64,000 bases of DNA, from the NCBI RefSeq assembly GCF_020524765.1, contig NZ_JAIVLR010000001.1:992001-1056000 (forward strand), read 5' to 3'. Under the pieces are notes generated by a model. The model did not search any database and was not told the origin of the DNA. It saw only the letters and a program-made list of their open reading frames with translations. Each line of letters starts with the position of its first letter. Within the stretch, counting starts at the first letter, position 1. Made by a program: the position numbers and the translations under genes. This DNA is from Qipengyuania gaetbuli. GTDB lineage: Bacteria > Pseudomonadota > Alphaproteobacteria > Sphingomonadales > Sphingomonadaceae. Shown piece after piece: positions 1 through 64,000 of the stretch.

Positions 1-612
1 GACAACGAGGCCGCCCAGCCCCGCGCCAGCGACCAGCCAGAGCGGTTTTTCAGGCCGCAGCATACGCACGGCTGCCATGCCCAGCCCGATGCCCGCCCCG
101 CCCAGCACGCCGAGGCAGGCTGCCAGAAGTGCGAGGAGCAGCGCCGCCTGCCCGCTCCCGCTCGCCGCGATGCCGTAGACGAGGCCGCCGACCATGCCCG
201 CAGCCCCGCCGCCCAGCGTCGTCGCCCCGGCGAGGCGGCCGGCATCGCTGCGCGCCGGGGTGGGCGCGGGTCGCCGATGCGACGCTTCGCCGTTATCGAC
301 CTCGCACAGGAAGCGGTAGCCGTGCTTGGGCACCGTCTGGATGAAGCGCGGGGCCGATGCCTCGTCCTCCAGCGCGCGGCGCAGCGTGCGCACGCATTGC
401 GTCAGCGCCTCGTCGGTCACGGGAATGCCCTGCCACACCTCGTCCATGAAGCGGTCCTTGGTGACGAGCGCGCCGCGCGCCTCGACCAGCAGGACCAGCG
501 CATTGAAATAGCGGCTGCCCAATTCCACCGGCTCGCCCGCGCGCGCCAGCCGGCGGTTCGCCAGGTCGAGCGTGAAGGCGTCGAACCGCAGGATGTCGCT
601 TCTGTCTCCCAT
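1..612 (-). CDS. Winged-helix transcriptional regulator with membrane segments (3' end outside window)
   Basis: Residues about 8-98 form an OmpR/CadC-type winged-helix DNA-binding domain, with the recognition-helix stretch DEALTQCVRTLRRALED and the wing signature PKHGYRF. A short polar linker follows, then two glycine/alanine-rich hydrophobic segments (about 125-180). No receiver domain precedes the DNA-binding domain, so this resembles CadC/ToxR-like one-component regulators with DNA binding in the cytoplasm and a membrane anchor. The frame runs off the window start, so any periplasmic sensor is unseen. The start is placed at MGDRSDI; an in-frame ATG ten codons upstream (642) is an alternative and neither has a strong ribosome site. 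It is divergent from the membrane protein at 737, and direct repeats between them may be its operator. Family assignment is firm; the ligand is unknown. Confidence 0.8.
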   Translation of the reverse strand, partial: MGDRSDILRFDAFTLDLANRRLARAGEPVELGSRYFNALVLLVEARGALVTKDRFMDEVWQGIPVTDEALTQCVRTLRRALEDEASAPRFIQTVPKHGYRFLCEVDNGEASHRRPAPTPARSDAGRLAGATTLGGGAAGMVGGLVYGIAASGSGQAALLLALLAACLGVLGGAGIGLGMAAVRMLRPEKPLWLVAGAGLGGLVV

Positions 613-659
613 CGCCAGACGCTTAGGCGATGAGGCGGGCATGATGAAGGGTTTCAGTG

Positions 660-678
660 ATTGCTCACGAATTGCTCA
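660..678. promoter_or_regulatory. Two 8-bp direct repeats with 11-bp periodicity, candidate operator
   Basis: The octamer ATTGCTCA occurs at 660-667 and again, perfectly, at 671-678. The offset is 11 bp, one helical turn. A partial third copy (GCTCA) lies at 683-687. OmpR-family winged-helix proteins typically bind head-to-tail repeats with 10-11 bp spacing. The site sits in the 124-bp space between the divergent regulator (start 612) and membrane gene (start 737). The repeat is seen directly; its role as operator is inferred. Confidence 0.4.
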
Positions 679-736
679 TGCCGCTCATCCCCGTTTCGGG
701 CAGGCCGAAGTCATTGTTACACAAGGACCAACGACC

Positions 737-1291
737 ATGACCCAAGACAGGATTTCGAGCCGCGGCTGGCTGAACGGCTGGCGCATTGCCGGATGGGGCG
801 CGCTGCTGGCGCTGCTCGCCCTGCCCGCCATCGCGATGCAGTTCACCGCCGAGGTCCAGTGGACGCCGATGGACTTCGTGTTCGCAGGCGTTCTGCTCAC
901 CGCGCTCGGCACGGGTTTTGAACTGGCGGTCCGGTTCGGCGGGGCGGGTGCCAAGGGGATCGGCATGGCGATTGCCTCGCTCGCAGGCTTCCTCACTGTC
1001 TGGGCCAATGCCGCAGTGGGCTTCATCGGGCACGAGGGCGAGCCGGTGAATGCAGGCTTCACCCTGCTGGTGGTCGCCGGCGCGCTTGCCGGCCTTGCCG
1101 TGTGGTTCCGCCCTTCTGTGATGCGCTGGATCATGGCCGCGATTGCGCTGGGCCAACCGCTGCTGGGCGTGGCCGCGCTATGGATGATGCCGGGCCACGC
1201 GGTCGAATGGGGCATCCTGGTGATTTTCGCAGGCCTGTGGGGCGCAGCGGCGCTGTGCTTCCACCGCGCGCACCTGCGCACGGCGGGATAG
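737..1291 (+). CDS. Small multi-pass membrane protein, function unknown
   Basis: A 184-residue protein with about five hydrophobic segments (roughly residues 18-38, 48-66, 76-98, 112-130 and 140-178). There are no charged catalytic motifs I recognise and no signal peptide separate from the first membrane segment. The ATG at 737 is preferred because AAGGA lies 11 bases upstream and the protein then begins MTQDRISSRG; upstream in-frame starts would run through the regulatory region. It is transcribed divergently from the winged-helix regulator, so it may be that regulator's target. The function cannot be named from sequence. Confidence 0.75.
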   Translation: MTQDRISSRGWLNGWRIAGWGALLALLALPAIAMQFTAEVQWTPMDFVFAGVLLTALGTGFELAVRFGGAGAKGIGMAIASLAGFLTVWANAAVGFIGHEGEPVNAGFTLLVVAGALAGLAVWFRPSVMRWIMAAIALGQPLLGVAALWMMPGHAVEWGILVIFAGLWGAAALCFHRAHLRTAG

Positions 1292-1294
1292 CTG

Positions 1295-1756
1295 TCAGGC
1301 GAGTTTCGCGTGTCCGCCGGTGGAGCCGAAACCGCCGACGCCGCGGCTGGTATCGTCGAGTTCCTCGACCTCGTCCCAGGCAGCCTGCACCACCGGGGCG
1401 AGCACCAGCTGCGCGATGCGATCACCGCGCGCGATAGCGAAATTGTCCGGCCCGTGGTTGATCAGGATGACCTTCAGCTCGCCGCGATAGTCGCTGTCGA
1501 TCGTGCCCGGCGTATTGGGCACGGTTATGCCGTGCTTGAGCGCGAGGCCCGAGCGCGGGCGGACCTGGATTTCGAAGCCTTCGGGGATCGCCATGGCAAG
1601 GCCGGTCGCGACCGCGTGGCGCTGGCCGGGCTTGAGCGTCACCGCTTCGGCAGAGAGCACGTCCATGCCCGCTGCCCCGCCGGTTGCGTAATGCGGAAGG
1701 TCGAGGCCATGCCCGTGGGGCAGGCGCTTCACCTTCACGCCGACCGGATCACTCAT
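1295..1756 (-). CDS. dut: Deoxyuridine 5'-triphosphate nucleotidohydrolase (dUTPase)
   Basis: Hydrolyses dUTP to dUMP and pyrophosphate, keeping uracil out of DNA and supplying thymidylate synthesis. The 153-residue length is normal for the trimeric family. Conserved motifs are visible in order: AAGMDVLSA (motif 1), RPRSGLALK (motif 2), [14 protein letters not shown] (motif 3, with the catalytic-pocket Asp and Tyr), and the C-terminal GGFGSTG loop (motif 5) that closes over the nucleotide. The start at [10 protein letters not shown] overlaps the end of coaBC by 8 bases, so the two are probably translationally coupled; the pair is a common alphaproteobacterial arrangement. Confidence 0.97.
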
Positions 1757-3464
1757 GCTCGTCCTCTTCCGCGGTCTCGACCAGCGCTTCGGCGGCGCGG
1801 CGCACCAGTTCGCGGGCAACGTCGTCCTTGGCCATTTCGGGCAGGCTCTCGACGCCCTTGTTGGTAACGATGTGGACCTGGTTCAGATCGCCGCCCATCA
1901 CGCTTTCGCCCACGGCGCCCGAGACGTTGTTGGCGATGATCCAGTCCGCGCCCTTGCGCTTGCGCTTGGTCTTGGCGTTCTCGACCACGTTTTCCGTCTC
2001 GGCGGCAAAGCCGATGAGCAGGTGCGGACGCTTGCGGCCTGCAGCCACGGCGGCGAGGATATCGGGGTTTTCGGCAAGGATGAGCGCCGGCGGGGCGGAC
2101 CCGCGCTTCTTCATCTTCTCGTTGGCGACGTGCTTGCTCTTCCAGTCGGCCACGGCGGCAACCATGAAGGCGGCATCTGCGGGCAGCGCATTGCGCACTT
2201 CCTCGGCCATGTCTTCTGCCGTCTCGACATCGATACGGTCGACGCCCGGAGGGGTTGGCAAATGCACCGGGCCCGCGATCAGCGTGACGCGCGCGCCTGC
2301 GGCGGCGGCCATGGCGGCAATCGCGAAGCCCTGCTTCCCGCTGGAACGGTTGGCGATGTAGCGGACCGGATCGATCGGTTCGCGCGTCGGGCCTGCAGTG
2401 ACCAGCACGTGCTTGCCGTAAAGCGGGCGGTGTTCGGGATCGGGATCGAATTCGGGCTGGCCGGCGAGCGGGGAGTCGTCGAAATCGACCTCCTGCGTCT
2501 GCACGTCGTCCGCGACCGGCTGCGGCATGGCGCGCGCATCCTTGCGCGCGACCGTGTGATTGAGCGCTTCGGGATCGATCGGCGGTGCGGCTGCGGCCCC
2601 ACCCTTCTTGGCGAGCAGCGGCCCGGCAAGGTCGGGATTGATCTCGGTATTCTCGACCAGCGCCTCGGCATCGAGCATTTCGGGTTCGGGCAGGTCTTCG
2701 AGCTCTTCGTATTCCTGCTCGATTTCCGCGTGCGTGCGCTTGGCGGTGGACCGCGGAATGATCATCGACAACAGGCCGCCAAGCCCGCCGCCGGTCTTCT
2801 CCAGCTCTTCCTCTTCTTCCGGCTCGAGCGCCTCCACCTCGGGCTCGGCTTCCGCTTTCTTCTTCTTGGAAGCGGGCGGGGCGAGCTGCGGCGCGGGCGC
2901 GGCCAGTTCGGGCAGGTCGATGTCGATTTCGAGCTCGGCAGCGATCTTCTGCAGGATGGCGACCGGTTCGGGCAGGCGGCCGGGGCCGAATTCGCCGCAG
3001 GCCATCGGGCCTTCGTCCGGGTCCATCACGCGCACGCCTGCCTGGCGCAGCCAGTCGGCATTGCGCTGGGTGGCGGAATGCTCCCACATCTTCACGTTCA
3101 TCGCGGGCACGGTCAGCACCGGCTTGTCGGTCGCGAGGATCAGCGTGGTGGCAAGGTCGTCGGCAATGCCTGCCGCCATCTTGGCGAGCAGGTCCGCCGT
3201 GGCGGGACACACGACCACAAGGTCGGCATCGCGCGAAAGCTGGATATGGCCCATCTCGACCTCGTCCTTGAGATCGAAGAGCGAGGTGTAGACCTTCTTG
3301 CCCGACAGCGCGGCGAGCGCCATCGGCGTGACGAACTGCTGGCCGCCTTCGGTCAGCACGCAGGTCACCTCGCCGCCCGCCTTGCGGATCAGGCGCACGA
3401 GTTCGCACGACTTGTAGGCCGCGATACCGCCGCCGATGACGAGCAGGATCCGGGGCCCGCTCAC
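1749..3464 (-). CDS. coaBC: Bifunctional phosphopantothenoylcysteine decarboxylase / phosphopantothenate-cysteine ligase with acidic insert
   Basis: Makes 4'-phosphopantetheine for coenzyme A. Residues 1-178 are the flavin-dependent CoaC half ([12 protein letters not shown] at the start, PAMNVKMW near 120, and the substrate-clamp region [11 protein letters not shown]). CoaB starts near residue 349 ([16 protein letters not shown]) and carries [10 protein letters not shown]. Between them lie about 165 residues rich in Glu, Asp, Pro and Ala, with a KKKK run and [10 protein letters not shown]; normal family members have only a short linker and total about 400 residues, against 571 here. I chose the GTG at 3464 because GGGGAAGG lies just upstream and [13 protein letters not shown] matches the family N-terminus; an ATG at 3527 without a ribosome site is the alternative. 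Its 3' end overlaps dut. Confidence 0.93.
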
Positions 3465-3650
3465 GCGCCCTTCCCCGTCACGATGGTCCTGCGCGGCGTC
3501 CGCGCTGATCGGCTGGTGCATTCCCATTGCGTCATCGTTGCGCTTGCTAGCGCCCCCTGTCCGTCATTGCCAGCACGCAAAACGCGCGCGATTGCCCGAA
3601 TACCCATGGCACCCTATGGTTTAAAAAAAGGAAACGGAGGGGTTTCGCAG

Positions 3651-4034
3651 ATGAATTTCATTCTCGCATCGCTGATAGCGCTGGCCGCATTGCTCGACCT
3701 AGTGCTGGGCGTCAGCTTTCTCGTCGACCCGGCGCTGGCCGGCGTCGACTTCGGCCTGACCGCAACAGGCGCGATGGGATTGTCCGCCATGCGCGGCGAT
3801 TTCACCGCTTTCTTCCTCGTCTCGGCCATCTTCATGGGCTGGGGCGCATGGAAGCGGCGCGGCGACGTGCTGCTGCCGGCACTGATGCTGTTTGCCATCG
3901 CCTTTACCGGCCGGCTGGTGAATCTTTTTGTGGTCGGGACGTATGACGGCTGGTGGCAGCCGATGACGGTCGAGGCGCTCCACGTTGCAGTGCTGGCTTT
4001 CGCCATGCTGCAGTGGCGGGGCAATCCGGCCTAG
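3651..4034 (+). CDS. DUF4345-like small membrane protein
   Basis: A 127-residue integral membrane protein with four hydrophobic segments (about 5-28, 45-65, 75-95 and 100-120) and the GWGAWKRRGD loop after the second. Size and layout resemble the DUF4345 family, whose function is unknown. The start has a clear GGAGG at 3636-3640. It lies on the opposite strand between coaBC and ubiB, interrupting a gene order that is usually contiguous in relatives. It ends tail to tail with ubiB; both stop codons share one CTAG. Confidence 0.75.
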   Translation: MNFILASLIALAALLDLVLGVSFLVDPALAGVDFGLTATGAMGLSAMRGDFTAFFLVSAIFMGWGAWKRRGDVLLPALMLFAIAFTGRLVNLFVVGTYDGWWQPMTVEALHVAVLAFAMLQWRGNPA

Positions 4035-5608
4035 CCGATCCAGCCCTGCGCGGCGGCCAGCCAGCCGGCCAGCCCGGCGCCTGCCGCCACCACGAGGTAA
4101 CCCAGCAGTCCGCGGCTGCGTTCGCGGCGCGCGCGCCGTTCCCACATCAGCTCGACCTCGGGCAGCGGGGGCGGTTCGGGCGCGCCGCCCTTGGGCGGGT
4201 AGCGTTCCTCTATCCGGCGCACGAGTTCGGGAATGCGCAGCAGCGTTTCCGTATCGGTCCTGATACGGTCGGCAATCGCCGCTTCCGGCCCAAGCTCGTC
4301 GCGGATCCAGCTGCGCACGTAAGGCGCGCTGGTGTCCCACATGTTGATCTGCGGGTTGAGCTGGGTGGCGATCCCTTCGACCATCACCATGGTCTTCTGC
4401 AGCAGCAGCAAGTGCGGCTGCGTCTGCATGTCGAAATCGCGGGTGATGGCGAACAACCCGTCGAGCATCTGGCCGACCGACAATTCGCTGACCGGCTTGC
4501 CGCGCATGGGTTCGCCCACCGCTCTAAGTGCCGTCGCGAACTCGTCGACATTGTGATAGCTCGGCACGTATTGCGCCTCGAAATGGATCTCGGCGACGCG
4601 TTTGTAATTGCCCGTGGTCAGGCCGTAGAGGATTTCCGCCAGCCACATCCGCGCCTGCCGGTCGATGCGGCCCATGATCCCGAAATCGATCGCCGCGATG
4701 GTCCCGTCCGATTTCACGAACAGGTTCCCCTGGTGCATGTCGGCATGGAAGAAACCGGCGGCAATCGCCTGCTTCAGGAAGGCAAGGACGAGGCGGCTGG
4801 CCAGTTCCTCGGTATTATGACCGGCGGCCTTCAGCGCCTCGACATTGCTGATCTTGATGCCGTCGATCCAGTCGACCGTCATCACGCGGCCATTGGTGCG
4901 GTCCCAGTCGATGCCCGGGATCTCGTAGCCTTCGGTGCCGACCATGTGTTCGGCCAGTTCCGACGCACTCGCCGCCTCGCGCCGCAGGTCGAGTTCGCGA
5001 TTGGTCCAGCGCTTGAAATTGGCGATGACGAGACGCGGGCGCAGGCGCGCGGCCTCGCCGCCCATCGCCTCGACATGGGCGGCGGCCCATTCGTAGGTGT
5101 CGATGTCCTTGGCGAACTGTTCGCGCACGCCCGGGCGCAGCACCTTGACCGCGACCTGGCGGCCTTCGGTCGTGACCGCGCGGTGGACCTGCGCGATCGA
5201 GGCCGCACCCACGGGCACGGGGTCGAATTCGGAATAGAGGCTTTCGAGCGGCTGCTCGAAGCTTGCCTCGATGCTCGCCTTGATCTTGTCGAAGCCGACC
5301 GGCGGCAGGTCGTCCTGCAGTTTCAGTAGGTTGCGCGCGGCATCCTCGCCCACGAGATCGGGACGTGTCGCGAGCGTCTGGCCGAGCTTGATCGCAGCCG
5401 GGCCGATGTCGCGGAAGGCGCCTGCGTAGTCCGGCTCTCTCGGCTGGATCGTCCCCAGCCGCGCAATCCGCGCCAGTCGCTTGACCGGCGGCGGCGTGTT
5501 GGGATCGCGCTCGATCCCGCGCAGCGCGCCGTGCTTCGCCAGCGTACGGCCCCATTTGAGGAGCCGGAGAATATGCGTTGCGGGGCGTGCCACCCTTAGA
5601 CTTTCCAC
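4031..5608 (-). CDS. ubiB: Ubiquinone biosynthesis ATPase/kinase-like protein UbiB
   Basis: Atypical (ADCK/ABC1) kinase-family protein needed for ubiquinone synthesis; members are thought to act as membrane-bound ATPases that help extract lipid intermediates. Visible signatures are the KxGQ motif (AAIKLGQTLATRPD, residues about 71-84), the alanine-rich ATP-loop replacement PVGAASIAQVHRA, the catalytic-loop-like FFHADMHQGNLF, and AAIDFGIMGR. A C-terminal hydrophobic segment (about residues 500-520) fits membrane anchoring. The start is a GTG at 5608 overlapping ubiE by 13 bases; a GTG at 5593 with a better-spaced GGAAAG is equally possible. It is coupled to ubiE upstream and convergent with the DUF4345 gene. 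Confidence 0.95.
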   Translation of the reverse strand: MESLRVARPATHILRLLKWGRTLAKHGALRGIERDPNTPPPVKRLARIARLGTIQPREPDYAGAFRDIGPAAIKLGQTLATRPDLVGEDAARNLLKLQDDLPPVGFDKIKASIEASFEQPLESLYSEFDPVPVGAASIAQVHRAVTTEGRQVAVKVLRPGVREQFAKDIDTYEWAAAHVEAMGGEAARLRPRLVIANFKRWTNRELDLRREAASASELAEHMVGTEGYEIPGIDWDRTNGRVMTVDWIDGIKISNVEALKAAGHNTEELASRLVLAFLKQAIAAGFFHADMHQGNLFVKSDGTIAAIDFGIMGRIDRQARMWLAEILYGLTTGNYKRVAEIHFEAQYVPSYHNVDEFATALRAVGEPMRGKPVSELSVGQMLDGLFAITRDFDMQTQPHLLLLQKTMVMVEGIATQLNPQINMWDTSAPYVRSWIRDELGPEAAIADRIRTDTETLLRIPELVRRIEERYPPKGGAPEPPPLPEVELMWERRARRERSRGLLGYLVVAAGAGLAGWLAAAQGWIG

Positions 5609-6327
5609 CCCGAATGGATCGCGACGAGACCGCCCATGATCGGCTCGACCCGCGTGTTCACGAAGCCCGCGTCACGGATCATGCCTTCGAAAGCGGGCAT
5701 GTCGGGGAAGCGGCGGATCGATTCGATGAGGTAGCGGTAGCTGTCCTCGTCGCCCGCAATGGCCTTGCCGATCTGCGGCACCAGCTTGTGCGAATAGAGG
5801 TCGTAGGCTTCCTTGAAGCCGGGCCATTCGACGGTCGAGAATTCGAGGCAGTAGAAACGCCCGCCGTATTTCAGCACGCGGTGCGCCTCTTTCAGCGCCT
5901 TGTCGATGTGGGTGACGTTCCGGATGCCGAAGGCGATGGTGTAGGCATCGAAGATCCGGCTGGAGAAGGTCAGCTCCTCGGCGTTCTGGCGGCTCCAGAC
6001 GAGGCCGTCGATCCCGCGCTCCATCGCGCGTTCGATGCCGACGTCGAGCATGTCCTGGTTGATGTCGGACACGGTCACGCTGGCGCCCTTTGCGGCCATG
6101 CGGAAGGCGATGTCGCCCGTGCCGCCCGCCATGTCGAGGATCGCCTCGCCCGGCTGCGGCTTCACGCGCTTGACGAAGCGGTCCTTCCACAACCGGTGCA
6201 TGCCCGCGCTCATCGCGTCGTTCATGATGTCGTATTTGGCGGCGACATTGGAAAAGACCTCGCCCACGCGGCCGGTCTTCTCGCTTGCGTCGATGTCTTC
6301 GTAGCCGAAGGAAACGGTGTCGTTCAT
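5596..6327 (-). CDS. ubiE: Ubiquinone/menaquinone C-methyltransferase
   Basis: SAM-dependent C-methyltransferase of ubiquinone biosynthesis. The 243-residue length is standard. The SAM-binding motif I is ILDMAGGTGDIAF (about residues 63-75); the family signatures YDIMNDAMSAGMHRLWK near the N-terminus and AFGIRNVTH in the middle are both present. The start MNDTVSFGY is chosen because it matches family N-termini; an upstream ATG would only add twelve unconserved residues. The stop overlaps the GTG of ubiB, so the two quinone genes form one transcript, divergent from mutM. Confidence 0.97.
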   Translation of the reverse strand: MNDTVSFGYEDIDASEKTGRVGEVFSNVAAKYDIMNDAMSAGMHRLWKDRFVKRVKPQPGEAILDMAGGTGDIAFRMAAKGASVTVSDINQDMLDVGIERAMERGIDGLVWSRQNAEELTFSSRIFDAYTIAFGIRNVTHIDKALKEAHRVLKYGGRFYCLEFSTVEWPGFKEAYDLYSHKLVPQIGKAIAGDEDSYRYLIESIRRFPDMPAFEGMIRDAGFVNTRVEPIMGGLVAIHSGWKV

Positions 6328-6383
6328 GGGGGCGTGCCTTAGGGGGAATTGAGCGGAGCGCAAAGGGTGTTAGAGGGGTTTTC

Positions 6384-7199
6384 ATGCCCGAGTTACCTGA
6401 AGTCGAAACAACGGTGCGCGGCCTTGCGCGGTTCCTCGAGGGCGAGACGATCACCCGCGTGGTGGTCAACCGCCCCGACATGCGCCGCCCCTTCCCCGCC
6501 GATCTGGTGCAGGCGCTGACCGGCGCAAGCGTGACGAATCTCTCGCGCCGGGCGAAATACGGCCTCGTCCATACCAGCCGCGACCATGCGATGGTGTTCC
6601 ACCTCGGCATGAGCGGGCGCTGGCGCATCGATCCGGGCGAGGACGACAAGCACGACCATCTCGTTCTCGAGACGGCAGGCCACCGCTTCGCGCTGAACGA
6701 TCCGCGTCGCTTCGGCTCGGTCGACCTCATGACCAATAGCGAACTGGTAACGTGGAAGCCCTTCGCCGCGCTGGGGCCGGAGCCGCTGGGCGACGCGCTC
6801 ACCGCCGAACACCTGCGCGAGGAAACGCGCGGGCGAAAACAGGCGATCAAGCTGCTGCTATTGGACCAGCGGATCGTGGCAGGCCTCGGCAATATCTACG
6901 TCTGCGAGGCGCTGTGGCGCAGCGGCATCCATCCGGGGAAGGCCGGCGGCAAGGTGACCATGCCGCAGCTGAGGCGCCTCGTCCCTGCCATTCGCGAAGT
7001 GCTCGAACAATCGATCCGCGACGGCGGCAGCACCTTGCGCGATTTCGCCCAGCCCGACGGCAACCTCGGCTATTTCGCCACCCGATTCCACGTCTACGGC
7101 CGCGAGGGCGAGCCCTGCCACCACGAGGACGGCGGCGCGATCCGCCGCATCGTGCAAGGCGGGCGCAGCACTTGGTTCTGCCCCGTCTGCCAGAAGTGA
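6384..7199 (+). CDS. mutM: Formamidopyrimidine-DNA glycosylase (Fpg)
   Basis: Base-excision repair enzyme that removes 8-oxoguanine and formamidopyrimidines and nicks the abasic site. After Met removal the N-terminal Pro-Glu (MPELPEVET) supplies the catalytic Schiff-base residue. The helix-two-turn-helix region GLGNIYVCEALW and the C-terminal four-cysteine zinc finger (CHHEDGG ... FCPVCQK) are intact. It is 271 residues, normal for the family, and is divergent from ubiE with 56 bases between start codons. The gene ends one base from the oppositely oriented GST gene. Confidence 0.97.
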   Translation: MPELPEVETTVRGLARFLEGETITRVVVNRPDMRRPFPADLVQALTGASVTNLSRRAKYGLVHTSRDHAMVFHLGMSGRWRIDPGEDDKHDHLVLETAGHRFALNDPRRFGSVDLMTNSELVTWKPFAALGPEPLGDALTAEHLREETRGRKQAIKLLLLDQRIVAGLGNIYVCEALWRSGIHPGKAGGKVTMPQLRRLVPAIREVLEQSIRDGGSTLRDFAQPDGNLGYFATRFHVYGREGEPCHHEDGGAIRRIVQGGRSTWFCPVCQK

Positions 7200-7200
7200 C

Positions 7201-7872
7201 CTAGAGGTCGAGCGCCGCGTATTCGCGGGGCGGGGGCAGGCCTTCCATCTTCTCGCTCAGCAGCGGGCGGAAGCTCGGGCGGCTCTTCATGACCATGTAC
7301 CAGTCGTGCGCCTGGTCGTGGCCCTTCCAGTCGATCGCCCCGAGGTAGTCGACCACCGACAATTGCGCCGCGCAGGCGAGGTCGGCGAGGCTGAGCGTGG
7401 GTCCTGCGAGCCATTGCCGCGTGTCGACCAGCCAGTCGATATAGTCGAGGTGGCCGTGCAGCAGCTTGCCCATCTCGCGCAGCACGCGCCCGTCGGGCGA
7501 CTGGCGCAGGACGAGACGCTTCTTCATCTTCTCGTGCAGCGCGGGCGCGGTGACGTCGCCGTAGAGGTTTTCGTCGAACAGGCTCACCAGCCGGCGGATT
7601 TCCGCGCGCTGGAGGGCATTGCCCGAGATCATCGGATTGCGATCGACCGTTTCCTCGAAGAATTCGCAGATCGCCTGGCTGTCGCTCAGCGCGACGCGGC
7701 GGCCCGGGTCATGGAGGACCGGCGTGCGCCCGGCGGGATTGAGGTGCCACAAGGCATCGCGCGCCTCCCACGGGTTTTCCCGCACGAGTTCGTAAGCGAT
7801 CGACTTTTCGCCCATCAGCAAACGCAGCTTGCGGCTGAAGGGACACAGGGGGAATTGGTGGAGCTGCCACAT
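7201..7872 (-). CDS. fzlA: Glutathione S-transferase-fold protein, probable FzlA (FtsZ-binding) orthologue
   Basis: 223 residues with a thioredoxin-like N-terminal half (PLCPFSRKLRLLMGEK, then NPAGRTPVL with the cis-Pro) and an all-helical C-terminal GST domain. Alphaproteobacteria carry a GST homologue, FzlA, that curves FtsZ filaments and controls constriction. Features that fit FzlA are a Trp in ENPWEARD near position 35 and the tail PPPREYAALDL, which resembles the conserved acidic FzlA tail as I remember it. Without an alignment it could instead be an ordinary detoxifying GST. It is monocistronic and convergent with mutM. Fold assignment is certain; the FzlA identity is moderate. Confidence 0.6.
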   Translation of the reverse strand: MWQLHQFPLCPFSRKLRLLMGEKSIAYELVRENPWEARDALWHLNPAGRTPVLHDPGRRVALSDSQAICEFFEETVDRNPMISGNALQRAEIRRLVSLFDENLYGDVTAPALHEKMKKRLVLRQSPDGRVLREMGKLLHGHLDYIDWLVDTRQWLAGPTLSLADLACAAQLSVVDYLGAIDWKGHDQAHDWYMVMKSRPSFRPLLSEKMEGLPPPREYAALDL

Positions 7873-7947
7873 GCTTCACCGCCTATGCGACAGCAGCGCG
7901 CGCCCGTCCACCGGGCAGGCGCATTTTGGCGGAAATTTACCCGTGGA

Positions 7948-8394
7948 TCAGCGCTGCTTCGGCATCGACTGTTCGAAGCGCCTGGCCATGGCGCGCAGTT
8001 CGGGGGCCATCGCCTCCATCGCGCCGGCCAGCGCGCCCATGGCTTCCATGGCGCGGGGCAGGTTCTTCTCGATTTCCGCCGGAACGCGCGAGGAGCCGGG
8101 CGCGAGCGAGCGGATCGTCGTGCCCTTGTCCATCGCCGGGGCTTCCTCGCCCGCGATATCGGCCAGTGCCTCGGTCAGCGGGGCGATCGGCAGGTCGAGC
8201 AGCACTTCGCCCATGGCGCGCGCCATCATCGCCAGTTCCTGCTGGCGCACGGGGTCCGACAGCTTGTCCGACATCTGTTCGAGCGAGGTACCTTCCGCCT
8301 CTTCGGGCGTCAGCAGCTGCGCATCCTGCGCCAGCGCGGGCAGCGGCGCGGCAAGGGCGGCGAAACCGGTCAGGGCAAGCGGGAAGGAGCGCAT
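7948..8394 (-). CDS. Secreted hypothetical protein, Met/Ala-rich C-terminus
   Basis: 148 residues with a clear Sec signal peptide (MRSFPLALTGFAALAAPLPALA, cleavage predicted after ALA before QDAQLL). The mature protein is helical. It has an acidic N-terminal half and a C-terminal stretch with repeated AMEAMG/AMEAMAP units ending MPKQR. No catalytic motif or known domain is evident. It is likely periplasmic. It lies downstream, on the same strand, of another small secreted protein (8467-8832) with a 72-base gap, so the two may share a transcript. Confidence 0.7.
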   Translation of the reverse strand: MRSFPLALTGFAALAAPLPALAQDAQLLTPEEAEGTSLEQMSDKLSDPVRQQELAMMARAMGEVLLDLPIAPLTEALADIAGEEAPAMDKGTTIRSLAPGSSRVPAEIEKNLPRAMEAMGALAGAMEAMAPELRAMARRFEQSMPKQR

Positions 8395-8466
8395 CTGGAA
8401 CCTCTGTCTTGAGCGAGGGGCAATCCTATCCCCGAACGCCGCTGAGCGAAAGCTGAACGCGAGCCC

Positions 8467-8832
8467 TTAAAGGCCCGAGGCGTCGAGCATCAGCAGGCAG
8501 GCGGGCATGACCGCGTGGAGCGAGGCGGGATCACTGCCCAGCGCCGCGCCTTCCGCCATCACCAGCGCGCGCATCGCCTCGCGGTCGGCGCCGGTCTCGT
8601 CCATCAGCCGCGCGGTCGAGCGCACGAAGAATTCCAGCCCGCGTTCTTTCAGGTCCGGATAGCGGGCCATGGCCTCGTCCCCTTCGGCCTGTCCGCGCGC
8701 GACGATGGCGAAGGCGGCCCCGCAACGCACCGAGGCCTGCTGGGCGGCGTCGAGCTGCGGCGGTGCAGGCGCATCCTGCGCGGCAAGCGGGGTGGCAAGG
8801 CCGAGGGTGGCGAGAAGGGCGAGCTTGTTCAT
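8467..8832 (-). CDS. Small secreted hypothetical protein
   Basis: 121 residues beginning [20 protein letters not shown], a typical signal peptide. The mature part has two cysteines ([13 protein letters not shown] and PACLLML) that could form a periplasmic disulphide, and is otherwise helical. No family is recognised. The start is fixed by the signal peptide; the open frame extends much further upstream only because it is antisense to frmA. It is divergent from frmA, with 99 bases between the start codons. Confidence 0.7.
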
Positions 8833-8931
8833 GCCTGCCGCCCTACCCGCTTGCCGATGAACCGCAAGCAACTTGGCTTGCAGCGGGTGCGCCCCGCTCC
8901 TACCCACGCGGGCAAAGAGGAGATTCGATCC

Positions 8932-10037
<1,106 letters not shown>

Positions 10038-10038
<1 letters not shown>

Positions 10039-10394
10039 TGCCCGCCAAGGTCAATCTCGACGACAAGTTCGGCCAGTTCACCGAGCAGTGGGCGCCCCGC
10101 ATCGCGGCGCGCTTCAACGGCAACGAAGTGCGCTTGTGCAAGGTCGAGGGCGAGTATCACTGGCACAGCCATCCCGACACGGACGAGCTGTTCCTGGTGA
10201 TCGAGGGCGCGCTGGAAATCGACTTTCGCGACCGGACCGAAACGCTCGGCCCCGGCGAGATGATCGTCGTTCCGCGCGGCACCGAACACCGCCCGCGCGC
10301 ACCGCATGGCGAGGCGAAGCTCTTCGTCATGGACACCGAGGGCACACCCAATTCGGGCGATCATGCCACGGCAAAGGTCGCGGTCGACATCTGA
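10038..10394 (+). CDS. Cupin-domain protein
   Basis: 118 residues forming one small cupin barrel: the metal-binding motif 1 HWHSHPDTDELFLVIEG (about residues 36-52, with His, His and Glu ligands), then GPGEMIVVPRGTEHRP with a second-motif His. Such proteins bind a divalent metal; substrates vary widely. Its start overlaps the frmA stop by one base, so it is translationally coupled to formaldehyde oxidation. It may assist or accompany that pathway, but no reaction can be assigned. Confidence 0.85.
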
Positions 10395-10455
10395 GCGCTT
10401 GCGCGCCCTGCCGCCGCGCTTAAGGTGGCGAATCGAAACCTAAGGGAGAGAGCCC

Positions 10456-10839
10456 ATGTACAGTCACATGATGGTCGGATCGAACGACATCGACCGGTCG
10501 AAGAAGTTCTACGATGCGATCTTCAAGGCCATCGGCGGCCGCGAAGGCATCGTCGATGAAAAGGGTCGCCTGATCTACCTGCACAATGGCGGCGCGTTCC
10601 TCGTGACCAAGCCGATCGACGGCGAACCGGCCACGGCCGGCAACGGCTGCACCGTCGGCATCGCCATGACCCCCGAACAGGCCGATGCCTGGCACGCGGC
10701 CGGCGTCGCGGCAGGCGGCACCGCGATCGAAGACCCGCCGGGCGTTCGCGGCGAAGGCACGCCCAATGCCATGTATCTCGCCTACCTGCGCGATCCGGAC
10801 GGCAACAAGCTGTGCGCGCTGCACCGGATGGGTTCGTAA
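10456..10839 (+). CDS. VOC (glyoxalase/bleomycin-resistance) family protein
   Basis: 127 residues with the paired beta-alpha-beta-beta-beta layout of the vicinal-oxygen-chelate fold: MYSHMMVGSNDIDRSKKFYDAIF opens the first module and YLRDPDGNKLCALHRM closes the second. The putative metal ligands include the N-terminal His and the ending region; the substrate is unknown. AAGGGAGAG lies just upstream. It sits inside the formaldehyde operon, 61 bases after the cupin and 3 bases before the YbaK-like gene. A paralogue with the same TKPxDGExA and RDPDGNKL blocks lies at 56297-56692. Confidence 0.85.
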   Translation: MYSHMMVGSNDIDRSKKFYDAIFKAIGGREGIVDEKGRLIYLHNGGAFLVTKPIDGEPATAGNGCTVGIAMTPEQADAWHAAGVAAGGTAIEDPPGVRGEGTPNAMYLAYLRDPDGNKLCALHRMGS

Positions 10840-10842
10840 GCT

Positions 10843-11352
10843 TTGCCCCAAGCCAGTGAAGCGGGATTGCGGGCAGACCTCGCGGCGCTCGCAATCCCCT
10901 TCGCCGAGCACGAGCACGAAGCGGTCTTTACCGTCGAGCAGAGCCGCCATGTCGATGCCGAGATACCCGGCGCGCATACCAAGAACCTGTTCCTTAAAGA
11001 CGCCAAAGGCGCGTTCTGGCTGGTCACCGTGCCGGCCGAGGCGCGCGTCGACCTGAAGGCGCTGCCCGGTGCCATCGGCTGCAAGCGGGTGAGCTTCGGC
11101 AAGGCGGAGGACATGGAACGGCTGATCGGCATTGCGCCCGGCTCGGTCACCCCGCTCGCCATGATCAATGCAGAACCGGGCAGCGTGACCTGCGTGATCG
11201 AGGCAGGGCTGGCCGCCGCACCCCGCATCAATGTCCACCCGCTTCGCAACACCGCGACGCTGGGGCTGTCCGGCGCTGACGTCTTGCGGCTGATCGGACA
11301 TTGGGGCCATGCGCCGCGCGTCGCCGAAATCCCGGTGCAGGAGTCCGCATGA
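10843..11352 (+). CDS. YbaK/ProX-type aminoacyl-tRNA deacylase
   Basis: 169 residues of the YbaK/aminoacyl-tRNA editing fold, resembling ProX/ProXp-ala proteins that hydrolyse Ala- or other mischarged tRNA(Pro). Characteristic parts are the conserved lysine in HTKNLFLKD, the VSFGKAEDMERLIGIAPGSVTPLA block and a C-terminal substrate-pocket stretch. The start codon is TTG, three bases after the VOC stop, chosen because MPQASEAGLRADL precedes the conserved fold directly. Its stop overlaps the start of fghA (ATGA). Its presence in a formaldehyde operon has no obvious metabolic reason. Confidence 0.85.
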   Translation: MPQASEAGLRADLAALAIPFAEHEHEAVFTVEQSRHVDAEIPGAHTKNLFLKDAKGAFWLVTVPAEARVDLKALPGAIGCKRVSFGKAEDMERLIGIAPGSVTPLAMINAEPGSVTCVIEAGLAAAPRINVHPLRNTATLGLSGADVLRLIGHWGHAPRVAEIPVQESA

Positions 11353-12188
11353 CGCTCGAATATTTATCGCAGAACCGGGCCTTCGACGGCGACCAGTTCG
11401 TGCTGTCCCACCATTCCGAGGCGACCGGCACGGAGATGACCTTCTCGGTCTATGTCCCGCCGCACCTGCCCGGCGTGAAGCTGCCGGTGCTGTGGTATCT
11501 TTCCGGCCTCACCTGCACCCATGCGAACGTGACCGAGAAGGGCGAGTATCGCCGTGCGTGTGCAGAACACGGCATCGTCTTCGTGGCCCCGGACACCTCT
11601 CCGCGCGGGGAGGACGTGCCCGATGCGCCGGACGAATACGACTTCGGCAAGGGCGCGGGCTTCTATGTCGATGCGACGCAAGACCCCTGGAGCCGCCATT
11701 ACCGCATGCGCAGCTATATCGAGATCGAGCTGCCGCAGGTGGTCGCGGGCGAGTTCCCGGTCGACCTGTCGCGCCAGGCGATCACCGGCCATTCGATGGG
11801 CGGGCACGGCGCGCTCACCATCGGCCTGCGTGATCCGGCGCGGTTCCGGTCGATCAGCGCCTTCAGCCCGATCGTCTCGCCCGGCAGGGTGCCGTGGGGC
11901 GAAAAGGCGCTGTCACGCTATCTGGGCGACGACCGCGAGGCCTGGCGCGCCTATGACGCGGTCGCGCTGATCGAGGACGGCGCGCGGCACGACCATATCC
12001 TGGTGGACCAGGGCACGGCGGACCAGTTCCTGGAAGAACAGCTGAAGACGGGCGCGCTCTCGCTCGCCTGCGCCAAGGCCGGCATGTCGCCGGAGATCAG
12101 GATGCAGGAGGGCTACGACCACTCCTACTACTTCATCTCCAGCTTCATGGCCGACCACATCGCCTGGCACGCGGCGCGGCTGGGCTGA
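11349..12188 (+). CDS. fghA: S-formylglutathione hydrolase
   Basis: Cleaves S-formylglutathione to formate and glutathione, completing glutathione-dependent formaldehyde removal started by FrmA. It is a serine esterase of the alpha/beta-hydrolase fold, 279 residues. The nucleophile elbow is GHSMGGHGAL (about residues 145-154). The oxyanion-hole region is YLSGLTCTHANVTEK, with the cysteine typical of this family. The catalytic His is in GYDHSYYFI near the C-terminus. The start overlaps the stop of the preceding gene, so the five plus-strand genes from frmA are one operon. It converges on the porin gene 6 bases away. Confidence 0.97.
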   Translation: MTLEYLSQNRAFDGDQFVLSHHSEATGTEMTFSVYVPPHLPGVKLPVLWYLSGLTCTHANVTEKGEYRRACAEHGIVFVAPDTSPRGEDVPDAPDEYDFGKGAGFYVDATQDPWSRHYRMRSYIEIELPQVVAGEFPVDLSRQAITGHSMGGHGALTIGLRDPARFRSISAFSPIVSPGRVPWGEKALSRYLGDDREAWRAYDAVALIEDGARHDHILVDQGTADQFLEEQLKTGALSLACAKAGMSPEIRMQEGYDHSYYFISSFMADHIAWHAARLG

Positions 12189-12194
12189 GGCTTC

Positions 12195-13583
12195 CTAGAA
12201 GGAATATTTCGCCGACAGCTGCAGTTTCTGCAGATTGCCCGAGGTGCCGTTTTCGAGCGTGCGTTCGGCGTACATGTACTCCAGCCCAATATCGACCGGC
12301 CGCACGGGCGAGTAGATGATGTTGGCGAACACGTTCCAGCTCTCGTCGGTCACTGCGCCGGTGGTCAGCAGGACCGGATTGTCGGCCTTGAAATAGGACC
12401 CTGCCACGCTGGAGCGCAGCTTGTCCGACCACAGGTGGCGGTAGGCGGCAAAGCCCGAGTAGGTGAAGATCGGGTCGAGGTCGCCATCGAGGTCGAGCGC
12501 GGCATCGTTGACGATGTTGAGCCCGATATAGCGGCCAAGGCCGTCGCCGACCGTGCCCATGAAGCGCAGATCGTCCCGCTCGCCCAGCGCCAGCTTGCCC
12601 GACACGCTGAGGCCGTAGCCGATCGCGCTGTCCCCGTCGGAGCCGAGGTCGTCGTCGGAAATACGCAAGTTGCGCAAGATTCCCGCGGCAGTCACGCTGC
12701 CCCAGTCGCCCGAGAGGTTATAGCGCGCGACGAAGTCGGGAAGCGTGTCGTCCCCGCCCAGCACGCGCCCGCCCGCCGGCGTGGTAACGGTCGTCTCGGG
12801 CTGTTCGGCAGCGAGCATCAGGCCCCCGCTGGTGTAGCGGATCATCGGCTGGCGCACGAAGACCGTGCCCGGCGTCGTGCCGATGAAGTCGAGGCTGTCG
12901 GGCAGCGCGCCCACGTTCTGGAAGGTCGACCAGGCCTGTCCGAACAGCCAGTTGTCGTAAGTGATGAACGCCTGCCGCAGGCGCGGTTCGTAGCTGTTCG
13001 AAATCCGCTCGTCCCCGCCCGGCGTGACCATGAAGTCGAGCTCGATCTGCGAATTGAGCGTGTGTTCCGCGCCGACGTCGGTCGCGGTCTTGAAGATCAG
13101 GCGCGACTGGCGGGCGTTGTAATCGGTGTCCCAGCCGGACCCGTCCCCGCTCACGGGGATCGCCCCGGGAATGAGGAAATCGCGCACGATATTGCCGCTG
13201 TCGACCTGCCCGCCGCTGGTGCGCTGCGAGATCGCGTCGAACTTGACGTAGCCGGCATAGGAAATCGTGGTGTTACCCACGCGGAAGCCCTTGTCTTCCT
13301 GCTTCTTGGGCTCGTCGATCTGGGCGGCGAGTTCGGCCTGGCGCGCCTGCAGCGCCTTCGTTTCGGCCAGCGCCTGCTGCGTGGCGGCGACGGCTTCGGC
13401 CTGCTGGCTATCCATCTGCCCCTTTTGCGCATCGAGCCGTTCGACCAGTTGCATCACCAGCGCTTCCAGTCGGTCGAGCCGCTGCTCGACATCCGCATCC
13501 TGCGCCGCTGCCGGTGCAGCTGCCATGCACGTGCCCGCCAGCAGGCCTGCACGCAGTACGGTCCTCAATCCCCTCATCGCCAT
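12195..13583 (-). CDS. DcaP-like outer-membrane porin
   Basis: 462 residues: signal peptide (about 1-28, ending AAAPAAAQDA), then a periplasmic coiled-coil (about 30-85, heptad-like VEQRLDRLEALVMQLVERLD), then a beta-barrel of alternating strands ending in aromatic YSF, the usual outer-membrane insertion signal. The domain order resembles trimeric DcaP-type porins, which take up small anionic or dicarboxylate compounds. The start at MAMRGLRT is chosen because GAGGGAGG lies five bases upstream. It is divergent from acs, with a 140-base shared promoter region, which fits uptake of a growth substrate; the substrate itself is not visible. Confidence 0.85.
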   Translation of the reverse strand: MAMRGLRTVLRAGLLAGTCMAAAPAAAQDADVEQRLDRLEALVMQLVERLDAQKGQMDSQQAEAVAATQQALAETKALQARQAELAAQIDEPKKQEDKGFRVGNTTISYAGYVKFDAISQRTSGGQVDSGNIVRDFLIPGAIPVSGDGSGWDTDYNARQSRLIFKTATDVGAEHTLNSQIELDFMVTPGGDERISNSYEPRLRQAFITYDNWLFGQAWSTFQNVGALPDSLDFIGTTPGTVFVRQPMIRYTSGGLMLAAEQPETTVTTPAGGRVLGGDDTLPDFVARYNLSGDWGSVTAAGILRNLRISDDDLGSDGDSAIGYGLSVSGKLALGERDDLRFMGTVGDGLGRYIGLNIVNDAALDLDGDLDPIFTYSGFAAYRHLWSDKLRSSVAGSYFKADNPVLLTTGAVTDESWNVFANIIYSPVRPVDIGLEYMYAERTLENGTSGNLQKLQLSAKYSF

Positions 13584-13651
13584 CGCAGCCTCCCTCGCTG
13601 TCATCTCAGGCAAGTATGGGCTGCAAGACGCCGCGAAGGGTATGAGCGGAT

Positions 13652-13669
13652 GGTCGTAAGACCTTCGTC
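13652..13669 (+). promoter_or_regulatory. Inverted repeat upstream of acs, candidate response-regulator site
   Basis: GGTC-GTAA-GACC is a perfect inverted repeat at 13652-13663, followed by TTCGTC, about 55-70 bases before the acs start. A related string, TTAGACTTATGTC, lies upstream of the DUF4212/symporter genes (minus strand, 21909-21921) and matches TAAGACCTTCGTC here at 9 of 13 positions. A LuxR-type regulator encoded beside acs could bind both. This is inference from two sites only. Confidence 0.3.
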
Positions 13670-13723
13670 TGAAAGCGCGAGGGGGCCTTGTGCTGCTATC
13701 ACGAAGGTGAAGGGAGACGACCC

Positions 13724-15658
13724 ATGCTCAATGCCGTCCAGCGCCTCGATACGGCCCGCGAAACCAACTGCACGCCGGAAATGTACGAGCAGCTCTACCG
13801 CCGATCGGTAGAGGATCCGGACGGCTTCTGGCTCGAACAGGCCAAGCGCCTCGACTGGGCCGCGCCCCCGACCAGGGGCGGCGATTGGTCCTATGACCCG
13901 GTCGGTATCGAGTGGTTTGCCGACGGCACGCTCAACCTGTGCCACAATGCCGTCGACCGCCATGTCGAGGCGGGCCGCGGCGATGCCACCGCGCTGATCT
14001 TCGAGCCGGACGATCCGGCCACCCCGGGCCGCAGCCTGACCTATGCGGAGCTTCGCGGCGAGGTCGTGCGCATGGCGAATGCGCTCAAGGCGATGGGCGT
14101 CAAGCGCGGCGACCGCGTGACCATCTACATGCCGATGATCGTCGAAGGCGTGCTCGCCATGCTGGCCTGCGCCCGCCTCGGCGCGATCCATTCGGTGGTC
14201 TTCGGAGGCTTCTCTCCCGAGGCGCTGGCCGGCCGCATCGAAGGCTGTGCCAGCCGCTTCGTCGTCACCGCCGATGAAGGCCTGCGCGGATCGAAGCGCG
14301 TGCCGCTGAAGGCCAATGTCGATGCCGCGCTGGCCGAACCCGATCACGACACGCCGATCGACGGCATGCTGGTCGTGCGCCACACTGGCACCGAGGTCGC
14401 CATGACCGAGGGACGCGACCACTGGTACCACGATCTCGCCAGCGACGAGGAATGCCCGTGCGAGCCGATGGGCGCGGAGGACCCGCTGTTCATCCTCTAC
14501 ACCTCCGGTTCGACCGGCAAGCCCAAGGGCGTGGTGCACACTACCGGCGGCTACGGCGTGTGGACGGCGACCACCTTCAGCTATGTCTTCGATTATCGCC
14601 CGGGCGAGGTGTTCTGGTGCACCGCCGATATCGGGTGGATCACGGGCCACAGCTACATCGCCTACGGCCCGCTGCTGAACGGGGCGACGCAGGTGGTGTT
14701 CGAGGGCGTGCCCAACTACCCCGACCATGGCCGGTTCTGGGACGTGGTGGACAAGCACCAGGTCAACATCCTCTACACCGCCCCCACCGCGATCCGCGCA
14801 CTGATGCGAGAAGGCGACGCCTACGTGACCAGCCGAAATCGTTCGTCGCTCCGCCTGCTCGGCACGGTGGGCGAGCCGATCAATCCCGAAGCCTGGCGCT
14901 GGTATTTCGACGTGGTCGGCGAAAAGCGCTGCCCGATCGTCGACACCTGGTGGCAGACCGAAACCGGCGGCGTGATGATCACGACGCTTCCCAATGCGCA
15001 CGACATGAAGCCGGGCAGCGCGGGCAGGCCCTTCTTCGGCATCTGCCCCGAGCTGGTCGACAATGACGGCGGCGTGCTGGAGGGCGCGACAGAAGGCAAC
15101 CTGTGCATCACGCACAGCTGGCCGGGGCAGGCGCGCACTGTCTACGGCGACCACGAACGCTTCGAGCAGACCTATTTCAGCACCTACAAGGGCAAGTACT
15201 TCACCGGCGACGGCTGCAAGCGCGACGAGGACGGGTACTACTGGATCACCGGGCGCGTGGACGATGTCATCAACGTCTCCGGCCACCGCATGGGCACGGC
15301 CGAAGTCGAAAGCGCGCTGGTCAGCCATGCCAAGGTGAGCGAGGCCGCGGTCGTCGGCTACCCGCACGACATCAAGGGCCAGGGCATCTATTGCTACGTC
15401 ACGCTCAATGCGGGCGAGGAAGGCTCCGACGCCCTCTACGCCGAACTGCGCGGCCATGTGCGCAAGGAGATCGGCCCGATCGCCTCGCCCGACCACATCC
15501 AGTTCACCGACGGCCTGCCAAAGACGCGCAGCGGCAAGATCATGCGGCGTATCCTGAGGAAGATCGCGGAGAACGATTACGGCTCGCTCGGGGATACCTC
15601 GACGCTGGCCGATCCCAGCCTGGTTGATCGTTTGATCGAAGGACGGCAGAACCGCTGA
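13724..15658 (+). CDS. acs: Acetyl-coenzyme A synthetase
   Basis: Activates acetate to acetyl-CoA through acetyl-AMP. 644 residues, the normal length. The AMP-binding P-loop [16 protein letters not shown] is at about residues 262-277, the conserved [10 protein letters not shown] at about 406-415, [18 protein letters not shown] marks the hinge, and [14 protein letters not shown] holds the C-terminal catalytic lysine that is a known target of regulatory acetylation in this family. AAGGGAG precedes the ATG. The adjacent response regulator starts five bases after the stop, so acs and its probable regulator are one transcript. Confidence 0.98.
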
Positions 15659-15663
15659 CAGGC

Positions 15664-16299
15664 ATGGCACAGCGCATCATCATCGCCGACGACCACCCGC
15701 TCTTCCGCACGGCTCTGGGCCATGCGGTGGGCCGGGTGTGGCCCGAGGCCGAAATCGTCGAGACTTCGTCGGCCAGGGGCGCGCGCGAGGCGGTGGAGGC
15801 GGGGGCCGAAGCCCTGTTGCTCGACCTCCATATGGAGGATTCGAACGGGCTGTCGGCGCTGATGGACTTCCGCCAGGATTTCCCTGCGCTGCCGGTCGTG
15901 ATCGTTTCGGCGAGCGAAGAAGCGCGGGTCTATGCCGCCGCCAGCCAGCTGGGCGCGGCCGCTTTCATTCCCAAGTCCGCCAGCCTCGAGACCATGCGCG
16001 AGGCGCTGGCCTGCGTGCGCGAGGGCGAGAACTGGTTTCCCGAAACCGGCAGCGGACCGGACGAGGATTTGGCCAAGATCGCCAGCCTCACTCCCGCGCA
16101 GCGCCGCATCCTCGGCCAGCTGAGCGAAGGCCTGCTGAACAAGCAGATCGCCTATGAACTCGATATCAGCGAAGCGACCGTGAAGGCGCATATCACTGCG
16201 ATCTTCCGCAAGCTGGGCGTGGTCAACCGGACGCAGGCCGTGCTGCTGGCAGGCAAGCTGGATGTCGATCAGGCGGTGGCGGACCCCGCGGCCGGCTGA
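15664..16299 (+). CDS. crbR: LuxR/NarL-type response regulator, CrbR-like
   Basis: 211 residues: receiver domain with phospho-acceptor Asp54 (LLLDLHMED), acidic pocket DD at 9-10 and Lys in PKSAS; then a LuxR-type helix-turn-helix (about 145-205, LTPAQRRILGQLSEG ... ISEATVKAHITAIFRKLGV). In Vibrio, Pseudomonas and rhizobia the CrbS/CrbR pair switches acs on for acetate use. Here the regulator follows acs directly, and an SLC5-fused kinase lies on the opposite strand, so the CrbR role is a strong inference. Its last 31 bases overlap the 3' end of the kinase gene in antisense. Confidence 0.85.
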   Translation: MAQRIIIADDHPLFRTALGHAVGRVWPEAEIVETSSARGAREAVEAGAEALLLDLHMEDSNGLSALMDFRQDFPALPVVIVSASEEARVYAAASQLGAAAFIPKSASLETMREALACVREGENWFPETGSGPDEDLAKIASLTPAQRRILGQLSEGLLNKQIAYELDISEATVKAHITAIFRKLGVVNRTQAVLLAGKLDVDQAVADPAAG

Positions 16300-19200
16300 T
16301 CGCCGCCGGTTCCCCGCGCCACGCAATCCGAAATCAGTGCGCGCAGGGCTGCGGGCGATGACGGCTTGAGCAGTCGCTGGGCACCCATGCGCGATGCCGC
16401 CCGCTCGGTTTCCTCGCCCGCCTCCGCGGTCAGCAGGATGGCCGGCGGGCGCTTGCCCCAGGCGGCGCACAGCGCCTCGTAGACCCCGTCGCCGCGCTCG
16501 TCCTCGTCGAGGCGGAAGTCCATGATCGCCACGTCGGGCGGCGTTCCGGCCACCTCCAGCGCCTGCGACAGGCCATGCGCGCAGGTCACGGCCAGGCCCC
16601 ATTTGCCCAGCAGCGCCGCCGTGGCGCTGAGCGCGGCGGCATCATTGTCGACCACGAGGATGCGCGCGCCCGCCAGCGAGGATGCCGCACGCCGCCGCTC
16701 CGGCTGCACCCGCGCGCCCCAGCGCAGCACCGGCAGGCGCACCGCGAACCGGCTGCCGCGCCCGACGAAGGAGCGCGTCTCCACCTCGACGCCGAGCAGG
16801 GCGGTGATGCGCCGGACGATGGCAAGGCCGAGCCCGAGACCTTCGCGGTCCTGCGTCCTGCCGCGCTGGAATTCGCCGAACATCCGCTCGATATCCTCGT
16901 CCGCGATGCCTGCGCCGGTGTCGTAGACGCACAGGTCCACATCGCCTCCCGCGCGCCGCACGCCGAGCAGCACTCCGCCCCTGTCGGTATACCGGATGGC
17001 ATTACTGAGGAGGTTGCGCACCACGCTGCCGAGCAGGGCGCGGTCGGTGTCGATCCACACGCTGGTGGGCACGCGTTTCAGCGCCAGCCCCTTGCTTTCC
17101 GCCTGCACCGAAAACTCGCGCATCATCTCGTCGAAAATTTCGTCGAGCGCGACCGGTTCGGGGCGCGGTTCGATACCGCCGCCATCGAGTTTCGAAATGT
17201 CGAGCAGCGTGCGGATCAGCCGGTCGGCCGAGGTAATCGACCCGTCGAGATCGCGCACCAGCCGTTCGAGCTGGTCGCGCCCGCGAACTTCCTCGCCCAG
17301 CGCGGAGGCGAACAGTCGCGCGGCATTGAGCGGCTGGATCAGATCGTGGCTGGCCGCGGCAAGGAACCGCGTTTTCGAGCGCGTGGCCGCTTCGAGCGCG
17401 TTGTTCGCCTCGCTCAGCTGCTGCGTGCGTTCTGCGACCTTCTGTTCGAGCGCCTGTTCAGCCCGTCGGTCCGCAGTGACGTCGCTGTAGCTGGTCACGT
17501 AGCCGCCGCCCGGTGCGGGGTTGCCGACGATGCGCATGATGCGCCCGTCGTGCTGCTCGCGCTCCATCCGGTGGGTACGCCCGGCGCGCATGTGTTCGAG
17601 CCGGCGGGCGACCTGCTCCTCGATTTCGGCATGCGGAACGCCGCCCTGGCGCAGGTTGAAGCGGATAAGATCGGCGATCGGCGTGCCCACGCTGGCAAGC
17701 TGGTCGGGCAGTGCGAACATTTCCTGGTAGCGGCTGTTCCACGCCACGAGGTTCATGTCGCTGTCCACCAGCGCCACGCCCTGGTCGATGTTCTCGATGG
17801 CCAGTTGCAGCAGGTCGCCGCTGAAGGTCAGGCGGCGGCTGGTCTCGTCGAACATGGCCACGACCTGTTCGAGCGGGACGGCATCGCCCTGCGCCCAGCT
17901 GGCGGTGAGCATGCGCGCGGACGATGTACCGACCACGCCCGCGATCAGCCTTTCCGCCATGGCAAGCGCCTGCTCGTCGGCCGGATCGCTGTCGCGGTAG
18001 CCTGCGCCCAGCGCCTCTGCCGCGCGCCGCTGGCCGATGAACTGGGCCAGCAGCAGGCGGATGTCGGCAATGCGCTTGGCGGTGACGAAACCGGGCCGTG
18101 CGCCGGGCGGTGCGGTACCGACGAAAGCCGCCGCCTGCGCGGCATCGACCAGCGTCTCGCGTCCGAAGGCAGAGCCAGCCCAGTAGGCCGCGACATTGAA
18201 ACCGAGGCTCAGCAGCACGCCCGACACCAGCGTATCGGGATGGATGGCGAAGACCGGTGGCTGGTTCGTCGCCGCGGGCAGGATCAGCAGGACCAGCCAG
18301 CAGGCGAACCCGGCCAAGAGGCCGCTGGTCATGCCGGTCTTGTTGCCGTGGCGCGTCATCATGCCGAGCACGAGGCCAGGCGCGAACTGCGCCATGGCTG
18401 CAAAGGCCAGCGTTCCGAGACCGGCCAGCTCTGCCGCCGCCCCGAAGCCGAGATAGAAGAGATAGGCGAAGAACAGCAGGCCGCCGATGACGAGACGGCG
18501 CACCATCAGCAGGCGCAGCGCGAGGCGCGTTCGGTCGCCCCCGCCACGCAATTCGCGCCGGAACACCACCGGCAGAACGAGGTCGTTGGTGATCATCGTC
18601 GAAAGCGCCACGCTGGCGACCACGATCATGCCGGTCGATGCCGCGAACCCGCCAATGAAGACAAGCAGGGCCAGCAGCTCGCTGCCCGAGGACAGCGGCA
18701 GGGCCATCACGATCATGTCGCCCGGCGTCTGCGCCGGAAGCGCGGACAGGCCCGCCAGCACGATCGGCACGATTACGAGCGATGTGACCGCCAGATAGGC
18801 CGGGAAGACCCAGCGCATCGCCGCGCTGGCGCGGTCGGTCTGCGCCTCGACGAAGGTCATGTGGAACTGGCGCGGCAGGCACAGCGCCGCGCAGGCCGCA
18901 ATCAGGGTGAGTACGGCAAAGCGCGCATCGAACTGCTGCGCGGAAAAGGGCGAGACCGCTTCTCCCGCACCGTCTGGCTGTCCGGCAAGCAGCACCATCG
19001 CGAACGCCGCCAGCGCCAGCAGCGCGAACAGCTTCACTGCCGATTCCACCGCGATGGTGAGGACCAGCCCGGCATTGTCGCCGGCGCGGTCGGCCCTGCG
19101 CGAACCGAACAGGATCGCGAACAGCGCCATGCTGCCTGCAACCAGCAGGACCAGTTCGTCGGGTGAGACGCTGGCTTCCAGTTCTGGATCGAGCGCGAGC

Positions 19201-19631
19201 AGCGATGTGCCGACCGATTGCAGCTGCAGCGCCATGTAGGGGAGCGAGCCGACGGTCGCGAAGATCGTTACCAGCGCGGCGACCAGCGCGCTCTTGCCGT
19301 AGCGTGCCGACAGGAAGTCGGCGATCGAGGTGGAATGCTGCGCCTTGGCCTGCGCAAGGATGCGCCGCACCAGAGGATAGCCGAGCGAGAAGACCAGCAC
19401 CGGCCCAAGGTAGATCGGCAGGTAATGCCAGCCCGAACTTGCCGCCGAACCGACCCCGCCGAAGAAGGTCCAGCTGGTACAATAGACCGCAAGGCTCAGG
19501 CCGTAGATCCAGTCGCGCCGGCTGGCGGAGACAGGGCGGCCGGTCTCGGCCAGCCGGTCCTGCCGCGATGCCAGCCAGAACAGCAGTGCCAGGTATAGCG
19601 TCGCCGTAACGATCGCCGTGCCGAACAGCAT
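16269..19631 (-). CDS. crbS: SLC5-transporter-fused hybrid histidine kinase, CrbS-like
   Basis: 1120 residues in one chain: about 13 membrane segments of a sodium/solute symporter domain (1 to about 500, including CTSWTFFGGVGSAASSG), a linker, a PAS domain (about 610-725), a coiled-coil (VAERTQQLSEANNALEAA), a histidine-kinase core with phospho-accepting His762 (AASHDLIQPLN), N box (RNLLSNAIRYTD) and G boxes (DTGAGIADED, GLGLGLAIV), and a C-terminal receiver with Asp1038 (VAIMDFRLDED). This is the CbrA/CrbS class, which couples a transporter-like sensor to acetate or nutrient control. It is monocistronic behind a terminator that closes the symporter operon. The cognate regulator is probably the gene convergent with it. 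Confidence 0.92.
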   Translation of the reverse strand: MLFGTAIVTATLYLALLFWLASRQDRLAETGRPVSASRRDWIYGLSLAVYCTSWTFFGGVGSAASSGWHYLPIYLGPVLVFSLGYPLVRRILAQAKAQHSTSIADFLSARYGKSALVAALVTIFATVGSLPYMALQLQSVGTSLLALDPELEASVSPDELVLLVAGSMALFAILFGSRRADRAGDNAGLVLTIAVESAVKLFALLALAAFAMVLLAGQPDGAGEAVSPFSAQQFDARFAVLTLIAACAALCLPRQFHMTFVEAQTDRASAAMRWVFPAYLAVTSLVIVPIVLAGLSALPAQTPGDMIVMALPLSSGSELLALLVFIGGFAASTGMIVVASVALSTMITNDLVLPVVFRRELRGGGDRTRLALRLLMVRRLVIGGLLFFAYLFYLGFGAAAELAGLGTLAFAAMAQFAPGLVLGMMTRHGNKTGMTSGLLAGFACWLVLLILPAATNQPPVFAIHPDTLVSGVLLSLGFNVAAYWAGSAFGRETLVDAAQAAAFVGTAPPGARPGFVTAKRIADIRLLLAQFIGQRRAAEALGAGYRDSDPADEQALAMAERLIAGVVGTSSARMLTASWAQGDAVPLEQVVAMFDETSRRLTFSGDLLQLAIENIDQGVALVDSDMNLVAWNSRYQEMFALPDQLASVGTPIADLIRFNLRQGGVPHAEIEEQVARRLEHMRAGRTHRMEREQHDGRIMRIVGNPAPGGGYVTSYSDVTADRRAEQALEQKVAERTQQLSEANNALEAATRSKTRFLAAASHDLIQPLNAARLFASALGEEVRGRDQLERLVRDLDGSITSADRLIRTLLDISKLDGGGIEPRPEPVALDEIFDEMMREFSVQAESKGLALKRVPTSVWIDTDRALLGSVVRNLLSNAIRYTDRGGVLLGVRRAGGDVDLCVYDTGAGIADEDIERMFGEFQRGRTQDREGLGLGLAIVRRITALLGVEVETRSFVGRGSRFAVRLPVLRWGARVQPERRRAASSLAGARILVVDNDAAALSATAALLGKWGLAVTCAHGLSQALEVAGTPPDVAIMDFRLDEDERGDGVYEALCAAWGKRPPAILLTAEAGEETERAASRMGAQRLLKPSSPAALRALISDCVARGTGGDQPAAGSATA

Positions 19632-19681
19632 GGACCTCTCCCTTCCCCCGCGTGCAGCCTATCGAAACTGCCGTATCATGC

Positions 19682-19712
19682 AAGAAAGGGCGGCGCCGCG
19701 CGGCACCGCCCT
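19682..19712 (-). terminator. Rho-independent terminator after the symporter gene
   Basis: Read on the minus strand: an 11-bp GC-rich stem (arms 19702-19712 and 19687-19697, one G-T pair), a GCGC loop, then TTTCTTG. It lies 26 bases after the symporter stop and 51 bases before the kinase start, so it insulates the kinase gene from the symporter transcript. Confidence 0.8.
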
Positions 19713-19737
19713 TCCTCTGCGACTGTCCCGAAGGGCG

Positions 19738-21513
19738 TCAGTGTGCGTGGGCATCACCCGCGCCGCGGGGCACGCGGATCGAATCCACCAGCTTGCGGAT
19801 TTCGACCGGCGGGCTGGCGGTCATCTTCGACACCGCGATGGCGACGGCGAAGTTCAGCACCATTCCGACCACGCCGATCCCTTCGGGCGAGATGCCGAAG
19901 AGCCAGTTGTCCGCCACGTTCGCTGCCGGGTTCGCCAGCTTGAAGTAGAAGATGTAGCCGAAGGTGAAGGCGAGGCCCGTAACCATGCCCGCAATCGCCC
20001 CTTCCTTGTTCATGCGCTTCGAGAAGATGCCCATGAAGATGGCGGGGAACAGGCTGGCTGCGGCAAGGCCGAAGGCGAATGCCACCACCTGTGCCACCCA
20101 GCCCGGCGGGTAGATGCCGAGATAGCCTGCCACCACGATCGCTGCCGTTGCCGCAAGGCGCGCCGCCAGCAATTCGCCCTTCTCCGATATGTCGGGCTTG
20201 AAGGTCGACTTGAGCAAATCGTGGCTGACCGAGCTGGAAATCACCAGCAACAGGCCGGCAGCGGTCGACAATGCTGCGGCAAGCCCGCCGGCCGCGACCA
20301 GCGCAATCACCCAGCCCGGCAGATTGCCGATTTCCGGGTTGGCGAGGACCATGATGTCACGGTCGAGGTAGACCTCGTTCTCGCTGTCCGCGACCGGTGC
20401 GTTGGTGACGAGACGCTCACCCGAAGGACCGGTGCCTTCAGCGAAGGTCGGAGCGCCTTCAAACGCGTCGCCGCTGCGCACCTGCATCACCCCGTCGCCG
20501 TTCTTGTCCTGGAAGGCGATGAGATCGTTGCGCTCCCAGTTCTTGAACCAGCCCGGTGCTTCCGAATAGCTCGTCTCGTTGACCGTATCGATGAAGTTGA
20601 GGCGGGCAAAGGCGCCCACGGCAGGTGCGGTCGTGTAGAGCAGGGCGATGAAGATCAGCGCCCAGCCGGCCGACTTGCGGGCATCGGATGCCTTGGGAAC
20701 GGTGAAGAAGCGCACGATCACATGCGGCAGTCCCGCAGTCCCGACCATCAGGGCCAGCGTGATGCAGAACACATCGATCATGCTCTTTGACCCGTCGGTA
20801 TATTCCCCGAATCCCAGGTCGGTGAGCACCAGGTTGAGTTTCTGCAGCACGTACAGCCCGGACCCGTCGTTGACCTGGCTGCCCAGGCCGAACTGCGGGA
20901 TCGGATTGCCCGTGATCATGAAGCTCAGGAAGAAGGCCGGCACCATGTAGGCGAAGATCAGCACGCAATATTGCGCGACCTGCGTATAGGTGATGCCCTT
21001 CATCCCGCCGAGCACGGCATAGACGAAAACGATGCCCATGCCGATGATCACGCCCATGGTGATGTCGACGTCGAGGAAGCGCGAGAACACGATCCCCACG
21101 CCGCGCATCTGTCCGGCGATATAAGTGAAGCTGATGAAGATCAGGCAGATCACCGCGACCACGCGCGCGGTCTTGGAATAGTACCGCGTGCCGATGAAAT
21201 CGGGCACGGTGAACTGGCCGAACTTGCGCAGGTAAGGCGCCAGCAGGAGCGCCAGCATGACGTATCCGCCGGTCCAGCCCATCAGGTAGACCGAACCGTC
21301 ATAACCGAGGAAGGCGATCAGGCCCGCCATCGAGATGAAGCTTGCCGCGCTCATCCAGTCGGCAGCCGTGGCCATGCCGTTGACGACCGGGTTCACCCCG
21401 CCGCCGGCGACGTAGAACTCCTTCGTCGAACCTGCCCTGCTCCACAGGGCGATGCCGATGTAGAGTGCGAAGCTGGCGCCGACGAAGAGGTAGATCAGAG
21501 TTTGCGTGTCCAT
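19738..21513 (-). CDS. Sodium:solute symporter, ActP/acetate-permease-like (VC_2705 type)
   Basis: 591-residue SLC5 (SSS) family transporter with about 13-14 membrane segments; ATAADWMSAASFISMAG and the sodium-site region GGLAAALSTAAGLLLVISSSVSHDLL are typical. One long polar loop (about 310-385) contains an EF-hand-like DKNGDGVMQ. In this subfamily a small DUF4212 protein is encoded just before the symporter, as here, and members transport acetate or other short monocarboxylates. GGGAGGGG lies before the ATG. The location between acs/CrbSR genes supports acetate uptake; the substrate is inferred from context. Confidence 0.9.
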   Translation of the reverse strand: MDTQTLIYLFVGASFALYIGIALWSRAGSTKEFYVAGGGVNPVVNGMATAADWMSAASFISMAGLIAFLGYDGSVYLMGWTGGYVMLALLLAPYLRKFGQFTVPDFIGTRYYSKTARVVAVICLIFISFTYIAGQMRGVGIVFSRFLDVDITMGVIIGMGIVFVYAVLGGMKGITYTQVAQYCVLIFAYMVPAFFLSFMITGNPIPQFGLGSQVNDGSGLYVLQKLNLVLTDLGFGEYTDGSKSMIDVFCITLALMVGTAGLPHVIVRFFTVPKASDARKSAGWALIFIALLYTTAPAVGAFARLNFIDTVNETSYSEAPGWFKNWERNDLIAFQDKNGDGVMQVRSGDAFEGAPTFAEGTGPSGERLVTNAPVADSENEVYLDRDIMVLANPEIGNLPGWVIALVAAGGLAAALSTAAGLLLVISSSVSHDLLKSTFKPDISEKGELLAARLAATAAIVVAGYLGIYPPGWVAQVVAFAFGLAAASLFPAIFMGIFSKRMNKEGAIAGMVTGLAFTFGYIFYFKLANPAANVADNWLFGISPEGIGVVGMVLNFAVAIAVSKMTASPPVEIRKLVDSIRVPRGAGDAHAH

Positions 21514-21524
21514 GTTCCCCTCCC

Positions 21525-21803
21525 TCAGTCGTCGAGATCGTACTTGCGCTCGAGCTTCCGCATCTTGACGACGTAGTAGAAAATCAGCGCGATGAAGATG
21601 TAGATCGAGCCCTGCTGGGCGAACCAGAAGCCGAGCGGGTATCCGCCGATCATGAACTGGTCGAGGAACTCGCGGAACAGGATGCCTGCCCCGAAGGAAC
21701 AGGCGAACCAGATCGCCATGAGCGTGACCAGCAGGCGGACATTGTCACGCCAGTAGGCGCCCTCTGCCTCGCTGGTCTGGTGGGTATCGGTATCGTCTGA
21801 CAT
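21525..21803 (-). CDS. DUF4212 small membrane subunit paired with the symporter
   Basis: 92 residues with two membrane helices (about 23-45 and 62-82) and the conserved YWRDNVRLL start and AQQGSIYIFIALIFYY core of DUF4212. Family members are always encoded immediately before an SSS-family symporter and are thought to be its small subunit; the gene ends 11 bases before the symporter start. GGGGGAGG sits upstream of the ATG. A candidate regulator site lies about 110 bases upstream. Confidence 0.9.
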   Translation of the reverse strand: MSDDTDTHQTSEAEGAYWRDNVRLLVTLMAIWFACSFGAGILFREFLDQFMIGGYPLGFWFAQQGSIYIFIALIFYYVVKMRKLERKYDLDD

Positions 21804-21908
21804 GGCCTCCCCCTCGTATTCTTTTGGCGTCGTCTTGTGGTGTCTGCCACCCGCAGAAACGGGAGCATCAAGGGAAGGCTATGGGAGCGTGGCCCCCGCG
21901 ACGAGAGC

Positions 21909-21921
21909 GACATAAGTCTAA
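21909..21921 (-). promoter_or_regulatory. Possible acetate-regulator half-site upstream of DUF4212/symporter operon
   Basis: TTAGACTTATGTC (minus strand) lies in the 125-base gap between the exonuclease stop and the DUF4212 start. It agrees at 9 of 13 positions with TAAGACCTTCGTC found upstream of acs. If one regulator controls both acetate uptake and activation, this is a candidate site. Two examples are too few to define a motif. Confidence 0.25.
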
Positions 21922-21928
21922 TAGGGCC

Positions 21929-22603
21929 TCAACCCCGCAGAACCGAGCCCAACCGCGCGTCCGCAGGCAGCCTGCGCGCCTGGGCCAGCAGCAGTTCCGC
22001 CGCCGCCAGCGCGTCCGACAGCGCATCGTGCTGGTCGTAGGCGGGAAGGTTGTAGCGCGCCCGCACCGCGGCGAGGCGATAGGCTTCGCTGCCCACCAGG
22101 TTGGGGTGCAGCCTGCGCTCCAGTTCCAGCGTGCAGATGGCGCGCACCGGCAGCGCCTCGCCGAAGCAGGCGCGCGTCGTGCGCTCGATGACCTCAACCT
22201 CGATCGCGGCGCCATGAGCGACGAGCACGCGGCCCGACAGCGCCGAAACGAGCGGTTCGAGGACCTGCCGCAGCGGCTGGCCTTCGCGTGCGCGTTCCTC
22301 GCCGATGCCGTGCACGGTGACAGCGCCATCGTCGAGGCGCCGCGCGCTGCGGATGTCGAGCGACATGGCACCGTCCAGCGCGATCCCGCCGGTATCGAAG
22401 GCAAGCCATCCCGCCTGCAGGACGTGCGCATCGCGCGCGAGCCCGTCGAGCTCGAAATCGAGCGCCAGCAGCGCCGCCTCGCGCAGCGGCAGCTCGAGAG
22501 CGGGCCAATTAGCCCCGGCATAAGCGCGAAGCAGCTCCTGCCCGCTCTTCCCGAGCGCTGCGAGCCGGCGCCGGAAGCGCCAGTCGGCTATGCGCTCAAG
22601 CAA
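21929..22603 (-). CDS. DEDDh-family 3'-5' exonuclease (DnaQ-like)
   Basis: 224 residues. An N-terminal helical region (1-40) precedes an RNase-H-fold exonuclease domain. The first motif is LDFELDGL (Asp and Glu metal ligands) and the last is HDALSDALAAAELL (catalytic His and Asp). The middle motif, normally HNAxFD, reads AHGAAIEVEVI, so the second metal-binding Asp is replaced, perhaps by Glu. This gene is often found next to the DUF294 and DUF4212/symporter genes in proteobacteria. It overlaps the preceding gene by 8 bases. Whether it is an active nuclease is uncertain. Confidence 0.8.
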   Translation of the reverse strand: MLERIADWRFRRRLAALGKSGQELLRAYAGANWPALELPLREAALLALDFELDGLARDAHVLQAGWLAFDTGGIALDGAMSLDIRSARRLDDGAVTVHGIGEERAREGQPLRQVLEPLVSALSGRVLVAHGAAIEVEVIERTTRACFGEALPVRAICTLELERRLHPNLVGSEAYRLAAVRARYNLPAYDQHDALSDALAAAELLLAQARRLPADARLGSVLRG

Positions 22604-24458
22604 TCCCGCCTGCCAGGTTGCGCTTCAGCGAATCCAGCCCGCCGCTGATGACCGAGAACGCATCCTTCAGGTAATCCCGCTCGAGCGGGGAGAGGGCCGC
22701 AGGGGCAATCGCATTGTCGGGCGCGGTGCCCGCACGGACCTGCGCGGCCTGGTGTGAGATACGCAACTCGCTCACCAGCAGGAAGGCGTCCTTCAGGCTT
22801 TCGGCATCGCCGCGCGCCATGCGTCCGGCGGCAGCCAGGGCCTCCAGCCGCTCGATCGTGCCGACCGCGGGCAGCCCCTCCGCCAGCGCGAAGGTGCGGG
22901 CGATGTCGATCACCGGCAGGATGGCCTGTGCCTTGGCATCGAAGACCTTCTTCCCGTCCTCTGACTTTTCCAGCACGAGGTTGCGGAAGAAGCCCAGCGG
23001 CACCTTGCTGCGCTGCGCATCGCGGGCAAGGAAGCTGAGGAACAGGCCCGAACCGCGTGCCTTGTCGACGACGTCCTCGTGCAGGGCCTGCGCCATGGCC
23101 GCATCGCCGTAGACTGCGCGCATGTCGAAATAGATCGTTGCGCGCAGGATGCGGTCCTCATCCGGATTGGCGATCCAGCGGCCGTAACGCTCGCTCCATT
23201 CGCTGCGGGTGAGGCGCTGTTCGGCGTTCTTCGCCATGATGCCGCCCTTGCAATAGACGAAGCCGCATTCGTCGAGCAGGTCGGATATTCGCGCGCCGAG
23301 CGCCGCGAAATATTCGCGCCCGCTTTCGTCCACGCGGTCGTCCATGACGATGCCGTTGTCCTGGTCCGAGCCGACCAGCTGCTCCCCCCGCGCGAGCGAG
23401 CCGAAGACCAGCAGCGCATAGGGAACCGGCGGCGGTCCCAGTTCCGCCTCGGCAAGCTCGGCCGCGCGCCGGTGGACCGCTTCGCCCAGCGCGGAGGTGA
23501 ACCGCATCGTGTGTTCGGCATGGAAGCCGCCCGCATCCATCCGCGCAAAGCCTTCGGGTATCTGGCGCGCCGCTGCGACCAGCGCCTGCGGGCCGGCGGC
23601 CTTCGCCACCAGCATGCCGGTATCGATGGCGCTGTCGCCGAGATAGGCGAGGATGTCTGTCGCGCTGAGGATGGCGACCAGTTCCCCTGCCGAACCCAGC
23701 ACGGGAATATGGCGGAATCCGCCAGCCGCCATCAGCGCCATCGCCTCTGCCGCAGTGGCGTGGCGCGGCAAGGTGCGCGGCGCAGCGGTCATGACCTCGC
23801 GGATCGGCCTGTCGAAATCGGTCCGCGCGGCGACCACGCGCTTGCGCAAATCCTTGTCGGTGAAGATGCCGACCAGCCGGCCGTCCTCGCAGATCGCCAG
23901 CGTGCTCACGTCCCGCTCGCTCATCAACGTGGCGGCATCGGCAATGCTGAGGCCGGGTTCGCAGGACACCGGCTGCTTGTGCACCAGCAGCTGCTCGATG
24001 GTCGCGTGCTGGAGCGTGCTCGGCCGTTTGAGCCGCAGGTCGCGCACGGCGCTGCGGATGCGTTCCGTCTCGCTTTCATTGAAATAGTCGCGCACGGCGT
24101 CGCATTCGCTGCGCAGGCGGTGGAACTCCTCGCCCGGCAGGCAATAGACCAGCGTGTCTTCCAGCGCCGTGGTGGTGTTGCGCACCTCTCCCCCGCGCAG
24201 GAGCGACGGGAAGGCGAAGCTGCCGCCGCGCCCGAGCCGCATGGTCAGTTCCTCCCCCGCGAGGCGCAGTTCGACCGATCCGGAGCGAACGATGAACAGC
24301 AGGTCGTTGTGCGAACCCGCCTCGAGGATCGTGTCCCCGGCCCGGAAATAGCGCACCGTCACCCGCCGCGCGATTGCGGCGATGCGGTCCGCGTCCAGCC
24401 TGCCGAAGGGCGACAAATCGCCCAGGAAGGACCGGATCTCGCTCAGCTCGCTGGCCAT
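22596..24458 (-). CDS. cNMP-binding / CBS / DUF294 nucleotidyltransferase-like protein
   Basis: 620 residues in four parts: a cyclic-nucleotide-binding-like beta-roll (about 10-135, FRAGDTILEAGSHND), a pair of CBS domains (about 155-270, e.g. DVSTLAICEDGRLVGIFTDKDL), a GlnD-like nucleotidyltransferase domain (DUF294; FGSLARGEQLVGSDQDNGIV at about 350-370 with the GS...DxD catalytic pattern), and a C-terminal substrate-binding helical domain. Such proteins look like adenine-nucleotide-sensing modifiers, but no target has been assigned here. It is coupled to the exonuclease gene and belongs to the acetate block, suggesting a link between energy charge and acetate use. Confidence 0.9.
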   Translation of the reverse strand: MASELSEIRSFLGDLSPFGRLDADRIAAIARRVTVRYFRAGDTILEAGSHNDLLFIVRSGSVELRLAGEELTMRLGRGGSFAFPSLLRGGEVRNTTTALEDTLVYCLPGEEFHRLRSECDAVRDYFNESETERIRSAVRDLRLKRPSTLQHATIEQLLVHKQPVSCEPGLSIADAATLMSERDVSTLAICEDGRLVGIFTDKDLRKRVVAARTDFDRPIREVMTAAPRTLPRHATAAEAMALMAAGGFRHIPVLGSAGELVAILSATDILAYLGDSAIDTGMLVAKAAGPQALVAAARQIPEGFARMDAGGFHAEHTMRFTSALGEAVHRRAAELAEAELGPPPVPYALLVFGSLARGEQLVGSDQDNGIVMDDRVDESGREYFAALGARISDLLDECGFVYCKGGIMAKNAEQRLTRSEWSERYGRWIANPDEDRILRATIYFDMRAVYGDAAMAQALHEDVVDKARGSGLFLSFLARDAQRSKVPLGFFRNLVLEKSEDGKKVFDAKAQAILPVIDIARTFALAEGLPAVGTIERLEALAAAGRMARGDAESLKDAFLLVSELRISHQAAQVRAGTAPDNAIAPAALSPLERDYLKDAFSVISGGLDSLKRNLAGGIA

Positions 24459-24540
24459 GCGCGAAGCCTAGCACCATTGGTGCCGCTTCGTCGCATCGAC
24501 TTTAGTCCAAGTGGCACAGGGGCGCGAAGACCCCGGCCGC

Positions 24541-25761
24541 TCAGCCGTGCTTGGCGATGAAATCCTCGACCACCGGGGCGATCTTCGTGCGCCACCTGCT
24601 GCCGTTGAAGATGCCGTAATGCCCGGCGCCTTCGGCCATGTAATAACGCTTCTTCGATGCCTTGAGATTGGGTGTGAGGTCGAGCGCAGCCTTGGTCTGG
24701 CCGAGGCCGGAGATGTCGTCGCGCTCGCCCTCGATCGCCAGCAGCGCGGTCTGCGTGATGTCGCCGAGGTCGATCAGCTTGCCGCGGTGCATGAAAGTAC
24801 CATTCGGGATCGCATGGTCCTGGAACACCTCTTTCACCGTCTGGAGGTAGAATTCCGCGGTCATGTCGCAGACGCTGCGGTATTCGTCGTAGAAATCCTT
24901 GGTCGCTTGCGCGCTCGCCTCGTCGCCCACGGTGAGGTGTTTGAACATCTCGTAGTGGCTCATCATGTGATTACCGAGGTTCATGCTCATGAAGCCGGCG
25001 AGCTGCATGAAACCGGGGTACACGTCGCGCCCGGCACCGCGATACTGCATCGGCACGGTGGCGATGACATTGTGGCGGAACCACTCGATCGGGCGTTCCA
25101 TGGCAAGGTCGTTGACGCTGGTCGGCGAACAGCGCGTGTCGATCGGACCGCCCATCATGGTCAGCGTCTTCGGCGTGCAGGGGTGCTTGTCGCGGTTCAT
25201 GATCGCCGTCGCGGCGAACACGGGGACCGAGGGCTGGCACACGGCCATGGCGTGCGCGCCCGGACCGATATGGTCGAGGAACTCGATGACGTAATCCATG
25301 TAATCGTCGAGGTCGAAATGCCCCTCGTGCAGCGGCACGTTGCGCGCATCGGCCCAGTCGGTGACGTAGACGACGTAGTTTTCGAGCATCCGCTCGACCG
25401 TGCCGCGCAGCAGCGTGGCGTAGTGTCCGCTCATCGGAGCGACGATGAGGAGACGCGGAGCGTCTTCGGGCAGGTTCTCGCGGTGGAAGCGTTTCAGGTC
25501 GCCGAACGGCTTGTTGAGCACGGTCGCCTCGACGACCGGCCAGTGCTTGCCGCCCGCTTCCACGCTGTCGATGCCCCAGGCCGGCTTGCCATAGGTGGCG
25601 GTGGCATGGGCGAAGACTTCCAGCGCGCTCGCGGCGACGGGCCCCATCCCCATATAGCCGAAGGGCATGGCGGGATTGGACAGCATCTCCGCCCCGATCG
25701 AGGCCCAGGCGCTGGCGCTCGACAGCCAGCTGCGCTGCAATTCATAGGCGTGATAAAGCAT
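24541..25761 (-). CDS. phaZ: Intracellular polyhydroxyalkanoate (PHB) depolymerase
   Basis: 406 residues of the cytoplasmic PHB depolymerase family, which mobilises stored polyhydroxybutyrate. The nucleophile motif is AVCQPSVP with Cys175 in place of the usual lipase serine. The C-terminal GHYGIFNGSRWR holds the catalytic His; the start MLYHAYELQR and the ending block VEDFIAKHG are typical. The correct start is at 25761: the open frame extends over 2 kb further upstream only as the antisense of the ABC exporter. The divergent promoter region carries TGC-rich repeats that may be a PhaR-type operator. Confidence 0.93.
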   Translation of the reverse strand: MLYHAYELQRSWLSSASAWASIGAEMLSNPAMPFGYMGMGPVAASALEVFAHATATYGKPAWGIDSVEAGGKHWPVVEATVLNKPFGDLKRFHRENLPEDAPRLLIVAPMSGHYATLLRGTVERMLENYVVYVTDWADARNVPLHEGHFDLDDYMDYVIEFLDHIGPGAHAMAVCQPSVPVFAATAIMNRDKHPCTPKTLTMMGGPIDTRCSPTSVNDLAMERPIEWFRHNVIATVPMQYRGAGRDVYPGFMQLAGFMSMNLGNHMMSHYEMFKHLTVGDEASAQATKDFYDEYRSVCDMTAEFYLQTVKEVFQDHAIPNGTFMHRGKLIDLGDITQTALLAIEGERDDISGLGQTKAALDLTPNLKASKKRYYMAEGAGHYGIFNGSRWRTKIAPVVEDFIAKHG

Positions 25762-25842
25762 CGGCGTCCCCTGCTGCCCGCGCTGTTGTGTTATCGCTGC
25801 GGGCACTCCTTGAAAAAAGGCAGTCTGCCGAGCGATCGATCG

Positions 25843-25857
25843 TTGTGCAATGCACAA
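25843..25857. promoter_or_regulatory. TTGTGC-N3-GCACAA palindrome, candidate PHB regulator site
   Basis: A perfect 6-3-6 inverted repeat lies 86 bases upstream of the phaZ start. It is followed within 20 bases by further TGC-containing half-sites (GTGCAAAAGTGCC). PhaR-type regulators of PHB genes in alphaproteobacteria bind TGC-rich repeats, so this is a plausible operator for phaZ; the oppositely oriented ABC gene could share it. The palindrome is seen; the regulator is inferred. Confidence 0.4.
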
Positions 25858-25926
25858 AACGTGCAAAAGTGCCCGAATTGCGCCTCGCCTGTGGATTTTG
25901 CGCCGCAGCGAGCCTAGTTGACCGGC

Positions 25927-27738
25927 ATGGACGAGACGGGTTCGAACGAAAAGAAGCGCCGCAAGCTGTTCCGCCGCGACAAGGATGCGGAACCGCGCAG
26001 CCTCAAGCCGCTGCGCATGGTGTTCGAGGAAGCGCGCAAATATCCCGGCCACGTGGCGATGGCGCTGGTTGCGCTGGTCGTAACCGCGGCCGCCACCCTC
26101 GCCATTCCGGCAGGCTTCAAGCTGGTGGTCGACCGCGGCTTTGCCGGCGATGGCGGCGATATAGGCCGCTGGTTCCAGTACCTGCTGCTGATCGTCGGCG
26201 TGCTCGCCATGGGCACGGCCGCGCGGTTCTATTTCGTCAGCTGGCTGGGCGAACGCGTGGTCGCCGACGTGCGCATGCGCGTGCAGGCCAACCTCCTGCG
26301 CCTGGCGCCGGGCTTCTACGAAGAGAACAGCCCCAAGGAAATCTCCAGCCGCATGACCAGCGACACCGCGCTGATCGAGCAGGTCGTGGGCACCACGATT
26401 TCCGTCGCGCTGCGCAATTTCCTCGTCGCAGTGGGCGGCACGATCTACCTTTTCACGCTGGTCCCCAGCCTGACGCTGGGCCTGTTCCTGATCATCCCTG
26501 CGATAACCATCCCCATCACCGTCTTCGGACGCCGCCTGCGCACGGTCAGCCGTACCAGCCAGGACCGCGTGGCCGACATCGGCGCGATGGTGACCGAAGT
26601 GCTGTCGGCGATGAAGATCGTCCAGGGCTTCAACCAGGAAGCGCGCGAGCACGAACGTTTCGGCGCCGCGGTCGAGCGCACCTTTTCGGTCGCCAAGCGC
26701 CGCATCCTCATCCGCGCGGTGCTGACGGCCTGCATCATCCTGTTCATCTTCGGCGGGATCACAGTGCTGGTCTGGCGCGGCGCGGAAGCCGCCAACGCCG
26801 GCACGATCAGCTACGGCACGATCTTCGCCTTCGTGCTGACGGCCGGCCTCGTCGCCGGAGCCTTCGGTGCCCTGACGGAAGTCTACGGCGATCTCCTGCG
26901 CGCCTCGGGCGCGGCCAGCCGCCTGACCGAGCTGCTGGAGGAAAAACCGACCATCGCTCCGCCCGCGCGCCCCGAAGCCCTGCCCGAGCCGCCGCGCGGC
27001 AGCCTGTCGTTCCGCAACGTGACTTTCCGCTATCCTACGCGACTGGAAACCCCGGCGCTCGCCGATTTCAGCCTCGAGATCGAGCCGGGCGAGACGGTCG
27101 CCATCGTCGGCCCTTCGGGCGGCGGCAAGTCGACCATCTTCCAGCTGGCAGAGCGGTTCTATGACCCGCAGGCCGGCAGCGTGCGCATCGACGGCATCCC
27201 GCTGACCAGCGCCGATCCGGCCGAAATCCGCCGCCGCATCGCTTTCGTGCCGCAGGAAGGCGTACTGTTTTCTGCCAGCGCGCGCGACAATCTGCGCTAC
27301 GGCAATTGGGATGCGTCGGAAGAGGACATCTGGACCGCTGCGCGCGCCGCCAATGCCGCCGAATTCCTCGAAAAGCTCCCCCAGGGCCTCGACACCTATC
27401 TCGGCGAGAACGGTACGCAGCTGTCGGGCGGCCAGCGCCAGCGTGTCGCGATTGCCCGTGCGCTGCTGCGCGATGCTCCGATCCTGCTGCTGGACGAGGC
27501 GACGAGCGCGCTCGATGCCGAGAGCGAGCGGCTGGTGCAGGACGCGCTCGAACGGCTGATGGAAGACCGCACCACGCTGGTCATCGCTCACCGCCTCGCC
27601 ACCGTGCGCGCCGCCGACCGGATCGTGGTGATGGAGGAGGGGCGCATCGTCGAGCAGGGCACGCACGACCAGCTGGCATCCGCAGGCGGCCTCTATGCCC
27701 GCCTCGCATCGCTGCAGTTCACGCTCGAAAGCGCCTGA
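25927..27738 (+). CDS. ABC exporter, fused permease and ATPase (MsbA/lipid or peptide exporter type)
   Basis: 603-residue half-transporter: six membrane helices in about residues 35-330, then an ATPase domain with Walker A (GPSGGGKST, about 393-401), the Q loop, signature LSGGQRQRVAIARAL, Walker B (ILLLDEATSALD) and H loop (LVIAHRLATVRAADRI). It works as a homodimer exporting lipids, peptides or drugs; the substrate is not evident. ATG at 25927 is preferred; a TTG at 25918 in the same frame is possible. Neither has a strong ribosome site. It is divergent from phaZ. Confidence 0.93.
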   Translation: MDETGSNEKKRRKLFRRDKDAEPRSLKPLRMVFEEARKYPGHVAMALVALVVTAAATLAIPAGFKLVVDRGFAGDGGDIGRWFQYLLLIVGVLAMGTAARFYFVSWLGERVVADVRMRVQANLLRLAPGFYEENSPKEISSRMTSDTALIEQVVGTTISVALRNFLVAVGGTIYLFTLVPSLTLGLFLIIPAITIPITVFGRRLRTVSRTSQDRVADIGAMVTEVLSAMKIVQGFNQEAREHERFGAAVERTFSVAKRRILIRAVLTACIILFIFGGITVLVWRGAEAANAGTISYGTIFAFVLTAGLVAGAFGALTEVYGDLLRASGAASRLTELLEEKPTIAPPARPEALPEPPRGSLSFRNVTFRYPTRLETPALADFSLEIEPGETVAIVGPSGGGKSTIFQLAERFYDPQAGSVRIDGIPLTSADPAEIRRRIAFVPQEGVLFSASARDNLRYGNWDASEEDIWTAARAANAAEFLEKLPQGLDTYLGENGTQLSGGQRQRVAIARALLRDAPILLLDEATSALDAESERLVQDALERLMEDRTTLVIAHRLATVRAADRIVVMEEGRIVEQGTHDQLASAGGLYARLASLQFTLESA

Positions 27739-27886
27739 CAAACCGCCCTTTCAGGGACGAAAATCGACCAATCCCCTTGCGGGCACGACGAAAGGCGACC
27801 GCGCCGCGCGCCTGCTGCTAGCAAGGCTGCGCACGGCCCTACGCGCGCGGGGGAGCACGCGAGGCCGGGACGAAAGGACAACACAC

Positions 27887-30001
27887 ATGACCAGGACTAT
27901 TCTCGCTGCCGGCGCATCCGCGCTTGCGTTGATGATGGCGGTGCCCGCCGCCGCCGAGGAGGCAGAAGCCCCGACCATGGATTTCGGCACCTGGGGTGTC
28001 GGCACCGACCTGATCGACAAGACCGTCGATCCGGGCGACGATTTCAACGCCTACGTCAACGGCAAGTGGGTCGCGGAAAACGAAATTCCCGCCGACCGCC
28101 AGCGTTATGGCGCCTTCGACATGCTGCGCGAAGGTTCGGTCCGCGACGTGCAGAAGCTGGTCAACGACCTCGTCGCTTCGAACCCGGCTCCGGGCACGCA
28201 GGCCCGCCGCATCGTCGATGCCTACAATTCCTTCATGAACGTGGAAGCGATCGATGCCAGCGGCATCGCGCCCGCCCAGCCCTATCTCGACGCGATTGCC
28301 GGCGCCAAGGACCTGGAGGCGCTGGTGCGCCTGTTCGGCCAGCCGGAATATCCCTCGCTGGTGAGCGCGGGCGTGACCATCGATGCCCGCAACCCGACCC
28401 AGTATGCGGTTGGGCTCAACTTCAACGGCACCGGCCTTCCCGACCGCGACTATTACCTCGTGGATTCGGAAAGCAACCTGAAGATCCGCGCCGCTTACAA
28501 GGAATTGCTGTCAACCCTGCTGGGCAAGGCCGGATACACCGATCCGGTGGCTGCGGCAGAAGCGGTCTATGCCTTCGAGCACAAGGTCGCCGAACTCGAA
28601 TGGGCCCGCCAGGTCCTGCGCATGCCGACGCTCACCTATAACGAGCTCAGCCCGGCCGACGTCTCCGCAATGGCGGGCGACTTCCCGATCGACGCGCTGC
28701 TCGAATCCGCACAGCTCGGCGGGCAGGAGCGTTACCTCGTGCGCCAGATCCCGCCGACCGCGGAGGAAATCGAGCAGCTCGGCCTGACGCCCGAACAGCT
28801 TTCGATGATCGGCGGCGGCCTGCCGGCGATGATGAAGCTGCTGCAGGAAACCCCGCTTGCCACGCTCAAGGCATATATGGCCAAGAGCTTCCTGTCCTCG
28901 AGCGCCTCGGTCCTCTCGACCGAACTCGACGATGCAGTGTTCGATTTCTACGGCCGCACCATCAACGGCCAGGAAAAGCAGCAGGACCGCTGGAAGCGCG
29001 CGATCAGCGCGGTCGAGGGTGCGCTGGGCGAACAGCTGGGCAAGCTCTACGTCGAACGCCACTTCCCGCCCGAGAGCAAGGCCGCGATGGACGAGCTCGT
29101 GGCGAACCTGTCGCGTTCGATGGGCATGGCGCTCGACAAGAACGACTGGATGACGCCCGACACGATCACCCAGGCGCGCGAGAAGCTGAACGGCTTCGTC
29201 CCGATGATCGGCTATCCCGACGAGTTCGAAACCTATGACGGCCTCGAGATCGATCCTGCAGACCCGCTGGGCAACCGCCTCAACACGATCCGTTGGGCCG
29301 TCGAGGATTCGCGCGCGCGCCTCGGCACCGAAGTCGACCCGAGCGAATGGGGCATGACCCCGCAGACGGTGAATGCCTATTATTCGCCGCTGACCAACCG
29401 CATCGTCTTCCCGGCCGCGATCCTGCAGCCGCCCTTCTTCAATGCCAGCGCCGACCCGGCCGTGAACTACGGCGGTATCGGTGCGGTGATCGGTCACGAG
29501 ATCGGCCATGGCTATGACGACCAGGGTTCGCAGTACGATGCCAAGGGCACGCTCAGGAACTGGTGGCAGGACAACGACCGCAAGGGCTTCGAGCAGTACA
29601 CCGCCCGCATGGCGGAATTCATCGAGGCCTATTGCCCGGTCGACAGCCCCGAAGGCCCGGTCTGCCTGCGCGGCCGCCAGTCGATGGGCGAAACGCTGGG
29701 CGACGTGGTCGGCCTGCAGATGGCTTACCGCGCCTACAAGCTGTCGCTGAACGGAGCCGAAGCGCCGGTGATCGACGGGCTGACCGGCGACCAGCGCTTC
29801 TTCCTCGGCTTCGCGCAGATCTGGCGCGGGATGGAGCGCGAGGAATCCCTGCGTAACCGCGTGATGACCGCCAACCACCCGCCGGGCGAATTCCGCCTGA
29901 ACAACGCCGTGCGCCACATCGATGCATGGTACGACGCGTTCGACGTGGGTCCGGACGATGCGCTCTACCTGCCCCCGGAACAGCGCATCTCCATCTGGTA
30001 A
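27887..30001 (+). CDS. M13-family zinc metallopeptidase (neprilysin/PepO-like), exported
   Basis: 704 residues with a signal peptide (MTRTILAAGASALALMMAVPAAAEE). The catalytic zinc motif is VIGHEIGHGYDDQG (HExxH), and the downstream glutamate ligand lies in SMGETLGDVVGLQMAY, corresponding to the ExxxD element of the family. NAYYSPLTNRIVFPAAILQPPFF is the conserved substrate-binding block just before the zinc site. The protein is expected to be a periplasmic oligopeptidase. It ends with a terminator 27 bases after the stop, so it is probably monocistronic. Confidence 0.95.
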   Translation: MTRTILAAGASALALMMAVPAAAEEAEAPTMDFGTWGVGTDLIDKTVDPGDDFNAYVNGKWVAENEIPADRQRYGAFDMLREGSVRDVQKLVNDLVASNPAPGTQARRIVDAYNSFMNVEAIDASGIAPAQPYLDAIAGAKDLEALVRLFGQPEYPSLVSAGVTIDARNPTQYAVGLNFNGTGLPDRDYYLVDSESNLKIRAAYKELLSTLLGKAGYTDPVAAAEAVYAFEHKVAELEWARQVLRMPTLTYNELSPADVSAMAGDFPIDALLESAQLGGQERYLVRQIPPTAEEIEQLGLTPEQLSMIGGGLPAMMKLLQETPLATLKAYMAKSFLSSSASVLSTELDDAVFDFYGRTINGQEKQQDRWKRAISAVEGALGEQLGKLYVERHFPPESKAAMDELVANLSRSMGMALDKNDWMTPDTITQAREKLNGFVPMIGYPDEFETYDGLEIDPADPLGNRLNTIRWAVEDSRARLGTEVDPSEWGMTPQTVNAYYSPLTNRIVFPAAILQPPFFNASADPAVNYGGIGAVIGHEIGHGYDDQGSQYDAKGTLRNWWQDNDRKGFEQYTARMAEFIEAYCPVDSPEGPVCLRGRQSMGETLGDVVGLQMAYRAYKLSLNGAEAPVIDGLTGDQRFFLGFAQIWRGMEREESLRNRVMTANHPPGEFRLNNAVRHIDAWYDAFDVGPDDALYLPPEQRISIW

Positions 30002-30027
30002 GCGCATTCCGGCGCAGAAATGCATTG

Positions 30028-30063
30028 GGGCGGAGCAGGTCGCTTGACTTGCTCCGCCCTTTG
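30028..30063 (+). terminator. Rho-independent terminator after the M13 peptidase
   Basis: A 14-bp stem with one wobble pair (arms 30028-30041 and 30046-30059; GGGCGGAGCA against TGCTCCGCCC), loop GCTT, then TTTGT. It separates the peptidase transcript from uppP, whose start is 18 bases further on. Confidence 0.85.
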
Positions 30064-30080
30064 TCCATGGGGCTGAAGCC

Positions 30081-30875
30081 ATGACCTTCTTCCAAGAACT
30101 GCTGATCGCGCTGGTGCAGGGGATCACTGAATTCCTCCCGATTTCGTCGTCGGGGCACCTGATCCTCATTCCCAAGCTGACCGATTTCCCCGACCAGGGG
30201 CCGCTGATCGATGTCGCGGTCCATGTCGGCTCGCTGCTCGCGATTATCCTTTACTTCCGCAAGGACGTGATGGGCCTGGCGCGGGGCGGCTTCGCCAGCG
30301 TGGGAATCGGCAAAGACGATCCGCAGCGCCGCCTGTTCTGGTTCGTCGCCATCGGCACGATCCCGGCGGTCGCGCTGGGCCTGTTTCTGAAGATGGGCGA
30401 CTATCTCGAAGGCTTCCGCTCGACCCAGCTCGTGGCGACCAACCTGATCGTCTTCGGTATCCTGCTCGGCATCGCCGACCGCTTCGGGCGCGAGACCAAG
30501 GCATACGAGGACATGAGCCTGCGCGATGCGATCCTCGTCGGTTTTGCTCAGGCGATGGCGCTGATCCCTGGCACCAGCCGTTCCGGCGCGACCATGACTG
30601 CAGCGCGCGCGCTGGGTTATTCGCGCGTCGAATCCGCCCGCTTCTCGTTCCTGCTGGCCATTCCTGCCGTCGCCGGAGCGGGCCTGTTGGCAGCGCTCGA
30701 CCTGGCCGAGGCGACAGCGCAGATGCAGCAGGATGCGCTGGTGGCCGGAACGCTCACCTTCTTCACCGCGCTTGCGACGATGATCTTCCTCATGAATTTC
30801 CTGAAGAAAGCATCGATGATGGTCTTCGTCCTCTACCGCGTTGCGCTGGGCGCGGCCTTGCTGATCTTCCTCTAG
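30081..30875 (+). CDS. uppP: Undecaprenyl-diphosphatase (bacitracin resistance protein)
   Basis: Dephosphorylates undecaprenyl diphosphate so the lipid carrier of peptidoglycan and other envelope polymers can be reused. 264 residues, about eight membrane segments. Both active-site regions are present: GITEFLPISSSGHLIL (glutamate-rich motif, about 14-29) and PGTSRSGATMTAARALG (about 163-179). It starts shortly after a terminator, so its promoter must be very close or overlap that hairpin. Confidence 0.97.
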   Translation: MTFFQELLIALVQGITEFLPISSSGHLILIPKLTDFPDQGPLIDVAVHVGSLLAIILYFRKDVMGLARGGFASVGIGKDDPQRRLFWFVAIGTIPAVALGLFLKMGDYLEGFRSTQLVATNLIVFGILLGIADRFGRETKAYEDMSLRDAILVGFAQAMALIPGTSRSGATMTAARALGYSRVESARFSFLLAIPAVAGAGLLAALDLAEATAQMQQDALVAGTLTFFTALATMIFLMNFLKKASMMVFVLYRVALGAALLIFL

Positions 30876-30914
30876 GCCCCGCCACCTTTTCAGCCTTCTT
30901 TTCGTCACAATCGC

Positions 30915-30938
30915 GGAACCATTCGTGGCAATGCGGTT
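30915..30938 (+). promoter_or_regulatory. EcfG-type general stress promoter (GGAAC-N16-GTT)
   Basis: GGAAC at 30915-30919 and GTT at 30936-30938 are separated by exactly 16 bases, the alphaproteobacterial EcfG (general stress sigma) consensus. The -10 element is 34 bases before the GlsB-like start codon. I checked upstream regions of the other genes by eye for the same pattern and found no other well-spaced copy. Confidence 0.65.
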
Positions 30939-30972
30939 TTACTGGTCACGAAGTAACCGCAAGGACTGACCG

Positions 30973-31227
30973 ATGGGTCTGATCATTCTGGTCGTAACCG
31001 GTGCCCTCCTGGGCTGGCTGGGAACGATCGCACTGAAAATCGAAGATGGCCGTGCCATTCTCCGCAACGTGCTCGCCGGCATTGCCGGTTCGCTCGTGGT
31101 GGGGATCGCGACCTCTGGCGGCGTGTTCCTCGGAGCGATCCGTGGAAGCACCCTGCTGTGGGCCGTGTTGGGCGCCATCGTCGCGATCGGGCTCTACAAC
31201 TTCGTCCGTCAGCGGGCTGTCCGCTGA
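30973..31227 (+). CDS. GlsB/YeaQ/YmgE-type small membrane protein
   Basis: 84 residues with three hydrophobic segments (about 2-20, 32-53 and 58-76) and the G-rich pattern of the transglycosylase-associated GlsB/YeaQ/YmgE family; the name is historical and no enzyme activity is established. In many bacteria these are stress-induced envelope proteins, which fits the EcfG-type promoter 34 bases upstream. The acidic lipoprotein gene follows 80 bases later on the same strand and probably shares the transcript to the terminator at 31607. Confidence 0.8.
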   Translation: MGLIILVVTGALLGWLGTIALKIEDGRAILRNVLAGIAGSLVVGIATSGGVFLGAIRGSTLLWAVLGAIVAIGLYNFVRQRAVR

Positions 31228-31307
31228 CAGGCGGTCCCACCCACACCTGACTACCAGTAGGGGGCCGTCATCCCGGCTGCTCCCGATTTTAAAAGGGGAA
31301 GACTGAA

Positions 31308-31577
31308 ATGAAGTTCAACAAAGCTGCCATCGTCGCTTCGGCTGCCGCACTGAGCCTCGGCCTCGCTGCTTGCGACGGCCCGACCGAAGAAGGCATGGAA
31401 GATGCCGCCGAACAGGCTGAATCGGAACTGGACGCACAGGCTGAAGCCATGGAAGACGCCGGCGCTCCCGAAGCACAGGTCGAAGCCGTCGAAGACCAGG
31501 CCGATGCCGTCGAAGACGCAGGCGAAGCTGCTGCCGACACCACCGGCGAAGCCATGGACAACGCAGCCGGCGAATAA
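31308..31577 (+). CDS. Small acidic lipoprotein-like exported protein
   Basis: 89 residues: signal peptide with a lipobox ending LAAC (Cys near position 24), then a very acidic Ala/Glu/Asp-rich tail with repeated AxEAxEDAG units, no aromatic residues and no predicted fold other than helix. AAAAGGGGAAG precedes the ATG. A similar design is seen in the genes at 37934 and 38227. It is probably anchored to the membrane facing the periplasm. The likely stress promoter upstream of the preceding gene suggests a stress role. A strong terminator follows. Confidence 0.7.
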   Translation: MKFNKAAIVASAAALSLGLAACDGPTEEGMEDAAEQAESELDAQAEAMEDAGAPEAQVEAVEDQADAVEDAGEAAADTTGEAMDNAAGE

Positions 31578-31606
31578 GCTGAAGCTGCGGCGTTACGCCA
31601 CAATAG

Positions 31607-31640
31607 CGGCCCGGGAGCAATCCCGGGCCGTTTTGCTTTA
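31607..31640 (+). terminator. Strong Rho-independent terminator
   Basis: A perfect 10-bp stem (CGGCCCGGGA / TCCCGGGCCG, arms 31607-31616 and 31621-31630), a GCAA tetraloop and TTTTGCTTT. It ends the GlsB/lipoprotein transcript. The reverse strand has no T run, so it is not a good terminator for phhA. Confidence 0.92.
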
Positions 31641-31649
31641 GGGAATGGC

Positions 31650-32597
31650 CTAGACCGGCTTCGCGCCGCTGCCGCGCCCGCCGCGCAGCGTGTATTCCAG
31701 CGTGCCTTCGTTCACCACGTAATCGACGTCGATCACTGCCGTATTGGCGTAGGTGAAGCCCGGGCCGAGATGGCGGTAGAGCTTGTCGAAATCGCGCTCC
31801 ACTGTCTGGCGGTACAGGTCCTCGAAGCTCTCGATCACGAAATAGGTCGGCTGCAGGTCGCTGATCACGTAATCGGTGCGCATGACGCGGTCGACGTTGA
31901 GCATGATGCGGTTGGGGCTCTTCGCCTCGGTCGCATAGACGACTTCGGTCGGGCCGGAGAGGATGCCCGCGCCGTATGCCTTGATGCCGTCCTTTTCCTG
32001 GATCAGGCCGAATTCGACCGTGTACCAGTAGAGCGAGCCCAGCGCCTTCAAGCGGTTGTAGCGCATCGCCTTCCAACCGGCGCGGCCGTATTCCTGCATG
32101 TAATCGGCATAGACCGGGTCGGTCAGCATCGGCACGTGGCCGAACACGTCGTGGAAGACGTCCGGCTCCTGGATGTAGTCGAAGGTCTCGCGCGTGCGGA
32201 TGAAATTGCCAGCCGGGAAACGGCGGTTGGCAAGGTGCCAGAAGAACACGTGATCGGGGATCAGCATCGGCACCGGCACGACCGTCCACCCGGTCAGCGC
32301 ATCCAAGTCTTCCGAGAGCCTACCGAATTCGGGCACGCCCCCGCGGTTGAGATTGAGCTTTTCGAGGCCCGCCATGAACGCGCTCGCCGCGCGGCCGGGC
32401 AGCACTTCCATCTGGCGGGCGAACAGGTCGTTCCAGATCGCATCGTCTTCGGACGAATACTGCGTCTGCGCCGGTTCAAGCCAGTCGTCGCCCACGTGGG
32501 CGGGCTTTTTCAGCGGTGCGGTAAAGACATCTGCCGGAAGGTCGGGCAAACGGCTGAAGTCATGTTCGGGTTCTGCTAGAGTCGCCATAGTTGCCAT
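31650..32597 (-). CDS. phhA: Phenylalanine 4-monooxygenase
   Basis: Pterin- and iron-dependent hydroxylase converting phenylalanine to tyrosine. 315 residues, close to other bacterial monomeric enzymes. The iron ligands are in DVFHDVFGHVPML (two His five residues apart) and the Glu in the following helix (YADYMQEYGRAG). SLYWYTVEFGLI is the pterin/substrate-pocket stretch. The start at 32597 has AAAGG nine bases upstream; a second ATG lies three codons in. Only 43 bases separate this start from the divergent ppk2 start. Confidence 0.96.
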   Translation of the reverse strand: MATMATLAEPEHDFSRLPDLPADVFTAPLKKPAHVGDDWLEPAQTQYSSEDDAIWNDLFARQMEVLPGRAASAFMAGLEKLNLNRGGVPEFGRLSEDLDALTGWTVVPVPMLIPDHVFFWHLANRRFPAGNFIRTRETFDYIQEPDVFHDVFGHVPMLTDPVYADYMQEYGRAGWKAMRYNRLKALGSLYWYTVEFGLIQEKDGIKAYGAGILSGPTEVVYATEAKSPNRIMLNVDRVMRTDYVISDLQPTYFVIESFEDLYRQTVERDFDKLYRHLGPGFTYANTAVIDVDYVVNEGTLEYTLRGGRGSGAKPV

Positions 32598-32640
32598 TGA
32601 TACTACCTTTGGCGGCCCGATACAAACCGCAGGCGGGGGG

Positions 32641-33417
32641 ATGCCTTTGAAAAAGGACGAATACGAAGACGCGATCGAGCCGATGCAGGCCGAACTGGTC
32701 GGCATGGCACGCTGGGCGCGCACGACCGGGCAGCGCATCGTGGTGATTTTCGAGGGGCGCGATACGGCTGGCAAGGGCGGCGCGATCAAGGCGGTGCGCG
32801 AACAGCTGAACCCGCGCCAGTGCCGGGTAGTGGCCCTGTCGAAACCGACCGAGGCCGAACTGACGCAGTGGTATTTCCAGCGCTATGTCGCTCACCTGCC
32901 GAGCGCGGGCGAAATCGTCCTGTTCGACCGCAGCTGGTACAACCGTGCCGGGGTCGAGAAGGTCATGGGCTATGCCGACGAGGAGCAGGTTGAGGATTTC
33001 CTCCGCCAGGTCCCGACGTTCGAAAGGATGCTGGTCGATGACGGCATCCTGCTGTTCAAATACTGGCTCGGGACCGACCAGGCGCAGCAGGAAGAACGCC
33101 TGCGCGAACGGCTTGAAGACCCGCTGAAGCGCTGGAAGCTGTCGCCCGTCGACCTCGCCGCGCGCGACAAATACGATGCCTATACGCAGGCTCGCGAGGC
33201 CATGTTGGCAGCGACAAACACCGAATGGGCGCCGTGGACGCTGGTCGATTTCAACGACCAGAAGCGCGGACGGCTGACGCTGGTACGCGACCTGCTCGAC
33301 CGCTTGCCGGATACGAAGGTTGAAGCGCCCGCGATCGAGTTTCCCGACCTAGGCCACGAACCTGCGGTGGAGACCTATGCGCAGATCCAGCCGCTGCCCG
33401 GCTACCCGGTCACCTAG
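32641..33417 (+). CDS. ppk2: Polyphosphate kinase 2
   Basis: Transfers phosphate between polyphosphate and nucleotides (family PPK2, single-domain class, 258 residues). Walker A is FEGRDTAGKGGAIKAV (about 38-53), the lid/Walker B region is LFDRSWYNRAGVEKVMG, and FKYWLGTDQAQQEERLRERL with DPLKRWKLSPVD is the conserved C-terminal part. ATG 32641 is preferred because MPLKKDEYEDAIEPMQAEL matches family N-termini. It is tail to tail with the hydratase gene; both stops share a CTAG. Whether it favours GDP, ADP or AMP cannot be told. Confidence 0.95.
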   Translation: MPLKKDEYEDAIEPMQAELVGMARWARTTGQRIVVIFEGRDTAGKGGAIKAVREQLNPRQCRVVALSKPTEAELTQWYFQRYVAHLPSAGEIVLFDRSWYNRAGVEKVMGYADEEQVEDFLRQVPTFERMLVDDGILLFKYWLGTDQAQQEERLRERLEDPLKRWKLSPVDLAARDKYDAYTQAREAMLAATNTEWAPWTLVDFNDQKRGRLTLVRDLLDRLPDTKVEAPAIEFPDLGHEPAVETYAQIQPLPGYPVT

Positions 33418-34268
33418 GCGAGCGTCGCACTCGCCTTCACGACCTGCCGGCCATCGGCGGCAAAGGCGCCCATCTCGATATCCTCGCCCGTGCCGCGCAG
33501 GACAAGGTGCAGCGGCTCGCCGCAGATCGCCGGGCTGACCCCGCGGAAGGTGAAGCTCGCCAGGCGATTCTCGCCGAAATGCGCGCCGGCGAGCTGGAGC
33601 AGCAGGCTGGTGCTGAGCGGACCGTGGACCACGAGGCCGCGATACCGCTCCACCCGCTGCGCATAAGGCGCGTCATAGTGGATCCGGTGCGTGTTGAAGG
33701 TCAGCGCCGAATAGCGAAACAGCAGCCGTTCGTCGGGCAGGACTTCGCGGTGCGCGTCCCAGCCCGCCGGATCGAAGCTGCCCCCGTCCGTTTCTGGGGG
33801 CGAAAGCGGGGCGTCGGGAGCCAGCCCTTCGAGATAGACGATGCTCTGCCGCTCGCTCACCGCCAGCACGCCGTCGGCGCGGGTTTCGTGATCGACCTCG
33901 ACGAAAACCATCTCGCCGCGGCTGCCCGACTTGGGCGTGACCGAGGCGACCCTGCTGGTCCGCTCGATGGCGGCACCGATGGTCACGGGCGCATGGAAGC
34001 GCATCGCGCTCGATGCCCACATCCTGCGCGGCAGGGGCACGGGCGGCAGGAAGCTCGTCATGTCGTCATCGCGGACCGGGTGCCCGTCGGGCGCCAGATC
34101 GCCCGTGCGCGCGTCGGGCGCGCAGAGGCACAGATGGATGCCCTGCGGCATGGCCGTATCCGGCGGCGCAGCGCGGTCGAAGGTCGCGCACCATTGCGCC
34201 GCCAGCCGGGGCCCCAGCACGTCGCGGGCGCGCATTTCGCGCCCGACCCATTCCTGCCAGTCCGGCAT
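33414..34268 (-). CDS. FAS1-like/MaoC double-hotdog acyl-CoA hydratase (mesaconyl-C4-CoA / itaconyl-CoA hydratase type)
   Basis: 284 residues: an N-terminal FAS1-like dehydratase half (about 1-140) and a C-terminal MaoC hotdog (about 150-284) with the hydratase signature HRIHYDAPYAQRVERYRGLVVHG split over residues about 210-232. Length and layout match mesaconyl-C4-CoA, itaconyl-CoA and 3-methylfumaryl-CoA hydratases. Its ATG overlaps the thiolase stop by one base, and the same operon holds a mesaconyl-CoA-isomerase-like CoA transferase, so a branched C5 dicarboxylyl-CoA is a reasonable substrate guess. The exact substrate is unproven. Confidence 0.8.
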   Translation of the reverse strand: MPDWQEWVGREMRARDVLGPRLAAQWCATFDRAAPPDTAMPQGIHLCLCAPDARTGDLAPDGHPVRDDDMTSFLPPVPLPRRMWASSAMRFHAPVTIGAAIERTSRVASVTPKSGSRGEMVFVEVDHETRADGVLAVSERQSIVYLEGLAPDAPLSPPETDGGSFDPAGWDAHREVLPDERLLFRYSALTFNTHRIHYDAPYAQRVERYRGLVVHGPLSTSLLLQLAGAHFGENRLASFTFRGVSPAICGEPLHLVLRGTGEDIEMGAFAADGRQVVKASATLA

Positions 34269-35500
34269 CAGGCGGCCCGCTCGAACACGGCGGCCATGCC
34301 CTGCCCGCCGCCGATGCACATGGTTTCCAGCCCGTAGCGCACCTCGCGGCGCTGCATCTCGTGCGCCATGTCGGCGAGGATGCGGATGCCGGTCGCGCCG
34401 ATCGGGTGGCCGAGCGAGATGCCCGAGCCGTTGACATTGACGATGTCGCGGCGACTGTCGTCCTCGGCAAAGCCCCAGCCCTTCAGCACCGCGAGCGCCT
34501 GCGGGGCGAATGCCTCGTTGAGTTCGATGAGGCCGATATCGTCCCAGCCAAGACCGTTTCGCGCGAACAGCCGTTCGACCGCCGGAACCGGACCGATGCC
34601 CATGCGGCTGGGATCGCAGCCTGCCGCGCTCCACGAATGGAACCACAGGATCGGCTCGAGCCCTAGTTCCTCGACCTTGTCTTCCGCCACCACGAGGCAA
34701 GCGGCGGCGGCATCGTTCTGCTGGCTGGCATTGCCCGCCGTCACGACCGCGTCGGGATCGCGCTTGATATCGATCGGACGCAGCGCCGACAGCGTTTCCA
34801 TGCTGGCGTCCTCGCGGAAGCCCTCGTCCCTCGCGAAGACGACGGGATCGCCCCTGCGGGCGGGGATTTCGACCGGCACGAGCTGTTCATCGAACTTGCC
34901 CTCGGCCCATGCCTTCGCCGCATTCATGTGGCTGCGCACGGCAAACTCGTCCGATGCCTCGCGCGAAATGCCATAGTCCTTCGCGAGGTTTTCGGCCGTC
35001 TCGATCATGCCGGTGATGATGCCGAAGCGCTCGATCGGCTGGCTCATCAGGCGCCCGCGCGTGAGACGGTCCCACAGAACCATGTCGCCGAGGCGCGCGC
35101 CGTGGCGGGCCTTGGTCGTGTAATGCTCGACATTGCTCATGCTCTCGACGCCGCCGGCCAGCACGCAATCCGCCATGCCGGTCTGGACCATCATCGCTGC
35201 CGTCGCGACTGCCTGCAGGCCGGAGCCGCAGCGCCGGTCGAGCTGCATGCCGGGCACTTCGATGGGCAGTCCTGCGGCGAGCCAGCTCCAGCGCCCGATG
35301 GCGGGGGCCTCGCCGCTGCCGTAACCCTGGCTGAAGACGACGTCGTCGACGCGCGCGGGATCGACGCCGGATCGGTCGACCAGCGCCTTGATGATGACTG
35401 CGCCCAGTGCACCCGCCTCCAGCGGGGCGAGGCTGCCGAGATACTTGCCCACGGGCGTGCGCAAGGGCTTGCAGATGGCGACGCGGCGAAGCTGGGTCAT
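34268..35500 (-). CDS. Thiolase (acetyl-CoA C-acyltransferase)
   Basis: 410-residue thiolase. The nucleophilic Cys lies in DRRCGSGLQAV (about residue 90). The second catalytic regions are SGISLGHPIGATG and CIGGGQG near the C-terminus; NEAFAPQ is also present. It catalyses thiolytic cleavage of 3-ketoacyl-CoA or the reverse condensation. It sits in an acyl-CoA operon between a family III CoA transferase and a FAS1/MaoC hydratase, implying chain cleavage in carboxylic-acid breakdown rather than PHB synthesis. It overlaps the downstream gene by one base. Confidence 0.95.
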   Translation of the reverse strand: MTQLRRVAICKPLRTPVGKYLGSLAPLEAGALGAVIIKALVDRSGVDPARVDDVVFSQGYGSGEAPAIGRWSWLAAGLPIEVPGMQLDRRCGSGLQAVATAAMMVQTGMADCVLAGGVESMSNVEHYTTKARHGARLGDMVLWDRLTRGRLMSQPIERFGIITGMIETAENLAKDYGISREASDEFAVRSHMNAAKAWAEGKFDEQLVPVEIPARRGDPVVFARDEGFREDASMETLSALRPIDIKRDPDAVVTAGNASQQNDAAAACLVVAEDKVEELGLEPILWFHSWSAAGCDPSRMGIGPVPAVERLFARNGLGWDDIGLIELNEAFAPQALAVLKGWGFAEDDSRRDIVNVNGSGISLGHPIGATGIRILADMAHEMQRREVRYGLETMCIGGGQGMAAVFERAA

Positions 35501-35519
35501 GGTCTAGTCCCTCGAGAAA

Positions 35520-36743
35520 TCAGGCATCGGAAAGGCGGGCGATATCGCGGTCGATCAGGTCGCCGATCGCGCCGGAGGACAGGCCGAGCCGTTCGGCAAG
35601 CACCTGTTCGGTATGCTGCCCCAGATAAGGTGCGGGAGCAGGCGGCGCAGCCTCGCGGCCCGGGATGTTCGCAAAGCTGCGGGTGGCGGGATATTCGAAG
35701 CCCGAAGGGTTGGCGCTGGTGCGCGTAAAGAGCGGGTTCTGGTCCACCAGAACGGCGTCGTTCGCCGCCTCGTGCATGGTGCGGTAGCGTTCGAACGTGC
35801 AGCCCTGCGCGCCCATGCGAGCAGCGAGGTCGTCCCACGACAGCGCATCGGCGCGGGACTGGAACAGGTCGAACAGGGCATGTCGATGCTCGAACCGCGG
35901 GCGGTCGCCATCGGCGAAACGCACTCCGCATTCCTGCTCCAGCGCGGCGATCTCCGCCTCCACTCCGAAGGCGGTGACGAGGCCGTCCCACTGCTTGGGC
36001 GTCAGCGCGGCGACCATGAAGCGCGTGCCGTCCTTGCTGCGAAAATCGCGTCCGAATGCGCCCCAGATCGCATTGCCGAGCCGTTCGCGGTCCGCCCCGC
36101 GATAGAGCATTTCGGCCATCGCCCCGCTGTTGGCGACCGTGCCAATGGCCACGTCTCCCAGCGGCACGCGCAATTCGCTGCCCTCGCCCGTCTGGTCGCG
36201 GTGGCGGATCGCGGCGATCATGGCGAAGGCGCAATAGGCGCCGGTGATGAAGTCCCAGGCGGGCAGCACCTGGTTGACCGGAGGGGCGGTGGCCGGGTCC
36301 CAGTCTTCCGGCCCGCACATCAGCGGGTAGCCGCTTGCCGCATTGACTGTGAAATCCATCGCCTGCCGTCCGTCGTGCCAGCCCATGATGCGCAGGCTGA
36401 CGAGGTCGTCGCGTTTCGCCGCCACGGCTTCGTGCGACAGGAAGCTCTTCTCCGGCAGATTGGTGATGAGATTGCCGGTCTTCGCTGCCAGTTCGACCAG
36501 CAGTTCGCGCCCTTCCGCGCTGCGCAGGTCTAGCGCGACCGACTTCTTCGCCCGGTTGAGGTTCTCCCAGCTTAAGCTGCGCCCCTCTTTTGTGAGCATG
36601 TAGCGGTCGTAGTCGAGCCCGCCTTCCTTGTGGTCGACACGGATCACCTCGGCACCCATCTGCGCGCAGTAGAGGCCGGCCGTGGGCGAGGCGACGAAGC
36701 TCGACGTCTCGATGATCGAGAGATCGCTGAGGAGCTTGTACAC
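35520..36743 (-). CDS. Family III CoA transferase, 2-methylfumaryl-CoA isomerase (Mct)-like
   Basis: 407 residues of the CaiB/BaiF/Frc superfamily. The N-terminal pattern (SSFVASPTAGLYCAQMGAEV, GGLDYDRY) and the stretch DFTVNAASGYPLMCGP resemble the Chloroflexus mesaconyl-CoA C1-C4 CoA transferase, which moves CoA within mesaconyl-CoA. The catalytic aspartate would be Asp164 in VLPAWDFITG, agreeing with Asp165 of that enzyme as I recall it. Three bases separate it from the acyl-CoA dehydrogenase gene, 19 from the thiolase. An intermolecular CoA transferase activity is an alternative. Confidence 0.8.
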   Translation of the reverse strand: MYKLLSDLSIIETSSFVASPTAGLYCAQMGAEVIRVDHKEGGLDYDRYMLTKEGRSLSWENLNRAKKSVALDLRSAEGRELLVELAAKTGNLITNLPEKSFLSHEAVAAKRDDLVSLRIMGWHDGRQAMDFTVNAASGYPLMCGPEDWDPATAPPVNQVLPAWDFITGAYCAFAMIAAIRHRDQTGEGSELRVPLGDVAIGTVANSGAMAEMLYRGADRERLGNAIWGAFGRDFRSKDGTRFMVAALTPKQWDGLVTAFGVEAEIAALEQECGVRFADGDRPRFEHRHALFDLFQSRADALSWDDLAARMGAQGCTFERYRTMHEAANDAVLVDQNPLFTRTSANPSGFEYPATRSFANIPGREAAPPAPAPYLGQHTEQVLAERLGLSSGAIGDLIDRDIARLSDA

Positions 36744-36746
36744 CCC

Positions 36747-37928
36747 TTACAGGCCCGCAGCGTAATCGCGCAGCATGTGCTTGGCGATCTGCAGCTGGAG
36801 GATCTGCGTCGTGCCCTCGTAGATGCGGTAGATGCGCGCATCGCGGAAGAACCGCTCTGCATCGTATTCGGCAAGGTAGCCCGCACCGCCGTAGAGCTGC
36901 ACAACGCGGTCGACCACGCGGCCGCACATTTCGCTGGCGAAGACCTTGAAGGCCGCGGCCTGCTTGATTGCGTTCTCGCCGCGATCAACGCGGGCGGTCA
37001 CGTCCGCCATCATCGCCTCGGCAGCGTAGATTTCGGTCCAGCTTTCCGCGAGCATCTGCTGGATCAGCTGGAAGTTGGCAATCGGTTCGCCGAAGGCCTG
37101 CCGCTCGTTGGCATAGCGGATCGCGCTGTCGAGCGCGCGGCGCGCATAGCCCGTGCTGGCCGCGCCCACGGAAATGCGGCCATTGTCGAGGCTCATCATG
37201 GCAAAGCGGAAACCCTGCCCCGTCTCTCCGCCCAGCAGCGCCTCGCCCGGCACGTGCACGTCGTCGAGCATGACGTCGGAGATATGGCTGCCCGACTGGC
37301 CCATCTTCTTGTCCGGGCTGCCGGTCGAAATGCCCGGCGTGTCCATCGGCACGATGAAGGCCGACACATGCGCGTTCTTGGGCAGCGCCTCCTTCTCGGT
37401 GCGCGCCATAATCAGCGCGACGTCGGCGTGGGGGGCGTTGGTGATGTAGCGCTTGGTGCCGTTGAGGATCCAGCCATTGCCGTCCGGATCGGGCCTGGCG
37501 AAGGTCTGCATCGCGGCGCTGTCGCTGCCGGAGCCCGGTTCGGTCAGGCCGAAACAGGCAATCGAGCCGCTGGCGATCTTCGGCCACCACTCGGCCTTCT
37601 GTGCGTCGGTACCGCCGTTCTTGATCGCGGAATTGAACATGCCGACATTGATCGAGAAGATCGAGCGGTAGGCCGGCGCGGCATAGGCCATGGTCTGCAC
37701 CACTCGCGCATATTGCGTCACGTTCAGCCCTGCGCCGCCGTATTCCTCGGGCACGGTCAGGCCGAACAGGCCCATTTCCTTCATTTCGGCGAGGATATCG
37801 TCGGGGACCTTGTCGGTCTCGATCACTTCCGCCTCGGCCGGGATCAGCCGTTCGCGGACATATCGTTCAAGCTGGTCGAGGAACTGGTCGAAAACGTCGG
37901 AATCCATGCCCGGGTTGACGGTCGACAT
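36747..37928 (-). CDS. Acyl-CoA dehydrogenase
   Basis: 393-residue FAD-dependent acyl-CoA dehydrogenase. LTEPGSGSDSAAMQT (FAD/substrate loop), the flavin-contact region NGTKRYITNA, RQAFGEPIANFQ and the C-terminal YGGAGYLAEYDAERFFRDARIYRIYEGTTQI are all intact; the catalytic Glu is in IYEGT. ATG 37928 follows GAGGAG at a good distance; a GTG three codons upstream is an alternative. It is the first enzyme gene of the acyl-CoA operon, directly after a tiny lipoprotein gene. The substrate could be a short or dicarboxylic acyl-CoA. Confidence 0.95.
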   Translation of the reverse strand: MSTVNPGMDSDVFDQFLDQLERYVRERLIPAEAEVIETDKVPDDILAEMKEMGLFGLTVPEEYGGAGLNVTQYARVVQTMAYAAPAYRSIFSINVGMFNSAIKNGGTDAQKAEWWPKIASGSIACFGLTEPGSGSDSAAMQTFARPDPDGNGWILNGTKRYITNAPHADVALIMARTEKEALPKNAHVSAFIVPMDTPGISTGSPDKKMGQSGSHISDVMLDDVHVPGEALLGGETGQGFRFAMMSLDNGRISVGAASTGYARRALDSAIRYANERQAFGEPIANFQLIQQMLAESWTEIYAAEAMMADVTARVDRGENAIKQAAAFKVFASEMCGRVVDRVVQLYGGAGYLAEYDAERFFRDARIYRIYEGTTQILQLQIAKHMLRDYAAGL

Positions 37929-37933
37929 GGGGC

Positions 37934-38134
37934 TCACTCCTCTTCCGGTAATTCTGTTTCGTTTTTCTCGGGTGCGACCTCGGTTTCCAGCCGCTGCTCG
38001 TCGAGCATGCTGGCGGCATCTTCGAGCGCCTGCGCCTCTTCGACGCTGACAGGCTCGGGCCCTTCGTCACCGGCATCGCCGCAGGCGGCAAGCAGCAGGA
38101 GGGCGGGTGCGCAGGGGATCGCGAGTCGGGTCAT
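37934..38134 (-). CDS. Tiny acidic lipoprotein
   Basis: 66 residues: signal peptide MTRLAIPCAPALLLLAAC with a lipobox (LLAAC, Cys18), then an acidic, unstructured tail ending ELPEEE. Its stop lies 5 bases from the acyl-CoA dehydrogenase start, so they are probably cotranscribed, although no functional link is apparent. It is one of three small Glu/Asp/Ala-rich lipoproteins in the window. It is short, but the intact lipobox and operon position support a real gene. Confidence 0.6.
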   Translation of the reverse strand: MTRLAIPCAPALLLLAACGDAGDEGPEPVSVEEAQALEDAASMLDEQRLETEVAPEKNETELPEEE

Positions 38135-38226
38135 GGCGGCGAACCTATCGCCGCGCCGCGCCTGCGCAAAATCCCCTACGGCAAGGGAGCGGGCGGGCCC
38201 TGCGAACAGGTCCGCCCGCCAGTCCA

Positions 38227-38514
38227 TTACTGGCCTTCCTCGGCCATGGCATCCATCGCCGCTTCGGCAGTGGCGGCGGCATTGTCGCCGGCTTCCTCGA
38301 TCGAGGCGGCTTCGGCGGCTTCCGCTGCGGCAGCGGTTTCCGAAACGTCGTTGGCCGATGCGTCGGCGACCGGCTCTTCCGTCACTTCTTCGAGCGCTTC
38401 GTCGGCAGCGATTTCGACGGTGTCGGCTTCGGCTTCCGTCGATGCGTCGTCGGCGCTGCCGCAGGCGGCAAGGGCGAGCGAGGCGGTGGCGGCGGCAAGA
38501 ATGCGGAACTTCAT
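38227..38514 (-). CDS. Small acidic Ala/Glu-rich lipoprotein
   Basis: 95 residues: signal peptide MKFRILAAATASLALAAC (lipobox LAAC, Cys18), then a tail made almost entirely of Ala, Glu, Asp, Thr and Ser. There are no aromatic residues after the lipobox. Composition and the MKF start resemble the gene at 31308, suggesting paralogues. A possible role is as an envelope spacer or cation-binding decoy, but this is guesswork. It is divergent from recQ with a 129-base gap. Confidence 0.65.
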   Translation of the reverse strand: MKFRILAAATASLALAACGSADDASTEAEADTVEIAADEALEEVTEEPVADASANDVSETAAAAEAAEAASIEEAGDNAAATAEAAMDAMAEEGQ

Positions 38515-38643
38515 CTGTATCTCCTATCGAACGCGCACGTCGGCGCGGGCGGAGGGTGGTTAATATGCCCTGCGCCCAAGGTCCAAGGGGAAAATGCATC
38601 TCCGCCGGTTGCGCCGCGCGAAGCGTGCCGCAAGAGGGGTGGC

Positions 38644-40424
<1,781 letters not shown>

Positions 40425-40428
<4 letters not shown>

Positions 40429-40451
40429 CGACCCACATCTTTTGATATAAT
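40425..40451 (+). promoter_or_regulatory. Sigma-70-like promoter of the SPFH operon
   Basis: TTGACG (40425-40430, overlapping the recQ stop) and a perfect TATAAT (40446-40451) are separated by 15 bases, slightly short of optimal. The -10 hexamer lies inside the palindrome at 40444-40471, so a bound repressor would cover the promoter. GGAGGAG and the SPFH ATG follow directly. Confidence 0.55.
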
Positions 40452-40471
40452 CATGATATCATAATTATATC
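40444..40471. repeat. 28-nt AT-rich imperfect palindrome (candidate operator)
   Basis: The 28 bases are self-complementary at 26 positions, centred on a perfect ATGATATCAT, and contain only A/T apart from a few C and G in an otherwise very GC-rich window. The palindrome covers the -10 element of the promoter and ends at the ribosome site of the SPFH gene. A ribbon-helix-helix protein encoded second in this operon is the natural candidate to bind it. Confidence 0.7.
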
Positions 40472-40484
40472 GGAGGAGTGTGAG

Positions 40485-41396
40485 ATGTCCGTCGAACTAA
40501 CAGGGATGAAGACGAGCCGCGAAAGCGTGGCCACGAGTTACAACGGCTATGTGATGCTGCTGGTGCTGGTTGCACTGATTGCATTGCTGGCATTCGTATT
40601 GCCGGGCATGGCGCCCGAAAGCGGAGCATCGAAGGGCGCGAAGATCCTCTTCGTGGGCTCGCTGGTGTTCTCGGTTACGGCGGTGCTGGTCATTTCGGCC
40701 GGCTTCTTCATGATCCAGCCGAACCAGGCCGTGGTGATCACGCTGTTCGGCGAATACAAGGGATCGGAGCGGACCGAGGGGCTGCGCTGGATCTGGCCGT
40801 GGATGGGGCGCAACAAGATTTCCGCCCGCGCGCACAACGTCCATTCGGAACGCGTGAAGATCAACGACCTGCGCGGCAACCCGATCGAGATCGCCTGCAA
40901 CGTCGTCTGGCGCGTGCGCGACACCGCGCAGGCCAGCTTCGACGTCGACGATTACAAGGAGTTCGTGAACATCCAGATCGAGGCGGGCCTCCGCACGGTC
41001 GGTTCGCGCCACCCCTACGACGATTTCGAAGGCGAGGAAGTGACGCTGCGCGGCGGCGCGGAAACCGTGAACCGCGAGCTGCTGGAAGAGCTGAACGACC
41101 GGCTCAAGGTCGCCGGTGTCGTGGTCGACGAGGCGGGCCTTACCCACCTCGCCTATGCCAGCGAGATCGCCAGCGCGATGCTCAAGCGCCAGCAGGCCGA
41201 CGCGGTGATCGCGGCACGTTCCAAGATCGTGCTCGGCGCGGTGGGCATGGTCGAGGATGCGCTGACCAAACTGGCACAGGACGATATCGTCCACCTCGAC
41301 GACGAACGCCGGGCCGCCATGGTCTCGAACCTGCTCGTCGTGCTGTGCGGCGAGAAGGACGCCCATCCGGTCGTGAACGCCGGCTCGATCTACTGA
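40485..41396 (+). CDS. SPFH/band-7 membrane protein
   Basis: 303 residues: two N-terminal membrane helices (about 20-42 and 51-77), then an SPFH domain (from about 78, [28 protein letters not shown]) and a short helical tail. Stomatin/flotillin-like proteins form membrane rings or microdomains and often scaffold proteases or transport. The conserved arginine-rich [16 protein letters not shown] is present. A strong GGAGGAG precedes the ATG. It is followed 23 bases later by a ribbon-helix-helix gene, a pairing seen in other proteobacteria, and overlapping genes for a hydrolase and a small membrane protein. The role is unknown. Confidence 0.88.
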
Positions 41397-41419
41397 TCGG
41401 CGCCTGACGGAGAGGCCTC

Positions 41420-41629
41420 GTGGCCAGAGCACCAGCAAAGAAAGCCTTCGCCTTGCGTCTCGATCCGGCAGTCCATGCCGCGATCGAGCGCCTGGCGGCG
41501 GACGAGCTCAGGAGCGCCAACGCGCAGATCGAGATGCTGCTGCGCGAAGCGTTGGAAAAGCGCGGGATCAGGGTGAAAGCCAGTCCGCAGCCCCAGCGCG
41601 GACGTCCCGCAAGAGAGGAACAGGAATGA
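41420..41629 (+). CDS. Ribbon-helix-helix (Arc/CopG-type) DNA-binding protein
   Basis: 69 residues with a GTG start after GGAGAGG. The ribbon KKAFALRLDPAVHAAIERLAADE leads into a helix-helix (SANAQIEMLLREALEKRG), the Arc/MetJ/CopG fold that binds inverted repeats as a dimer of dimers. Like TraY/Arc-type antitoxins it would repress its own operon, but no toxin gene is adjacent; its partners are an SPFH protein and a hydrolase. The 28-nt palindrome over the operon promoter is its likely target. The stop overlaps the hydrolase start (ATGA). Confidence 0.85.
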   Translation: MARAPAKKAFALRLDPAVHAAIERLAADELRSANAQIEMLLREALEKRGIRVKASPQPQRGRPAREEQE

Positions 41630-42585
41630 CCGTCAGCATGAAGACAGCCATCGCAGCAGCCGTGCTCGCAACGGGCACCGCGCCCGCTGCAGCACAGGTC
41701 GCGATCGAAGCGCCGGGGCCGGAAGGATCGCTCATCGGGACCTTCGTCGCTCCGGCCGAAGGCAAGCCGGTGGTGTTGGTCATCCCCGGATCGGGGCCGA
41801 CCGACCGGGACGGCAATAACCCGATGGGCGTGACGGCGGCCCCCTACAAGCTGCTGGCCGAGGGTCTTGCCGAACGCGGCATCGGCACCCTGCGCGCCGA
41901 CAAGCGCGGTCTGTTTGCCAGCAAGGCGGCGGTGGCCGATGCGAATGCGGTCACCATCTCCGACTATGTCGACGATGTGCTCGCCTGGTCCACGCTCGCC
42001 CGCGCGGTCACGGGGCGCGAATGCGTCTGGCTGCTCGGCCACAGCGAGGGCGGGCTGGTCGCGCTCGCAGCGCAGGAGCGGCTCGAGAATATCTGCGGGG
42101 TCGTTCTGGTCGCAGCACCTGCCCGCAGTTTCGGCACTCTCCTGCGCGAACAGCTGACGGCCAATCCCGCCAACGCTCCGATCCTTGCCGATGCGCTGTC
42201 GGCGATCGATGCGCTGGAAGCCGGCGAAAGGGTCGACGTGTCGGGCATGCATCCCGCGCTGCAAGGACTGTTCGCGCCGCAGGTGCAGGGCTTTCTGATC
42301 GATGCCATGCGCTACGATCCGGCGGCCATGGCTGCGAAGAGCAGCTTGCCTATACTCATCGTCCAAGGCGGCAAGGATATCCAGGTGCCGCAAACCGACG
42401 GAGAGCTGTTCCGCACATCGCAGCCCTCTGCGCGGTATGCCCTGCTTCCCGATATGAACCACGTGCTCAAGGACGTACCGGGCGACGACCGCGCGGCAAA
42501 CCTAGCTGCCTATGGCGATCCTTCCCTGCCGCTCGCGCAAGGGCTGGTCGATGCCATTGCCGGCTTCGTCGAAGGAGGCGAATGA
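41626..42585 (+). CDS. Exported alpha/beta-hydrolase
   Basis: 319 residues with a signal peptide (TAIAAAVLATGTAPAAAQV). The nucleophile elbow is LLGHSEGGLVAL (Ser near residue 140), the GSGPTDRDGNN loop follows strand 3, and the C-terminal His is in DMNHVLKDV. This resembles periplasmic dienelactone-hydrolase/prolyl-peptidase-like esterases. It is translationally coupled to the ribbon-helix-helix gene and to a small membrane protein gene, so it belongs to the SPFH operon. The substrate is unknown; a lipid or ester at the membrane would fit the context. Confidence 0.85.
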   Translation: MTVSMKTAIAAAVLATGTAPAAAQVAIEAPGPEGSLIGTFVAPAEGKPVVLVIPGSGPTDRDGNNPMGVTAAPYKLLAEGLAERGIGTLRADKRGLFASKAAVADANAVTISDYVDDVLAWSTLARAVTGRECVWLLGHSEGGLVALAAQERLENICGVVLVAAPARSFGTLLREQLTANPANAPILADALSAIDALEAGERVDVSGMHPALQGLFAPQVQGFLIDAMRYDPAAMAAKSSLPILIVQGGKDIQVPQTDGELFRTSQPSARYALLPDMNHVLKDVPGDDRAANLAAYGDPSLPLAQGLVDAIAGFVEGGE

Positions 42586-42845
42586 TGAGCGAAGACGACG
42601 GAGCCTGGTTCGCTGCGAAGAGCCATGGTTATGGCTCGGGCCTTCCCGTCGCCTGGCAGGGCTGGGTCGTGCTTGTCGGCTATGTCGCGATCATGCTTGC
42701 AGCGGGCCTGCTCATCGAATGGGACGCTGAATTCGGAGCGCCTGTCGGTATCGCGATCTTCTTCATTGCGACCGTGGCTCTCACATTCATTGCCAAGGCG
42801 AAGACACGCGGCGGATGGAAATGGCGCTGGGGCAAGAAGGATTGA
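42585..42845 (+). CDS. Small membrane protein of the SPFH operon
   Basis: 86 residues with two hydrophobic helices (about 24-45 and 50-70) and a basic, Trp-rich C-terminus (RGGWKWRWGKKD) that should stay cytoplasmic. GGAGG is six bases upstream of this ATG; an adjacent ATG at 42582 is the alternative. The gene overlaps the hydrolase stop. No family is recognised. It probably functions with the SPFH protein and hydrolase. Confidence 0.7.
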   Translation: MSEDDGAWFAAKSHGYGSGLPVAWQGWVVLVGYVAIMLAAGLLIEWDAEFGAPVGIAIFFIATVALTFIAKAKTRGGWKWRWGKKD

Positions 42846-42877
42846 TCCCGAAGCCTGCGGAGAGCACCCTTTCCGCG

Positions 42878-43891
42878 ATGTTAACCATTATCCCCTATGC
42901 AAAAGCGATGGTTTCGCCCTTCGCCCTTGCCGCCGAACGCCTGCCGCGCTGGATCGTCGGCGGCGTCGCGGCCTTTGCGGTCGCGGCGATCCCGCTTGCC
43001 GCGGTCATGGCGCAGCCTGCTTCTTCAAGCTTTACGATCGCGGGAACAGGCCAGGGCTTCTCCAGCCTGCAAGCTGCAGTCGATGCCATCGGCCAGGGCA
43101 GCGGCACGGTCCTCATCGGAGCCGGCATCCACGAACAATGCGCCGTCCAGCGGGCTGGCCGCATCGAATACCGCGCGCAGGAACCCGGCCGGACGGTGCT
43201 CAACGGCACGATCTGCGAAGGCAAGGCCGCGCTGGTCCTGCGCGGTGAAGCGGCGCGTATCACGGGCCTCACCTTCACCAACATGCGAGTGCCCGAGAAG
43301 AACGGTGCAGGCATCCGGCTTGAAAACGGCACGCTGGACGTGAGCCAGACCTGGTTCCGCGACAGCGAACAAGGCATCCTGACCGTCAACGGCAAGCAGA
43401 GCCGCATCACCATCGACAAGTCGACCTTCACCCGTCTCGGCACCTGCGAAGGGCGCGGTGGATGTGCGCACTCCATCTACATCGGCGACTACGGCGAACT
43501 GGTCGTCACCCGTAGCCGGTTCGAGGAAGGGCGCGGCGGCCATTATGTGAAGTCGCGCGCCTCGCGGAACACTATTTCCGACAACAGCTTCGACGATACC
43601 GGCGGTCGCGTCACCAATTACATGATCGACCTGCCTTCCGGTGGTGCGGGGTCGATCACCGGCAACTGGTTCGTGCAGGGCAAGGACAAGGAAAACTGGT
43701 CGACTCTGATCGCCGTCGGCGCAGAGGGCGCGAAATATTCCTCCGACGGCCTCGTGATCGAGGGCAACGATGCCCGCCTTGCGCCCGGCATCACTCGTCA
43801 GCCCGTATTCGTGGCGGACTGGACGGGCGACCGGCTGGCTATCGGCAGGAATGCGCTCGGCCCCAATCTCAAGCCGTTCGAAACCCGCTGA
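42878..43891 (+). CDS. Exported right-handed parallel beta-helix protein
   Basis: About 337 residues: N-terminal hydrophobic segment (WIVGGVAAFAVAAIPLAAVMAQ) acting as signal or anchor, then a DUF1565/pectate-lyase-like beta-helix (GQGFSSLQAAVDAIGQGSGT onward) with repeated N-rich turns such as ITGNWF and IEGNDAR. Two cysteine pairs may form disulphides. Catalytic residues of true polysaccharide lyases are not evident. The start is uncertain: ATG 42878 has GGAGAGC upstream, ATG 42908 is closer to the hydrophobic segment. It follows the SPFH operon by 32 bases but also could be independent. Confidence 0.75.
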   Translation: MLTIIPYAKAMVSPFALAAERLPRWIVGGVAAFAVAAIPLAAVMAQPASSSFTIAGTGQGFSSLQAAVDAIGQGSGTVLIGAGIHEQCAVQRAGRIEYRAQEPGRTVLNGTICEGKAALVLRGEAARITGLTFTNMRVPEKNGAGIRLENGTLDVSQTWFRDSEQGILTVNGKQSRITIDKSTFTRLGTCEGRGGCAHSIYIGDYGELVVTRSRFEEGRGGHYVKSRASRNTISDNSFDDTGGRVTNYMIDLPSGGAGSITGNWFVQGKDKENWSTLIAVGAEGAKYSSDGLVIEGNDARLAPGITRQPVFVADWTGDRLAIGRNALGPNLKPFETR

Positions 43892-43939
43892 GGAACGCCT
43901 AAGCCCCTACACCCGTTCTTGGGTCGAGGAGCTAGGACA

Positions 43940-44203
43940 ATGGCAGGCGGATGGGCGCGCGACGGCGCGGTTCAGGACCAGATCGACGACACGGTGAGCG
44001 ACGCGGTGAGCGCTGCGCGCGCGCGAATGCCGCGCGGGGAAAGCGCCGAATATTGCGACGAATGCGGCGAGGAAATCCCGGAGAAACGCCGCGAGGCCCT
44101 GCCGGGCGTGCGGACGTGCGTGGCTTGCCAGTCGGCACGCGATGCTTCGGTCCGCCATTCGGCGATAAACCGTCGCGGTAGCAAGGACAGCCAGTTGCGC
44201 TGA
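43940..44203 (+). CDS. DksA/TraR-type C4 zinc-finger protein
   Basis: 87 residues. An N-terminal helical region is followed by the four-cysteine zinc finger YCDECGEEIPEKRREALPGVRTCVACQ (residues about 38-64 with CxxC and CxxC), the pattern of TraR and short DksA homologues. These bind the secondary channel of RNA polymerase; short forms can act without ppGpp. The DxxDA acidic tip of long DksA may correspond to QDQIDDTVSDAV. AGGAC precedes the ATG. It is a standalone gene upstream of psd. Confidence 0.85.
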   Translation: MAGGWARDGAVQDQIDDTVSDAVSAARARMPRGESAEYCDECGEEIPEKRREALPGVRTCVACQSARDASVRHSAINRRGSKDSQLR

Positions 44204-44231
44204 GGCGCGATTGCGTTCACGGCGCTCCTCC

Positions 44232-45074
44232 ATGTCCTCCCCCTTCATCTGGCTCCAGCATATCCTCCCGCATCACGCGGTCTCGCGTTCGGCAGGGGCG
44301 CTCGCCTCGAGCGAAGTGCCCTGGCTGAAAGACCTGATGATCCGCCGCTTCATCGACGCGTATGACGTCGACATGGGAGAGGCGGCGCGCGGCATCGATG
44401 AATACCGCAGCTTCAACGACTTCTTCACCCGCGAATTGAAGCCGGGTGCCCGCCCGCTGGCGGATGCGGAAAAGTTCGTCCTGTCTCCCGCCGACGGCAC
44501 GATCAGTCAGATCGGACGCGTGGAAGAGGGGCGCATCTTCCAGGCCAAGGGCAGGCACTTTACCGCAGCACAGCTCCTCGGCGGCGATGCGGAGGCGGCA
44601 GCGCGCTTCGAAGGTGGCGCCTTTGCCACCATCTATCTCAGCCCGCGCGACTATCACCGCGTGCACATGCCCACAGCCGGAACGCTGGCCTCCGCAACCT
44701 ATGTTCCCGGTGAACTGTTTTCGGTGAACCAGGTCACGGCAGAGAATGTCGACGGCCTGTTTGCCCGCAACGAGCGGCTTGCCTGCCTGTTCAACGGGCC
44801 CGGCGGCAGCTTCGCAAGCGTCATGGTCGGCGCGATGATTGTCGCAGGCATCGAGACGGTCTGGTCGGGGCTGGACGAAACTCATTCGCCCCGGCTCAAG
44901 CGCCGCGATTTCGGAGCGGGCGAGCTTGCGTTCGCCGCCGGAGACGAAATGGGCCGCTTTATCCTCGGCTCGACCGTGGTGCTGCTGTTCGAACCCGGCA
45001 AGGTCGAATGGCTGGCGGAATTCGAGCCCGGCGACGCCGTCCGCATGGGACAGGCGCTGGGCCGGCGCCTCTAG
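44232..45074 (+). CDS. psd: Phosphatidylserine decarboxylase proenzyme
   Basis: Makes phosphatidylethanolamine from phosphatidylserine at the inner membrane. 280 residues, long (E. coli-like) class. The self-cleavage motif is LGST with Ser247, which becomes the pyruvoyl group of the small subunit. The SPADG motif near residue 83, DYHRVHMPTAG and FNGPGGSFA are conserved. The ATG at 44232 gives MSSPFIWLQHILPHH, the usual family start. It converges on a GNAT gene and shares a CTAG as stop codon with it. Confidence 0.96.
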   Translation: MSSPFIWLQHILPHHAVSRSAGALASSEVPWLKDLMIRRFIDAYDVDMGEAARGIDEYRSFNDFFTRELKPGARPLADAEKFVLSPADGTISQIGRVEEGRIFQAKGRHFTAAQLLGGDAEAAARFEGGAFATIYLSPRDYHRVHMPTAGTLASATYVPGELFSVNQVTAENVDGLFARNERLACLFNGPGGSFASVMVGAMIVAGIETVWSGLDETHSPRLKRRDFGAGELAFAAGDEMGRFILGSTVVLLFEPGKVEWLAEFEPGDAVRMGQALGRRL

Positions 45075-45571
45075 CCGAAAGCGGGCATGTAGCGCACGAC
45101 GCCGGTCGGCGCGGGACCATCCAGTACCAGACGCTGGAAGTATTCCGGCGGCGGCCCCGGATATCGCAGCTGCGGGTCGTGCTCGAAACCGAAGCGGCCA
45201 TAATAGTCCGGACTGCCAAGCAGGACGATGCCTTTCGCCCCCTTGGCCCGCATGTCCGCGATCCCGCGCCGGACCAGCGCCGAACCGATGCCCTGCCCGT
45301 AAAGTTCAGACCACACGCTGACCGGGCCGAGGTCGTACCAGTCTCGCGTCCCGTCGGAGATCGCGACCGGCGAGAAAGCGATGTGGCCGACTATCCGCGT
45401 TCCGTCTTCGGCAACCAGCGACAGGCTCAGGTCGCCATCATTCCGCAGCGCATCGACCAGCTCCTGCTCATCTCCCTCGCTGAACGGCATGTCGCGAAAG
45501 GCAGCTTCGGTGAGTTCGTGGATGACCGCCTCGTCACCGGCGCGCTCCGGCCGGATGGTGATCGCGCTCAC
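45071..45571 (-). CDS. GNAT-family N-acetyltransferase (YhbS-like)
   Basis: 166 residues with the GNAT core: acetyl-CoA-binding motif A is LYGQGIGSALVRRGI, and LLGSPDYYGRFGFE is the hallmark of the YhbS subgroup. The substrate is unknown. The GTG start overlaps the stop of ribA (GTGA), so it is coupled to riboflavin synthesis at the translational level, with no obvious biochemical reason. Confidence 0.88.
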   Translation of the reverse strand: MSAITIRPERAGDEAVIHELTEAAFRDMPFSEGDEQELVDALRNDGDLSLSLVAEDGTRIVGHIAFSPVAISDGTRDWYDLGPVSVWSELYGQGIGSALVRRGIADMRAKGAKGIVLLGSPDYYGRFGFEHDPQLRYPGPPPEYFQRLVLDGPAPTGVVRYMPAFG

Positions 45572-46590
45572 GGCAGCAAATGGCCCGCCCGGTCGCGCTT
45601 GGTCGCAAGGTAGCGGGCGTTGTGCGGGTTGTCCGGCAGGGCGTGGGGCACACGCTCGGCAATGCTGACCCCGTGAGCGGCGAGCGCATCGACCTTGGCC
45701 GGATTGTTCGTCATCAGCCGGATATCGCGCACGCCGAGCAGATCGAGCATGCGCGCAGCGGTGGGAAAATCGCGCGCCTCGTCGGGCAGGCCAAGCCGGG
45801 TGTTCGCGTCGACCGTGTCGAAGCCCTGGTCCTGCAGGCGGTAAGCGCGCAGCTTGTTGATCAACCCGATGCCGCGCCCTTCCTGGCGCATGTAGAGAAG
45901 GACTCCCCAGCCGCCCTCGCCCGCTTCATGGGCCATCGCGTGGAGCGCGGCGTCGAGCTGCGGGCCGCAGTCGCATTTCAGGCTGCCGAGCACGTCACCG
46001 GTCAGGCATTCGGAATGCAGCCGCACCAGCGGCGGACGGTCCGACCGCTCCTTGCCGATGACCAGCGCCACGTGTTCGCGCGTATCGTCCGGACTGCGGA
46101 ATGCGACGATCTTCGCTTCGGGAGCAGCCTCTACCGGCAAGTGCGCACGCGAGGCGATCCGCAGTGCCTGCGCGTCCGAGAATTCCGCAAGGTCGGCCGC
46201 TTCGAGCGCAACCGGCTCTCCCGCCCCGACCGGATCGACCAGGAAGGCGGGCAGGATTCCGGCAATGCGCGCCAGTTCGAGCGCCGCGCGGGCCTGTTCT
46301 TCCCATGCAATCGGCAGGGCCTTGAACGGGCCTTTCATCGGGGCATTGAGATCGAGCGCGGGGTCCGCAACCGCCAATGCGTGCGACAGGTCGAAACCTT
46401 CCGCCCCGCGCAGCAGCACGGGCTGGCGCGGAACTGCCGCTTCGCGCTGGTTCGCCAGCTTCAGCGTTGCCGCCCGGCTCGCGGAAATCAGCATGGTCTC
46501 GCCCGACACTTCGCCAAACGCCGTCTCCACAGGCTGGAGCAGCGGCGCCCCGGCGATCGCCAGTGGCCAGCCGTGGCGGAGCGCGTCCAC
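45568..46590 (-). CDS. ribA: GTP cyclohydrolase II with degenerate RibB-like N-terminal domain
   Basis: First committed step of riboflavin synthesis from GTP. The C-terminal 200 residues are a complete GTP cyclohydrolase II: zinc cysteines in LHSECLTGDVLGSLKCDCG, catalytic RQEGRGIGLINKL and the closing LMTNNPAKVDAL. The first about 140 residues look like a DHBP synthase (RibB) fold remnant: VDALRHGWPLAI matches the RibB start and QARAALELARIAGILPAFLV its HTEAAVDLARLAG block, but the catalytic acidic DDEDRENEGD motif is missing. The start is unsure; GTG 46590 is the first acceptable codon that does not overlap xth, and a few residues may be missing upstream. Confidence 0.85.
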   Translation of the reverse strand: MDALRHGWPLAIAGAPLLQPVETAFGEVSGETMLISASRAATLKLANQREAAVPRQPVLLRGAEGFDLSHALAVADPALDLNAPMKGPFKALPIAWEEQARAALELARIAGILPAFLVDPVGAGEPVALEAADLAEFSDAQALRIASRAHLPVEAAPEAKIVAFRSPDDTREHVALVIGKERSDRPPLVRLHSECLTGDVLGSLKCDCGPQLDAALHAMAHEAGEGGWGVLLYMRQEGRGIGLINKLRAYRLQDQGFDTVDANTRLGLPDEARDFPTAARMLDLLGVRDIRLMTNNPAKVDALAAHGVSIAERVPHALPDNPHNARYLATKRDRAGHLLP

Positions 46591-46625
46591 CGCCTGCGCC
46601 GCGCGGCGGGAAGGCGAGGCTGCGT

Positions 46626-47423
46626 TCAGAACGTGAACTCCGTCACCAGCGGAACGTGGTCCGATGGCTTTTCCCAGCCGCGCGCGTCCTCGTGCACGGC
46701 ATGGGCCGTGGCCTGCTTCGCCAGCTCGGGACTGGCCCACATGTGGTCGAGCCGCCGGCCGCGATCGTTCGCTTGCCAGTCCTTCGCGCGGTAGCTCCAC
46801 CAGCTGTAATAGCGTTCAGGGGCGGGAATGTGCTCGCGCCCGATATCGGCCCAGCCGTGCGCGTCCATGAAGCGCTGCAGGGCCTCCACCTCGATCGGCG
46901 TGTGGCTGACCACCTTGAGCAGCTGCTTGTGGTTCCACACGTCGCTTTCGAGCGGGGCGATGTTGAAATCGCCCACGATCAGCGTCGGGCGATCGACCTT
47001 GTCCGCCCAGCGGGTCATGCGCTCGAGGAAGTCGAGCTTCTGGCCGAACTTGGGATTGATCTCGCGGTCGGGCTCGTCGCCGCCGGCAGGCACGTAGACG
47101 TTCTCGACGATCATGCCCTGATGCTTCGAATCGGTCAGCTCCACGCCGACATGGCGCGCCTCGCCATTGTCCTGCCAATCGTGCTTGGAAAAATCGCGGA
47201 ACGGCACTTTGCCGACCGTGGCGACACCGTGATAGCCCTTCTGCCCGTGGATCGCGAAATGCTCGTAACCGAGCGCGCGGAAGGCTTCGAAAGGAAACTG
47301 GTGCTCCTGGCACTTGATTTCCTGCAGGCAGAGGATGTCGGGCGCCTGTTCCTTAAGGAAGCGCTCGACGATCGGCATGCGGAGGCGGACGGAATTGATG
47401 TTCCAGGAAGCGACTGAGACCAT
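46626..47423 (-). CDS. xth: Exodeoxyribonuclease III (AP endonuclease)
   Basis: 265-residue EEP-fold nuclease that cuts 5' of abasic sites in base-excision repair. Conserved pieces: SWNINSVRLR, CLQEIKCQ (metal-binding Glu), GDFNIAPLESDVWNHK (catalytic Asp and Asn) and the final SDHVPLVTEF (catalytic Asp-His). The ATG 47423 gives the usual MVSVASWNINS; an upstream frame extension would run into the sRNA terminator. It lies 36 bases before ribA on the same strand. Confidence 0.95.
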   Translation of the reverse strand: MVSVASWNINSVRLRMPIVERFLKEQAPDILCLQEIKCQEHQFPFEAFRALGYEHFAIHGQKGYHGVATVGKVPFRDFSKHDWQDNGEARHVGVELTDSKHQGMIVENVYVPAGGDEPDREINPKFGQKLDFLERMTRWADKVDRPTLIVGDFNIAPLESDVWNHKQLLKVVSHTPIEVEALQRFMDAHGWADIGREHIPAPERYYSWWSYRAKDWQANDRGRRLDHMWASPELAKQATAHAVHEDARGWEKPSDHVPLVTEFTF

Positions 47424-47472
47424 GCGGGCGGAGATAGGGCCGCAAAGGCGACCGGTCCACCCTGCCGCGCAC

Positions 47473-47512
47473 AACAAAAAACCCTCGAGCCGGGGGCAAA
47501 TGGCTCGAGGGT
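47473..47512 (-). terminator. Rho-independent terminator (end of candidate sRNA)
   Basis: On the minus strand: an 11-bp perfect stem ACCCTCGAGCC / GGCTCGAGGGT (arms 47512-47502 and 47491-47481), loop ATTTGCCCCC, and a T-rich tail TTTTTGTTGT. It lies about 50 bases before the xth start and 177 bases after the lolA stop, so it ends the RNA produced in between. Confidence 0.92.
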
Positions 47513-47599
47513 TCCTTGTGAGCGTTCGTCACGCTTGGAACGAAGCGATTTTGAGGGGTGGCAATCAACAGGGGGGAAATTGCCTTCCGTCGCTTCGTA
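47475..47599 (-). ncRNA. Candidate trans-acting small RNA with C-rich loops
   Basis: About 125 bases between lolA and xth fold into three hairpins. Hairpin 1 has an outer 9-bp stem (ACGAAGCGA / TCGCTTCGT, 47590-47598 with 47540-47548) and an inner 6-bp stem (GGCAAT / ATTGCC, 47579-47584 with 47560-47565) closing a 13-base loop TTCCCCCCTGTTG. A short hairpin AGCGT / ACGCT follows (47521-47535), then the terminator, whose loop also ends in CCCCC. A promoter-like TTGAGC-N17-TATTTA at 47606-47634 would start the RNA at the base of hairpin 1. Exposed C runs complementary to Shine-Dalgarno sequences are typical of alphaproteobacterial sRNAs. No open reading frame of merit lies here. I recognise no named family. 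Confidence 0.6.
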
Positions 47600-47605
47600 G
47601 ACTCA

Positions 47606-47634
47606 TAAATAGGCGCCCCCGGCTTGCTGCTCAA
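47606..47634 (-). promoter_or_regulatory. Sigma-70-like promoter of the candidate sRNA
   Basis: Minus strand: -35 TTGAGC (47629-47634), spacer of exactly 17 bases, -10 TATTTA (47606-47611). Transcription would begin around 47599, one base before hairpin 1 of the candidate sRNA. It lies entirely in the gap downstream of lolA. Confidence 0.55.
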
Positions 47635-47688
47635 TGAACATTGCGCAGCGGAAAATCGCATCAGGCGAACGGTTCGTCGCCAGAGCGT

Positions 47689-48351
47689 TTACCCCGGGCG
47701 ACGGGACGATTTGCGCGGGTCGCGGAAGCTGAACGCGCTGTCGGCTACCGACACGCCGTAGCGATGGTTGCGCAGGCGCACGGTGGTGCGATGATTCTGC
47801 GAATCGAGCGCTACCCAATGGGTCAGCCTGAGGCCGCCGGGCGAGGCTGCGTCGCGGGAGAAAATCAGCGTGATCGCGCCGAATTCGGGCCGCTTGGGAT
47901 CGCGCACCTCGATGCTGATGACATCGCTGTGGCCGGTCGGGATCAGCTTGCCGTACTGCTTCACGTCGCGGCTGGGATCGAGCAGCGCGCCGAGCGGCGA
48001 ATTCTTGATCGGCCAACGCTGGACCTGGTTCACCTCATAGTCGACCATGTACATCGACTTGCCGTTCGAGACGACGAGCAGGGGCACCGACTTTTCGTAT
48101 TCGAAGCGGATCTTGCCGGGGCGCTTCAGCGTCATGACGCCCGAGACCGACTGGCCATTGCGGTCGGTCTGGACGAAATCGGCCTTCATCGTGCTGATGC
48201 CGCGCAGGGCCTCGACCGCACGGTCGAGATCGCCGGCGGCCGCTTCGACAGGAGTCGGCGCAGCGACGAAGGATGCAGGAATCGCCGCGGCCACCGCGAG
48301 TGCGATGGCCGATGCGAAAGGCTTGGTCTTGAAGATGGTCAAGGTGTTCAT
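47689..48351 (-). CDS. lolA: Outer-membrane lipoprotein carrier LolA
   Basis: 220 residues: a signal peptide (about 1-40, ending VAAPTPVEAAAG) and a LolA-type half-open beta-barrel that carries lipoproteins across the periplasm. Conserved parts are FVQTDRNGQSVSGVMTLKRPGKIRFEYEK and VSNGKSMYMVDYEVNQVQRWPI; the end (ADSAFSFRDPRK) matches the final strand of the family. The start MNTLTIFKTKPFAS gives a proper signal peptide. It is followed by the candidate sRNA and terminator. Confidence 0.93.
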   Translation of the reverse strand: MNTLTIFKTKPFASAIALAVAAAIPASFVAAPTPVEAAAGDLDRAVEALRGISTMKADFVQTDRNGQSVSGVMTLKRPGKIRFEYEKSVPLLVVSNGKSMYMVDYEVNQVQRWPIKNSPLGALLDPSRDVKQYGKLIPTGHSDVISIEVRDPKRPEFGAITLIFSRDAASPGGLRLTHWVALDSQNHRTTVRLRNHRYGVSVADSAFSFRDPRKSSRRPG

Positions 48352-48441
48352 GCTCCGGGATTTAGCGTCGGAGCATTGAACTGTCACTGAACTCGATGCG
48401 TTCCCGCCGTTCAGCTAGCCCGGGCATCCGCCCGCGGCCGA

Positions 48442-48609
48442 TTACTTGATCTTGGCTTCCTTGAACTCGACGTGCTTGCGCGCGACGGGATCGTACTTGC
48501 GGAAGGTGAACTTTTCCGTGTGGTTACGGGGGTTCTTCTTGGTCACGTAATAGAAGCCCGTGTCGGCGGTCGAGACGAGCTTGATCTTGACGGTTGCGGG
48601 CTTCGCCAT
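48442..48609 (-). CDS. rpmG: 50S ribosomal protein L33
   Basis: 55 residues beginning [20 protein letters not shown] and containing [13 protein letters not shown] and [20 protein letters not shown], a textbook L33. This paralogue lacks the zinc-binding CxxC cysteines (zinc-free form), which is usual in alphaproteobacteria. It is monocistronic, with 90 bases before lolA and a terminator of the preceding operon upstream. Confidence 0.97.
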
Positions 48610-48651
48610 GGCGTGTTCCTAAAGATCTAAAGATGGGCCGTTTCAGGGCCG

Positions 48652-48682
48652 AAAAAATAAGGGCGGCGCGAGCTGCACCGCC
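48652..48682 (-). terminator. Rho-independent terminator after arfB
   Basis: Minus strand: an 8-bp stem GGCGGTGC / GCGCCGCC (one T-G pair; arms 48682-48675 and 48669-48662), loop AGCTC, then CTTATTTTTT. It lies 58 bases after the arfB stop and 43 bases before the rpmG start, closing the pabBC-rluA-arfB transcript. Confidence 0.85.
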
Positions 48683-48740
48683 GTCCGGCGCGCCCATTGG
48701 GCGATTCACGGGCGAAAGTCAAGCGTGCAGCGCCGTGCCG

Positions 48741-49145
48741 CTAGAGCTGCACCTTGCCCCTGTTCGCCTTCACCTCGCTGCGGGCTTTCTTCGCCTTCAG
48801 CCGCTTGACCTTGCCGACACGGTTGACGCGGCTCTTGGCCCGTTTGCGCGGCGGCGTCAGCGCTTCGGTGAGCATTGCGGTCAGCCGTGCGCGGGCCGCC
48901 TCGCGGTTGCGTTCCTGCGTGCGGTGCTCGTTGGCGGTCAGCACGATCTCGCCATCCTGCGTGAACCGGCTGCCGGCTAGCTCCTTCAGCCGGTCGAAGG
49001 CGTCGGGTGGCAGGCCCAGCTGGAAGACGTCGACCCGCAGCTGCACTGCCGTGGCGACCTTGTTGACGTTCTGGCCGCCCGGGCCGGAAGAAGCGATGAA
49101 CTTCTCCTCGGCAATTTCCATCGCCTTCTCGACGATCCTACCCAT
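48741..49145 (-). CDS. arfB: Alternative ribosome-rescue factor / peptidyl-tRNA hydrolase ArfB
   Basis: 134-residue release-factor-like protein that frees stalled ribosomes. The GGQ motif is in IASSGPGGQNVNKVATAVQLR (residues about 18-38), and the C-terminal tail is basic (PPRKRAKSRVNRVGKVKRLKAKK split over about 100-122), the part that enters the empty mRNA channel. The start overlaps the end of rluA by 8 bases. The open frame continues upstream only as an antisense or out-of-frame shadow of rluA. Confidence 0.93.
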   Translation of the reverse strand: MGRIVEKAMEIAEEKFIASSGPGGQNVNKVATAVQLRVDVFQLGLPPDAFDRLKELAGSRFTQDGEIVLTANEHRTQERNREAARARLTAMLTEALTPPRKRAKSRVNRVGKVKRLKAKKARSEVKANRGKVQL

Positions 49146-49794
49146 CCGAAAATCCGAGTGCGGCGAAATCGCGCGGCAAGGGCGCGGCCGCCTCGATGGG
49201 GTCCTTCTTGTCCCGCGGCACGACCAGCCCTGCGGCATGGAGCATGGTGCGCGGTGCGCCCTTGCCATCGCCATAGACCGGATCGCCCAGCAGCGGCAGG
49301 CCGAGGCCGGCCTGACAGTGGATGCGGATCTGGTGGGTGCGTCCCGTCTCCGGGCGGAACTCGACCAGCGCGCGGCCATCCTTCTCGGCGAGCAGCTTCC
49401 AGTGGGTGACCGAAGGCTTGCCCTTCTTCGCCGCGATCATCCGCCAGCCCTTTTCGGCGCTGCTGATCTTGGACAGCGACAGTTCGATCGTCCCTTCCGC
49501 GTCCGACGGCACGCCCGCGAGGATGCCGAGATAGCGCTTCTCGACCAGCCGGTCCTCGAAGGCCTTGGCGAAGCGTTTGAGCGCCTTGGGATTGCGGGCC
49601 AGCAGCAGGCAGCCGCTGGTATCGGTGTCGATCCGGTGGACCGGCACGGGGTCGCGCTGGAAGCCGAGGCGCAGCTGCGCGAAATGGTCCTCGAGGCTGC
49701 GGCCACCCTTGCGCGGGCGTTCGATCGGCAGTCCGCCGGGCTTGTCGATGACAAGGGCTTCGCCGTCTTCGAACAGGATGGAAATGTCGGTCAT
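49138..49794 (-). CDS. RluA-family RNA pseudouridine synthase
   Basis: 218 residues with the catalytic-aspartate motif PVHRIDTDTSGCLLLA (HRxDxxTSG, Asp near position 56) and the C-terminal FRPETGRTHQIRIHC block. There is no N-terminal S4 domain, so it resembles the short RluA type acting on 23S rRNA or tRNA; which uridine is modified cannot be told. Its ATG abuts the pabB-pabC stop and its 3' end overlaps arfB. Confidence 0.93.
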   Translation of the reverse strand: MTDISILFEDGEALVIDKPGGLPIERPRKGGRSLEDHFAQLRLGFQRDPVPVHRIDTDTSGCLLLARNPKALKRFAKAFEDRLVEKRYLGILAGVPSDAEGTIELSLSKISSAEKGWRMIAAKKGKPSVTHWKLLAEKDGRALVEFRPETGRTHQIRIHCQAGLGLPLLGDPVYGDGKGAPRTMLHAAGLVVPRDKKDPIEAAAPLPRDFAALGFSDG

Positions 49795-51603
49795 CTAGTC
49801 TTTCAGTCGTGCGCGCATCATGCCGCGCAGGGAATTGCCGAGGAAGAACCCTGCTTCCAGGTCGGCGATGGTGAGGTCGGCTTCCTTCGCCTCCCCCGTT
49901 TCGAGCAGGTGTTGGCGAAGGATGCCCGGAAGCAGGCCGCTTTCGGCACGCGGCGTCAGCAATACGCCATCGCGCTCGACGAAGATATTGGTGACGCAGC
50001 CTTCGGTCACAAGCCCGTCCTCGCGCACGAAGATCGCTTCCTGTGCCCCGTTGGCACGAGCCACGCCCTGCGCGTCCTCGTAAAAGCCGCGGTCGCTGGT
50101 CTTGTGCCGCAGGCGCCAGTCGCCCGGATCGACCGGCAGCGGCAGCAGCACGCACCCGGCAGGTTCGCTCCAGGCCGGCGGCATATCCTCCACCGCGAGC
50201 GACAGGGCTCCCGAGCGGGCGGCCATCAGCCGTATCCGGCTCGCCTTCTCGACCACGAAACACAGGGCATGGAGCTGGTTGCGCGCTTCGTGGCGATCGA
50301 AGGCAAAGCCGAGCTCTGCTGCGCTGTTCTTCATGCGCAGCAGGTGCTCTTCCAGAAAGGCGATGCCTTCTTCCGGAGTGAAGCGCATGGTTTCGAGCAG
50401 GTCGAATTGGGCTGCCTTGTGGGCAGGCGAGGACGCGCGAGCGAAGGCTCCCTTGAGCACGGCTTCGCGCCATTCGCTGCGCGCATCGCTGTCGGCCACG
50501 ATTGCCCCGCCGACGCCGAGCACGGCCTTGCCGCGACTGTTCTCGATCTCGGTCAGGCGCAGCGTGCGGATGGCCACGTTGAAAGCCGCGTCTCCGTCTG
50601 CGCCGATCCGTCCGATCGCCCCGCAATAGGGCCCGCGCGGATCGCGCTCGACCTCTTGGATCAGCTCCATCGCGCGGATCTTGGGTGCGCCGGTGATTGA
50701 GCCGCAGGGGAACAGCGCCCGCACGAGGTCGATGGCGCCGGCATCCTCGTTCAGCCGGGCGCGCACGACGCTGACCATCTGGTGCACCGTCGGATAGCTT
50801 TCGACGGCGAAGGGTTCGTCCACCCGCACGCTGCCGGCCTCGGCCACGCGGGCGAGGTCGTTGCGCATCAGGTCGACGATCATCAGGTTTTCGGCCTTGT
50901 CCTTGACGGAAGCCGCCAGTTCCGCGGCCTGCGCGGCGTCCTGCACCGGGTCTGCCGAGCGCGGACGGGTGCCCTTCATCGGCTTGGCCTTGGCTTCGCG
51001 CCCTTTCAGCGAGACGAAGAGTTCGGGGCTGAGGCTGAGCAGCCAATGCGACCCGTCGAAAATCACGCCGCCATAGCCCGCCTGCGCCGCCGGTCGCAGC
51101 GCGGCATAGAGCCCCATGGGATCGCCGGTGAAATTGCCCCCCAGCGGGAAGGTCAGGTTCGCCTGGTAGATATCGCCTGCGCGGATGGCTTCCTGCAGCC
51201 GCTCGAAGGCGGCGGCATACCCGCCCGGCGAAAGCTGCGGTTCGAGCGGACCGACGCTTCCGGTCCCTTCCGCCCTTTGCTGCAGCCTACCTTCCACCTC
51301 CCCCGCCGGGATCCGCTCCGGCTCGTCGAACAGGCCGAGCCAGACCAGCGGCCCCGCACCGCCGGACTTTTCCGCGGCAAGGCCCACCAGCCGATCCTCC
51401 AGCGCAAGCCCCGCTTCGTAGGCAATATAGCCGGCCAGTTCCCCGCCTTCGCGGCGTGCGGCATCGGCTGCTGCCAGCGCTCCGGCGACCTCGTCAGGGC
51501 GCGAGGCAACGAACAGCTGGCGCGGTCCGGAATAGAGCAGCGCGTCGGCTGCACCATGATCGCGTGCATCGTCGAGAAGTACGAAAGGTTCGCGGCCCGC
51601 CAT
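49795..51603 (-). CDS. pabB: Bifunctional aminodeoxychorismate synthase component I / 4-amino-4-deoxychorismate lyase (PabB-PabC fusion)
   Basis: 602 residues joining two steps of p-aminobenzoate and hence folate synthesis. Residues 1 to about 385 are chorismate-binding PabB, with GDIYQANLTFPL, KPMKGTRPR, ENLMIVDLMRNDLARV, FPCGSITGAPKIRAMELI and AFNVAIRTL. Residues about 395-602 are PLP-dependent lyase PabC: the PLP lysine is probably in RHKTSDRGFY, with EGCVTNIFVERDG and GLLPGILRQ downstream. The glutaminase PabA is not in the window. It heads the operon with rluA and arfB. Confidence 0.93.
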   Translation of the reverse strand: MAGREPFVLLDDARDHGAADALLYSGPRQLFVASRPDEVAGALAAADAARREGGELAGYIAYEAGLALEDRLVGLAAEKSGGAGPLVWLGLFDEPERIPAGEVEGRLQQRAEGTGSVGPLEPQLSPGGYAAAFERLQEAIRAGDIYQANLTFPLGGNFTGDPMGLYAALRPAAQAGYGGVIFDGSHWLLSLSPELFVSLKGREAKAKPMKGTRPRSADPVQDAAQAAELAASVKDKAENLMIVDLMRNDLARVAEAGSVRVDEPFAVESYPTVHQMVSVVRARLNEDAGAIDLVRALFPCGSITGAPKIRAMELIQEVERDPRGPYCGAIGRIGADGDAAFNVAIRTLRLTEIENSRGKAVLGVGGAIVADSDARSEWREAVLKGAFARASSPAHKAAQFDLLETMRFTPEEGIAFLEEHLLRMKNSAAELGFAFDRHEARNQLHALCFVVEKASRIRLMAARSGALSLAVEDMPPAWSEPAGCVLLPLPVDPGDWRLRHKTSDRGFYEDAQGVARANGAQEAIFVREDGLVTEGCVTNIFVERDGVLLTPRAESGLLPGILRQHLLETGEAKEADLTIADLEAGFFLGNSLRGMMRARLKD

Positions 51604-51711
51604 GGGCCAAGCCTTTACCGCAGCCGCCGCTCATGTCGAGGGATTGCTTGACCTTGCCGCTCCCCCTGCGCCACACCGAAGGCGACAGTTGACGAGAGGG
51701 ACAGAGGGTCG

Positions 51712-53238
51712 ATGGACGATATTTTCCTGGGTCTGGGCGCAAATGGCGAGAACCAGTTCCTGCGGCTGGCGCAGGCCAACCGCCACGGCCTGATTGCGGG
51801 TGCGACGGGCACCGGCAAAACGGTCACGCTGCAAGGTCTTGCGGAAAGCTTCTCCGCGCGCGGCGTCCCGGTCTTCGTGGCCGACGTGAAGGGCGACCTC
51901 TCCGGCATCTCCATGGCCGGTTCGCCCCAGTTCAAGCACGCCGACAAGCTGGAAGGCCGCGCGAAGGAACTGGGCATGGACGACTATGCCTATGCCGACA
52001 ATGCCGCCGTCTTCTGGGACCTTTACGGCGAGAAGGGCTTCCCGATCCGCACCACGGTGTCGGAGATGGGGCCGCTGCTGCTTGCCCGGCTGCTCGACCT
52101 CAACGAGACGCAGGAAGGCGTCCTCAACATCATCTTCCGCTATGCCGACGATAATGGCCTGCTGCTGCTCGACCTCGGCGATCTGCAGTCGATGCTGGCT
52201 TTCGCGAGCGAGAATGCGAGCGAGATGTCGGGCAAGTACGGCAATGTCGCACGCGCCACGGTCGGTGCGATCCAGCGGCAGCTGCTGAGCTTCGAATCGC
52301 AAGGGGCCGACCGCTTCTTCGGTGAGCCGGCGCTGGAGATCGACGATTTCCTCAAGGTCGACGACCAGGGGCGCGGCGTCATCAACGTGCTCGCCGCCGA
52401 CACGCTGATGCGCAGCCCCAAGCTCTACGCGACCTTCCTGCTGTGGCTGCTGGCCGAATTGTTCGAAACCCTGCCCGAGGTGGGCGATCCGGAGAAGCCC
52501 AAGCTGGTCTTCTTCTTCGACGAGGCGCACCTGCTGTTCGACGGCGCACCCGAAGCGCTGGAGGACAAGGTCGAACAGGTCGTGCGCCTGATCCGGTCCA
52601 AGGGCGTGGGTGTCTATTTCGTCACCCAGAACCCGATCGACATTCCCGAGAAGATCGCCGGCCAGCTGGGCAATCGCGTGCAGCACGCGCTGCGCGCTTT
52701 CACTCCGCGCGACCAGCGGGCAATCAAGGCGGCCGCCGAAACCTTCCGCATCAATCCCGACCTCGATGTCGCCGAGGCGATCACCCAGCTGAAGGTGGGT
52801 GAGGCGCTGGTGTCCACGCTCGACGAGGACGGCGCGCCTTCCATCGTCCAGCGCACGCTGATCAAGCCGCCCCATTCGCGCCTTGGCCCGGTGACCGAGA
52901 AGGAGCGGGCGATCATCAATTCGGTGAGCGACATCGACGGGAAATACGACGAAGCGGTCGACCGCGAGAGCGCCGAGGAAGTGCTGGCCGCAAAGGCCGC
53001 CGATGCCTCCGCCACCGCCGCCGAAGTCGAAGAGCAGGGCCGCGAGGAAGTTGCCAAGCGCAGCCGCAAGACGACGTCCATGTGGGGCAAGGCCGGCAAG
53101 GCCGCTGCCACTGCTGCGGCAGGCTCGCTCACCTCGATCGCGGTAGCGACAGTGCTGGGCAAGAAGTCGAGCGCCGACCCGGTGCGCACCGGCCTCAATG
53201 CCTTCGTGCGCAATATCGTCGGCGGGCTGATGCGCTAG
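51712..53238 (+). CDS. HerA-like ATPase (DUF853 helicase-like)
   Basis: 508-residue P-loop ATPase: Walker [13 protein letters not shown] (about 30-41), [11 protein letters not shown], Walker [15 protein letters not shown] (about 263-276), sensor-like [21 protein letters not shown] and arginine-finger region. The C-terminal 90 residues are an Ala/Glu-rich helix with a short hydrophobic stretch ([20 protein letters not shown]), unlike archaeal HerA, which pairs with NurA nuclease; no NurA is near. The family is widespread, with unclear function in bacteria. It converges on the sensor-kinase gene and shares its stop CTAG. Confidence 0.88.
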
Positions 53239-54647
53239 GGCGGCAGGCGGATTTCCGCTCTCAATCCGCCTTCCGGGCGGTTTGCCAGCACCAGGGTGCC
53301 TCCGTGCTGTTCGGCCACCGCGCGCGCCAGCGTGAGCCCGAGGCCGGCACCTCCGGTAGAGCGGTTGCGACTGGCCTCGCCGCGGGCGAAGGGTTCGAGC
53401 ATGTCGGCAATGCGGTCGGGCGGAATGCCCGGCCCTTCGTCATCGACGCACAGAACTATGCCGCCCTCGCCGCGCAGCACTGCCACGCGGGCGGATCCTG
53501 CATAGCGCAGCGCGTTGGTGACGAGGTTCCGGAGCCCCCGCTTGAGCCATGTGACATGGACCGGAGCGACCAGCCGCTCCCCCTCGACCAGAGTGACCGG
53601 CTCGCCCATGTCCTCGAATTCCTCGACCACGGAGGCGGCCAGCGCAGAAAGGTCGGTGCGCTCCGCGTCCCCGTTCGCCCTGCCGACGCGCGCCAGCGAA
53701 AGGATGTCGTCGAGCGTGCGGGTAATGTCCTCGATGCTTTCCGCCATGCGTTCGCGCGCGGTTGCATCCTCCACTCCTTCGACTCGCACCCGCAAGGCGG
53801 CGAGCGGCGTCTTGAGGTCGTGCCCTATGGCACCCAGCATCACGTCCTTTTCATCGAGCATGGCGCCGATCCGCGCTTCCATCGCGTTGTGGGCGGTGAT
53901 CAGGCGGCTGACGTCATCCGGGCCCGTCGGTTCGAGCGCCTCCGCAGCCACGCCCGAAGTGCCGAACCGTGCTGTGCGCTCGGCCAGTGCATTGAGCGGG
54001 CGGGTTATCCTGCGCAGCACCAGATAAAGGATGCCAACCAGCAAAACGAACATGATGATGCTCTGCATGACCAGCGTGCGGACCGGGGCGCGGTCGCGCT
54101 GCGGGACAGGCAGGCGCGCGACCTGCCATGTGTCGCTGCCCTGCTGGCGCAGTCCGACGACCAGGAGGTCCGAGGGCATGTCGCCCTGCAGCCGGCGCAG
54201 GCGCGGCCGCTCGCGCATGAGTTGAAGCACCCGCTCGTCTTCACGCATCGGGCGGATGGTCATCTCGACCCGGTCGACCGGAATGCCCTGTGTCTCGAGC
54301 AGGTCTGCCAGTATTTCTTCGCGTTCGGCCATGCGCGTTTCGCCGGGCCTCAAGGGGCTGGCGGCGCTTTCGGTGTAGCGCAAGCGGCGCGGCAGGCGTG
54401 TGCGACCGTCGCCGCGGGGGCGTAGAGGGCGTGCCATCTCGCGATCAATGGCACGAAAGTCCCGCCCGCCTTCGCTACGCTGCGATCCGGCTAGCAGTTG
54501 GAAAGCGGCGGCATGCATCAGCGCAAGTTCGCGGCGCTGTTCGGACGCCCGGTAGAGCAGCGTCGCCGAAATCGCCTGAGCGGCGAGCAGGGCAACGGCG
54601 AGCGCCAGCATCACCTGGCCCAGCAGGCTGCGCGGCATCAGGCGCAT
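53235..54647 (-). CDS. Sensor histidine kinase (EnvZ-like)
   Basis: 470 residues: membrane helix (about 8-32), periplasmic domain rich in Arg (about 33-190), second helix (about 193-212), HAMP ([16 protein letters not shown]), then DHp with phospho-accepting His276 ([14 protein letters not shown]) and catalytic domain (N box [12 protein letters not shown]1 [11 protein letters not shown]2 [13 protein letters not shown]). The lineup is EnvZ-like, but the signal is unknown. Its ATG overlaps the stop of the response regulator (TGATG), so the pair is one transcript. Confidence 0.94.
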
Positions 54648-55381
54648 CAGCCCTTCCCGCCAGGAATGCGCACGACATCGGCCGCGAGCCGGTAGCCGCC
54701 GCCGCGCACGGTCTGGATGAGCTGCGGGTCGCGGCTGTCCGCCTCGATCTTGCGGCGCAGGCGGGAGACCTGGTTGTCGACCGCGCGGTCGAACAATTGC
54801 GCCTCGCGTCCCTGCACCATGTCGAGCAGGCGGTCGCGGTCGAGGACCTGGCGGGGATGGTCGCAGAACGCGCGCAGCATGCGGAATTCGGCGGTCGAGA
54901 TGGGCACCAGCGTCCCTTCAGGATCGGTCAGGCGGCGCTTCAGCGGATCGAGCTGCCAGCCCTCGAAGGAATAGAGCATTTCCTCGTCGGCCTGGTCGGG
55001 CGCGCGGTCGGCGCGGCGCAGGACCGAGCGGATGCGGGCGACCAGTTCGCGCGGTTCGAAGGGCTTGGTGACATAGTCGTCGGCACCGATTTCGAGACCG
55101 ATGATCCGGTCCATCGCCTCGCCCTTGGCGGTCAGCAGGATAACCGGCAGGCCGCGACTTTCGACGAGGTGGCGGCACAGGGACAAGCCGTCCTCGCCCG
55201 GCATCATGATGTCGAGCAGGACAAGATCGGGCGTCTCGCGCGTCAGCAGGCTGCGCGCGGCAGCAGCGCTTTCGGCTTCCTGCACCACGAACCCCTGGCC
55301 GGTCAGATATTCGGCCAGGGGTTCGCGCAGGGTGCGCTCGTCATCGACGAGCAGGAGCTTGGTGGGCGCAGTTTCGGTCAT
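54647..55381 (-). CDS. OmpR-family response regulator
   Basis: 244 residues: receiver domain with Asp57 (LVLLDIMMPGEDG), acidic pair DD at 13-14 and Lys in YVTKPFEPREL; then a winged-helix output domain (about 140-235, TAEFRMLRAFCDHPRQVLDRDRL ... VDNQVSRLRRKIE). It is a standard OmpR-type regulator partnered with the downstream kinase. Targets are unknown; the EF-hand gene just upstream on the same strand (47 bases) could be in the same transcript. Confidence 0.96.
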   Translation of the reverse strand: MTETAPTKLLLVDDERTLREPLAEYLTGQGFVVQEAESAAAARSLLTRETPDLVLLDIMMPGEDGLSLCRHLVESRGLPVILLTAKGEAMDRIIGLEIGADDYVTKPFEPRELVARIRSVLRRADRAPDQADEEMLYSFEGWQLDPLKRRLTDPEGTLVPISTAEFRMLRAFCDHPRQVLDRDRLLDMVQGREAQLFDRAVDNQVSRLRRKIEADSRDPQLIQTVRGGGYRLAADVVRIPGGKG

Positions 55382-55428
55382 GTCTCGTCACTGCGCCTAC
55401 CGTGCGGGCAGAGGTTGGAGCAAGCGCC

Positions 55429-56103
55429 TTACTGGCCGCGGCGTTCCATGCGGCGCTCCTTGCGCGCCTCGTGCATGGCCTTGCGTTCCTCGGCGGTGAT
55501 GACACCGTTGCCGTCCGCATCCGCCTTGGCGAAGTGCGCCTTGAGGGCTGCATCGAATTCGGCGCGGGTCACACTCTTGTCGCCATTGGCATCGGCCGTG
55601 CGCAGCATCTGCATGTCGCCGCCACGTCCGCCGCGGCGACCCTTGCGCGCTTCCTTGCCGCGTTCGCCGCGGGCCTCGTGCATGGCTTTCAGCTCTTCCT
55701 GCGAAAGGCCGCCCGACTTGTCGGTGTCCATGCGAGCAAAATGTTCGGCCATGCGGGCTTCGCGCTGGGGTGCGCGGGCTTCACGGCGCTGTTCGCGGCG
55801 TTCCTTGCGCGCTTCATGCATGGCCTTGAGTTCGGCCTGCGAGAGTTCGCCATCGCCATTGGCATCCGCCTTGGCGAACATTTCCTGGCGATGTCCGGCA
55901 CGGTCCTGCGCATTGATGGCGCCGTCGCCATTGGCATCCATCCGAGCAAAGGCCTTGTCGGCATGGGCGGTCATTTCGGCGCGGGTGACATTGCCGTCGC
56001 CATTGGCATCGGGATTGGGCCGCTGGCCGTGATGGTTGGCGAGCGCGGCGGTGCCGGTCAGGGCAAGGGCGGCTGCCGAAAGCGAAAGGGCGATCTTCTT
56101 CAT
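55429..56103 (-). CDS. Exported calmodulin-like protein with six EF-hand motifs
   Basis: 224 residues with a signal peptide (MKKIALSLSAAALALTGTAALA). Six 12-residue EF-hand loops are visible: DANGDGNVTRAE, DANGDGAINAQD, DANGDGELSQAE, DTDKSGGLSQEE, DANGDKSVTRAE and DADGNGVITAEE; the fifth has Lys at loop position 6. Between the third and fourth lies a very basic stretch (RKERREQRREARAPQREARM), repeated after the fourth and at the C-terminus. It is probably a periplasmic calcium-binding protein. A two-component pair follows it by 47 bases. Confidence 0.88.
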   Translation of the reverse strand: MKKIALSLSAAALALTGTAALANHHGQRPNPDANGDGNVTRAEMTAHADKAFARMDANGDGAINAQDRAGHRQEMFAKADANGDGELSQAELKAMHEARKERREQRREARAPQREARMAEHFARMDTDKSGGLSQEELKAMHEARGERGKEARKGRRGGRGGDMQMLRTADANGDKSVTRAEFDAALKAHFAKADADGNGVITAEERKAMHEARKERRMERRGQ

Positions 56104-56296
56104 GGTTCAATCTCCTGAAAACGGGAGAGCTGCGACGCGCCGGGGTCTGGGGGGAGGGTCTGTAGGACAGCGCCGCAGCTCATGCCCCCTTGTCTAGGCG
56201 CGCCATGTCGCAGCTTTATGCCGCAAACAGGACGAATTGTATCGCTTTGTCGCAGCCGCGCCGCTGCGTTCACTCAGGCGCAAGATCCCGCCCGGC

Positions 56297-56692
56297 TCAG
56301 GCCACCTTGTCCATGAGGAAGGCGTTGAGCTTGTTGCCATCCGGATCGCGGAAATAGGCAGCGTAAAACACCATGCCGTTCTCGTCCGGCTCGCCGCGCG
56401 GACCGGGCGCGCCTTCGTCGGACCCGCCATGGCTGAGCGCGATGTCGTAGAGCCGCTGGACCTGGTCGCGGTCCTTCGCTTCAAGCGCCACCATCGTGCC
56501 GTTGCCGACGCTGGCCGCTTCGCCGTCGAACGGCTTGGTGGCAGCGATGCCGGCCCCGCCGTCCCATTTGCCCCAGGCAATGAAGGTGTCGAAATCCATC
56601 ATCCGCCCGACGCCCATTTCGGCGGCGATGGCGTCATAGAACTTCGCCGCTCGCGCGAGGTCATTGGTTCCCAGTGTAACGTAACCGATCAT
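56297..56692 (-). CDS. VOC (glyoxalase-like) family protein
   Basis: 131 residues of the vicinal-oxygen-chelate fold (MIGYVTLGTNDLARAAKFYDAI start; YFRDPDGNKLNAFLMDK end). It is a clear paralogue of the VOC protein in the formaldehyde operon (10456), sharing KFYDAI, TKPxDGExA, GNG and RDPDGNKL. The substrate is unknown. It is monocistronic. About 190 bases separate it from the EF-hand gene upstream; I see nothing distinctive in that gap apart from the EF-hand gene's own promoter region. Confidence 0.88.
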   Translation of the reverse strand: MIGYVTLGTNDLARAAKFYDAIAAEMGVGRMMDFDTFIAWGKWDGGAGIAATKPFDGEAASVGNGTMVALEAKDRDQVQRLYDIALSHGGSDEGAPGPRGEPDENGMVFYAAYFRDPDGNKLNAFLMDKVA

Positions 56693-56752
56693 CAGCCTGC
56701 TCCTTCGAAAACGACTCGCGACCGGCGGAACATTACGGGAACATTTGACGTG

Positions 56753-58558
56753 CTACAAGGGGCGGCATTCCCGTTCGAGCCAGGCGAGGTCCTCGCCTTC
56801 GAGCTGCGGCGCGAGAATGTCGCGGGTCTTGGCATGATAGGCGTTCCACCATGCGATCTCGCGCTCGGTCAGCAGCGACCTGTCCACCAGCCTGCGGTCG
56901 AGCGGCACGTGGGTCAGCGTCTCGAACGTGAGGTACCTGCCTTCGCTACCCTCGATCTGAGCATCGACCACCAGCACGAGGTTCTCGATACGGATGCCGT
57001 AGGCGCCCGGCTTGTAGTAGCCCGGCTCGTTCGACAGGATCATGCCTTCGCGCAGCGGGGTCTCGGTCCCGGGGAATGCGCCGCCCGGCTTGGAAATGCG
57101 CTGCGGGCCCTCATGGACCGACAGGTAGCTGCCAACGCCATGGCCGGTGCCGTGGCCGTAATCCATGCCCGCCTGCCACAAGTGCATGCGCGCCAGCACG
57201 TCCAGCGCACCGCCCGGCGTTCCGTCGGGGAAGCGGGCGAGATCGAGTTCGATATGGCCCTTGAGCACGCGGGTGTTGCGGTCGATCATTTCCGCCGTCG
57301 GCTCGCCCGGGCCGACCCACACGGTACGGGTGATGTCGGTCGTGCCGTCGGGATACTGGCCGCCCGAATCGCACAGGTAGATGCTGGACGGCGGGATCGG
57401 GATATTGCTGTCCTCGTCCACCTTGTAATGCGGCAGGGCGGCATGTCCGGCGGCGGCACTGATGGTGTCGAAGCTGGTATCCTTCATGTCGGGGCTGAGG
57501 CCGCGCAATTCGCGCAGCTTGGCCGCCGCACCCAGTTCGTCGATTTCGCCCGAAGGCGCGTTCTCTTCGATCCAGCGCAGGTACTTGACCATGGCCGCGC
57601 CGTCGCGCGCCTGCGCATCGCGGTGGCCCTGACGTTCGGCCTCGTTCTTGATCGCCTTGGGCAGGACTGTCGGATCATCGTCGCGCACGATTTTCGCCCC
57701 GCCCGCCTGGAGCGCGTGGAAGATACCGGCGACGGCATGCTTGGGATCGACCGCCACGGTCTTGCCCGCGAGTTCTGCCAGCGCAGGCTCGAACTGGTCA
57801 CGGTCGCGAATGCGCACGGCATTGCCGAGGTGCTGCGAGAGTTCCGGCGTTACCTTGTCCGGCGCGATGAACAGTTCGGCCGTGCCGTCGGCATGGGCCA
57901 GGACATAGGACAGCGCGACCGGCGTGTTGTCGACGTCGGTGCCGCGCATGTTGAGCAGCCAGGCCACCGAATCGAGCGCGCTGATCACGGTCGCGTCGTA
58001 TCCTTCGCGCTTCAGCCAGTCGGCGATCTCGGCGCGCTTGTCGGCGCTGGAGCGGCCGGCGAAGCGGTCGTCGTGCGGGACGGCAGCCGCCTTGCTCGGC
58101 TCGGGCCGGTCGCCCCAGACCGCGTCGATCGGATTGCCGTCGACCGCGACCAGTTCGATGCCCTTCTTGGCGAACAGCTTTTCAGCCTCTTCCGCCCAGC
58201 CGATGCCGTGCAGCCATGCGTCATAGCCGATCTTCGCGCCCTGCGGCGCGTTGGCGGCGATCCACCTGGCCGGGCTCGTCGCAGGCACGTCCTCGTAATC
58301 GTAGAGCTTGCCGTCGACCTGTTCGCGCACCTGTACGGTGTAGCGACCGTCGGTGAACATGGCGGCCCGGTCCTTCAGCACGACCGCGCTGCCCGCGCTG
58401 CCGCCGAAGCCGGTCAGCCAGTGCAGGCGCTGGGCATAGGAGCCGACATATTCGCTCATGTGCTCGTCGGAAATCGGCACGACGAAACCGTGGAGGCCCC
58501 GCTTTTCGAGTTCGGTCCTCAGCGCATCGAGACGCGCTTCGTGGGTCTGCATAAGCAT
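56753..58558 (-). CDS. pepP: M24-family Xaa-Pro aminopeptidase (long, APP-type)
   Basis: 601 residues in the three-domain layout of eukaryote-like aminopeptidase P: creatinase-like N-terminal domain (about 5-130), a middle domain, and the C-terminal pita-bread domain (about 300-540) with metal ligands in CDSGGQYPDGTTDITRT (Asp, Asp), GHGTGHGVGSYLSVHEGP (His) and NEPGYY (Glu), followed by a short extra C-terminal domain. It removes an N-terminal residue before proline. The start at MLMQTHEAR has GGAAGGA upstream. It is divergent from the S9 peptidase gene. Confidence 0.93.
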   Translation of the reverse strand: MLMQTHEARLDALRTELEKRGLHGFVVPISDEHMSEYVGSYAQRLHWLTGFGGSAGSAVVLKDRAAMFTDGRYTVQVREQVDGKLYDYEDVPATSPARWIAANAPQGAKIGYDAWLHGIGWAEEAEKLFAKKGIELVAVDGNPIDAVWGDRPEPSKAAAVPHDDRFAGRSSADKRAEIADWLKREGYDATVISALDSVAWLLNMRGTDVDNTPVALSYVLAHADGTAELFIAPDKVTPELSQHLGNAVRIRDRDQFEPALAELAGKTVAVDPKHAVAGIFHALQAGGAKIVRDDDPTVLPKAIKNEAERQGHRDAQARDGAAMVKYLRWIEENAPSGEIDELGAAAKLRELRGLSPDMKDTSFDTISAAAGHAALPHYKVDEDSNIPIPPSSIYLCDSGGQYPDGTTDITRTVWVGPGEPTAEMIDRNTRVLKGHIELDLARFPDGTPGGALDVLARMHLWQAGMDYGHGTGHGVGSYLSVHEGPQRISKPGGAFPGTETPLREGMILSNEPGYYKPGAYGIRIENLVLVVDAQIEGSEGRYLTFETLTHVPLDRRLVDRSLLTEREIAWWNAYHAKTRDILAPQLEGEDLAWLERECRPL

Positions 58559-58620
58559 GGCGGCGATCCTTCCAGTATTCGTTCGTCGGGCGCCCTCCCG
58601 CATCGGTGGAGAGCGCGCTT

Positions 58621-58695
58621 GCGGCGGGGCGTCCCGCCGCATAGTCACTTTGCCAACTTAGCCACTCGCGGCACGGCTTTCCACCTTTGTGCCGC
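58621..58695. repeat. Two perfect inverted repeats in the pepP / S9-peptidase divergent region
   Basis: GCGGCGGG / CCCGCCGC (58621-58628 and 58633-58640, 4-base loop) and GCGGCAC / GTGCCGC (58668-58674 and 58689-58695, 14-base loop). Neither has a T tract, so they are not terminators. They fill the 155-base gap between divergent starts; the second ends 19 bases before the S9 start, so it could form a leader hairpin in the mRNA or mark regulator sites. Confidence 0.5.
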
Positions 58696-58713
58696 TCCGG
58701 GGAGAAATGATTC

Positions 58714-60864
58714 ATGTCTTTGAAGCGAATGGCCGCGTGCCTATCTGCTGCCTCACTTCTCGCCGGCACTCCGATTGCCGCGCAAACATTCGAAGGGACT
58801 TCCGTGACTGCACCGACCTCGCCGCCCACTGCAGAGAAGCGCGACCATTCCTATACCCACCACGGGATCACGATTTCCGACCCCTATCACTGGCTCAAGG
58901 ACCAGGGTTATCCGGTCGTCGATGACGAGGACATCCTCGCCTATGTGAAGGCGGAAAACGCCTGGTTCGAGACGCGGATGGAACCGCAGAAGGCGCTCGT
59001 CGACGAACTCTACGAAGAGATGAAGGCGCGCATCAAGGAAGACGATTCCACGGTGCCACAGAAGGACGGCGACTGGCTCTACTGGACCGAGTTCGAGGAA
59101 GGCGCGGAATACCGCAAGTGGTACCGCAAGCCGGTGGCCGGCGGCGACAAGGTGCTGATCCTCGACGAGAACCAGCTTGCCGAAGGGCTCGACTATTTCC
59201 GCCTCGGTGCTTTCTCCGTGTCGAAGAACGGGCGCTATCTCGCCTATTCGACCGACACCAACGGATCCGAACGCTTCACCATCGTGATCAAGGACCTCGA
59301 GACGGGCGAGATGCTGGCGGACGAGATCCCCGGCACGCGCTCCGGCCCGACCTGGGTCATGGGCGACAAGGGTATCGTCTACGGCAAGAGCACCGAACAG
59401 TGGCGCACCCATGATGCGACGCTGCACGTGCTCGGCACACCGGTGTCCGAAGACGTCGAACTCTACCGCGAGACGCAGGAAGAGGGCTTCAGCGTCGCTA
59501 CCGGCCTGACCGCGCAGGAAGACTGGCTGGTCATCGCCACCGGCGACAACGAGACGAGCGAGATCCGCCTGGTCCGCGCCGACGATCCGACCGGCGAGCA
59601 GATCCTCGTCGCCCCGCGCAAGCGTGGCCGCGAGTATGACGTCGATGTGCGCGACGGCGTGCTCTACGTGCACACCAACGACGACCACGTGAACTTCCGC
59701 CTCGCCACGGCCAGCCTCGACAAGCCCGGCGAATGGAAGACGCTCATCCCGGGCTCGGACGAATTCTACCTGTCCGGTTTCGAGCTGTTCAAGGACTTCT
59801 ACGTCACCGAAGGACGCCTGCGCGGTCTCGACCAGATCCAGCTGCGTTCCTACGAGAACCCGAACCTCGTGAAGCCGGTCGCCTTTACCGAGGCGAGCTT
59901 TTCGACCGGCCTGTCGAACAATCCGGAATACGATACCGACAAGTTGCGCCTCGCCTACGAAAGCATGGTCACGCCGGATTCGGTGTTCGACTACCACGTG
60001 AAAACGGGCGAACTCGAACTCCTCAAGCAGCAGGAAATCCCGAGCGGCTACGACCCCTCGCTCTACAAGGTCGAGCGGATCGAGGTGAAGGCACGCGACG
60101 GCACGATGGTGCCGGTGAGCATCGTCAGCCTGAAGGATCGCCCGATGGGCGGCGCGCTGCACCTCTATGCCTACGGCGCCTACGGCTTCGCCTATCCGCC
60201 GAACTTCTCGACCACGCGTCTCAGCCTGGTCGATCGCGGCTTCGCCTTTGCCATCGCGCATGTCCGCGGCGGCGACGATCTGGGCCGCAACTGGTACCTG
60301 CAGGGCAAGCTCAACGAGCGGACCAACACGTTCAACGATTTCGTCGATGTGGCGAAGGGCCTGATCGACAGGGGCTATACGCAGAAAGGCAGGATTTCCG
60401 CCAGCGGCGGTTCGGCCGGCGGCGAGCTGATGGGCGTCGTGCTCAACACCGATCCCGACCTGTGGGGCGCAGTGGTGGCGCATGTGCCTTTCGTCGACGT
60501 GCTCAACACCATGCTCGACAAGGACCTGCCGCTGACGCCGGGCGAATGGCCCGAATGGGGCAACCCGATCGAGAGCAAGCAGGCCTTCGCCTACATCCTC
60601 AGCTACTCGCCTTACGACCAGGTCATGGCGCAGGACTATCCGCCGCTGCTGGTCACCGCCGGCCTCAACGATCCGCGCGTCACCTATTGGGAACCCGCCA
60701 AGTGGGTCGCCAAGCTGCGCGAATACAAGACCGACGACAACGAGCTGCTCCTGAAGACCAACATGGGCGCAGGCCACGGCGGCAAGTCGGGCCGCTTCGC
60801 CTCGATCTACGAGGTTGCGGAGGAATACGCCTTTATCCTGTGGCAGCTCGGGATGACAAAATGA
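58714..60864 (+). CDS. S9-family prolyl oligopeptidase / oligopeptidase B-like, exported
   Basis: 716 residues: signal peptide (about 1-25), the beta-propeller domain that filters peptides, beginning ISDPYHWLKDQ, and the C-terminal alpha/beta-hydrolase domain with the nucleophile in RISASGGSAGGELMGVVLN. The Asp is in AGLNDPRVTYWEPAKW and the His in TNMGAGHGGKSGR. Sequence around the active site is closer to protease II/PtrB than to strict prolyl peptidases. GGGGAGAAA precedes the ATG. The stop overlaps the next gene (ATGA), so the peptidase is cotranscribed with an M1-like protease. Confidence 0.94.
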   Translation: MSLKRMAACLSAASLLAGTPIAAQTFEGTSVTAPTSPPTAEKRDHSYTHHGITISDPYHWLKDQGYPVVDDEDILAYVKAENAWFETRMEPQKALVDELYEEMKARIKEDDSTVPQKDGDWLYWTEFEEGAEYRKWYRKPVAGGDKVLILDENQLAEGLDYFRLGAFSVSKNGRYLAYSTDTNGSERFTIVIKDLETGEMLADEIPGTRSGPTWVMGDKGIVYGKSTEQWRTHDATLHVLGTPVSEDVELYRETQEEGFSVATGLTAQEDWLVIATGDNETSEIRLVRADDPTGEQILVAPRKRGREYDVDVRDGVLYVHTNDDHVNFRLATASLDKPGEWKTLIPGSDEFYLSGFELFKDFYVTEGRLRGLDQIQLRSYENPNLVKPVAFTEASFSTGLSNNPEYDTDKLRLAYESMVTPDSVFDYHVKTGELELLKQQEIPSGYDPSLYKVERIEVKARDGTMVPVSIVSLKDRPMGGALHLYAYGAYGFAYPPNFSTTRLSLVDRGFAFAIAHVRGGDDLGRNWYLQGKLNERTNTFNDFVDVAKGLIDRGYTQKGRISASGGSAGGELMGVVLNTDPDLWGAVVAHVPFVDVLNTMLDKDLPLTPGEWPEWGNPIESKQAFAYILSYSPYDQVMAQDYPPLLVTAGLNDPRVTYWEPAKWVAKLREYKTDDNELLLKTNMGAGHGGKSGRFASIYEVAEEYAFILWQLGMTK

Positions 60865-62246
60865 GGCTGGCGAGGGGGGCGCTCGCCCTCCTCCTTGCTG
60901 CTTTCGCAGCGCCGCTGGCGGCCGAGGATCGCGCCGGCGAGCCGACCCTGCGCGTCGAGGTCAGTCATTCCGGCGACGACTGGCGCGCCACCTTCACGTT
61001 CCCCGAGGGCGCGAAGGACTGGGCTTTCGTGCGGTCCAACCGGGCGCGCGATCTCGATGCGAGCTGGCGCCTCGCCAGCTGGAAGGTCCTGACCCCCGGA
61101 GTCGAGCTGGTGCGCGAAGGAGAGCGCGACGTGCTGCGCGCGACCGGCGACACGATGCCGGACAGCGTGACGGTTGCCTTCGAGCCTTTCAGTCAGGATT
61201 TGTTCGCCGACTACGATCCCGCGATGGTCTTCAGCGACGGGACCGTAGCGCTTTTCACCGGCCACTTCCTTGCCAAGCCGTGGGATGGCGAGGCGGGATT
61301 TGCAGCCTCGCAGGAACCCGCGGCGGAGTTCGCATTCGAGAACGGCTCGGGCGACCTCACCTACAAGGGGCGCGCATTCTCGTCGGTCACCACACGCGAC
61401 AGCGATACCTATGTCATTTTCGGGTCGCCTGACTTCGTCGCCACCGAACATTTCACGGGCCTGCTCGATCCGGCCATTCCCTCATGGATGCTGGGAGAAC
61501 TCGGCAGCTTCCTGCCCCAGGCGCTCGACGGGTTGAACGAACGGCTGGGCTCGCCTGCGCTGGGCGGCAAGCCCATGGTCATCGCGACATGGGCCGGGCC
61601 GACGCCGGGCCGGATCAGCCGTGGCGGCAGCGTTTTGCCTGGGATCGTGACCCTGCGCTTTGAAGGCGATGGCATGCTCGAGAAGCTGCCGGACGAAATC
61701 CAGCCGGTCCGCTGGTTCCTCTCGCACGAGACGGCGCATTTCTGGCTCGGGCAGACGGTCAGGCATCCCGACCAGACAGCGGCCTGGATTAGCGAAGGCG
61801 GCGCTTCGCTACTCGCCTACCGCCTGATCCAGTCGATCGACCCCGCCTATGAGCCGGGCTTTGATGTCGCGCGCGAGTGGAAGGACTGCATCGAGCTTTC
61901 AGCCAAGGGACCGCTCGACGAGGCCGACAGCCGCCGCGACTACCGCGCCAGCTACGCCTGCGGCACCGTGCTTGGCATGATCGCCGAAGGGGCGGCACAG
62001 CAGAACGGGTCGCGCGACTTCTTCGATTTCTGGCGCTCGCTGATCGAGGAGAACCGTCGCGACAGGGGCGGTGACGGGATCGTCTCGGTAAGCGACTGGC
62101 TCGCCCAGCTGACCCGCGAGAGCAAGGACCCGGATCTTGCCGCACGCGTCCGTCGCTTCATCCACGACGGGTCCGCAGAGCCGCAGGCAGACCTGTGCGC
62201 CATGCTGGCGCGCGTGGGCCGCCGCGCACCGGGATGCACCGCATGA
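60861..62246 (+). CDS. Exported M1-like metallopeptidase-fold protein
   Basis: 461 residues with a signal peptide (MRLARGALALLLAAFAAPLAAED). The zinc motif is HETAHFW (H289, E290, H293), followed by Glu312 in WISEGG; the spacing HExxH-x18-E is exactly that of gluzincin (M1) aminopeptidases. The N-terminal 200 residues are beta-rich and do not show the usual M1 GAMEN exopeptidase motif, so it may be an endopeptidase or a non-classical member. It is coupled to the S9 peptidase before it and to a thioesterase after it. Confidence 0.75.
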   Translation: MRLARGALALLLAAFAAPLAAEDRAGEPTLRVEVSHSGDDWRATFTFPEGAKDWAFVRSNRARDLDASWRLASWKVLTPGVELVREGERDVLRATGDTMPDSVTVAFEPFSQDLFADYDPAMVFSDGTVALFTGHFLAKPWDGEAGFAASQEPAAEFAFENGSGDLTYKGRAFSSVTTRDSDTYVIFGSPDFVATEHFTGLLDPAIPSWMLGELGSFLPQALDGLNERLGSPALGGKPMVIATWAGPTPGRISRGGSVLPGIVTLRFEGDGMLEKLPDEIQPVRWFLSHETAHFWLGQTVRHPDQTAAWISEGGASLLAYRLIQSIDPAYEPGFDVAREWKDCIELSAKGPLDEADSRRDYRASYACGTVLGMIAEGAAQQNGSRDFFDFWRSLIEENRRDRGGDGIVSVSDWLAQLTRESKDPDLAARVRRFIHDGSAEPQADLCAMLARVGRRAPGCTA

Positions 62247-62638
62247 CGAAACTGTTCTCGAAAGTTTTCACCGCCCGGCCCGAGCACATCGACGAGCTCG
62301 GCCACGTCAACAATGCCGTCTGGGTCCAGTGGATACAGGACCTTGCGACCAGCCACTGGGAAAGTGCCGCGCGCGAGGAAGACCGCGCCGCCTGTTTCTG
62401 GGTCGTGACCCGGCACGAGATCGATTACCGCGGCAATGTCGACGAAGGCCAGACCGTCACCGGCCGGACCTGGATCGAGGGCGAACCGCGCGGGGCGACA
62501 TCCGTTCGCCGCGTCGAGTTTCGCAACGAGGCGGGCAAGGTCATCGTCTCGGCATCGACCACATGGGCGATGCTCGACCGGGAAACCCAGCGCCTCGTCA
62601 GGGTGCGCAGCGAAGTGCTGGCACCCTTCCGGGACTGA
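62243..62638 (+). CDS. Hotdog-fold acyl-CoA thioesterase (4HBT-like)
   Basis: 131 residues with the 4HBT core: FTARPEHIDELGHVNNAVWVQWIQD (catalytic Asp in HIDELGHVNN) and the long central beta strands (HEIDYRGNVDEGQTVTGRTW). It is typical of acyl-CoA thioesterases. The ATG overlaps the preceding stop by four bases. Its stop TGA abuts the ald stop on the other strand, forming TGATCA. The substrate is unknown. Confidence 0.88.
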   Translation: MTKLFSKVFTARPEHIDELGHVNNAVWVQWIQDLATSHWESAAREEDRAACFWVVTRHEIDYRGNVDEGQTVTGRTWIEGEPRGATSVRRVEFRNEAGKVIVSASTTWAMLDRETQRLVRVRSEVLAPFRD

Positions 62639-63754
62639 TCAGCCGACGAGCTCGCTGGTCGGCCGATAGGTGTAGCCGAGTTCGCGCGCGACGGCTTCGT
62701 AAGTCACTTCGCCGGCGTGCACGTTGAGGCCTTCTGCCAGGTGCGGGTCGGTGCGCAGGGCTTCCTTCCAGCCGAGATCGGCAATGCGCAGCGCGTGCGG
62801 CAGAGTCACGTTGTTCAGCGCATAGGTGCTGGTACGCGCGACGGCGCCGGGCATGTTGGCGACGCAATAGTGCACGATGTCGTCCACCACATAGGTCGGC
62901 TCCGCATGGGTCGTGGGCCGGCTGGTTTCGAAGCAGCCGCCCTGGTCGATCGCGACGTCGACGAGCACTGCGCCCTTCTGCATGTCGCCCAGCATCTCGC
63001 GGGTGACCAGCTTGGGTGCGGCAGCGCCCGGGATCAGGACTGCACCGATGACGAGGTCCGCACCGCACACCGCATCATGCAGGTTCGCGACATTGGAGAA
63101 GCGCGTCTTGGCGCGGCTTTCGAAATGCGTACCGACACGCTCCAGCACTTCGGGATCGCGGTCGAGGATGGTGACATCGGCACCGAGGCCCGCGGCCATT
63201 TGCGCGGCATTGAAGCCGACCACGCCGCCGCCGATGACGACGACCTTGCCCGGCATCACGCCCGGAACGCCGCCCAGCAACACGCCGCGCCCGCCATGCG
63301 CCTTTTCGAGCGCGGTGGCGCCGGCCTGCACGCTCATGCGGCCTGCGACCTGGCTCATGGGCTTGAGCAGCGGGAGCGTCCGGTTGGGGCCCGTCACCGT
63401 TTCATAGGCGATCGCGGTCACACCGCTCGCCACGAGTTCCTTGGTCTGCTCCGGATCGGGCGCAAGGTGAAGATAGGTGTAGAGGATCTGGTCTTCGCGC
63501 AGCTTGGCCCGTTCGACCGCCTGCGGTTCCTTGACCTTCACCACCATTTCACACTCGGCGAAAATGGGGTCCGGCCCGTCGACGATCTTCGCGCCCGCGG
63601 CCTGGTACTGCGCATCGGTCGCATCGATGCCGAGTCCGGCGCCGGTCTCGATCCACACCTCGTGGCCGCGTGCGGTCAGCTCGCGCGCGCTTTCGGGCGT
63701 CAGGCCGACGCGATATTCGTGGTTCTTGATTTCCTTGGGGCAGCCGATGCGCAT
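62639..63754 (-). CDS. ald: Alanine dehydrogenase
   Basis: NAD-dependent oxidative deamination of L-alanine to pyruvate and ammonia. 371 residues, as usual. [20 protein letters not shown] opens the family; the catalytic Lys is in EMVVKVKEP and the His in [28 protein letters not shown] is the Rossmann dinucleotide site. AAGGAG precedes the ATG. It is single, with a GC-rich hairpin in its leader region. Confidence 0.97.
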
Positions 63755-63795
63755 TGCCTGGGTCTCCTTCTCGGAACCAGCCGTTACGCCCGCGC

Positions 63796-63823
63796 CGCCC
63801 CACCCGCAAGCACGGGCGGGGCG
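63796..63823 (-). repeat. GC-rich hairpin between the partial gene and ald
   Basis: CGCCCC-x-CCCG / CGGG-x-GGGGCG, a stem of 10 paired bases with one mismatched pair and a 6-base loop. There is no T tract after it on either strand, so it is not a typical terminator; it may be a weak terminator for the partial gene or part of the ald leader. Confidence 0.45.
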
Positions 63824-63832
63824 CGCGAAATC

Positions 63833-64000
63833 TTATTGCGGAAGCGCCTGCCAGCGCACTTCGATACGGCTGGCGGAGCCGCCATCTGTTTGCGTTAGTG
63901 TCACGCCCTTTGCCCGCAATGCCGTAGCGACCGAATCGAAGGCCTCGCCCCTACCGGCCAGCACGACACCAAGGTCGCGGCGGTCTGCAGCCCAGGCGAT
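63833..64000 (-). CDS. C-terminal end of an unidentified gene (truncated by window end)
   Basis: The last 55 codons of a minus-strand gene, running in from beyond the window, ending DGGSASRIEVRWQALPQ. The alternation FDSVATALRAKGVTLTQ then a beta strand looks like a ferredoxin-like or GspL/GspM-like C-terminal half, but this is too little to assign. It is upstream of and in line with ald. Confidence 0.55.
   Translation of the reverse strand: MAWAADRRDLGVVLAGRGEAFDSVATALRAKGVTLTQTDGGSASRIEVRWQALPQ

Follow-up and report, generated by a model that had tools for sequence, protein, structure and literature searches.

The window analysed here is the whole 64,000-nt stretch of the Qipengyuania gaetbuli contig NZ_JAIVLR010000001.1. 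On its minus strand, the gap between lolA and xth carries, from 47634 to 47475, a promoter of weak sequence followed by three structured elements (Table 1): a two-tier hairpin whose loop has CCCCCC, a second hairpin of 5 bp, and a strong terminator, the loop of which has CCCCC. The initial annotation, made from the letters alone, had proposed a free-standing small RNA (sRNA) gene with C-rich loops at this place. Support for this proposal comes from the conservation of an element upstream, the covariation of the stems, the terminator, and the near-universal presence of the RNA in the family (Sphingomonadaceae).

Table 1. Features of the lolA-xth region of the window.
Feature	Position	Strand	Basis
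lolA, upstream neighbour	47689..48351	-	translation; name from the initial annotation and homologous position
Conserved upstream element GTTCAT-N6-GCAAG-N11-TA	47610..47639	-	176 aligned upstream regions; exact match here
-35-like TTGAGC	47629..47634	-	direct reading; weakly kept (first T.85, second T.65, then G.48 and A.47)
-10-like TATTTA	47606..47611	-	direct reading; first TA alone well kept (97%)
Stem-loop 1, two-tier	47540..47598	-	RNAfold; two-sided changes in 6/6 outer-helix pairs
Loop 1 UUUCCCCCCUGUUG	47566..47579	-	proposed seed; conserved across loci
Hairpin 2 AGCGUGACGAACGCU, 5 bp	47521..47535	-	RNAfold
Rho-independent terminator, C-rich loop AUUUGCCCCC, U tail	47475..47518	-	RNAfold; covariation
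xth (exodeoxyribonuclease III type), downstream neighbour	46626..47423	-	translation; name from the initial annotation

The hexamers TTGAGC and TATTTA are present as annotated, separated by a 17-nt spacer. The transcript would start near 47600-47598 and, to judge from the sequence, would be about 120-125 nt long. A simple scanner for promoters and terminators reported neither the promoter nor the terminator of the RNA, because the hexamers match the consensus at 7/12 positions only and the terminator loop exceeds the scanner's limit of 8.

The minimum free energy calculated by RNAfold for 47606-47475 (minus strand) is -55.7 kcal/mol, compared with -31.7 (sd 3.4) in 200 shuffles, none of which (0/200) folded as well (z = -7.0). 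The 9-bp outer stem of stem-loop 1, within 47598-47540, is as annotated; the inner stem, described as 6 bp, has 7 bp with the addition of a U-G pair and closes the C6 loop. RNAfold also agrees with the annotated short second hairpin and with a terminator whose core is a perfect 11-bp stem (ACCCTCGAGCC/GGCTCGAGGGT) with a 10-nt loop (ATTTGCCCCC), in which the CCCCC lies, and a T tail. The absence of coding content was equally upheld, since no reading frame is kept across 175 homologues: those free of stops number 40, 32, and 81 of 175 in the three loop-anchored frames, and the distance from the loop to hairpin 2 varies modulo 3 (78/49/48).

Conservation of the structure and of the upstream element

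Alignment A1 contains 70 of 112 non-redundant loci (43 BLAST-derived and 27 pattern-derived). Its covariation score is 0.291, compared with 0.155 in shuffles, none of which (0/500) scored as high. Paired cells amount to 90.9%, against 83.5% in shuffles and 34-59% with partners slid, the structure being favoured over its slid versions by its partial derivation from one aligned sequence. Compensatory changes among relatives, on which the initial annotation had made its proposal depend, were found: 23/35 pairs changed on both sides, and there were 211 compensatory cells compared with 79 in shuffles (0/500 as high). Most of the covariation signal comes from the outer stem of hairpin 1 and from the terminator; the latter shows two-sided changes in 8/13 pairs and 99.9% of paired cells in the 70-sequence alignment. 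The structure of the RNA is under selection, its long stems being backed by compensatory changes. The inner tier aligned less well (67% in helix 3), with an additional A bordering the loop in one clade.

The two other elements are conserved in sequence. Loop 1 is identical in 53/58 BLAST-derived loci and has a single mismatch in the other 5, whereas hairpin 2 is invariant at its 13 inner columns in all 58 and, because it hardly varies, gives no covariation test. In the 117 pattern-derived loci among the 175, the invariance of both elements is by construction, since the pattern used to fetch these loci contains loop 1 and hairpin 2. In 32 more distant family loci, loop 1 keeps CCCCTG in 32/32, CCCCTGTT in 30/32, and all six C in 7/32; the exact hairpin-2 13-mer is found in 20/32 (it is altered in 12/32) and the C5 terminator loop in 28/32.

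With respect to the promoter, the conserved signal across 176 upstream regions is GTTCAT-N6-G[C/A]AAG-N11-TA and not the -35 hexamer, which is weakly kept. This signal begins ahead of the -35 region and extends as far as the first bases of the -10. Column conservation reaches 97% for the G at +11, 90 and 98% for AA, and 97 and 97% for TA; TTCA was the anchor of the alignment, and its 100% is by construction. When up to two mismatches are allowed, the signal has 1 match in the window, which is exact and located at the RNA (chance expectation, 0.7). The element overlaps the -35 region, like a regulator site. A ChvI site (TTGC-N3-GCAA) was tried as a reading of the promoter and does not fit.

Distribution and genetic context

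BLASTN searches with a 166-nt query detected the RNA in 37/37 same-genus genomes (E 7.6e-11 or better) and in 101/199 genomes of the family (E<=0.01), and gave nothing better than E 0.02 in 24 genomes of the order from outside the family. The covariance search suggested by the initial annotation was run across the order with model R1, built from the 70 non-redundant A1 sequences: 218/296 genomes were matched at E<=0.01, 210 of them inside the family and 8 outside. This means 210/213 sampled family genomes, and the 3 same-family misses were recovered with laxer filters (E 1.3e-7 to 2.9e-10). The 58 misses beyond those listed would, to judge from the order of the list, all belong to other families. 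Carriers among the matches listed in the pattern search (80 of 119 stretches) include Erythrobacter, Novosphingobium, Porphyrobacter, Croceibacterium, and Aurantiacibacter. The lolA-xth RNA is a true RNA gene, strongly conserved and nearly universal in the family.

Outside the family, matches L219 and L223 (family f2) sit between lolA and xth, and because of this synteny they are regarded as true members. The 16 other weak matches (L221, L222, and L224-L237), with neither lolA nor xth within their flanks, are taken as chance. Two of these, L228 (G150) and L229 (G338), are second covariance-model matches in family genomes, away from lolA (E 4.6e-5 and 2.7e-4), and could be chance or paralogues.

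Synteny was analysed in 175 loci, which represent 151 distinct RNA sequences with some genomes counted twice. lolA lies upstream on the same strand in 174/175, and the one locus that departs from this sits at the end of its stretch. xth lies downstream in 135/175, at a distance of up to 321 nt in 100 of them and of more than 1.4 kb in 35; of the 40 loci without xth, the sequence available downstream is shorter than 1.7 kb in 33 and longer in 7. Therefore, lolA and not xth is the constant partner of the RNA. In 20 distant family loci, lolA is present in 20/20 and xth in 18/20; the figures for 13 laxer-filter covariance matches of at least 37 bits are 11/13 and 13/13, respectively.

Since the RNA lies 46-392 nt behind lolA (tblastn ends) on the same strand in 174/175 loci, and the scanner reported no other terminator between the two (though it also missed that of the RNA), lolA transcription might reach the terminator and the sRNA might be cut from the 3' UTR of the lolA mRNA and lack a dedicated promoter. 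However, the upstream element is sharply conserved at fixed spacing, and in Caulobacter rusT, the sRNA gene of the corresponding gap, has its own promoter, which is occupied by NtrX (PMC11005374). An origin from the lolA mRNA is thus considered distinctly unlikely. The other neighbour suggests a cis-acting leader or attenuator of xth, as only about 50 nt separate the end of the terminator from the start of xth in the window. Such a role is very improbable: the RNA is kept all the same in the 35/135 loci in which xth is more than 1.4 kb downstream and in another 7 that show no xth at all although 1.7 kb or more of sequence is available downstream, and some other families seem, by eye, to have a frame between lolA and xth.

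An independently transcribed RNA, as preferred here, has possible relatives behind lolA beyond the family. Terminators with C4+ loops occur downstream of lolA in 8/22 loci from other families of the order (f2, f4, f6, and f7) and in 3/28 class-sample loci, compared with 0/150 control stretches (three per locus); they were not found in 14/22 and 25/28, respectively. Terminators with any loop are present in 14/22 and 6/28 loci, compared with 4/66 and 3/84 in the controls. Some other-family loci share the plan, by eye, of a C-rich loop, a short hairpin, and a GCGCCCGG...CCGGGCGC terminator; the f2 locus L282 retains GCGTGACGAACG, and the fold of locus L271, from another family, has four stem-loops by eye. 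These data support an origin of the RNA before the family, but most class-sample loci are without such a terminator.

Other observations were made at these loci. A frame of roughly 200 codons seems, by eye, to lie between lolA and xth at L269, L273, L276, L283, and L287, from other families of the order. Two distant lolA loci gave sub-threshold Rfam matches downstream of lolA to ar14 (RF02344) and ar7 (RF02342), with 28.5 and 27.3 bits and E about 0.2 (L223:1517-1631 and L274:2215-2369). Identity with ar7 or ar14 was rejected, the scores being far below gathering (58.8 and 60) and the window RNA having no match. A search for ar7 across the class found 0/190 genomes and 0 controls either, so it is uninformative. 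Anti-hemB was also discarded, its weak matches being confined to distant lolA loci.

Putative targets

The action of the C runs on Shine-Dalgarno sequences, put forward in the initial annotation, stays conjectural, the simple enrichment test being negative. In 19 same-genus genomes the target pattern CAACAGGGG-N3-12-ATG, in which the 9-nt seed complement precedes a start codon, gave 65 sites, not clearly more than the 55 of the composition-matched ACCAAGGGG; 12 outgroup genomes gave 55 sites with each. A backwards-pattern control, which does not keep the order of a ribosome site, gave 8 sites in the 19 genomes. Plausible starts followed 13/62 distinct seed sites and 6/54 control sites, which is not clearly different, and 6/13 of the former and 3/6 of the latter seem to encode exported or membrane-bound proteins.

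The search for leaders complementary to the C-rich loops, also suggested by the initial annotation, therefore yielded no clear seed enrichment, but it did yield a lead in the G-rich leaders of ctrA. In Caulobacter, a CCCC loop of the sRNA CcnA (CCNA_R0094) pairs with GGGG in the 5' UTR of ctrA and gcrA (PMC8959179), and the window RNA might regulate ctrA in the same manner, instead of or besides envelope mRNAs. ctrA was found in 95/109 cases, and leaders were taken from 88 of 90 fetched family genomes. A G-run of 4 or more is present in 90% of these 88, compared with 1-26% for five neighbouring control genes; AGGGG lies within 40 nt in 69/88 and GGGGG in 48/88. Loop and flank together pair better with the ctrA leaders than 200/200 flank-permuted versions (-19.6 vs -17.1, sd 0.7), the tested flank UGUUGCCC being that of the family majority while the source genome has UGUUGAUUGCC. 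On the other hand, CAACAGGGG itself occurs in 1/88 ctrA leaders, the loop alone is no better on them than permuted loops (3/9 as good), 5/37 window genes of the source genome pair as well as ctrA, and a fairly good rank of the true flank is seen with control leaders too (2/100 for lolA and 20-27/100 for four others). Target evidence is weak, and ctrA, although the best lead, is a lead only; its regulation by the RNA is conceivable but doubtful.

Many ctrA leaders (L482-L570) contain, by eye, a hairpin-like stretch such as GGCAACACCTCTT...GAGGGGTTACC and, between it and the start codon, GGGGCAA-AGGGGG; this shared arrangement is a possible regulatory leader. Other genes with G-rich starts were noticed. 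For instance, in five same-genus genomes, the source genome among them, a gene has CAACAGGGG, which is complementary to loop 1 over nine bases, ahead of its start at a similar spacing (L348, L339, L353, L390, and L407); the L348 copy is of the OmpA family by Pfam. A PspA/IM30-like gene (L368-L389), present in 22/99 searched relatives, is in most cases preceded by a ribosome-binding site of the AGGGG(G) type, with CAACAGGGGG in 4/22 leaders and a G-run of 4 or more in 95% of the 20 used. Within the window, a PAS hybrid histidine kinase gene and a sodium:solute symporter (SSF) gene (16269-21513) have G-rich starts for which good pairing with loop 1 is calculated (-20.8 and -19.0 kcal/mol, respectively).

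Relationship to RusT and other known sRNAs

No Rfam 15 family reaches threshold in the window, and the matches within the RNA stretch (E 0.29-6.5) are far below gathering scores. The -35 motif of sigma-EcfG promoters is GGAAC. By direct reading, this motif is absent from 47720-47601 (minus strand), and identity with GsrN was set aside. The Caulobacter GsrN is also a trans-acting sRNA with an exposed C-rich loop, but it has a Sigma-T promoter, it typically lies beside general-stress genes in relatives, and it activates katG (PMC5869019). Its authors looked at Erythrobacter litoralis and found no apparent gsrN-like gene there (PMC5869019). CcnA, with CCCC in an exposed loop, was set aside as a different gene by locus and length: it is 182 nt long and located at the replication origin (PMC8959179), whereas the window RNA would be about 120-125 nt and belongs to the lolA-xth locus.

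SuhB is a sphingomonad sRNA acting on a 5' UTR with Hfq (PMC6563040), which could suggest that the window RNA is this conserved SuhB/MmgR RNA or a divergent copy of it. This is virtually out of the question: there is no RF00519 match at the window RNA, and the RF00519 copy of the same genome sits at a separate locus (C1:1522929-1523007, 55.2 bits), so that identity is refuted. Both are linked to Hfq, in the window RNA by analogy, but SuhB is 61 nt long in strain TFA.

The initial annotation recognised no named family, which holds for Rfam. However, the lolA-xth gap of Caulobacter (CCNA_03820/03821) yields RusT (CCNA_R0199), an Hfq-bound sRNA of 118 nt (PMC11005374). Thus, the RNA is not without precedent. 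RusT is described as having four stem-loops by probing, with the seed in the conserved SL2 loop (C53), Hfq at SL3, and the terminator at SL4 (PMC11005374). It is constitutively expressed in ntrX insertion mutants, it is induced about 5- and 9-fold by iron chelation and zinc, and 19 transcripts, among them those of eight TonB receptors, are repressed (PMC11005374).

The window RNA is likely the sphingomonad representative of the RusT locus, that is, a trans-acting sRNA of about 120-125 nt transcribed independently of its neighbours. The proposed homology is argued from position and anatomy. By its position, hairpin 2 would be the counterpart of the Hfq-binding SL3. Carrying over the Caulobacter data, Hfq would bind next to the terminator and would assist pairing of the exposed loop CCCCCCUGUUG with mRNAs, those for envelope proteins among others, at ribosome-binding regions rich in G, which may block or tune their translation. 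A regulator at the promoter (NtrX in Caulobacter) would switch the RNA when metal or the envelope causes stress. Both hfq and ntrYX occur in sphingomonads.

No published record of the sphingomonad RNA was found in the open-licence literature. It is read as ordinary in kind and new in place, a sphingomonad RusT-type sRNA, and RusT, so far described in a single family, probably has a greater age and a wider distribution. Through the link to RusT, a conserved element that had no name becomes a candidate iron/envelope regulator. Although almost every sampled member of this large environmental family has the RNA, no Rfam 15 family reaches threshold in the window. The RNA also offers deep covariation data, and its highly conserved hairpin is a candidate site for Hfq. 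A broader reading is that RusT could be an ancient alphaproteobacterial sRNA behind lolA, whose C-loop in sphingomonads would have been drawn into the control of ctrA and other genes with G-rich leaders, coupling metal/envelope stress to the cell cycle; we regard this as speculative and rather improbable.

RusT and the window RNA share the lolA-xth position, a similar length (118 nt and a predicted 120-125 nt), a conserved loop that is the seed in RusT and the proposed one in the window RNA, a short stem-loop before the terminator, and a Rho-independent end. They differ in that RusT has four probed stem-loops, whereas three are predicted in the window RNA, the first of them two-tiered. Moreover, homologues of RusT were reported by its authors in close Caulobacteraceae only (PMC11005374).
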